DNA of 36,368 nucleotides from Actinomycetes bacterium (GTDB taxonomy: Bacteria > Actinomycetota > Actinomycetes > Mycobacteriales > Jatrophihabitantaceae), in NCBI GenBank assembly GCA_009780925.1, contig WQZC01000004.1, positions 1 to 36,368 on the forward strand, written 5' to 3'. The position numbers and the translations under genes were made by a program. Of the stretch, positions 1 through 36,368 are shown piece after piece (the stretch's first letter is position 1; each line of letters starts with the position of its first letter). The notes below the pieces were generated by a model, which searched no databases, was not told the origin of the DNA, and saw only the letters and a program-made list of their open reading frames with translations.

Positions 1-2
1 AC

Positions 3-1325
3 TTCGTTCTGCGGGTCCGCCGCCAGCGCCTTGGCAAATGCATCGTGTGCGGCCGGTGCGAGTACGCCTGCTCGGAGATCCAGTCCGTGTTCGCCCTGGC
101 CAAGGTCGGGCGGGGCTTCGACACCGTCTACGCCACCGCCTTCGGCAAGCCGCTGGCGGAGACTCCGTGCATCAACTGCGGGCAGTGCGTGCAGGCCTGC
201 CCGGTGGCGGCCATCACGGTCCGGGACACCACCGACCAGATCCTCGCCGCCATCGCCGACCCGGACGTGACCGTGGTGGCGCAGGTCGCCCCGGCCGTGC
301 GCATCACCATCGCCGAGGCGCTGGGCGAGGACCCCGGCACGGTCAGCACCGGACGGCTGGTGACCGCGCTGAAGATGCTCGGCGTGGACACCGTCTTCGA
401 CACTGACTTCACCGCCGACCTGACCATCATGGAGGAGGGCACCGAGCTGCTGGGCCGCATCAAGAACGGCGGGGTGCTGCCAATGGTCACCTCGTGCAGC
501 CCGGGCTGGATCAAGTTCGCCGAAACCTTCTTCCCCGACCTGCTGCCGCACCTGTCCACGTGCAAATCGCCGCAAGGCATGTTCGGCGCGGTGCTGAAGA
601 CCTTCTACGCCGACCGGTTGGGCAAGAAACCGAGCGAGCTGTTCAGCCTGTCGATCATGCCGTGCACGGCCAAGAAGTTCGAAGCCGCGCGGCCCGAGCT
701 GGGCCGGGATTCCGAGCTCGACGTGGACGCGGTGATCACCGTCCAAGAACTGGCGAACATCATCAGGTCGGCGGGCATCGACTTCGCCGCCCTGCCGGAG
801 ACCGAGTTCGACAACCCGTTCGGGCTCGGCTCGGGCGCGGGGGAGATCTTCGGCGCCACCGGCGGGGTCATGGAGGCGGCGTTGCGCACCGTCTACGAAG
901 TGGCCACCGGCGAGGAACTGCCCCAGATCGACTTCGTCGACTGCCGCGGCTTCGCCGGAATCAAGGAGGCCACCGTGCCGATGGCCGGGATCGACGTCAA
1001 GGTCGCCATCGCGCACGGCCTGGGCAACGCCCGCAAGCTGATGGACATGGTCCGGTCCGGCGAGGCGGAATACCACTTCATCGAGGTCATGACCTGCCCC
1101 GGCGGCTGCATCGGCGGCGGCGGGAACCCGATCAAGGACTGGAACAAGATGCAGCACCGGTTCGAGGCGGTGTACGTCACCGACCAGAACCTGCCGGTGC
1201 GCAAGTCGCACGAGAACCAGGCCGTCAACACCCTGTACCAGGAGTTCCTGGACGAGCCGAACAGCCATCTCGCCCACGAGTTGCTGCACACCCACTACCA
1301 AGACCGCAGCGCCGTGCTGCGTTGA
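3..1325 (+). CDS. [FeFe]-hydrogenase catalytic subunit, 5'-truncated by the window edge (frame open to base 3)
   Basis: Ferredoxin-like [4Fe-4S] motifs (KCIVCGRCEYAC, CINCGQCVQACP). H-cluster motifs L1 TSCSPGWIKF, L2 MPCTAKKFEAARPE, L3 EVMTCPGGCIGGGGNP. Confidence 0.95.
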   Translation, partial: FVLRVRRQRLGKCIVCGRCEYACSEIQSVFALAKVGRGFDTVYATAFGKPLAETPCINCGQCVQACPVAAITVRDTTDQILAAIADPDVTVVAQVAPAVRITIAEALGEDPGTVSTGRLVTALKMLGVDTVFDTDFTADLTIMEEGTELLGRIKNGGVLPMVTSCSPGWIKFAETFFPDLLPHLSTCKSPQGMFGAVLKTFYADRLGKKPSELFSLSIMPCTAKKFEAARPELGRDSELDVDAVITVQELANIIRSAGIDFAALPETEFDNPFGLGSGAGEIFGATGGVMEAALRTVYEVATGEELPQIDFVDCRGFAGIKEATVPMAGIDVKVAIAHGLGNARKLMDMVRSGEAEYHFIEVMTCPGGCIGGGGNPIKDWNKMQHRFEAVYVTDQNLPVRKSHENQAVNTLYQEFLDEPNSHLAHELLHTHYQDRSAVLR

Positions 1326-1394
1326 CCATCCCGATTGGGGCCGGTTCGCGCGTCGCGTCCGGCCCCAACCAACGTGTCGGCCCCAATCCAACCT

Positions 1395-1489
1395 GTCGGC
1401 CGCAACCGGCCCGGTTCGCGACTGGCGCGCGGATCGCGGGCCAGCCCGACCGACCCGTCGGCCGCAACCGGCCCGGTTCGCGACTGGCG
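1395..1489. repeat. 33-bp perfect direct repeat, two copies 62 bp apart
   Basis: GTCGGCCGCAACCGGCCCGGTTCGCGACTGGCG at 1395..1427 and 1457..1489. Confidence 0.93.
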
Positions 1490-1594
1490 GGCCCTGGCGC
1501 GCCGGGCCAGGTCCGGCCCAAGCGCCCGTATTGAGCGCGCCCGATACCGTGTAGCGGTGCGAGAGTGTTGCGGCCGTCGTTTGCGGAACGAGCC

Positions 1595-2374
1595 ATGAGC
1601 GTCCAGCCGAATATTTTCAACATCCAGCGCTTCTCCACCCACGACGGCCCCGGACTGCGCACCACCATCTTCTTCAAAGGCTGCCCGTTGCGCTGCCCGT
1701 GGTGTCACAACCCCGAGTCGGTGCGCTTCCAAACCGAGCCGATGCCGCAGGCGGACGGCAAGGTCGAGCAGGTCGGGCGGCCGTACACCGTGCCCGAGCT
1801 GGTCGCCGAGATCGCCACCGACCGGCTGTTCTATGACATCTCCGGCGGCGGCGCCACCCTGTCCGGCGGCGAGGTGATGGCCCAGGACTTCGCCTTCGTC
1901 GTCGACCTGGTGACCGCGCTGCGCGACAGCGGGTTCGACGTCGCCATCGACACCTCCGGCGTCGCCCCGACCAAACGCTTCGAGCGGATGGCGGCCCTCG
2001 CCAGCCGGTTCCTGTACGACCTGAAGTTCATCAACGACGCCGACCACAAGCGTTGGACCGGGCGCGGCAACGCCTTGGTGCTGGAGAACCTGGCGCGCTT
2101 GAACGAGCTGGGCGCGACCATCCACCTGCGGATGATCCTGCTCGACGGGCTGAACACCGCGCCCGAGACGATTGACGAGACGATGGACTGGCTGACCGCG
2201 CATGACATCGCGCTGGCCGAGGTGAACCTGCTCCCCTACCACCGCTTCGGGATGGACAAAACGGCCCGACTGGGTCGTGCGCCGCAAGAGTTCACCACGC
2301 CGAGTGCGGACACGATGCGCCGCATCGAAGCTCAGGTCCGTTCCCGCTTCGAACATGTAACAATAGGTGGATAG
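1595..2374 (+). CDS. radical SAM glycyl-radical-enzyme activase (PflA-like), short form without a ferredoxin-type insert
   Basis: FSTHDGPGLRTTIFFKGCPLRCPWCHNPES (CxxxCxxC radical-SAM cluster), then SGGGATLSGGE. Lies directly upstream of a GRE gene. ATG at 1595 preferred over the ORF start at 1565. Confidence 0.93.
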   Translation: MSVQPNIFNIQRFSTHDGPGLRTTIFFKGCPLRCPWCHNPESVRFQTEPMPQADGKVEQVGRPYTVPELVAEIATDRLFYDISGGGATLSGGEVMAQDFAFVVDLVTALRDSGFDVAIDTSGVAPTKRFERMAALASRFLYDLKFINDADHKRWTGRGNALVLENLARLNELGATIHLRMILLDGLNTAPETIDETMDWLTAHDIALAEVNLLPYHRFGMDKTARLGRAPQEFTTPSADTMRRIEAQVRSRFEHVTIGG

Positions 2375-2440
2375 TCTCCCGGACGGCCGCACCAGGGCCA
2401 GCCGTCCGCATCTCATGCCGTCCGTCCCAGAAGGGTTCCC

Positions 2441-4873
2441 ATGACGATCACTCTCAACCCGAACGCCGCGACCGTCGACGCCCCGATCGACTGGACGGCC
2501 AAACGCGGCTCGACGCCCCGGACCAAGCGGCTTCGCGAACAGTCCGAGACGACCCGGCCCAGCCTGTCGCTGGAGCGCGCGCTGATCGAGACCGAGGTGT
2601 ATCGCGAGCACGAGGGCAAGGTCGCCCCGCCGGTGCTGCGCGGGCTGTTTTTCCGCGAGCTGATGGCGCGCCGCACGCTGCACCTGGGCGAGGACGAGTT
2701 GATCGTGGGCGAGAAGGGCACCGCGCCGCAGCAGGCCCCGACCTTCCCGGAGCTGTGCTGCCACACTGTGGACGACTTCGACAACATGAACCACCGCGAG
2801 CGGGTCGGCTTCGCGGTCACCGAGGACGACAAGCGCGTCCAGGCCGAGTCGATCATCCCGTTCTGGAGCCAGCGCGCCACCATGACCAAGATGATGGCTG
2901 ACCTGCCCGAGCGCTGGCACCTGCTGTTCGAGGCCGGCCTTTACACCGAATTCATGGCCCAGCGCGGCCCCGGCCACACCGTCGCCGACGGCAAGATCTA
3001 CCGCACCGGCTACCTGGACTTCATGGCGCGCATCGACGAGCGGCTGGCGCGCGTCGACTACGGCCGGGATCTGCTGGCCGCCCAGCAGATCGCCGAGCTG
3101 CAGGGCATGCGGCTGGTCTGCGAGGGCATGGTCATTCTCGGCGAGCGGTATGCCGCGCTGGCCCGCGCCCGGGCCGCCGAGACGGCCGACCCGCGCCGCC
3201 GTCGTGAGCTGGAGGAGCTGGCCGAGGTCTGCGACCGGGTGCCCGCGCACGCGCCGCGCACGTTCCGCGAGGCCATCCAGATGTATTGGTTCACCCACAT
3301 CGGGGTGACCTCGGAGATGAACAACTGGGACGCCTACTCCCCCGGCAAGCTGGACCAGCACCTGGAGCCGTTCTACCTGACCGAGTCCGCCGCCGGGACG
3401 CTGACCCGCGAGCACGCCAAGGAACTGCTGGAGTGCCTGTGGATCAAGTTCAACAACCAGCCGGCCCCGCCGAAGGTGGGCATCACGCTCAAGGAGTCGG
3501 CCACCTACACCGACTTCTGCAACATCAACACCGGTTCGCTCCGCCCGGACGGTTCGTGTGGCGTCAGCGAGGTCAGCTACCTGATCCTGGAGACGATGGA
3601 CGAGCTGCGCGTGCTCCAGCCCAGCTCCAACGTGCAGATCTCGCGCAAATCACCGGAGCACTTCCTGCGCAAGGCGGTGGAGATCTCCCGGCAGGGCTGG
3701 GGCCAGCCGGCGTTCTACAACTCCGAGGCGATCATCGCCGAGCTGTTGAACATGGGCAAGCGCCTCGACGACGCCCGCCTGTCCGGTATCGCCTCGGGCT
3801 GCGTGGAGACCGGCACCGCCGGCAAAGAGGCCTACGTGCTGACCGGCTACCTGAACGTGCCCAAGGTGTTCGAGCTGGTGCTGTGGCGTGGGTACGACCA
3901 CTACACCGGCAAGCAGGTGGCCCCGGACCTCGGCGACCCGCGCTCGTTCACCAGCTACGAACAGCTGTACGAGGCGTTCGCCAAGATGCTGCGCTACGTG
4001 GTGGACGTCAAGGTGGCCGGCAACAACCTGATCGAGGCGCTGTTCATGCATACCATGCCGGTGCCGCTGCTGTCGGTGATCACCGATGACTGCGTGGAGA
4101 GCGCGACCGACTACAACTGCGGCGGCTCGCGCTACAACACCAGCTACATCCAGTGCGTGGGCATCGCCACCGTCACCGACTCGCTCGCGGTGTTCCGCGA
4201 CCACGTGTTCGCTCCCGGCGCCGACCTGACCACCGACGAGGTGATCGCGGCCTGCGAGGCGGATTTCGCGGGCCACGAGGACACTTTCGAGACCGTGTTC
4301 AACGGCACCGTCAAGTACGGCAACGACGATGACGCCGCCGACGGGATCATGCGCGATGTGGCGCAGACGCTGCAGGACGTCATCGCCGGCCGGCCCACCC
4401 CGAAGGGCTCCAAGACCATCGTGGAGTTCCTGCCCACCACCTGCCACGTCTACTTCGGCCAGGTCATGCAGGCCTCCCCGAACGGCCGGCACAAGGGCAT
4501 CCCGCTGCCCGACGGCATCTCCCCGGAGAAGGGCGCCGACCGGCGCGGCCCGACCGCCGTGGTGAAGTCGGCGGCCAAGCTCGACCAGCTCAAGACCGGC
4601 GGGGCGCTGTTGAACCAGAAGTTCACCCCCGGCGTGGTGTCCGGCGAGCGCGGGGTGTCGGCGATGGCCTCGCTGATCCGCAGCTACTTCGCCATGGACG
4701 GCCACCACATCCAGTTCAACGTGGTGGACCGGGCGACACTGCTGGACGCCCAGGCGCACCCCGAGCAGTACACCAACCTGATCGTGCGGGTGGCCGGCTA
4801 CTCGGACTACTTCAACAACCTGGACAAGGCGCTGCAGGACGAGATCATCAACCGCACCGAGCAGGAGATCTAG
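2441..4873 (+). CDS. glycyl radical enzyme, probable trans-4-hydroxy-L-proline dehydratase (HypD-like)
   Basis: C-terminal glycyl-radical motif VRVAGYSDYF (G786) and thiyl motif SGCVETGTAGKEAYVLTGY (C454, E456, Y470). F171, H179, D297, S353 and F359 fall at the spacing I remember for the HypD active site. Confidence 0.85.
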   Translation: MTITLNPNAATVDAPIDWTAKRGSTPRTKRLREQSETTRPSLSLERALIETEVYREHEGKVAPPVLRGLFFRELMARRTLHLGEDELIVGEKGTAPQQAPTFPELCCHTVDDFDNMNHRERVGFAVTEDDKRVQAESIIPFWSQRATMTKMMADLPERWHLLFEAGLYTEFMAQRGPGHTVADGKIYRTGYLDFMARIDERLARVDYGRDLLAAQQIAELQGMRLVCEGMVILGERYAALARARAAETADPRRRRELEELAEVCDRVPAHAPRTFREAIQMYWFTHIGVTSEMNNWDAYSPGKLDQHLEPFYLTESAAGTLTREHAKELLECLWIKFNNQPAPPKVGITLKESATYTDFCNINTGSLRPDGSCGVSEVSYLILETMDELRVLQPSSNVQISRKSPEHFLRKAVEISRQGWGQPAFYNSEAIIAELLNMGKRLDDARLSGIASGCVETGTAGKEAYVLTGYLNVPKVFELVLWRGYDHYTGKQVAPDLGDPRSFTSYEQLYEAFAKMLRYVVDVKVAGNNLIEALFMHTMPVPLLSVITDDCVESATDYNCGGSRYNTSYIQCVGIATVTDSLAVFRDHVFAPGADLTTDEVIAACEADFAGHEDTFETVFNGTVKYGNDDDAADGIMRDVAQTLQDVIAGRPTPKGSKTIVEFLPTTCHVYFGQVMQASPNGRHKGIPLPDGISPEKGADRRGPTAVVKSAAKLDQLKTGGALLNQKFTPGVVSGERGVSAMASLIRSYFAMDGHHIQFNVVDRATLLDAQAHPEQYTNLIVRVAGYSDYFNNLDKALQDEIINRTEQEI

Positions 4874-4886
4874 CGCGCGAGGGCGG

Positions 4887-6119
4887 TCAGGCCGACCACG
4901 CCGCATCGAGCAGGAAGTCCGGCACGCGCGCGTGCCGGACCCCTCGCGTTGATCCGCCGACGACGTCATCGAGCGTCACCACGTACTTCGGGTATGAGTC
5001 GGCAATCGCCAACAGCGGGGCGTATTCGCGTTGCCGGGTCGCCGGGTCCAAGATCGACGCGGACACTTGCACGTAGACGCGCTCGTCTCGGCGCTGAGCC
5101 ACGAAATCAATCTCCGCGGCGCCCACTTTTCCAATGGACACCTCGTAGCCCCGGCGCACCAGCTCCGCGTGCACAATGTTTTCCAGGATTCCCGGCAACC
5201 GAGTCATGGAGGGACCGAGGATCGCGTTCACCATGCCGTGATCGCCGCAGTAATACTTCTCCATCGTCGCCAGGTGCGCGCGCCCGCGAAGGTCGAACCG
5301 CCGCACCCGGCGCAATATGTAGGCGTCGGTCATCGCCTGAAGGTAGTCAGCCACTGTCTGGTGCCCGACCGACATTGACTCGGATCTCAGGAAATCGGAA
5401 ACCCGCCGCGCCGAGAAGATGTTGCCGACGTTGTCGAGGGCATACCGAGCGACCCGCTCGAACAACCCCGGCGACCTGATCTGATTACGGCTCACGACGT
5501 CACGCAAGACCGCTGAAGCATAGATATCGGCGACGATTTGGCGGGCCTGCTCGTCAAAGAAATCGGCGGCGAACAGCCCGGGGAACCCGCCGCGGGCCTG
5601 GAACTTGGTGAACAGGTCTCGTGTGCTGAGCCCGGCTCCGTGCCCCGTCTCCTGGGCGAAGCGCACGAACTCCCCGAAACTCAGTGTCGAGACCTCTATG
5701 CTCACATATCGGCCGGCGATGTATGTCGCCAGCTCCGAAGCCAACAGGCGGGAATTCGAGCCGGTCAGGTAGAGGTCGACCCGGCCGGACGCCAGCAACG
5801 AGTTGACCACCTTCTCCCACTCGACCACTTCTTGGATCTCATCGAGCAGGACGTACAGCGTTCCGCCGTCGCTGGGCACGCGCTCGGCAAGGTAGGCGTG
5901 CAAGACCTGCGGGACGCGCAGGTGCGCGTTGCGCAGGTCGTCGAAGTCCAGGTGCACGATCCGCTCCCCCGGCACCCCCCGGCTGGACAAGCGCTCACGC
6001 AGCAGCCGGAGCAGCACCGACTTGCCGCAGCGGCGGATCCCGGTGAGCACTTTGGCGAATGGCGTGTCGACATACCCAGCCAGCCGATCGGTGTAGAGCG
6101 GGCGATCGAGGTATCGCAT
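4887..6119 (-). CDS. AAA-family ATPase with DUF4143-like C-terminus
   Basis: MRYLDRPLYTDRLAGYVDTPFAKVLTGIRRCGKSVLLRLL (Walker A), then YVLLDEIQEVVEWEKVVNSLL (Walker B) and LTGSNSRLLASELATYIAGRYVSIEV. C-terminal AEIDFVAQRRDERVYVQVS. Confidence 0.9.
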   Translation of the reverse strand: MRYLDRPLYTDRLAGYVDTPFAKVLTGIRRCGKSVLLRLLRERLSSRGVPGERIVHLDFDDLRNAHLRVPQVLHAYLAERVPSDGGTLYVLLDEIQEVVEWEKVVNSLLASGRVDLYLTGSNSRLLASELATYIAGRYVSIEVSTLSFGEFVRFAQETGHGAGLSTRDLFTKFQARGGFPGLFAADFFDEQARQIVADIYASAVLRDVVSRNQIRSPGLFERVARYALDNVGNIFSARRVSDFLRSESMSVGHQTVADYLQAMTDAYILRRVRRFDLRGRAHLATMEKYYCGDHGMVNAILGPSMTRLPGILENIVHAELVRRGYEVSIGKVGAAEIDFVAQRRDERVYVQVSASILDPATRQREYAPLLAIADSYPKYVVTLDDVVGGSTRGVRHARVPDFLLDAAWSA

Positions 6120-6279
6120 CCTGTCCCCCATTCGGTCACCACAGCATCCATACCATGGATCCAGCACAATGTTTGGACAGTATAGCGTCCACTTCTCCCC
6201 CGTGGGAATCACCGCTAGGCTTCGGGAGATCGGTCCGCGCAGGAACCAGCAACTTCCCCCAGCGTCCTGCGGCCACGCC

Positions 6280-6307
6280 ACCGACACCGACACCGACATC
6301 GACATCG
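6280..6307. repeat. hexanucleotide tandem repeat (ACCGAC x3, then ATCGAC/ATCG)
   Basis: accgac accgac accgac atcgac atcg, ending 18 bp before the ATG of the phosphotriesterase-like gene. Confidence 0.85.
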
Positions 6308-6325
6308 GCCGATTGGAGCGCCGCC

Positions 6326-7273
6326 ATGATGATCAACACTGCGACCGGGCCCGTCGCCGCCGCCGAGCTTGGGCCGACGTTCATGCACGAGCACGTCTGC
6401 TGCGCGGACTGGTCGATGCGGATGAGCTTCGGCGCGCGCTTCTTCTCCTTCGACCAGGTGGCCGACGCCGCCGTCGCGCTCTACACCAAGATGCGCGATG
6501 AGTGCGGCGTCACCACCGTGGTGGACGGCACCCCGATCAACCTTGGTCGCGACCCACGGCTGATCCGCGCGGTGTCCGAGCGCACCGGGGTCCGCTTCGT
6601 CGTCTCCTCGGGCTTCTACTACCAGATGGAGCCGGGGCTGATGTTCCGCCCCGAGGACGAGATCGTCGAGCTGCTCGCCGAGGAGTGCGAGCACGGCATC
6701 GAGGGCACCGGCATCCGGCCGAGGATCATGAAGACGGCGGTAGACGTTCCCGGCCTGACGCCCTACCTGCGCAAGATCCTGTCCGCCGTGGGGCGGGTCG
6801 CCGCGCGCGCCGGGCTGCCGCTGTTCTGCCACCACAACCCTGCGCTCGGCGACGGCGGCGACATCCTGGACATCTTCGAGGGCGTCGGCGTCGCACCCGA
6901 GAGGGTGATCCTCGGGCACAGCGGGGATAGCGACGACCTGGACTACCTGCGGCGGATGCTCGATCGCGGCTGCTATCTGGGCATGGACCGGTTCGGCTAC
7001 TGCGACATCACGCTGAGCATGGAGCGGCGCGTCGCCGCGATCGCGGCGCTGTGCGCCGAGGGCTGGGCGCACCGCATGTTCCTGTCCCACGACCTGGCCG
7101 CCTACCTGGCCATGGGCGGCGGCTGGGACCCGGCCGACGCGACCGGCCAGTCCCCGGACTACACCTTGATCCACACCCAGGTCCGGCCCGCGCTGGCCGC
7201 CGCTGGGGTCAGCCAAGCGGTGTTCGACCAGATGATGGTGGACAACCCGGCCCGCTTCTTCACCGGCGACTGA
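6326..7273 (+). CDS. phosphotriesterase-family (amidohydrolase superfamily) metal-dependent hydrolase
   Basis: LGPTFMHEHVC (HxH), IMKTAVDV (candidate bridging Lys), LPLFCHHNPA, VILGHSGDSDDLDYL, FLSHDLAAY. Start placed at the ATG at 6326 (MMINTATGPVAAAELG). Confidence 0.85.
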   Translation: MMINTATGPVAAAELGPTFMHEHVCCADWSMRMSFGARFFSFDQVADAAVALYTKMRDECGVTTVVDGTPINLGRDPRLIRAVSERTGVRFVVSSGFYYQMEPGLMFRPEDEIVELLAEECEHGIEGTGIRPRIMKTAVDVPGLTPYLRKILSAVGRVAARAGLPLFCHHNPALGDGGDILDIFEGVGVAPERVILGHSGDSDDLDYLRRMLDRGCYLGMDRFGYCDITLSMERRVAAIAALCAEGWAHRMFLSHDLAAYLAMGGGWDPADATGQSPDYTLIHTQVRPALAAAGVSQAVFDQMMVDNPARFFTGD

Positions 7274-7370
7274 GGCACTCCCCGCCGGCGCTCCCGCCCC
7301 GCCGCGCGCGATCCCGGTGTCTCGCCCAGTCTCAGGTCTTCGCCGATCGTGGAGTCTCGCCGGCTCGCGG

Positions 7371-7709
7371 TCAGGCGGCGCTGCCGAAGCACACCGCGCC
7401 GGGCGCTCCATCAACAGTGATGGACATCCGCACGCCCAGCGCTTTTCCCATCCGGTCTAGTAGTCGGAGCGTTGGCAGCGATCCACCGGATTCCAGGCGG
7501 GAGATCGAGTTCTGGGTTGTTTTCATGCGCCGGGCCAACTCAACTTGGGTAACTCCGGCGGTGGTGCGCAGGTTGTAGACAAGTTCGGCCAGGCTGCTGG
7601 CAAGCTCCGCGGTCGCGTATGCGGCGTCGTACTCAGCCCGTTGTTCGAGTGTCATGGCATCAACGCGCTTGGTGAACACTTCGTCGTAGGTCGCGGTCAT
7701 GACCTTCAC
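7371..7709 (-). CDS. XRE/HTH antitoxin (HigA-like) of a type II TA pair
   Basis: HTH region GVTQVELARRMKTTQNSISRLESGGSLPTLRLLDRMGKALG. Start overlaps the upstream toxin stop (ATGA). Confidence 0.85.
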   Translation of the reverse strand: MKVMTATYDEVFTKRVDAMTLEQRAEYDAAYATAELASSLAELVYNLRTTAGVTQVELARRMKTTQNSISRLESGGSLPTLRLLDRMGKALGVRMSITVDGAPGAVCFGSAA

Positions 7710-8086
7710 TTCCTCTCCTGCATCCGCCGGGTTCTCACCCGACGGGCTCGCTCGATCTCTCGCCGCTCATTCTGCCGTTGTTTGCGGAAGGTTGTGAGCG
7801 TGATGATCAGCCGCTCCGGATCCACGTAGTAGGTGATCCTCTGCTCCTTGCGCTCCACGGTGAGCCGCAATTCCAACAGGCCGTCGCCAAGAGGGCGCGA
7901 CCATGGCATCGGCAGGTGTGGCCCGAGAGCGGCCAGCCGGTCAATGTGCCGTTGCGCGGTCGCCAGTCCTCGAATATCGAGGCCGGCCAACCAGTCCCGC
8001 ACTTCGTCGCTGAACTCGATCGCCCATTGACGCTCTCCACCGACGGCCACGTTCTCACTATACCCTGAACGCGATATTCTAGGCAT
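7706..8086 (-). CDS. RelE/HigB-superfamily toxin (phage Gp49-like)
   Basis: WAIEFSDEVRDWLAGLD...LGPHLPMPWSRPLGDGLLELRLTVERKEQRITYYVDPERLIITLTTFRKQRQ. Toxin precedes antitoxin with a 4-bp overlap. Confidence 0.85.
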   Translation of the reverse strand: MPRISRSGYSENVAVGGERQWAIEFSDEVRDWLAGLDIRGLATAQRHIDRLAALGPHLPMPWSRPLGDGLLELRLTVERKEQRITYYVDPERLIITLTTFRKQRQNERREIERARRVRTRRMQERK

Positions 8087-8180
8087 GCGATACGTTCGGC
8101 GTGTCACGAGTCAGACGCCGAATCGCCAACGGTGCGGACAAGCACCTGGGCGGCGGCGCGCGCCGGTAGGGTGGCGTCCC

Positions 8181-8750
8181 GTGGCGACGGTGGCGTTCGA
8201 CGCGATGGGGGTGCTGTATTCATCGGGTGACGATGTGGCCGAGATACTCATCCCGTGCCTGCGCGAGCTGTCCTGCCCCGCCGACAGCCAGACCATCGCG
8301 GACTTGTACCGACGGGCCAGCCTCGGGCAATTGACCTCGGCTGAGCTGTGGACGACGCTCGGCGTGCGGGCGGATGACGACGCGTACTGCGCGCGGCACG
8401 CGCTGACCCCCGGGATCAGCGACTTGCTGGTTGAGCTCGCCGAGGCTGGGACGCCGATGGCCTGTCTGAGCAATGATGTGCGCGAATGGTCGGTGGCGCT
8501 GCGCCGACGGTTCGGGTTGGATCGGTGGATCGGCGCCTGGGTTGTGTCCGGCGCCACCGGCGTCCGCAAACCCGACCCCGCCGCCTTCGCCGCGCTGGTC
8601 GAGGCGACCGGCGTCCCAGCCGAGCGCCTGGTGTTCTTCGACGACCGGCCGGTGAACGTCAATGCCGCGCGCGCCGCCGGGATCGACGCGATCCGATTCA
8701 CCGGGGTGGCGGCGGCGCGCGAGCAGTTGCGGGCGCGCGGCGTCATCTGA
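8181..8750 (+). CDS. HAD-superfamily hydrolase
   Basis: VAFDAMGVLYSS, CLSNDVREW, GVRKPDPAAFAAL, LVFFDDRPVNVNAARAAGI. GTG start proposed at 8181. Confidence 0.85.
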   Translation: MATVAFDAMGVLYSSGDDVAEILIPCLRELSCPADSQTIADLYRRASLGQLTSAELWTTLGVRADDDAYCARHALTPGISDLLVELAEAGTPMACLSNDVREWSVALRRRFGLDRWIGAWVVSGATGVRKPDPAAFAALVEATGVPAERLVFFDDRPVNVNAARAAGIDAIRFTGVAAAREQLRARGVI

Positions 8751-8836
8751 CCGAGCGCGGACAGCGAGCCGACAATCGCGACCGCACACCGGCACGCGCC
8801 CGGCGCGACGCGCGTCGCCCCGGGCGCGACGGCGAC

Positions 8837-10066
8837 CTAGCTGGCGTTGAGTCGGACGATCTCCACCAGCACGTCCACCGCTTGTTCCATGACCTGCAGG
8901 CTCACGTACTCGAATCGGCTGTGCATGTTCTCCCCGCCGGCGAACAGGTTCGGCGTCGGCAGGCCCAGGAAGGAAATCTTGCTACCGTCGGTGCCGCCCC
9001 GAATCGGGGTGATCACCGGTTCGACGCCGACGCGCGCCATCGCCGCTTTGGCCAATTCGATGATGTGCATGTGGTCTTTCAGGACCGTGGCCATGTTGTA
9101 GTACTGGTCGTGCATCGTTACCGTGACGCGTTCTTGGCCGAGTTCGGCGTTCATCGCGGCGGCGATATCTAGCATCGACTGCTTGCGCCGGGCGAACTCC
9201 GCGTCGTCGTGGTCACGGATGATGTAGTGCGATTGGGCGTGGTCGACGACGCCAGTGAGCGCCAGCAGGTGCCAGAAGCCCTCGCGGCCCTCGGTCTTCT
9301 CCGGCCGGTCAGCGGCAGGCAGCGCGTTGTGGAACTCGATGGCGAGATTCGAGGCGTTGACCATCTGTCCTTTCGCGGTGCCCGGGTGGACCGCCTTGCC
9401 GAGGAAATCGACGATCGCCTCCGCCGCCGAGAAGCTCTCATACTGCAGTTCGCCCAGCGGGCCGCCGTCCACGGTGAACGCGAAATCAACGTCGAAGTCG
9501 GCGACGTCGAATTTGTCCGCCCCGGTGCCGATCTCCTCGTCCGGGCCGAAGCCGATGCGGATCTCCCCGTGCTCGATCTCCGGATGGGCGAGCAGGTGCT
9601 CCGCCATGGTCATGATCTCGGCGTCGCCGCTCTTGTCATCGCTGCCCAACAGGGTGGTGCCGTCGGTGGTGATGAGGGTTTGCCCGACGTAGCTGGCAAG
9701 GCTCGGGAACTCGGCGGGGTCCAGCGCGAAACCGCTCGCGCCCAGCGGGATGACGCCGCCGTCGTAATCGCGCACGATCTGCGGGGCGACCCCGTCGGCG
9801 CTGAAGTCGGAGGCGGTGTCCATGTGCGCGATGAAACCTATCTTCGGCGCCGGCCGATCCGTGGTGGCGGGGATCGTGCCGACCACGTAGCCGTTGTGCT
9901 CCAGGTAATGCACGTCGCGCACGCCGAGGGCGCGCATCTCGTCGGCGAGTTTGTGCGCGAATTCGACCTGTGACGGCGTGGACGGCGTGGTCGCGCTGCC
10001 CGGATCAGACTGGGTGTCAACCTTCACATAGCCGATGAATCGGTCGAGCAATCTCTCATACGTCAT
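8837..10066 (-). CDS. pepT: peptidase T (tripeptidase, M20 family)
   Basis: [107 protein letters not shown]. Confidence 0.95.
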
Positions 10067-10251
10067 AGCGCGCATCGTAGCGCTTGGGGCGCGTCCCCGA
10101 ATCGATCCCGTCCCCGCGCGATCGCGCCCGAGGTCCGTCCGATCATCGCGTTGGGACGCCCAGGGGGGCGGAAAGCGCGGCGCGGCGCGGCGCCTGCGAC
10201 GAACCGACCCGCGCAGTGGGGTAGAACATCGCGCGTGAGACGCTTTCCCGC

Positions 10252-11076
10252 ATGACGGGAACCCCAGCGGCGTGGTACGCCGACCCATTTGGTCGGCATG
10301 AACTGCGCTATTTCGACGGCACGCAATGGACCGAGCATGTCAGCTCGCATGGGCGGCAATCAACCGATCCGCCCACCGGGGCGAGTCACGTCCCGACCGT
10401 GGACCGGGCGACGGAAAAGGTGACCGGGGACGTGCGGCGCGCCGGGACCGCCGGCGCCGCGGGGTTCACCGGCGGCGGGTCGGTCTGGGACGAGCCGATC
10501 CTGGTGGTGAATCAGAAAGCGAAATTGATCGAGATCAACAACGAATACGCGATCTACGACCAGTCCGGGCGCCAGATCGCCGCCGTTCGCGAAGTGGGCC
10601 AGAGCGGAATGAAGAAGGCCGCCCGACTATTGACCAGCTACGACCAGTTCATGACCCACAAGCTGCAACTGGTGGACATGGCCGGCAACGTGCTGCTGGC
10701 GCTCACCCGTCCGGCGAAACTGATGAAGTCGCGCGTCGTCGTGGAGAACGCCGCCCAGCAAGAGATCGGCCAAATCGTCCAACAAAACGTCCTCGGCAAG
10801 ATCCACTTCGCGTTGGACTCCGGCGGACAAACCTGGGGGTCGATCAACGCCGAGAACTGGCGCGCCTGGAACTTCAGCATCACCGACCACACCGGCACCG
10901 AGGTCGCCCGCATCACCAAGACGTGGGAGGGCCTCGCCAAGACCATGCTCACCACCGCCGACAACTACGTGATCCAGATCCACCGCCCGCTAGCCGATCC
11001 GCTGCGGTCACTGGTGATCGCGTCCGCGGTTTCGATCGACACCGCGCTCAAACAAGACAGCCGCGGCTGGAACTGA
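10252..11076 (+). CDS. DUF2510-domain protein fused to a LURP-one/scramblase-related domain
   Basis: N-terminal [25 protein letters not shown] (DUF2510). C-terminal [32 protein letters not shown]...[18 protein letters not shown]. Confidence 0.8.
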
Positions 11077-11103
11077 CCGCGGCCCGCGCGGCGCGCGGAC
11101 GTT

Positions 11104-11781
11104 TCAGCTCGCCAAATATCCGGTGTGATAGGACAAGTAGCCGGACGCGCCGAGCGATTTGATGCGCGCCAACGACGCCTCGGCGTCCCGCGTGTCATGG
11201 GTCATCTGCGGGTTCGAGCCGACGAGTTGGCCATCGACGATGTTTGCCGCGTCGCCGCACACCACCACGTTGGCGGCGCAAAGCAGCAGCACAATGTGTC
11301 CGGGGGTGTGCCCCGGGGCGAAGACGACCCGGATGCCGCCGCACAGCGGCAGTTCCTGCCCATCGGCCAGCGCGGTGTCCACCGGTGTGTACAGCGCCGG
11401 GGCGGCGTCTTTCAGCATTTGGTGGAAGCCGGCCCGCTCCGGGGGCAGCTGGTCCAGGTTGGCCTCCATGTCGGCGAGTTTGGTCAGCGGCTCGTCGCCT
11501 TGGATGTGGCGCACCTCGCGCGCACCGGCCATCAGCTCCGCGCCGGCCGCCCGAAACGCTTTCGCGTTGCCGATGTGGTCGATGTCCTGGTGGGTCAGAA
11601 TCACTTTGTTCACTTGTTCGATGGTGAATCCGCAGCGCGCCAGTTCGGCCTCAAGCGCCGGCAACTCGCCGGGGAAGCTGGTGTCGATCAAAACCACGTC
11701 GTCGTCGTCCCAGATAAGGACTGGGTGGTGCGGCGCGGGAGTCGGAACTTCCAGCATCTCGACATTGTTCGCGATTCTCAT
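11104..11781 (-). CDS. MBL-fold metallo-hydrolase
   Basis: VNKVILTHQDIDHIGNAKAF (HxxxDH), FAPGHTPGHIVLLL, VVCGDAANIV. ATG at 11781 (MRIANNVEMLEVP). Confidence 0.88.
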   Translation of the reverse strand: MRIANNVEMLEVPTPAPHHPVLIWDDDDVVLIDTSFPGELPALEAELARCGFTIEQVNKVILTHQDIDHIGNAKAFRAAGAELMAGAREVRHIQGDEPLTKLADMEANLDQLPPERAGFHQMLKDAAPALYTPVDTALADGQELPLCGGIRVVFAPGHTPGHIVLLLCAANVVVCGDAANIVDGQLVGSNPQMTHDTRDAEASLARIKSLGASGYLSYHTGYLAS

Positions 11782-11927
11782 GAAAACTGTCCCTTCTGCC
11801 GCGTGGGGTCTTATCGTACCGCCGGGCTCGCGGCGCGCCGGCACGCCGCTGCGGGCCGCGACGGCGGCGCCACGACATACTCGCTTACGCGGCGCGACGG
11901 GCGCGCCACAGGCGAGGAGACGGCGGC

Positions 11928-13568
11928 ATGACCGACCACGACCGAGCCGGCGCCGACGGCCTCGCCGACGACGACCGACCCGCGACGAACGGCGCGGCTG
12001 CGCACGGCACCGAACCGGCCGCGCGCGATGCCCTGGCGCCGGGTGATCCGGGTGGCCCCGACTGGTTGCGCGACGCGCCCGTGTTCACCGCGTGGCAGGC
12101 GGCCACGCGCGCCGACACCGCGCCGTTCCTGATCCCCGGGCACAAGCGGCGCGCCGGCGACCTGGACGCCGACCTCGGCCGACTGCTGTGGGCCGACGTG
12201 CCGCTCTACGGCGGCCTGGACACCGTCAAGCTCAGCCACGGCACGCTCGCCGAGGCCGAGCGGCGCGGCGCGCGGCTGTGGGGCGCGGATTGGTGCCGCT
12301 ACTCCACCGGTGGTTCCACGCACGCCAACCAGGCGCTGTGCCTGGCCCTGGGCCAGCCTGGGGACACCGTGCTGGTCACCCGCTCGCTGCATCGCAGCAC
12401 CCTTCTCGGGCTGGTGCTGGCCGGCCTGCGGCCGGTCTGGTTGCCGACCGAGCTCGACGAGCGCTTCGGCCTCCCTTCCGGCTTGTCGCTGGATGGGCTG
12501 CGCCGGGCCATCGCGGCGCATCCGGAGGCGGTGGCGGTGCTCTGTGTGGAGCCCAGCTACCTCGGCACGGTCTCGGACCTGGCGGCGGTGGTCGCGATAG
12601 CCCACGAGGCGGGCCTGGCGGTCGTCGTGGACCAGGCGTGGGGCGCCCATTTCGGGTTCGCGCCCGGATACCCGCCGCACGCCCTCGCGCTCGGCGCGGA
12701 CGCGCTGGTCACCAGCGCGCACAAGACGCTGCCAGCGTTCAGCCAGGGCTCGATCGCGCTCGCCCGCGGCGACCGCCTGGACCGCGACCGGCTGGAGCGC
12801 GCCTTCGAGGCCGGCCACACCACCAGCCCGTCCGGGGCCATTCTGGCCAGCGTCGACGCCTCCCGGGCGCTGCTGGCCAGCCCGATGGGGCGCGCGCTGC
12901 TGGACCGGATGCGCGCGCTGGTGGATGAGTCACGGCGCGAGCTGGCCGCGCTCGGCTTGCGCGGACCGGGTCCGGAGGACTTCCCACCCGGCCGGTTCGA
13001 CCCGGCCAAGCTGGTGCTCTCCACCGCCGCCGCCGGCGTGGACGGCCTCGAATTGGAGAGCGAGCTCATCGCGGCGGGCCTGCCGGTCGAGCTCGCCGAC
13101 CGCGACTTGGTGGTGCCACTGGTCGCCCTGGTGGACACCCCGGCCACCTTGCGCCGGCTGCTCGATGCGGTCGCGGCGTTCGCGCGCCGCGCGCCGCGCC
13201 ACCCCCGACCGGTCACCACCCCGGCGGCGTGGCGGCTGTCGGCGGGCGAGCCGGCGCTCACCCCGCGCGAGGCGTTCTTCGCCCGGCATCGGCGCGTGCC
13301 GGTGAGGAGCGCCATCGGCGCGGTCAGCGCTGAGCTGGTCGCGCCATACCCGCCCGGGATCCCAGTCCTGGTGCCCGGCGAGGTGATCACCGGCGAGGTG
13401 GTCGAGCTGCTGGCAGATGCGGTGGCGGCCGGGGCGCGCATCGCCTACGCGGCCGACCCGACGCTGCGCACCCTGCAGGTCGTTGACGGCGCGCCCGTTT
13501 GCGCGCCACCGCCGACGCGCCGCCGAACGGTCCCGGGCCATTCGGTAACATCCTGGGTTCGTGGCTGA
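11928..13568 (+). CDS. Orn/Lys/Arg decarboxylase-family PLP-dependent enzyme
   Basis: PFLIPGHKRRAGD, ADVPLYGGLDTVKLSHGTLAEAER, STGGSTHANQAL, VDQAWGAHFGFAPGYPPHALALGADALVTSAHKTLPAFSQGS (PLP lysine), APYPPGIPVLVPGEVIT. Confidence 0.92.
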   Translation: MTDHDRAGADGLADDDRPATNGAAAHGTEPAARDALAPGDPGGPDWLRDAPVFTAWQAATRADTAPFLIPGHKRRAGDLDADLGRLLWADVPLYGGLDTVKLSHGTLAEAERRGARLWGADWCRYSTGGSTHANQALCLALGQPGDTVLVTRSLHRSTLLGLVLAGLRPVWLPTELDERFGLPSGLSLDGLRRAIAAHPEAVAVLCVEPSYLGTVSDLAAVVAIAHEAGLAVVVDQAWGAHFGFAPGYPPHALALGADALVTSAHKTLPAFSQGSIALARGDRLDRDRLERAFEAGHTTSPSGAILASVDASRALLASPMGRALLDRMRALVDESRRELAALGLRGPGPEDFPPGRFDPAKLVLSTAAAGVDGLELESELIAAGLPVELADRDLVVPLVALVDTPATLRRLLDAVAAFARRAPRHPRPVTTPAAWRLSAGEPALTPREAFFARHRRVPVRSAIGAVSAELVAPYPPGIPVLVPGEVITGEVVELLADAVAAGARIAYAADPTLRTLQVVDGAPVCAPPPTRRRTVPGHSVTSWVRG

Positions 13569-14568
13569 TCAACTCCGCGTGACGGCGCCGGTCCGAGTCC
13601 TCGACATCGGCTGTTGGACCGATACTTGGTTCGCCGTGCATGGCGAAGTGTGCTCCATCGCGGTCGGCGACGGGGTCGATGTGTCGCTCGAGCTGACCGC
13701 GCCGCGCCCCGGTCACGAGCCAGAGTTCGACCTGTGGGCACACTCCTACGACCAGCGATACACCTTCTCGCCGCTCTCCCGCCCGGGTCACCACCCCCTG
13801 CTGGAGAGCACGCTGCTCCGCTGGTGCCCGCCCGACGTCAGCGCGAAGGTGGAGATCTCCTCGCCGGTCCCGCCCGGGTGCGGCGTTGGCACCTCCGCCG
13901 CCGTCGTGGTCGCCATGATCACCGCGCTGTGGGCCGCCGCGGGCAAGCCGCTCGACCCGCAGGAGATCGCCGTGGCGGCGCACCGGATCGAAACCGAGGA
14001 CGTGGGCCTGCAAAGCGGGGTCCAAGACCAGCGCGCCGCCGCCTACGGAGGCGCCAACCTCATCGTGATCGACCCGTACCCGACAGCGCGGGTCCAGCCG
14101 GTTCCAGTGAGCGAGCAGACCTGGCAAGCGCTCACCGACCGATTGATCACCGTCTACCTGGGCATGCCGCACGAGTCCAGCGCACTGCACGAGTCCGTGA
14201 TCGCCCGATTGACCGGCACCGACCGCGAGCCGCTGCTCGAGCCGCTGCGCCTGGCCGCGCTGCGCGCCGCCACCGCCTTGGCCGCAGGGGACCTCGACGC
14301 GTTGGGCGCGGCGGCCATCGACGCCACCGACGCCCAGGCGCAGCTCCACCCCGACCTGGTGGGCGCGCGGGCCCGGGAAGTCATCGACTGCGCCGCCGGG
14401 CTCGGCGCGGTCGGCTGGAAGGTGAACGGCGCCGGGGGCGAAGGCGGCACCGTGACCGTCATCGGCCCGCCCGACCCGGGGCCGCTGCTCGCCGCGCTGG
14501 ACGCGATCAGCTATGTCACCCGGCTGAACCTCGTCCCCACCCGCACCGGGGCGACGGTTGTCGGCTGA
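13561..14568 (+). CDS. GHMP-family sugar kinase (D-glycero-D-manno-heptose 7-phosphate kinase-like)
   Basis: VTAPVRVLDIGCWTDTWF, ISSPVPPGCGVGTSAAVVVAMITAL, VGWKVNGAGGEGGTVTV. GTG start, 8-bp overlap with the upstream ORF. Confidence 0.82.
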   Translation: MADQLRVTAPVRVLDIGCWTDTWFAVHGEVCSIAVGDGVDVSLELTAPRPGHEPEFDLWAHSYDQRYTFSPLSRPGHHPLLESTLLRWCPPDVSAKVEISSPVPPGCGVGTSAAVVVAMITALWAAAGKPLDPQEIAVAAHRIETEDVGLQSGVQDQRAAAYGGANLIVIDPYPTARVQPVPVSEQTWQALTDRLITVYLGMPHESSALHESVIARLTGTDREPLLEPLRLAALRAATALAAGDLDALGAAAIDATDAQAQLHPDLVGARAREVIDCAAGLGAVGWKVNGAGGEGGTVTVIGPPDPGPLLAALDAISYVTRLNLVPTRTGATVVG

Positions 14569-14895
14569 TCGACGCGCCTCCGCGCATCCGGACCGGCCAA
14601 CCACCAGCCCATCCACCAGCCCGTCGAGAATGCCACCTCGGCGCCGTGACAGGCGGGACGATTCACCCGCCCGTGGGAAGAGCCCCGCGCGGAAGGACAC
14701 CTGTCAGAGAGACCCGAGCGCGGGGCCCGACATGAGGCTGCCCCGGCGTGCCTATCACCCGCGCGGGTCTCGTAGTTGATCAGGCACGAATTAGGCACGC
14801 AGCCCTCTAACGAGGATCGGAGGCCAATGATTCCGGTGGGTCCGGATGGTGATCCGTGCGGGCTTCGCCCGCCGTCAACACGTTTCAATCGCCTC

Positions 14896-14925
14896 GGTTG
14901 AGCAGATGACCGCGTCTGCTCAACC
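14896..14925. repeat. 11-bp perfect inverted repeat (hairpin) downstream of the tRNA block
   Basis: GGTTGAGCAGA - TGACCGCG - TCTGCTCAACC. Confidence 0.85.
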
Positions 14926-14943
14926 CTCGGCTCAATCGCGTGT

Positions 14944-15014
14944 GGGCGCTGCCAGGATTGAACTGGCGGCCTCTACCGTGTCAAGGTAGCGCTCTCCCAC
15001 TGAGCTAAGCGCCC
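14944..15014 (-). tRNA. tRNA-Val (anticodon GAC)
   Basis: GGGCGCT/AGCGCCC acceptor, anticodon arm CTACC-TTGACAC-GGTAG, T-arm GCCAG-TTCAATC-CTGGC. Confidence 0.95.
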
Positions 15015-15084
15015 TTATGTCGCACCGTTTGGGACGGCGCTGGTTGTCTCACCACGCCTTGCGGCGCGGCGGTGCTCGCTTCGA

Positions 15085-15155
15085 GGCGGCTGCGGGAATC
15101 GAACCCGCGTACAGGGCTTTGCAGGCCCTTGCCTAAGCCACTCGGCCAAGCCGCC
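15085..15155 (-). tRNA. tRNA-Cys (anticodon GCA)
   Basis: GGCGGCT/AGCCGCC acceptor, anticodon arm AGGGC-CTGCAAA-GCCCT, T-arm GCGGG-TTCGATT-CCCGC. Confidence 0.95.
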
Positions 15156-15247
15156 GAAGGGTCCGTGCCGGAATCGCCCGGCTCCCCAGAACCGGACTCG
15201 CCGGAGCGCGGAACGCGGTGACGCGCGGCGCCGATGACATGACCCGA

Positions 15248-15319
15248 GCGGACGACGGGATTCGAACCCGCGACCCTCACCTTGGCAAGGTGATGCGCTA
15301 CCAGCTGCGCTACGTCCGC
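15248..15319 (-). tRNA. tRNA-Gly (anticodon GCC)
   Basis: GCGGACG/CGTCCGC acceptor, anticodon arm TCACC-TTGCCAA-GGTGA, T-arm CGGG-TTCGAAT-CCCG. Confidence 0.95.
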
Positions 15320-15478
15320 GAGGCACCACCGGACTTCATCGGGTGCCGGGCGATCACTCTATCTGATCGGGTCGTGTGGCTTCAACCTGCCCCGCCCACC
15401 GGCCAGCCGCACCGCGTGGCCGCACGGCGCCCATCCCCGCACGGCGACTGTGATCACGCGACGCCCTCCCCCGCGCAA

Positions 15479-16069
15479 TCACGGTCGCCGGCCCATCAGC
15501 CGGCCCCACAGCGCGTCCACCCGCGCGGCCAAGGCCGCGCGCGAGTCGTCGTTGACGACCACTTCGTCGGCGACCGCGCGGCGCTCGGCGTCGCTGGCCT
15601 GCGCCGCGATCCGCGCCCGGGCCTGGGCCTCGGGCAGCCCACGCTCGGCCAGCCGGGCCAAGCGAAGCGCCATAGGAGCCTCCACGACCACCACGAAGTC
15701 AAAATCCCCGCCCAGGCGGTTCTCCACCAGCAACGGCACGTCGTAGACCACCACGTCGTCGGCGCCGGCGCGCGCGAGCAGCGCAGCGGACCGCTGGGCC
15801 ACCAGCGGGTGCACGATCGCGTTCAGGTCGGCCAGCGCGGCCGGGTCGGCGAACACCAGCGCGGCGAGCCGGGGCCGATCCAACTCACCATCGGCGGCGA
15901 CCATCTCGGCCCCGAACCGGCGCACCACCGCGGCAAAACCGTCGGTGCCACGACGCACCACATCGCGGGCCAGCGCGTCGGCGTCGATCACCACAGCCCC
16001 ATGCGCGGCCAGCAGCGCGGCCACCGTGGACTTGCCGGCGCCGACGCCACCGGTCAACCCGATCCGCAT
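15479..16069 (-). CDS. coaE: dephospho-CoA kinase
   Basis: MRIGLTGGVGAGKSTVAALLAAHGAVVIDADALARDVV, VVYDVPLLVENRLGGDFDFVVVVEAP. Confidence 0.95.
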   Translation of the reverse strand: MRIGLTGGVGAGKSTVAALLAAHGAVVIDADALARDVVRRGTDGFAAVVRRFGAEMVAADGELDRPRLAALVFADPAALADLNAIVHPLVAQRSAALLARAGADDVVVYDVPLLVENRLGGDFDFVVVVEAPMALRLARLAERGLPEAQARARIAAQASDAERRAVADEVVVNDDSRAALAARVDALWGRLMGRRP

Positions 16070-16113
16070 CGCGCCCCCTGGCAGCTCCCACTCATGATCA
16101 CGAGCCCTTGCAT

Positions 16114-16160
16114 ATGATCATGCGGTTGCGCCAAGAATCGTGGCGCAACCGCATGATCAT
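16114..16160. repeat. 20-bp perfect inverted repeat with 7-nt loop between rpsA and coaE (hairpin/terminator candidate)
   Basis: ATGATCATGCGGTTGCGCCA - AGAATCG - TGGCGCAACCGCATGATCAT. Confidence 0.9.
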
Positions 16161-16187
16161 GAGTGCTAGTCAAGCGCTAGCCGGAGG

Positions 16188-17639
16188 TCACCGCCCAGCG
16201 AGTTTCTCGCGCAGCGCGGCCAGCGCCTCATCAGAGGCCAGGGTGCCGGTGTTCTCCGGCGCCTGGGATGAGTAGGACGTCGCCTCGCCGGCCTCGGCGG
16301 CCGCCTCGGCGTCCGCCCGGTGCGCCTCGTCGAGCTGCTTCTTGTGCGCCTCGAAGCGGGACCGCGCCTCGGCGTAACGCTGCTCCCACGCCTCGCGCTG
16401 CTCGTCGAAGCCGGGCAGCCATTCCTGCGTCTCCGGGTCGAAGCCCTCGGGGTAGATGTAGTTGCCCCGCTCGTCGTACTGCGCTTCCATCCCGTACTGC
16501 GCCGGGTCGAAGGCGTCCTCGGTCAGCTGGCCCTCGTTGGCCTGCTTGAGCGACAGCGAAATCCGGCGCCGCTCCAGGTCGATGTCGATGACCTTGACCA
16601 TCAGCTCGTCGCCGACCTGAACCACCTGCTCGGGAATCTCGACGTGCCGCTCGGCCAGCTCGGAGATGTGCACCAGGCCCTCGATGCCGTCCTGAACGCG
16701 GACGAAGGAGCCGAACGGCACCAGCTTGGTGACCTTGCCGGGCACGACCTGGCCGATCTGGTGGGTGCGGGCGAAGTGCCGCCACGGGTCCTCCTGCGTC
16801 GCCTTCAGCGACAGCGAGACCCGCTCGCGCTCCATGTCGATGTCCAGCACCTCGACGGTGACTTCCTGGCCGACCTCGACAACCTCGTTCGGGTGGTCGA
16901 TGTGCTTCCAGGACAGCTCTGAGACGTGCACCAGGCCGTCCACCCCGCCCAGGTCGACGAACGCGCCGAAGTTGACGATGGAGGAGATCACGCCGTTGCG
17001 GACCTGGCCCTTGGCGAGCTTGTTGAGGAACGCGCTGCGCACCTCGGACTGGGTCTGCTCCAGCCAAGCCCGCCGGGACAGCACCACGTTGTTGCGGTTC
17101 TTGTCCAGCTCAATGATCTTGGCTTCGAGGGTCTTGCCGACATACGGCTGCAGGTCGCGCACGCGGCGCATCTCGACCAGCGACGCGGGCAAGAACCCGC
17201 GCAACCCGATGTCCAGGATCAGCCCGCCCTTGACGACCTCGATCACGGAGCCCTCGACGACCTCGTCGGCTTCCTTCTTGGCCTCGATCGTGCCCCAGGC
17301 CCGCTCGTACTGAGCGCGCTTCTTGGACAGGATCAGCCGGCCCTCCTTGTCCTCCTTCTGCAGGACCAGGGCCTCGACGTGATCGCCGACCGTGACGACC
17401 TCACTGGGGTCGACGTCGTGCTTGATGGACAGTTCGCGGGAGGGGATCACGCCCTCCGTCTTGTACCCGATGTCGAGCAGGACCTCGTCCCGGTCGACTT
17501 TCACGATGGTGCCTTCGACGATGTCGCCGTCATTGAAATACTTGATGGTTTGGTCGATGGCGGCGAGGAAGTCCTCAGCCGACCCGATGTCGTTGATCGC
17601 GACTTGTGGGGTGGTCGGCGATTGCACGGTGGACGTCAT
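16188..17639 (-). CDS. rpsA: 30S ribosomal protein S1
   Basis: Four S1/OB repeats (GDIVEGTIVKVDRDEVLLDIGYKTEGVIPSRELS, GLILDIGLRGFLPASLVEMR, GVISSIVNFGAFVDLGGVDGLVHVSELSW, GKVTKLVPFGSFVRVQDGIEGLVHISELAERH). Confidence 0.97.
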   Translation of the reverse strand: MTSTVQSPTTPQVAINDIGSAEDFLAAIDQTIKYFNDGDIVEGTIVKVDRDEVLLDIGYKTEGVIPSRELSIKHDVDPSEVVTVGDHVEALVLQKEDKEGRLILSKKRAQYERAWGTIEAKKEADEVVEGSVIEVVKGGLILDIGLRGFLPASLVEMRRVRDLQPYVGKTLEAKIIELDKNRNNVVLSRRAWLEQTQSEVRSAFLNKLAKGQVRNGVISSIVNFGAFVDLGGVDGLVHVSELSWKHIDHPNEVVEVGQEVTVEVLDIDMERERVSLSLKATQEDPWRHFARTHQIGQVVPGKVTKLVPFGSFVRVQDGIEGLVHISELAERHVEIPEQVVQVGDELMVKVIDIDLERRRISLSLKQANEGQLTEDAFDPAQYGMEAQYDERGNYIYPEGFDPETQEWLPGFDEQREAWEQRYAEARSRFEAHKKQLDEAHRADAEAAAEAGEATSYSSQAPENTGTLASDEALAALREKLAGR

Positions 17640-17974
17640 GTAGTGGTGGGTTCCAAAGCTAGTGGCGGGGCGGCCCAGGACCCGTTTCGCCACCACGTGA
17701 TCGGCACCGCCGCCAACCGGGTCCGGCGGCGAGCGAACGGAAAACGTATGCGACGAGCGCGGCCTGCTCCCTGTTGAGGCGCGCAGACCCTGAAACGCAA
17801 CACTTAGAATACGGAACCGGCGCTTTCCCGGTCAACATGGGGCCGGCCCACTGGGCAATAGGGCCAATCCCGGCGCCAGCGTGGAACCCGCTGCGGGGCC
17901 TGGGAAGCGCGCCTCCCGGCTGGCGCGCTACGTTTGCGAACCATGCGAACCCGGCCGAGTCAAACCGCGCGGAT

Positions 17975-18110
17975 GCGGGCGAGCCATCGCCGTGGGCGAG
18001 CCATCGCCGTGGGCGAGCCATCGCCGTGGGCGAGCCATCGCCGTGGGCGAGCCAACGCTGTGGGCCAGCCTATGACCCGGGCGAGCCGATGACCCGGGCG
18101 AGCCGATGAG
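17975..18110. repeat. 17-bp tandem repeat, 8 units (consensus GTGGGCGAGCCATCGCC)
   Basis: Units at 17975, 17992, 18009, 18026, 18043, 18060, 18077 and 18094, each exactly 17 bp. Units 1-3 are identical and later units diverge. Confidence 0.97.
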
Positions 18111-18900
18111 CGCCGCGGGTCGGCGTGCCGTGACCAGTGACGCCGCGGTGCGGGCCAACCGCGGCTGGTGGGACGGCGACGCCGACGCCTACCACGCCGA
18201 GCACGGCGCGTTCCTCGGCGACGCGGACTTCGTGTGGTGCCCGGAGCGACTGCGCGAGGCGGATGCCCGGCTGCTCGGCGAAGTGCGCGGCCGCCGACTT
18301 CTCGAGGTTGGCTGCGGCGGGGCGATGTGTTCGCGCTGGCTGGCGGGCGAGGGCGCGCGGCCGGTCGCGATCGACCTGTCCGCCGGGATGCTGCGGCACG
18401 CGCGCGCGGGCGCGGCGCGCACCGGGGTGGCCGTGCCGCTGGTGCAGGCCGACGCGCAGCATCTGCCGTTCGCCGCGGGCTCCTTCGACCTCGCGTTCAC
18501 CGCGTTCGGCGCGGTGCCGTTCGTCACCGACTCAGCCGCCGTGATGCGCGAGGTCGCCCGGGTGCTTCGGCCCGGCGGCCGCTGGGTGTTCGCCACCACC
18601 CATCCCACCCGGTGGGCGTTCCCCGACGATCCCGGGCCTGCCGGGCTCACTGCGACCATGTCCTACTTCGACCGCAGCCCATACGTCGAGCACGGCGACG
18701 ACGGCGCGCCCAGCTACGTCGAGCAGCACCGGACCCTCGGCGACCGCGTCCGGGAGATCGTCGCGGCCGGGTTCGCGTTGGTCGATCTGATCGAACCGGA
18801 GTGGCCGGCCGAGCTGACCGCCGAGTGGGGCCAGTGGTCGCCGCGCCGGGGCGCGATCCTGCCCGGAACCGCCATCTACGTGTGCCAGCTGCCCGGCTGA
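18106..18900 (+). CDS. class I SAM-dependent methyltransferase
   Basis: RRLLEVGCGGAMCSRWLAGEGARPVAIDLSAGMLRHAR, LPFAAGSFDLAFTAFGAVPFV, EVARVLRPGGRWVFATTHP. Start could be the ATG at 18106 or the GTG at 18130. Confidence 0.88.
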   Translation: MSAAGRRAVTSDAAVRANRGWWDGDADAYHAEHGAFLGDADFVWCPERLREADARLLGEVRGRRLLEVGCGGAMCSRWLAGEGARPVAIDLSAGMLRHARAGAARTGVAVPLVQADAQHLPFAAGSFDLAFTAFGAVPFVTDSAAVMREVARVLRPGGRWVFATTHPTRWAFPDDPGPAGLTATMSYFDRSPYVEHGDDGAPSYVEQHRTLGDRVREIVAAGFALVDLIEPEWPAELTAEWGQWSPRRGAILPGTAIYVCQLPG

Positions 18901-18957
18901 GCCGCAACCCGGCCGCCCCGCTCGCCGCAGCCCGTCCCGCGCATGGCCGGCGCGCCG

Positions 18958-21666
18958 TCAGTGCGCGGCGTCGTGCCAGGTCGCGCCGACACCGACGGAA
19001 ACCTCTAGCGGCACGTCCAGTTCGAACGCGGTGCCCATCTCCCGGCGGACCAGCGCCTCGACCGACTCGCGCTCCCCCGGCGCCACCTCCAGCACCAGCT
19101 CGTCGTGCACTTGCAGCAGCAGCCGCGTGCGCGACCCGGCGGCGTCCAGCGCCCGGCTCACCCCGAGCATCGCGACCTTGATGATGTCCGCGGCGCTGCC
19201 CTGGATCGGCGCGTTGAGCGCCATCCGCTCGGCCATCTCGCGGCGCTGGCGGTTGTCCGAGGTCAAGTCGGGCAGGTACCGGCGCCGCCCCATGATCGTC
19301 TCGGTGTAGCCGGTGTGCCGCGCCTGCTCCACCACGGATTGCAGATAGTCACGCACCCCGCCGAACCGGGCGAAATAGGCGTCCATCTGGCCGCGCGCCT
19401 CATCCGGGGAGATCTTCAGCTGCTGCGCCAGGCCGAACGCGGACAACCCGTACACCAGGCCGTAGGACATCGCCTTGACCCGTCGGCGCAGCTCAGGGTC
19501 GACCTGGTCGGGCGGGACGTCGAAAGCGCGCGCGGCGACGAAGGTGTGCAGGTCCTCGCCGGTGCTGTATGCCTCGATCAGCCCGGCGTCGCGCGACAGG
19601 TGCGCCATGATCCGCATCTCGATCTGGCTGTAGTCGGCGGTTAGCAGCGTCTCGAACCCGGCGCCGACCACGAACGCCTCGCGGATCCGCCGGCCCTCGA
19701 CAGTGCGCACCGGGATGTTTTGCAAGTTGGGGTCGGTCGAGGACAGCCGGCCGGTGGCCGCGATCGTCTGGTTGAACGTGGTGTGGATCCGCCCGCCGTC
19801 GTCGATCAGCGGCAGCAGCGAGTCGACCACGGTTCGCAGCCGGGCGACCTCCCGGTGCCGCAGCAGGTGCTCCAGCACCGGGTGGCCGGTCTTGGCGAAC
19901 AAGTCGGCTAGCGCGTCGGCGTCGGTGGTGTAGCCGGTCTTGATCCGCTTGGTCTTGGGCAGGCCCAACTGGTCGAACAGGACCTCCTGCAGCTGCTTGG
20001 GCGAGCCCAAGTTGAACTGCCGGCCGACCGCGGCGCGCGCGTCGCGCTCGGCGTCGGCGACGGCACCGGCCAGGTCGGCGCGCAACGCCGCCAGCCGGTC
20101 GGCGTCAGCGGCGATGCCGACCGCCTCCATCTCGGTGAGCACGAACGTCAGCGGCAGCTCCAACTCGGCCAGCAGCCCAGTCGCGCCGCGACCGGCCAGG
20201 TCGGCGTCGAGGGCGTCGGCAAGGTCGCGGATGGCCTCGGCGCGGACCGTCTCGACCTGGGCCAACGCCTCCTCGGATTCCTCCAGTCCGCCGTCCAGGG
20301 TCAGTTGGCCGCTCGGCTCGGCGTCGGCGCGCAGCTCGCGGCGCAGGTAGCGCAACGACAGGTCGCCCAGATCGAAGGAGCGCTGCCCGGGCAGCGCCAG
20401 GTAGGCCGCCAGCTGGGTGTCGCTGGTGACCCCGGCGAGCGCCCAGCCGTGCTGGCGCAGCGCCAGCAGCGGCCCTTTCACGTCATGCGCCGCTTTCGGG
20501 ACCGCTGGGTCGGCCAGCCAGTCGGCCAGCGCGCGCTCGTCGCCGGCGCCCAGTTGCTCGGGCGCCACGAACGCCCCGGCTCCGTCGGCGGCGGCCAGCG
20601 CCACCCCGGTCAGCGCGCCGCCGCCGCGCCCCCAATGTCCCCGGAAGGCGACGCCGACCCGGCGGCCATCGCGCGCGTGCGCGGCCAGCCAAGGCGCCAC
20701 CTCCCCGTCGCCGAGGCGCGTGGCGGCCACCGTGAAGCCGGATTCCGCTTCCGGCTCGGCGGACGCCAGCTGCGCGAACAGCCGGTCCCGCAACACCCGG
20801 AATTGCAGATTGTCGAACAGGGTGTGCACCTCGTCGCGGTCCCAGGGCTGACGCGCGAGATCGTCGACGCTCACCTCGAGCGGAACGTCACGCACCAGTT
20901 CGGTCAGCTGCCGGTTGCGGATCACCGACGCCAGGTTCGCGCGCAGCGCCTCTCCCACCTTGCCCTTCACCGCGCCCACACCGGCGACCAGGGCGTCGAA
21001 GGAGCCGAACTCGCGCACCCACTTGGCGGCGGTCTTCTCCCCCACCCCGGGGATGCCGGGCAGGTTGTCGCTCGGGTCGCCGCGCAGCGCGGCGAAGTCC
21101 GGGTACTGCGCCGGGGTCAGCCCGTAGCGGGCCATCACCTCCTCGGGGGTGAAGCGGATCAGGTCGCTGACGCCTTTGCGCGGGAAGAGCACCGTCACTT
21201 GGTCGTTGACCAGTTGCAGGCAGTCCCGGTCGCCGGTGGTGATCAGCACCGGCAGTCCCGCGGCGGTGGCCCGCGCGGTGACCGTGGCGAGCAGGTCGTC
21301 GGCCTCGAACCCCTCCCGTTTCAGCGCCGGGATGCGCAGCGCGGCCAGCACCTGCTCGATCAGCGAGACCTGGCCGACGAACTCCTCCGGGGTCTCGCGC
21401 CGACCCGCCTTGTACTCGCTGTACGCGTCATTGCGGAACGTCTTTCGGGACACGTCGAACGCGACCGCCACATGGGTGGGCTCCTCGGCGCGCAACAGGT
21501 TGATCAACATCGAGGTGAAGCCGTATACGGCGTTGGTCGGCTGACCCGTCGTGGTGGCCATCTCGACCTCGCGCAGGGCGTAGAACGCCCGGTAGGCCAA
21601 CGAATGCCCATCTAGTAGAAGCAGGCGAGGACTCACATTCGCGAGTGTAGGCGCCGGCCCCGACAA
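18958..21666 (-). CDS. polA: DNA polymerase I
   Basis: N-terminal 5' nuclease (LLLLDGHSLAYRAFYAL, GEKTAAKWVREFG), polymerase motifs (TADYSQIEMRIMAHLS, KAMSYGLVYGLSAFGLAQQL, LLLQVHDELVLEVA). Start may be a GTG at 21636. Confidence 0.97.
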   Translation of the reverse strand: MSGPAPTLANVSPRLLLLDGHSLAYRAFYALREVEMATTTGQPTNAVYGFTSMLINLLRAEEPTHVAVAFDVSRKTFRNDAYSEYKAGRRETPEEFVGQVSLIEQVLAALRIPALKREGFEADDLLATVTARATAAGLPVLITTGDRDCLQLVNDQVTVLFPRKGVSDLIRFTPEEVMARYGLTPAQYPDFAALRGDPSDNLPGIPGVGEKTAAKWVREFGSFDALVAGVGAVKGKVGEALRANLASVIRNRQLTELVRDVPLEVSVDDLARQPWDRDEVHTLFDNLQFRVLRDRLFAQLASAEPEAESGFTVAATRLGDGEVAPWLAAHARDGRRVGVAFRGHWGRGGGALTGVALAAADGAGAFVAPEQLGAGDERALADWLADPAVPKAAHDVKGPLLALRQHGWALAGVTSDTQLAAYLALPGQRSFDLGDLSLRYLRRELRADAEPSGQLTLDGGLEESEEALAQVETVRAEAIRDLADALDADLAGRGATGLLAELELPLTFVLTEMEAVGIAADADRLAALRADLAGAVADAERDARAAVGRQFNLGSPKQLQEVLFDQLGLPKTKRIKTGYTTDADALADLFAKTGHPVLEHLLRHREVARLRTVVDSLLPLIDDGGRIHTTFNQTIAATGRLSSTDPNLQNIPVRTVEGRRIREAFVVGAGFETLLTADYSQIEMRIMAHLSRDAGLIEAYSTGEDLHTFVAARAFDVPPDQVDPELRRRVKAMSYGLVYGLSAFGLAQQLKISPDEARGQMDAYFARFGGVRDYLQSVVEQARHTGYTETIMGRRRYLPDLTSDNRQRREMAERMALNAPIQGSAADIIKVAMLGVSRALDAAGSRTRLLLQVHDELVLEVAPGERESVEALVRREMGTAFELDVPLEVSVGVGATWHDAAH

Positions 21667-21735
21667 GTTCGGCGGCTCGCGGCCCGCGCGGGCGCGGTTC
21701 GGGGTGCCGCGCGGGCGCGGCGCGGGACGGCACGC

Positions 21736-22335
21736 TCAGGCGCCGCGACGAATCGGCCGCGTGACCAGCCGGGGCCGTGACTCACGCCCCCGGGTGCGCC
21801 GCAGCGCGGCCACCCGATCCGCAGGCTCGGCCATGCCCAGGGAGCGGCGCAGCACCGCGGTGGGCGCCACCCGGCGCACCACCAGCGGCGCGAAACCAAG
21901 CCGGGCGAAGTAGCGGTTAACTTCCCGCGAGCCGGCGATGGCGCTGACCATCACGTAGTCGATTTCCCTCGCCGCGGCGGCCTGCACCGCTGCGGCGAGC
22001 AGCGTGCGCGCCACGCCGCGCCGCCGGTGCCCAGGCGACACCGCCAGGTGCGTGACGCTGATGACCGGGGTGGCGGTGAGCGCGGCCACCTCGTCCTCGC
22101 CGAGCACGATCAGGCCGGCCAACTCACCGGACCCCTCCTCCAGCGCGACCAGGACGGTGCGCCCCGGGTCCGCGATGATCTCGGCGAGCCGGCACGGCAG
22201 GGCGGCCTCGGACTCGGCGCGCAACCGGCGCGCGCGCGGCGAAGTGGGCCAAAGGTCGGTCGCGCCCACCAGTTCCACCAGCGCGGCGACATCGGCCGCC
22301 TCGGCGGGACGTACCTTGACGTGACTACGTGACAC
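21736..22335 (-). CDS. GNAT-family N-acetyltransferase
   Basis: VKVRPAEAADVAALVELV, VISVTHLAVSPGHRRRGVARTLLAAAVQAAAAREIDYVMVSA, NRYFARLGFAPL. GTG start at 22335. Confidence 0.85.
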   Translation of the reverse strand: MSRSHVKVRPAEAADVAALVELVGATDLWPTSPRARRLRAESEAALPCRLAEIIADPGRTVLVALEEGSGELAGLIVLGEDEVAALTATPVISVTHLAVSPGHRRRGVARTLLAAAVQAAAAREIDYVMVSAIAGSREVNRYFARLGFAPLVVRRVAPTAVLRRSLGMAEPADRVAALRRTRGRESRPRLVTRPIRRGA

Positions 22336-22418
22336 GTGTGCTCTCCAATGAATCACCGTTGACACGCGAGCGACTGGCACGCGGGGACCACCCGACCCTA
22401 GCGGAGCGCTCCAGCGCG

Positions 22419-23042
22419 CTACGCCGAGGCCGCCCCGTCCCCTTGCAGCACCAGCTCGGCGACCGCGCGCATCGAGGTCCGGTGGTCCATCGCCGCGCGT
22501 TGGATCCACCGGAACGCCTCCGGCTCGCTCATTCCGTGCGCCAACATCAGCGCTCCCTTGGCCCGTTCGATGAGCTTGCGGGCCTCCAACCGCTCCTGCA
22601 ACCCGCTTACCTCGTCCTCGAGCGCCTTGATCTCCGCGAAGCGGGCCATGGCCATCTCTATCGCCGGCACCAGGTCGCTCTTTTGGAACGGCTTGACCAA
22701 GTACGCCATCGCGCCGGCGTCCCGGGCCCGCTCCACCAACTCCCGCTGGCTGAACGCGGTGAGCATGATGACCGGCGCGATGCGCTCGCCGGCGATCTTC
22801 GCCGCCGCGCTGATGCCGTCCAGCTTCGGCATCTTGATGTCGCAGATAACCAAGTCCGGCCGCGTCTCGAAGGCCAGCGCGATGGCTTGCTCGCCATCGG
22901 CCGCCTCGCCGACTATCTGATGCCCTTCCTCGACCAGCATCTCGCTCAGGTCCAGCCGGATCAGCGCCTCGTCCTCGGCGATCAGCACCCGCAGCGGGGT
23001 CGGCGCGTCCGCGCGCCTAGTCGATGTCGCCACCGCCGCCAT
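22419..23042 (-). CDS. ANTAR-domain response regulator
   Basis: Receiver LRVLIAEDEALIRLDLSEMLVEEGHQIVGEAADG...PDLVICDIKMPKLDG...YLVKPF. ANTAR RKLIERAKGALMLAHGMSEPEAFRWIQRAAMDHR. Confidence 0.95.
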   Translation of the reverse strand: MAAVATSTRRADAPTPLRVLIAEDEALIRLDLSEMLVEEGHQIVGEAADGEQAIALAFETRPDLVICDIKMPKLDGISAAAKIAGERIAPVIMLTAFSQRELVERARDAGAMAYLVKPFQKSDLVPAIEMAMARFAEIKALEDEVSGLQERLEARKLIERAKGALMLAHGMSEPEAFRWIQRAAMDHRTSMRAVAELVLQGDGAASA

Positions 23043-23165
23043 CACCCCTCCGGCTCGTTCGCGGGCGCAGCGAGGGATCCCTGCGCTGCGAGGCACAGCG
23101 TATCGCCGGGTACCATCACCTCTGCCACGCGCACCGCGGCCCGCCGCTGCGGCGCGAGTCGGCAC

Positions 23166-23242
23166 GCCCCTGTATCCCAACTGGCAGAGGAAGCGGATTC
23201 AAAACCCGCCCAGTGAGGGTTCGACTCCCTCCGGGGGTACCA
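23166..23242 (+). tRNA. tRNA with CAA anticodon (nominally Leu) but short variable loop; 3' CCA encoded; integration-site candidate
   Basis: Acceptor GCCCCTG/CGGGGGT (G-U pairs allowed), anticodon arm GCGGA-TTCAAAA-CCCGC, T-arm GAGGG-TTCGACT-CCCTC, then ACCA. Confidence 0.8.
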
Positions 23243-25241
23243 TAGCCGCCTTACTCGAACTCTGGTCAAGATCGATTTGGCGTAGTGGGACGCCGGCCAG
23301 GGCGGTAATTTCTCGGGTTGTTTGTCCGGGAATATAGGCGTTTTCGGGGCCAGTTGCCGCGATGGGCGCGGTGTGGCCCAGCCCCGGGGTGAGGGTCGTT
23401 TGGCCTCGGTGGAGGCCGGTTTCGGGACCGACAGCGGCTTGTGGGGCCGGATTTGGCGTGGCGGTTCGACTAAGTTTCGCCGAGGTATCGCGGTTGGCCA
23501 GGCTGTCCGGTTCGGCTATTTGCCTTCTTTGTCCGTTAGTGCCTGTCCAGGCTGTTTGTGCCGGTTCCTCGCTTGTAGCGTGGGCGGTAGCTGCGGCCAG
23601 GATGGTGGTTTCAAGGTCTTTGAGCTGCTGGAGCCCGTCGGCGTAGACGGCTTCGGCGATGGCGGGTTCTTTTGTGTCGGGTTCGAGGTGGATGTAGATC
23701 TTGCTGAAGATAGCGGCGTTGAGTTGCTTCTTAGCTTGTTCTGGAGCGAGTGGATGGTTGTACCAGGCCGCGGGGTTCTCCAGGAACTTGAGGGCTTCGC
23801 GCAAGTTGACCGCGCCTTGGTTTATGTCGCCGGGCATGGAGATCAACTGGCGTTCGACGCCGTCGCGTTCGCTCTGGATCTGGGCGAGCTTGTCCCGAAT
23901 CGCATCGGCGGGCACGGTGCCGTCCAGGGCCAGATCTATTAGCCGTTGCTCTTGTTGTTCCAGCCTGGCGAGTTGGTTTTCGGCTTGCTGACGGGCGAGA
24001 ACATCGGACGCGGCAAAGTCGGCCAGAATCTGGTCGACGGCTTGATTCATGGCGACGACGAACTCGGCCGTGAAGCCGACGTGCCGGTAGTACCGGGCCA
24101 GCGCGGTCTCGATGAGTTCCACGCCGATGTACGGGACGTGCAGATGCGGCTGATCTTCGAAGGTGCGGCCATTGCAGAAGTAGTGCCAATAATACTGTTG
24201 TTTGCCTTTGGTGTGGTTGAGGATCATGCGACGTTCCAGGCCCTGGTCGTGGCACTGGCCGCACCAGAGCATGCCTTTGAGTAGGTGGTCGTGGATGCGT
24301 CGGCGGGTTCCGGTGACGCCCCGGGTGGCGGTGGCGGCCTGGACAGCGTCGAAGAGTTCACGGTCGATCAGCGGCTGGTGCCGGCCGGGGTACAGCTCGC
24401 CTTTGTAGGTGATGTAGCCGAGGTAGTAGGGGTCGCGTAACAGGTTGGCCATCGTGGAATCGGCCAGCGGCCTGGCGGGCCGGTTGCTGGTCGGTCGGGA
24501 CACGAACCCACGTTCTCCCAGGGTGCGGCAGATGTCGTTCAGGGTTGCCCCGTCGCGATACATCTCGAAGGCCGGTTTGATGAACTGGGCACGCTCCGGG
24601 TCAAGGGCGACGGTGCGGATCTCGTGGCCGTTGACCAGTTCACGAACGTTCAAATAGCCGATGGGTGCGCGGCCGAGGGTGCCGCCGTTTTTGGCTTTCT
24701 CGCCCATCTTGTAGGCGATGTCCTGGCCGTCTTGCTGGGAGCGGAACTGGGCCATCGCCGACAGCACGCCTTGCATGAACTGGCCCTCGGGAGTGGCGTC
24801 GATCGGTTCGGTCGCTGAGACCAGGCTGACTCCCCGGCGGCGGAACTGGTCCATCACCAGCGCCTCGTCGATGCGGTTGCGGGCCAGCCGGGACAGTTTG
24901 TGGACGATGACGTGACTGACATCTTTGTCGGTTTTGATGCGGGCCAGCATTTTCTGGAACTCGAGGCGATGTTCGGTCTCCCGTCCGGACCGGCCGGGTT
25001 CGACATACTCCCCCACGACTTCCAGGCCGAGTTGTTCGGCTTTACGCAAGCAGGATTTGCGTTGGGCGGGCAGACTGATGCCTTCGGGGTCATAGTCAGT
25101 GTGTAACTGTTTTGGGTCCGACACCCGCAGGTAGAGCACCGCCCTGGCCGTCGCCGTCGGTGCCGGGGGCTTGCGGACGCTGTTTCCACCCGCGTTGTGT
25201 ACGTGTCGGATGGCTGGTTTGGCTGGCAACACGGTCGTCAT
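23199..25241 (-). CDS. large serine recombinase/integrase with C-terminus encoded across the tRNA 3' half
   Basis: Catalytic domain VLYLRVSDPKQ...VIVHKLSRLARNR. Recombinase domain GRAPIGYLNV...DSTMANLLRDPYYLGYITYKGELYPG. Zinc ribbon GMLWCGQCHDQG...YFCNG, coiled coil. RBS CCGAAAGGAAACACTGATG. Tail MVPPEGVEPSLGGF* is antisense tRNA. Confidence 0.95.
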   Translation of the reverse strand: MTTVLPAKPAIRHVHNAGGNSVRKPPAPTATARAVLYLRVSDPKQLHTDYDPEGISLPAQRKSCLRKAEQLGLEVVGEYVEPGRSGRETEHRLEFQKMLARIKTDKDVSHVIVHKLSRLARNRIDEALVMDQFRRRGVSLVSATEPIDATPEGQFMQGVLSAMAQFRSQQDGQDIAYKMGEKAKNGGTLGRAPIGYLNVRELVNGHEIRTVALDPERAQFIKPAFEMYRDGATLNDICRTLGERGFVSRPTSNRPARPLADSTMANLLRDPYYLGYITYKGELYPGRHQPLIDRELFDAVQAATATRGVTGTRRRIHDHLLKGMLWCGQCHDQGLERRMILNHTKGKQQYYWHYFCNGRTFEDQPHLHVPYIGVELIETALARYYRHVGFTAEFVVAMNQAVDQILADFAASDVLARQQAENQLARLEQQEQRLIDLALDGTVPADAIRDKLAQIQSERDGVERQLISMPGDINQGAVNLREALKFLENPAAWYNHPLAPEQAKKQLNAAIFSKIYIHLEPDTKEPAIAEAVYADGLQQLKDLETTILAAATAHATSEEPAQTAWTGTNGQRRQIAEPDSLANRDTSAKLSRTATPNPAPQAAVGPETGLHRGQTTLTPGLGHTAPIAATGPENAYIPGQTTREITALAGVPLRQIDLDQSSSKAAMVPPEGVEPSLGGF

Positions 25242-25286
25242 CAGTGTTTCCTTTCGGTCGGTCGGTTCCTGTCAGGTCGTGGAGAT

Positions 25287-26855
25287 TCAGCTTGTGGTAG
25301 ATCGCGGCAGAAGATTGCACGGGAACGACGCGAGCCGTAGTTTTTCGGTCAGCGCGGCCTGGCATGTCTGTTTCGCGAGGCGTATGCGGGCTGCGGTTTC
25401 GGTGAAGAAGGCGGCGGTCTGGGTTGGTGAGTTGACAGCAGTTCTGACAGCAACAAGCCCGCAAAAGTTGCAGTTAGCGCGGGTTCGCAGGTGTGTGATA
25501 ACTGGGGTCGGAAGGCCGGTTAATAGGGTCGGAATATGCCTCATAACCATCAGGTCGTTGGTTCGAATCCAACCCCCGCCACCAGGATTATCCGGTAGAT
25601 TTACCGCCGTTGGAGGCCCGTCCGCGGGCCTCTTGCCTTTTCTCATGATTAGTGATATGACTTGGTTTTGTTGCAGTTCTGACAGCAATTGTTGCTTGGT
25701 CGGGCTTATTTGTTCTATCGCGCGGCCGGCTAGTGCCTGGTCGATGCTGTCTAACGCGGCAGCCTGGATCGCGGTCGTGCCGTGCTGGTAGACCTGCTTG
25801 GTGGTCTGGATATCCGCGTGTCCGAGGATGGCTTGAATGTCCCGGTCTGGGACGCCGAGGTCTTTCAGGAACGTGGCGACGCCGTGACGGCCAGAGTGGA
25901 TAGTCGCTAGCGGTAGGCCGAGTTTGTTCGACAACAGCCGGAAGGTGCGCAGGAAGTTACGCGGCTCGACCGGCCGGCCGGTAGCGCTTTCCGTGATCAG
26001 CCCGTCCGGCCCAGGTTCAACACCGGTCTGATAGCCCGGGGGAACGCCCCGCTCGGCCGCGAGAGTGAGAAGACGCTCGCGGAAGCCGTGCACGAGCGGC
26101 AGCGGGCGCTCGCCTGCCTTGGTCTTGACTTTCCCGACCCGAAGTTCGCCGCCGGCGCGTTGCACTTGCTGGCGGACGCGGAACTCGTTCTTGCCGAAGT
26201 CCACGTCGCACCAGCGAAGTCCGAGGGCCTCGCCTTCGCGAAGCCCATAGACCCGGGTGAGGTAGTAGGCGACATACCACTGGTGGCTCGCGGCGGCTGC
26301 CAAGAACTGCCGTGTTTGTTCCGGCGTCCATATGGTGACCGGTTTCGGGGTGTAGCCGGGCAGCTCGACCAGCCTGGCCACGTTACGGAACACGATCTCT
26401 CTGCGCATCGCGCAGGTCAACGCCGAAGACAATGTTTCGCGGAACCGGTGGATCACTCGCGGCGAACATCCTTGAGCCTGCAACCGGTAGATAGCTTGCT
26501 GGACATCCTGGACGTTCAGCTTATCGATGCGGGTTCTTCCGAGCAGCGGCCGGATGTGAAGCCGCACCGCCTGCTCGTAATAGTCATAGGTCGACGGACG
26601 GTTGCGCGCCTTAACGGTTTTCTCCATCCAGTCCTCGACGAACTCCCCGACCGTCCAGCCCCGCCTCACGAACGGAAGGTTTCTGCGTTCTTGCTCACGT
26701 ATCTGCGACAGTCTGTCCCGTGCCTCTACCTGGGAATGAGCCAGCACGGCCTTCCGTACTCGCGCCCCGTCGGGCAGGGTCACGAAGACCTGGGCACACC
26801 AGCGGCCATCTTTACGCTGGAAGATGGTGCCCTCGCCTCGAGATCTACGCGACAT
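25287..26855 (-). CDS. tyrosine recombinase/integrase whose ORF reads through a tRNA-like att core
   Basis: SRGEGTIFQRKDGRWCAQV, YGLREGEALGLRWCDVDF, HSGRHGVATFLKDLG, ILGHADIQTTKQVYQHGT (R, HxxR, LGH, Y). Tail NPGGGGWIRTNDLMVMRHIP is antisense of a tRNA 3' half. Confidence 0.93.
   Translation of the reverse strand: MSRRSRGEGTIFQRKDGRWCAQVFVTLPDGARVRKAVLAHSQVEARDRLSQIREQERRNLPFVRRGWTVGEFVEDWMEKTVKARNRPSTYDYYEQAVRLHIRPLLGRTRIDKLNVQDVQQAIYRLQAQGCSPRVIHRFRETLSSALTCAMRREIVFRNVARLVELPGYTPKPVTIWTPEQTRQFLAAAASHQWYVAYYLTRVYGLREGEALGLRWCDVDFGKNEFRVRQQVQRAGGELRVGKVKTKAGERPLPLVHGFRERLLTLAAERGVPPGYQTGVEPGPDGLITESATGRPVEPRNFLRTFRLLSNKLGLPLATIHSGRHGVATFLKDLGVPDRDIQAILGHADIQTTKQVYQHGTTAIQAAALDSIDQALAGRAIEQISPTKQQLLSELQQNQVISLIMRKGKRPADGPPTAVNLPDNPGGGGWIRTNDLMVMRHIPTLLTGLPTPVITHLRTRANCNFCGLVAVRTAVNSPTQTAAFFTETAARIRLAKQTCQAALTEKLRLASFPCNLLPRSTTS
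25540..25584 (+). other. tRNA-Met-like 3' half (anticodon loop to CCA), probable att core of the tyrosine integrase
   Basis: CTCATAACCATCAGGTC-GTTGG-TTCGAAT-CCAAC-CCCCGCC-ACCA. T-arm is perfect; no matching GGCGGGG 5' acceptor strand was found upstream. Confidence 0.8.
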
Positions 26856-27084
26856 GGCCGCCCCCGTACTGGATCGGGTCACGTCGCGACTCGATAAATG
26901 CTTGGAAATCCGCGACCGGGATCAGCCGGCGCGACCCGATCCGGATCGAGCCGAGTTGGCGTTCCCGTAGTAACTTGTAGATCGTCCACTGGCTGGTCTT
27001 CAACAATTCAGCCGTCTCCGGCACCGTCAACACGGCCGCATGGCCGAGTTTGGCTGTGATAGTTTCTCTTCGTTTTGGATTCAT
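26845..27084 (-). CDS. MerR/HTH_17-type excisionase/DNA-binding protein
   Basis: LTVPETAELLKTSQWTIYKLLRERQLGSIRIGSRRLIPVADFQAFIESRRD. SD AAGGAGGACGAATG. Stop overlaps the integrase start. Confidence 0.92.
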   Translation of the reverse strand: MNPKRRETITAKLGHAAVLTVPETAELLKTSQWTIYKLLRERQLGSIRIGSRRLIPVADFQAFIESRRDPIQYGGGHVA

Positions 27085-27184
27085 TCGTCCTCCTTCCCAC
27101 CACATTCACATATACTCATCTGCAATACTCTTCTACTATTCACACCAGAATGTCGGCCGTTTCGGGCGTATAATTGGCATTACC

Positions 27185-27212
27185 ACTATAGCTCAGTTTC
27201 CTAAAATAGCAA
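27185..27212 (-). promoter_or_regulatory. sigma70-like promoter upstream of xis-int
   Basis: Minus strand CTTGCTATTTTAGGAAACTGAGCTATAGT: -35 TTGCTA, 16-bp spacer, -10 TATAGT. Confidence 0.6.
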
Positions 27213-27303
27213 GTCCTGCCAAAACGTGCCAACTATCCGGATATCCCCGTTTGGGCGATTAGCTTAGCCGTATGGCAAGTTCCGCGCCGACGGTATGCGC
27301 CAT

Positions 27304-27516
27304 TTATCGGTGAGCCTCTGTGTAGGCCTGGTTGACCGCATTTGAAAGCCGACCCTTGGTCCCCACTTTGAAATCGTTCCGCTTCGCCCATATTCTCGGC
27401 GATTCAAATCGTTTGAACCCTTTCCGTTCCAGCCAATCGTCAATGCTGACGTCAATGACTTCCGCAATAACCTGGCCACTACGATCCTTGGCATCTGTGT
27501 TCTGCTTGTTTTTCAT
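27304..27516 (-). CDS. small (70 aa) hypothetical basic protein
   Basis: MKNKQNTDAKDRSGQVIAEVIDVSIDDWLERKGFKRFESPRIWAKRNDF... SD GGAAGGAGGGAACTATG, with a promoter-like sequence upstream. Confidence 0.72.
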   Translation of the reverse strand: MKNKQNTDAKDRSGQVIAEVIDVSIDDWLERKGFKRFESPRIWAKRNDFKVGTKGRLSNAVNQAYTEAHR

Positions 27517-27588
27517 AGTTCCCTCCTTCCAAGAGCTATATTAGTTACGGGTGACTTACAAACCCCCACATCCAACCCCTACCCTACT

Positions 27589-27616
27589 ATTATATTAGAC
27601 TTTCAATAAATAGCAA
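27589..27616 (-). promoter_or_regulatory. sigma70-like promoter upstream of the 70-aa ORF
   Basis: Minus strand CTTGCTATTTATTGAAAGTCTAATATAAT: -35 TTGCTA, 16-bp spacer, -10 TATAAT. Confidence 0.65.
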
Positions 27617-27714
27617 GCCCTCCGTAACGGCCCTCAGCTCGAATGTGATAATCGCTCAGCTTGACGGTCGGATTCTCGTCGCCTATCTTCGCGAAGCGGC
27701 GTCGCTGGTGTTTA

Positions 27715-28365
27715 TCAGTGAAAAACATAGACCGAGCCGTGACCACTGTCGGCGAAGTAGATATCGCCGTCACCTATCATGTTGCGGACCATTGCGGCGT
27801 AGTCGATGGTGATGTAGGGAGCAAGCGACCCACCGGCTTTCTTTATAGCGGCTTCGAGGCCTGGGCCAGCTATCATCTTTCGGGCGTAGTCTTCGGCACT
27901 ATCGTATTCGCTCGCGTAGGCGCTGGTGAACTGGTCTGTGGCATCTTCAGCGGTGGCGCTCTCGATGCCAACGATGTCGGCCCAGACTATGAATGGCTGG
28001 CCCTGCTGGCCAATCAGGCGAGCCAGAGCGGTAACGGTAGCGATGCTTTCGTTCTCGTCGAGATTGAGGCCGCCGAAGCTGTCGTAGTCGTGGATGGCGA
28101 ATTCTTCAGCTGGTTCGCCGGTGCCGCGGGTGGTCGGTGAGTTGTCCAGCATGGCTTGGATGGCGGTCTGGACTTCGGTTTCGTCTTGGGTGGCGTCGAT
28201 CCAGGCGCCGTGCAGGATGCCGTTGTTGTAGTCCGACAGTGAGGCGACGTAGATAGCCGGCTGGCCGGCTGGTTCGCGGTCTTGCTCTTGCTGGCTAACG
28301 CCAGACGATGTTTCGCTGGCGGCCGGTTCTGGTGCCAGCTGGATGTAGTTGACTCTTTCTGTCAT
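27715..28365 (-). CDS. ardA: antirestriction protein ArdA
   Basis: AIYVASLSDYNNGILHGAWIDAT, EEFAIHDYDSFGGLNLDENESIATVTALARLI, FTSAYASEYDSAEDYARKMI. SD GAAAGGAGAATCTATG. Confidence 0.92.
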   Translation of the reverse strand: MTERVNYIQLAPEPAASETSSGVSQQEQDREPAGQPAIYVASLSDYNNGILHGAWIDATQDETEVQTAIQAMLDNSPTTRGTGEPAEEFAIHDYDSFGGLNLDENESIATVTALARLIGQQGQPFIVWADIVGIESATAEDATDQFTSAYASEYDSAEDYARKMIAGPGLEAAIKKAGGSLAPYITIDYAAMVRNMIGDGDIYFADSGHGSVYVFH

Positions 28366-28396
28366 AGATTCTCCTTTCGTCCGTTGTAGCTTTTCT

Positions 28397-28447
28397 GGGA
28401 GCCGCCTCGGCAGAGACTGGGATGTCTCAATGCCGGGGCGGGCTCCC
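28397..28447. repeat. intercistronic inverted repeat between the RHH gene and ardA
   Basis: GGGAGCCGCCTCGGCA ... TGCCGGGGCGGGCTCCC (one mismatch, one bulge). Confidence 0.85.
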
Positions 28448-28465
28448 GTCAGCAGGACTAGGCGG

Positions 28466-28786
28466 CTAAGCCTGTTTGGCCTGCCGGGCTGCTGGCTTGC
28501 TGGTCGCGGCAGCACTTGTGGTGCTGGATGCGGTGGCACCGAGGACGGCGGCGATGGCGTTGCGTTTGGTGGCAGCGTCGCGTTCGATCTCGGCTTTCAC
28601 TTGCTCGGCGCGGGCCAGGATGTTCGGGTCGGTCTTGGAAGTGGTGATCCACTGTTCCAGGGCAATCCGGCATTCCTCGGTCACGCTGCGGTCGTTGAGC
28701 TGGGCCAGGACTTCGAGCTGGGCTCGTAGGTTGTCGTCCACCCGCAGGCTCAGCACCCGGTAGGCGTTTTGCGTGTCCTCACTCAT
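28466..28786 (-). CDS. ribbon-helix-helix-like DNA-binding protein
   Basis: RVLSLRVDDNLRAQLEVLAQLNDRSVTEECRIALEQWI with a charged C-terminal tail. SD AAGGAGGGTCCACACCAATG. Confidence 0.72.
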   Translation of the reverse strand: MSEDTQNAYRVLSLRVDDNLRAQLEVLAQLNDRSVTEECRIALEQWITTSKTDPNILARAEQVKAEIERDAATKRNAIAAVLGATASSTTSAAATSKPAARQAKQA

Positions 28787-28810
28787 TGGTGTGGACCCTC
28801 CTTGCTGTGA

Positions 28811-28848
28811 GCGGCCGAGAACCCCGGATGGGTTCTCCACGAGGCCGC
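28811..28848. repeat. intercistronic inverted repeat upstream of the RHH gene
   Basis: GCGGCC-GAGAACCC-CGGAT-GGGTTCTC-CACGA-GGCCGC. Confidence 0.88.
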
Positions 28849-28877
28849 ACGGCAGCAACGAGGTGCCTAGTCTTCTG

Positions 28878-29306
28878 TTATTTCTCGAATAGGTGGACGG
28901 TGCCGTCTGGGTCGGTGACGATGTCCCAGCGCAGCCGCATCACGTCATACAGCAATTCGGTGTCCAAGCGGACCGCCAGTGCCGCTGGGTAGCGGTCGAT
29001 GAGTTCGTCGACCGCTTTCTCTATCGCGCTGCGCCCAGCCAGCGCATAGGACGCCTGGTCCAGGCTCGGAAATGAGCCGGCGTAGCAGGTGGTGAACAGC
29101 CGCTCCAGACTGTCAGGTGTGGTGTCGGGCAGGCTACGTCCTGCGGCAGCGTCTTGGGCGATGAGCCGGTCGAAGGCTGCCCGGGCCGCGACCGGATACG
29201 CCGAGCTGGATGCCTCGCTGTGACGGCCGGTGTAATCGGCAGGATCGGTCTGAGCGCTCTCGTGTTCTCGGTGGTTATCTTTATCGTTGGGTTGGTGTTC
29301 GTTCAT
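28878..29306 (-). CDS. hypothetical protein with ArdA-motif-like region
   Basis: MNEHQPNDKDNHREH...LERLFTTCYAGSFPSLDQASYALAG...WDIVTDPDGTVHLFEK. SD GAAAGGAGATACATG. Confidence 0.7.
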   Translation of the reverse strand: MNEHQPNDKDNHREHESAQTDPADYTGRHSEASSSAYPVAARAAFDRLIAQDAAAGRSLPDTTPDSLERLFTTCYAGSFPSLDQASYALAGRSAIEKAVDELIDRYPAALAVRLDTELLYDVMRLRWDIVTDPDGTVHLFEK

Positions 29307-29350
29307 GTATCTCCTTTCATTAGGTTGATGAGCTAGTTCGGTGTCGGCTG

Positions 29351-29617
29351 TTATTCGACGTCGACCCAGGCCATGCAGGTGGTCAGCAGGTGGTCGTAGT
29401 CGCCGCTGGCGGCTTCGGCGTAGAAGGCGTCGATCTCGTCGGGTTCGACTGCGGCGGTTTGTAGCGCCCGACGGACTGTGCCGAGGACAGCGAAAGCGTT
29501 GCCGTCGGTACCGGTCAGCCGGACCGTGATATCCGGATATTTGATACCGCCCAGACCGTCCTTGGATTCGTTTTCGTTGTCTGATAGTTCCTGGTTATGG
29601 GGTTGGTGTTCGGTCAT
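29351..29617 (-). CDS. hypothetical protein of an actinobacterial mobile-element-type family
   Basis: VRLTGTDGNAFAVLGTVRRALQTAAVEPDEIDAFYAEAASGDYDHLLTTCMAWVDVE. SD GAAAGGAGAGACCAGATATG. Confidence 0.78.
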   Translation of the reverse strand: MTEHQPHNQELSDNENESKDGLGGIKYPDITVRLTGTDGNAFAVLGTVRRALQTAAVEPDEIDAFYAEAASGDYDHLLTTCMAWVDVE

Positions 29618-29643
29618 ATCTGGTCTCTCCTTTCAAGAGTTGG

Positions 29644-30690
29644 CTAACTGGTGTTGCTTGGTGTTACCGGTGTCCGGTTTCCCGTGATGAACCTCTCCAG
29701 GGTCAGCGCGGCATGGCTGTCGGCGTCGAGGCTGCTGTCGTGGGTAAACAGTTGGTTGAGCCGGTCGGCGCGGGTTTGGTCCGGCGCAATCCAGGCCACG
29801 CGCGGGAAGGTGCGTTGGCTGGCTTGTTCGATGCCGGTGCGCCGGTATGCCTCGTATACGGCGGTCTTTCGGCTGACCGCGCTCAGCGATTCGCTGCCCA
29901 TGTCGATCTCAACGAACCACAACCGTTCGAACTGCGATCCGGTCGCGGCAGTGCGGGCGAAACCGTCTGGTTTCAAGGTCTCGGCCGCGCCGTAGCGGCC
30001 CAGGAAGGACCGCCAGCAGCCCGGTTCGGGAGTAAAGCTGAGCAGATCAAGTCGGCCAGCCTGCCAGCTCTCGTGGAGCTGGACGAAGGTTTCGACCACG
30101 GCCAGCCGGTGGTTCAGCGTGAACAAGGCGGGCGGCTGGCCGGGGCGCACATGCGGCCGGGTTGGCAGTGGCGTCGACAACTGCAGGCCGAACCAGCCGC
30201 TGCCTGGTGACGGGACGGCAGACAACCGCCAGCCGCCGGGGGTGAGGAACCAGACCCCTGGGGTGGATCCGCCGGTGATGCCGCCGACCCGGCGCGGCAG
30301 ATGATCGATCAGACCGGTCTCACGTAACCGGCGGAGCACCTTCTTGGCCGCTTGCGCCTGCCCGATCACGCTGGCCCGGTCAGCGAAGACTACCCGCTGC
30401 AACTGGGCCGTGGTCGCGGTCTGGAAGACCGCTAGCAGTCTGAGCACGTCACGGTGCCGCTCGGTCAATGCCAGATTGATGCGGTTCAGCTGATTGCGGC
30501 TCAGCCGCAGGGTCGCCGCCGTCCCCATGCCCGCAGCCCGGTTTCCCGCTGCCGGCCCGGCACCCGCCGCCACCGGCGCGGAAGGTAAGGCACTGCCAGA
30601 CAGGCAGTGTTTCTCGTCGCTTAACCCACCAGATTCGCCACCGTCTGGGGGCTTCATCTGGCTGGCGGCGGTCCTACCGATGGTCCTCAT
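29644..30690 (-). CDS. replication-relaxation family protein
   Basis: LTERHRDVLRLLAVFQTATTAQLQRVVFADRASVIGQAQAAKKVLRRLRETGLIDHLPRRVGG...GVWFLTPGGWRL. ATGA overlap with the upstream ATPase. Confidence 0.82.
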   Translation of the reverse strand: MRTIGRTAASQMKPPDGGESGGLSDEKHCLSGSALPSAPVAAGAGPAAGNRAAGMGTAATLRLSRNQLNRINLALTERHRDVLRLLAVFQTATTAQLQRVVFADRASVIGQAQAAKKVLRRLRETGLIDHLPRRVGGITGGSTPGVWFLTPGGWRLSAVPSPGSGWFGLQLSTPLPTRPHVRPGQPPALFTLNHRLAVVETFVQLHESWQAGRLDLLSFTPEPGCWRSFLGRYGAAETLKPDGFARTAATGSQFERLWFVEIDMGSESLSAVSRKTAVYEAYRRTGIEQASQRTFPRVAWIAPDQTRADRLNQLFTHDSSLDADSHAALTLERFITGNRTPVTPSNTS

Positions 30691-32990
30691 GGCACCCTCC
30701 GCCGCAGCCCCACCTCAGTCGCTGCCCCGGCCGGTTCGGCCAGGGGAGTCGAGACCGCGAGTGCGCCGTCTGACGTGTCGGCCGGCAGTCCGCTCCAGGA
30801 CGCGAAGTCGGCCTCGATCTGCTCAGCTGGCACGCCGTAGCGGCGGGCTGACTGCTCACGCAGCTGGCGGGCACCGGCGGTAACCGGCGGCGGGGGCAGG
30901 GTGCGGCCGGATGCGAACGGCTGGGTCTGGCCGTGATCGAACAGGCTGGCGTAAACCTCGAACTGGCCCAGCGCCATGAAGTCTTCCGGTGTGAGGTCTT
31001 CCCCACCGCTGCTGCCGGGACGACGGACCGCGCTCTTGGCGAAGACGGTGGCGTCGTCACGGCCGGTCTGGAACACCACCCGGGAGCGGCAGTTGGTCAG
31101 TACCGCCTCCCGCACAGTGTCGCCGAGCTGGCCGAGGTACTGGTTGGCCAGCGTCCAACCCACCGCGTAGGAACGCGAAGTAGCCAGGGCATCGGCAACG
31201 TCTCCGCCTAGACGCAGGAACTTCTGCACCTCATCCAGATAGATCGATACCGGCGTGCGCTGCTCGGGCGGGATCGCGGCCTGTTCCCGCGCGGCGTCCC
31301 ACAGTTGGCTGGTGACCAGCGAACCGATTAGCTCGCCGCCTTCATCGCCCAGCGTGTGGACCGGCAGTGGTACCAGCAGAATCCGGTGCTTGGTGAAGAC
31401 ATCCCGCACGTCGAACTTCGGCCTGGCCTGACCGAGGACCCGGCGAATCGAAGGTTTCATGACGACCGCCCGCAGCTTGTTCATCAGCGGCGCGGTAATC
31501 GTGGCGCGGACCGGGTCTTTGTAGGATTCGTAATCGGCCCAGAACCGCCCCAACTCGATATCCCCCGCCACCCGCGCGACCCGGGGCCGACGGAACGCCG
31601 GATTGGTCAATAGCGTCGGGATCTGGACCAGCGATGCGTCCGGCTGGGCCGCCAGCGTCAGCAGGCAGGCGTTCAGAATGTCTGCGCTGCGCACGCCCAG
31701 GCTGTCGCCAAACATTTCGCGAAAGATCGAGTACACCGAGTCGGCTCTCAGTTCCGGTGACCGCGCCGCCCCACCGACGGCGGTGTTGAGCGGATTCAGC
31801 CCGACGATGCCGTCAGCCCGCAGCGGGTCGAACACCACCACGTCATCAGCGCGCGACGCCGGAATTCGTTCCAGGATGTCTTGCACCAGATCGCCCTTCG
31901 GCTCGATCACCACCACGCCGCGACCGGCCGCGATGTCGTGCAGCACCAGGTTTAACGCCAGCACGCTCTTACCGCCGCCGGTCGGGCCGACCAGATAGGT
32001 GTGCCGCAGCAGCGCGGCAGTCGAGCGCAGCAACGGCGCCCCGGCGCAGGCCGGCGCGGTTGCCACCCCGACCAGCGCGTGATCGGCATCCGGCCGGCCT
32101 GGTTTGCCGGGCACGGGCAGCGAACGCGGGTGCAGCGGCGTCAAGCCGGGCAGCTCGTGTTCCCCAACCGGAACGACAGCCAGCGCGGCAGCTTCGGCAA
32201 TATTCAGCCGCAGTGCCGGCCGGCCGGGCAAGGTGACTTCCTGGCCAGCGCCAAACGCTGCCGGCGTGTCCGGACGCAGACGCAACGACAGGCCGGGTGA
32301 TTCCAGACGCTTGAGCGCCCCCAGCAGCCACATCGCCAATTGCTGCCGCCGGGCCGGGCTGTCCGCGCTGACCCCCAGCCGTGCCGCGGCGGTGAATCCC
32401 GGCAAAGAGATCTTGGCCGCCAACGCGCCCCGGGCTTCCGCGTCAAGCTTGCCTTTCGGGTTGCCGGCCGGATAACCGACCAGAGCCCGGCGTAGCGGCA
32501 CCGGTGCGCTGGCGTCGCTGCCGACCACTGACCCGGCCAGTCGAGGACCGAGCAGCAGTTGCAGCGCCAGTTCCTCGCCGGGTCGCCGCGCCTGGTCCAG
32601 CGCGGCCAGGATCGCGGCGCTGCTGATCTCCAGCACGCTGGTATCCAGCGGCCGGCTCTTAGTCGAGATAGCCAGCCGGCGGACTGTGGCCAGCGGCGGT
32701 CTGGCCAACACCGGATCGGTCTTCAACGCCGTGACCCCGAGCAGCCGCACCACCCCAGCCAGCTTCGCCGACTCAACACCCAGCAGGTAACGCGTCCGGC
32801 GAACCGGCGCTCCGGTCACCGCTGACGGATCCGGCTCGACGCGGCGGCGGACCTCCAGCACAACTAACGGCGCCGCCGGATCATCGGCCAGGGCGCGAAA
32901 ACTCTGCGTCGCCGCCTCGGCAGTCAGCGGCCGCGGGAAGACGAGCTCCCGCCAAGCTAACACGTGTGGCTTCGTGAATAGTTCAAACAT
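30687..32990 (-). CDS. conjugative DNA-transfer/TraG-VirD4-HerA-like ATPase
   Basis: HTYLVGPTGGGKSVLALNLVLHDIAAGRGVVVIEPKGDLVQDILERIP (Walker A), DDVVVFDPL, PVSIYLDEVQKFLRLGGDVADALATSRSYAVGWTLANQYLGQL. Confidence 0.88.
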   Translation of the reverse strand: MFELFTKPHVLAWRELVFPRPLTAEAATQSFRALADDPAAPLVVLEVRRRVEPDPSAVTGAPVRRTRYLLGVESAKLAGVVRLLGVTALKTDPVLARPPLATVRRLAISTKSRPLDTSVLEISSAAILAALDQARRPGEELALQLLLGPRLAGSVVGSDASAPVPLRRALVGYPAGNPKGKLDAEARGALAAKISLPGFTAAARLGVSADSPARRQQLAMWLLGALKRLESPGLSLRLRPDTPAAFGAGQEVTLPGRPALRLNIAEAAALAVVPVGEHELPGLTPLHPRSLPVPGKPGRPDADHALVGVATAPACAGAPLLRSTAALLRHTYLVGPTGGGKSVLALNLVLHDIAAGRGVVVIEPKGDLVQDILERIPASRADDVVVFDPLRADGIVGLNPLNTAVGGAARSPELRADSVYSIFREMFGDSLGVRSADILNACLLTLAAQPDASLVQIPTLLTNPAFRRPRVARVAGDIELGRFWADYESYKDPVRATITAPLMNKLRAVVMKPSIRRVLGQARPKFDVRDVFTKHRILLVPLPVHTLGDEGGELIGSLVTSQLWDAAREQAAIPPEQRTPVSIYLDEVQKFLRLGGDVADALATSRSYAVGWTLANQYLGQLGDTVREAVLTNCRSRVVFQTGRDDATVFAKSAVRRPGSSGGEDLTPEDFMALGQFEVYASLFDHGQTQPFASGRTLPPPPVTAGARQLREQSARRYGVPAEQIEADFASWSGLPADTSDGALAVSTPLAEPAGAATEVGLRRRVP

Positions 32991-33041
32991 TCAGGCTCCT
33001 CCTTTCTACGGTTACCGTGATAAATACTTGGTTGATTAAGC

Positions 33042-33091
33042 GGGCGGTGCCGGTCGCCGCAGCTGGCCAGAAGCGACGGCCAGCACCACCC
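33042..33091. repeat. intercistronic inverted repeat upstream of the TraG/HerA-like gene
   Basis: GGGCGGTGC ... CTGGCC-AGAAGCGAC-GGCCAG ... GCACCACCC. Confidence 0.75.
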
Positions 33092-33099
33092 GTGGGACG

Positions 33100-33561
33100 T
33101 CATTCCTGCGGTAGGCGCACAACTTTCATAAACGCATGCGCCGGGTACTTCAACACGACAGTGACATAGTCGTGCTCAAGAATGCGCCGGACCGCTTTCT
33201 CGTGCTCCAGGAGGAATTCAGATAACACCATCGACAGGCCGCCCCGCTCTGTCCAGGCGTATTCCAGTTCGGTGTCGCCGAAGCAGAAATCGGTGAAGCT
33301 CGACCACTGTTCGGTGTCTGACGCCGCGAAGCTGGTCTCTTGTCCGAGGTACGGCTGCGCTAGCGGTAGACGGTCGGACCAGTAGACGCTCCGTTCAACC
33401 GGTTCGCCTCGCTCGGCACAGATCCGGCATTCCCACTGCCTGACATCCCGGTGGCGGACGGCCGCGAATGACTGGCTGATCGTCTCGAACAGCAAGTCGA
33501 AAGCCGCCGTGTGCTTAGGCGCACGGGCGGGCCGCTTACTCGCGTTATGGATGATTTTCAT
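33100..33561 (-). CDS. hypothetical protein (153 aa)
   Basis: MKIIHNASKRPARAPKHTAAFDLLFETISQSF...WECRICAERGEPV. SD GGAAAGGAGGGATGAATG. Confidence 0.72.
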   Translation of the reverse strand: MKIIHNASKRPARAPKHTAAFDLLFETISQSFAAVRHRDVRQWECRICAERGEPVERSVYWSDRLPLAQPYLGQETSFAASDTEQWSSFTDFCFGDTELEYAWTERGGLSMVLSEFLLEHEKAVRRILEHDYVTVVLKYPAHAFMKVVRLPQE

Positions 33562-33692
33562 TCATCCCTCCTTTCCTGAGGTTGAGTTAACTGTCCGGTG
33601 ACCTTGCGGTACGCCCGGTCTGATCCCCGCCACGTTCGGTGACATACGGGGCAGCGGCGGGAAGTTTTTGCTTGTGTCATAGCTCGATAGGC

Positions 33693-33763
33693 GGTGTCCC
33701 CGTCCGCTTCTACCAGCCGGCTCGCGGTTGACGGGCTGGCCAGTGGTTGGCGGGCGGGGCACC
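33693..33763. repeat. intercistronic inverted repeat
   Basis: GGTGTCCCCGTCCGC ... CCAGCC ... GGCTGG ... GCGGGCGGGGCACC (imperfect). Confidence 0.7.
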
Positions 33764-33772
33764 GGGGCGCTG

Positions 33773-34225
33773 TCAGGAGTGAGTTAGCGACGGCCAACAG
33801 TGCTGGAACAGGTAATACCTGCCATAGGCATGCACAATGGCGTAGCCGCCCGGCTCCAAGCGCCAGGACACCACGCTCGCCGAAGCAGGAGCAGATGTCT
33901 GATCCTGACTGGTCAGCGCATCGCTGAGTGTGGGTCTGGCATTCCGGTTTGCAACCCTGGCCGCGCTGTCTTGACTGTCGAACGACCCGAGATATGACGC
34001 ACGGAAATTCTCGTAGATTTCTTCGGCGTCCAGGCCGGGGCCGTCCACATAGTCGAGATACACGAACAGGGCGTTATCCGGGTTGCAAACCGTTGACTGC
34101 AGCCGTCGCGCGCCTTCCTGGTTCAGCATCATCACCCACGACCGGTAGCCTGCGCGACCGGGCGGCAACTTGCGGGTGAGCGGGGGCGGCGCTGCCACCG
34201 CCTGACTTGTGTTCTGATCAGTCAT
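33773..34225 (-). CDS. hypothetical protein (150 aa) with ArdA-motif-like region
   Basis: NALFVYLDYVDGPGLDAEEIYENFRASYLGSFDSQDSAARVAN...YAIVHAYGRYYLFQ. SD GAAAGGAGGGAAAAGATG. Confidence 0.75.
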   Translation of the reverse strand: MTDQNTSQAVAAPPPLTRKLPPGRAGYRSWVMMLNQEGARRLQSTVCNPDNALFVYLDYVDGPGLDAEEIYENFRASYLGSFDSQDSAARVANRNARPTLSDALTSQDQTSAPASASVVSWRLEPGGYAIVHAYGRYYLFQHCWPSLTHS

Positions 34226-34327
34226 CTTTTCCCTCCTTTCGGATTAGTTGACGTTCCCGGTGCTGACTGATAGCGCCGGTCTGACACCCGTCACTGGTGG
34301 GTGACGGGAAGCCGGGGAATTCTTGGT

Positions 34328-34385
34328 GGTGCTCCCGCCCCCTGTGAGTTGCGCAGGCGCTGACCCGCTGGCGGGCGGGAGCACC
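34328..34385. repeat. intercistronic 13-bp perfect inverted repeat, 32-nt loop
   Basis: GGTGCTCCCGCCC ... GGGCGGGAGCACC. Confidence 0.9.
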
Positions 34386-34393
34386 GGCGGGTG

Positions 34394-34849
34394 CTACTTA
34401 GCGGGCGGTGTCGAACCAGTCACCTTGCGGTAGAGGTAATACGTACCCGCCGCACGCAGGATGTCGTAACTGGTCGCCGCTTCACGCCGGAATTTCGCTA
34501 TCTCGTTCGGAGTAGCTGCTGACAGGCGTGCCGGTGAACTGCCCAGATACCAGACCGCGACGTCCGTGACCGCTGACTTGCACGCCTCATACAGGTTGCC
34601 GTAGCTGCCGCGATAGTCGATATAGAAGAGGTCGACGATCTCACTGACATCGAATTCGCGGCCGTCCGGGTCGCCCAGGTATTTGACGTACACCGCCAGC
34701 GCCCGCGGACTGAACAGACGGTTGATAACTGCCGCATCCAGCCGCGCTATGGGACTGGCGGCGACGAGCTGCAGACGTTCACCGATCTCCCGCGCTGATG
34801 CCCTCCGGGCATGAAGCAGCGGGTATTTTGGTGCACTCTTTCCAGTCAT
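34394..34849 (-). CDS. hypothetical protein (151 aa), likely paralogue of 33773..34225
   Basis: RALAVYVKYLGDPDGREFDVSEIVDLFYIDYRGSYGNLYEACKSAV...SYDILRAAGTYYLYRKV. SD GAAAGGAGGAAACTATG. Confidence 0.75.
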   Translation of the reverse strand: MTGKSAPKYPLLHARRASAREIGERLQLVAASPIARLDAAVINRLFSPRALAVYVKYLGDPDGREFDVSEIVDLFYIDYRGSYGNLYEACKSAVTDVAVWYLGSSPARLSAATPNEIAKFRREAATSYDILRAAGTYYLYRKVTGSTPPAK

Positions 34850-34939
34850 AGTTTCCTCCTTTCGGGATTAGTTGATATTCCGGTGTTCGACTGTGTAGCA
34901 CCGGTCTGGCATCCACCGCCTGACTGATGTGGTTCGTGA

Positions 34940-35212
34940 TCAGTCCAGCGGCGGGATGATTTGGTGCGGGCCTTGTTCGCGCCTGGCTTGGTTGATGTGC
35001 CGCGGTTTTGTGGGCGGGCGTCCTCCGGGCCGGCGCCGGTCAGCTGACCGGTTCTCCGGCTGCGCGTAATGCTGTTCGAGGTCGCGGGCCAACGCGATCA
35101 AAGCCAGGGCAAGTTGTCGTTTGTCGATCTCTGACTCCGGACGTCGGATCACTTCGATGCGCACCCGCTTGACGGCTTGCGGCCGGCCAGGTCTGCGGTT
35201 CCGTCTCGGCAT
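34940..35212 (-). CDS. hypothetical small basic protein (90 aa)
   Basis: MPRRNRRPGRPQAVKRVRIEVIRRPESEIDKRQLALALIALARDLEQHYAQ. SD GGAAGGAGCAACTGATG. Confidence 0.7.
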   Translation of the reverse strand: MPRRNRRPGRPQAVKRVRIEVIRRPESEIDKRQLALALIALARDLEQHYAQPENRSADRRRPGGRPPTKPRHINQARREQGPHQIIPPLD

Positions 35213-35324
35213 CAGTTGCTCCTTCCTGCCAAAGTTGCGGTGGCTTGTGGTACTCGTTCCGATTGGCGGTCGGCCAACGCCCAGGCAGGCGGCGGTGACC
35301 GGCTGAGCAGTCGGCTAATGAAGC

Positions 35325-35876
35325 TCATTTCGGCGGCCGACCCTTCGCCGAGCCAATGCCGGCGAAAGACAGGTCAGAATCGATCTCATTGCCCCACGCA
35401 TCCCAGCCCCGGCGGGGCCGGCGCGCGAACAATTCGACATACGGGCCGGGTGAGCAGCGCTCAATGATGTCGTAGAGTTCCTCGGGCTTGTGGGAGTGGT
35501 CCTGGCGGATGGCGAACAGCCAGTTCGGCTGATTGCGCACCAGCACCGGCGCTTTACCTTTGGTGGCGAAGATCAGCTGCTCGGTGCAGTTGCGTAGGTA
35601 ATGGCCCAGCCCGAGTCGCGGTTTGAGCCAGGTCAGCAGGCTGCGCGGGGTGAAGCCCCAGGCCCGCACCACCGCATAGGCCTGTTCCAGCGCGGCGTTG
35701 GTGGTCCACAGCCACAGATGCGCGTCCGGCTCGGCGAGGTCAGCGACCGGCAGGGCTGTGATCGCCGCGATGTCCATCAGCGGGTAATGCCGGCTCGCAC
35801 CCCGGTCGCCGGCTTGCTGGATGTCCCAGGGCGGGTCCGCCAGAATCGTGTGGTAACGCTTCGGGCTGCTACTCAT
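35325..35876 (-). CDS. MT-A70-family adenine methyltransferase
   Basis: YHTILADPPWDIQ (DPPW), AHLWLWTTNAALEQAYAVVRAWGFTPRSLLTWLKPRLGLGHYLRNCTEQLIFATKGK, HSHKPEELYDIIERCSPGPYVELFARR. Confidence 0.92.
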   Translation of the reverse strand: MSSSPKRYHTILADPPWDIQQAGDRGASRHYPLMDIAAITALPVADLAEPDAHLWLWTTNAALEQAYAVVRAWGFTPRSLLTWLKPRLGLGHYLRNCTEQLIFATKGKAPVLVRNQPNWLFAIRQDHSHKPEELYDIIERCSPGPYVELFARRPRRGWDAWGNEIDSDLSFAGIGSAKGRPPK

Positions 35877-36368
35877 AGCGGCTGGCTCCTACCGGGTTTC
35901 GATGTGTGGTGTTTCGCCACCTGGTTCAGGTCGGTGATGTCGCGGAAGAACGCGGCCTGGCGTGCACCAGCGGGCAGCTGTTCGCCAGCCACCGGCACCA
36001 CGCGGGCACCCAAGCGGTTGACCCGGGTGCCAGAGACCGATTCGGGTCCGGGCAGCCGGTCGGTCCGGTGCACCACCAGCCAGTCGTTGTGACAGATCGC
36101 CAAATGCGCCAGCAGCCGGTGGAAGCCGCTGTGCCGGCTGGCCGGGGTGTCGGCGAAGGTGGCCTCGATCCGACGGTGCAGCATCCGCCGGGCGTAAGTC
36201 CGGCAGGCGTAACCCTGCGTCAACAGTGCCAGACCGGGCCGTTTGGCCCGGTCGTCGGCGGTGACTGACAAGTAGGCCAACGCCGTGGCCGGGTCACACG
36301 AAGCGCACTGATCCGGCTGGGGATTGACCGACGGCAATACCTTCGACCGGCCGCGCGCTGACCGTCGC
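35873..36368 (-). CDS. serine-recombinase N-terminal-domain-like protein, predicted catalytically inactive; frame open to the window edge
   Basis: ALAYLSVTADDRAKRPGLALLTQGYACRTYARRM...HSGFHRLLAHLAICHNDWLVVHRTDRLPG resembles YxRVSTDDQ...LVVxKxDRLGR. ATGA overlap with the MT-A70 gene. ORF-track start at 36337 is a TTG. Confidence 0.6.
   Translation of the reverse strand, partial: RRSARGRSKVLPSVNPQPDQCASCDPATALAYLSVTADDRAKRPGLALLTQGYACRTYARRMLHRRIEATFADTPASRHSGFHRLLAHLAICHNDWLVVHRTDRLPGPESVSGTRVNRLGARVVPVAGEQLPAGARQAAFFRDITDLNQVAKHHTSKPGRSQPL

Follow-up and report, generated by a model that had tools for sequence, protein, structure and literature searches.

The window, i.e., the whole stretch of DNA analyzed here, is a contig (C4) of 36,368 bp from a 2.69-Mb draft genome that is 79% complete and consists of 313 contigs. 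Gene content and G+C suggest that the host is an actinomycete. The chromosomal flank contains, in order, genes for a DNA polymerase I-like protein (a name based on sequence), a GNAT protein, and an ANTAR response regulator, followed by an intact tRNA-Leu(CAA) gene. The ANTAR regulator gene is matched in most of the relatives searched, with a tRNA-Leu match close behind in many, and in the relative G006, the tRNA-Leu(CAA) site beside this gene is unoccupied. Past tRNA-Leu(CAA), where a mobile element starts, the G+C content drops. The window holds the left end of this element, which runs to the contig end, while its right end lies off the contig. Based on ARAGORN, Pfam, the Rfam tRNA model, and TIGR01764, the order given in a preliminary description of this DNA, i.e., tRNA(CAA), serine recombinase, tRNA-Met-like half, tyrosine integrase, and xis, is correct, as is its statement that both integrase genes face the chromosomal edge (Table 1). 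Genes for a Replic_Relax protein and a coupling protein are present, and the contig ends inside the element before any mating-pair part. When attR was sought, the tRNA-Leu 3' end proved to occur only once in the draft genome; the gene that lies 3' of the tRNA in G006 is here on contig C82, where an unrelated ATPase gene adjoins it and no attR was found.

Table 1. Features at the left end of the mobile element in the window
Feature	Position	Strand	Basis
tRNA-Leu(CAA), intact, target of the serine integrase	23166..23242	+	ARAGORN; conserved position beside ANTAR regulator gene
Probable serine-integrase attL	23218..23261	+	Sequence; same dyad at other LSR junctions; crossover place inferred
attL dyad, T-arm part GGTTCGA	23218-23224
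attL dyad, inverted part TCGAACT	23255-23261
attL dyad, centre at CCA end	23239/23240
Large serine integrase (LSR), 680-aa ORF, last residues antisense to tRNA-Leu	23199..25241	-	Pfam Resolvase and Recombinase
P-arm repeats TGACAGC (at 25433 and 25445) of tyrosine attP	25433..25451	+	Fixed spacing common to relatives
Tyrosine attP core, tRNA-Met(CAT)-like 3' half, anticodon loop to CCA	25540..25584	+	Sequence, Rfam; single copy
P'-arm repeat TGACAGC	25680..25686	+	Arm-repeat comparison with relatives
Tyrosine integrase (Y-int), 531-aa ORF reading through the tRNA half	25287..26882	-	Pfam Phage_integrase and Phage_int_SAM_3
xis-like excisionase	26845..27105	-	HTH_17; TIGR01764 above cut-off
ArdA antirestriction protein	27715..28539	-	Domain search
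Replic_Relax replication-relaxation protein	29644..30690	-	Domain search
VirD4-like coupling ATPase	30687..32990	-	T4SS-DNA_transf and TrwB_AAD_bind above Pfam cut-offs
MT-A70 methyltransferase	35325..35876	-	Domain search

The recombinase encoded next to tRNA-Leu(CAA) is a large serine integrase (LSR), with PF00239 and PF07508 both above their cut-offs. Among the 31 LSRs listed, 26 have a tRNA or tmRNA gene no more than about 260 nt away. On the 3' side of the tRNA, LSR junctions carry the T-arm motif again in inverted form, and the centre of the dyad coincides with the CCA end; the mechanism that we propose for the window is based on the same motif at the probable attL. The ends of the element in G013 yield the attP half-sites GGTTCGAAC and GTTCGAACC flanking a CCACC core; a short core shared by attP and attB, with dyad half-sites, is seen in G013, and the window contig has attL only. 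We suggest that the LSR would read the tRNA T-arm as a half-site and cross over at the CCA end, so that the tRNA would stay whole. In the window, the serine integrase would have inserted the element at the CCA end of tRNA-Leu(CAA); for the relative G013, serine-integrase insertion is shown by an empty site (see below). These observations point to a serine integrase family that inserts exactly at the 3' terminus of numerous tRNA and tmRNA genes while leaving them unbroken, and such integrases may serve as tools. In a separate case, G282, the LSR adjoins a tRNA-Ala 3' half starting at the anticodon loop (stitched region 23600-23720 of G282:C1, L152); this half is perhaps the end of another tyrosine element that was used as a serine target.

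The tRNA-Met-like half between the two integrase genes extends from the anticodon loop CTCATAA through CCA and has no 5' half. ARAGORN called no tRNA at this position; the Rfam tRNA model scored 26.3 bits against a curated cut-off of 29, and the 5' half fails to pair. The preliminary description had read this half as an attP-like site, which is borne out by the missing 5' half together with the presence of both arms; it had named an intact tRNA-Met adjoining the half as evidence against this reading, and none is present. It had also proposed looking for att copies elsewhere, and the core occurs only once in the 2.69-Mb draft genome. As expected of a tRNA-targeting tyrosine integrase, the core is the 3' part of a tRNA and arm sites lie on both sides.

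We gathered homologues of the tyrosine integrase (Y-int) from the order (about 300 genomes) and from the class (395 genomes). In the Y-int tree, the protein of the window falls in a group of 14, the uniting branch of which has modest support (81/53). A tRNA 3' half without a 5' half, starting at or near the anticodon loop, is present in 13 of these 14 (12 scored, plus G592, in which the half is there by inspection), and the cores are mostly of the Lys, Phe, or Met type; the half/core of the fourteenth member, G026c, is degenerate. Outside this group, 16 of 17 homologues adjoin an intact tRNA, which is the ordinary integrated state. In 12 of the 14, TGACRGC repeats, the background frequency of which is 0.7 per kb, are located at about −108 and −95 relative to the core, and in most they recur on its far side; G013 has a variant arm repeat on both sides, and the left repeat pair is shifted by 76 bp in G026b. 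Because both arms are present on one molecule, the attP is unrecombined. The catalytic R-K-H-R-H-Y set (R215, K253, H329, R332, H355, and Y365) is invariant in all 14 proteins. Moreover, the 45-bp cores are 96-100% identical between elements despite an identity of just 46-62% between their Y-ints, arguing that the cores are constrained. Altogether, Y-int, xis, and attP make up a second, unrecombined module with an intact structure.

Two further sites in G026 deserve description. In G026:C3 near 1473021-1473065 (L104, L150), a 76-bp stretch upstream of the attP core resembles a promoter and a tRNA 5' half, which makes this site look like a whole tRNA-like gene, although ARAGORN rejects it. In G026:C4, an intact tRNA-Lys(CTT) with a TCCA end (79584-79660; L106 4584-4660) and a degenerate tRNA half belonging to a Y-int of the group are ~350 bp apart; the best database matches of this tRNA-Lys are phage-encoded tRNAs.

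The pairing of LSR and Y-int is found in at least eleven related elements. The order LSR, tRNA half, Y-int, xis, ArdA, Replic_Relax, and VirD4-like protein is also present in six other genomes, at tRNA-Ala (G222 and G018), tmRNA (G013), and tRNA-Arg (G019 and G008); in G022, the contig ends within the LSR, and in G008, 3.6 kb separate the integrase genes. The G013 element (3422-36535, 33.1 kb) is inserted at the tmRNA 3' end and is delimited by the empty site in G005, as the sequence that follows tmRNA in G005 resumes at 36536; the tyrosine core occurs once, inside the element, at 5324. Dispersal by recombination at each attP, as in a multipartite ICE, is not seen, the tyrosine core being single and unrecombined. 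A dyad search for the ends of the G222, G008, and G282 elements gave no clear match, pairwise tblastx maps were too noisy for use alone, and a search for plasmids using the LSR found nothing.

Five further elements have other arrangements. Both elements of G026 and that of G282 have the LSR and the tyrosine module on one strand, at a distance of 28-37 kb; one of the G026 elements carries the LSR half-site again in inverted form near 32.3 kb, by which the tyrosine module comes to lie just within the opposite end. In G215 and G085, the same kind of Y-int occurs together with a serine recombinase from a different lineage. In the serine integrase tree, the LSRs of the first arrangement form no common group. 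The ungrouped LSRs, the several arrangements, and the other lineages together argue that the pairing was made, or its parts exchanged, more than once. When viral contigs were scanned with the Y-int alignment, one close relative emerged, IMGVR_UViG_3300000114_000627 (L301, 195-3244), a contig of lower G+C content (44%). It encodes a Y-int of 43% identity and, next on that strand, a serine recombinase; repeats are present on both sides, but an apparent tRNA-Trp 5' half lies between the two genes.

In eleven related host genomes, several of which are in 1-4 contigs, each core was found only in its own element; the next best matches are other sequences, mostly tRNAs, and are short or less identical. 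Similarly, no core match above 85% was found in 395 genomes of the class except in the elements. A like search did recover 43-bp tRNA-Ala halves at 98-100% elsewhere, supporting that the core search is sensitive enough. The tRNA-Met of the window's host is absent from its 79% complete assembly, and the result from the eleven hosts applies to the relatives' hosts only. Judged by these comparisons, Y-int probably lacks a usable chromosomal partner in the relatives' hosts. The lack of a matching host tRNA would account for the exclusive finding of the serine-integrated state; among the elements of the Y-int group, we observed no tyrosine-integrated state. When viral contigs were scanned with the cores, there was either no match or mostly matches to other tRNA-Lys genes and to half-tRNA sites. 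The fuller core matches among the records searched include tRNA regions of large phages at 84-91%, well below the 98-100% of ordinary tRNA elements. In G215, seven tRNA genes (Asn, Arg, Ser, Ser, Phe, Pro, and Arg; G215:C40, L252 9700-10295) are packed into a compact array; such an array is unusual in a chromosome, and this one contains no tRNA matching the cores.

We consider it fairly likely that the window contains one integrative (conjugative or mobilizable) element with two complete, independent integration modules; it is integrated by its LSR and carries the second module, which is of the tyrosine type, probably for other hosts. The second module may be kept because it is usable in hosts or replicons with a matching tRNA, while the serine integrase would open hosts without one. 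One of two earlier suggestions, that a tyrosine-integrase ICE gained a serine recombinase and switched its target, is essentially right in that the serine target is now occupied; its notion of an old att left behind needs amendment, as the attP is complete with both arms and is conserved across divergent elements that have several arrangements and LSRs of different lineages.

The main rival is that the tyrosine module is a relic, left over after the switch to the serine integrase and no longer recombining anything. The Y-int group is seen solely in the unrecombined state, the relatives' hosts have no matching tRNA, and the core of G026c is degenerate. Moreover, elements with the same kind of backbone and an LSR, and with no tyrosine integrase detected, are present in G217 and G094, indicating that Y-int is dispensable. 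However, the open frames, the invariant catalytic residues, the fixed arm spacing, and the near identity of cores served by divergent Y-ints all speak against decay, and we regard a relic as unlikely.

A more specific proposal is that a class of actinomycete elements regularly pairs an LSR directed to tRNA ends, for chromosomal residence, with a Y-int whose attB lies outside the host chromosome, in tRNA genes carried by, e.g., large phages, plasmids, or further replicons. If so, the second module would serve to board a vehicle rather than to settle. The failure of the cores to match host tRNAs and their large-phage matches are no more than hints in this direction, and we hold the proposal to be improbable.

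Very improbable, in our assessment, is that Y-int acts within the element family, e.g., in multimer resolution or in the fusion of two elements through their attP sites, with no chromosomal integration. Cores that are common to elements of different host families, and not to elements and hosts, would fit such a role; yet attP × attP recombination is not the usual reaction of tyrosine integrases of this kind, a tRNA 3' half would be needless, and a xis gene accompanies Y-int. We give just as little credence to the second earlier suggestion, that two elements were inserted next to each other, or to a tandem junction. A tandem array would likewise give a 3' half beside an integrase gene, and the LSR of G282 on a tRNA-Ala half might be such a case; however, the collinear arrangement recurs in the relatives as one element, the G013 element is delimited as one by the empty site, and both attP arms are present together. 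Finally, an artefactual join of unrelated pieces between 25240 and 25540, which the preliminary description had named as a possible objection and which a draft in 313 contigs might invite, is hardly credible given the same order in six other genomes, the same spacing of the arm repeats at 25433 and 25445 across the supposed join, and the Y-int frame that is open through the tRNA half to 25287.

The usual view is that a mobile element has a single integrase that determines its target and restricts its hosts. Two unrelated integrases that are repeatedly combined, each having its own attP, in several arrangements and with different serine integrase lineages, would imply that an element may have more than one target available, and dual-integrase elements suggest that mobile DNA is able to retain a spare key to further hosts. 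This raises the question of why a second attachment site is conserved when the host offers no partner. In the open-access literature searched, we found no serine and tyrosine pair with an intact, unrecombined second attP.

Several known systems share parts of this organization. In the sections consulted of the survey by Ghinet et al. (2011, PMC3218068), Mycobacterium AICEs have serine recombinases in a tRNA-Leu gene, a use of tRNA genes that is called rare. Like the element of the window, these are actinomycete elements with a serine recombinase at a tRNA-Leu gene; in contrast, those sections describe no second tyrosine module with an unrecombined attP, such as the window's element has, and transfer here appears VirD4-like rather than FtsK-like. 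An AICE would be expected to encode an FtsK/SpoIIIE-type transfer protein; on the part of the element that the contig covers, the transfer ATPase has VirD4-like domains. The same sections describe the Frankia AICE Fcci3390, in which two different int genes are separated by an att site, as here; however, Fcci3390 has two tyrosine integrases with an attL between their genes (PMC3218068), whereas the window has a serine and a tyrosine integrase and an unrecombined attP. Finally, the tripartite ICEs of Mesorhizobium also have several integrases per element, each with its own attP, but their three tyrosine recombinases all act and the element is dispersed into three regions (PMC5882170), whereas the second attP of the window's element is unrecombined.

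The catalytic part of the window's Y-int stops near 25720, and the C-terminal tails of both integrase ORFs (23199-23260 and 25287-25620) are translations of antisense tRNA (PPEGVEPSLGGF and GGGGWIRTNDLMVMR, respectively). Such antisense-tRNA tails are a likely source of false protein annotation.
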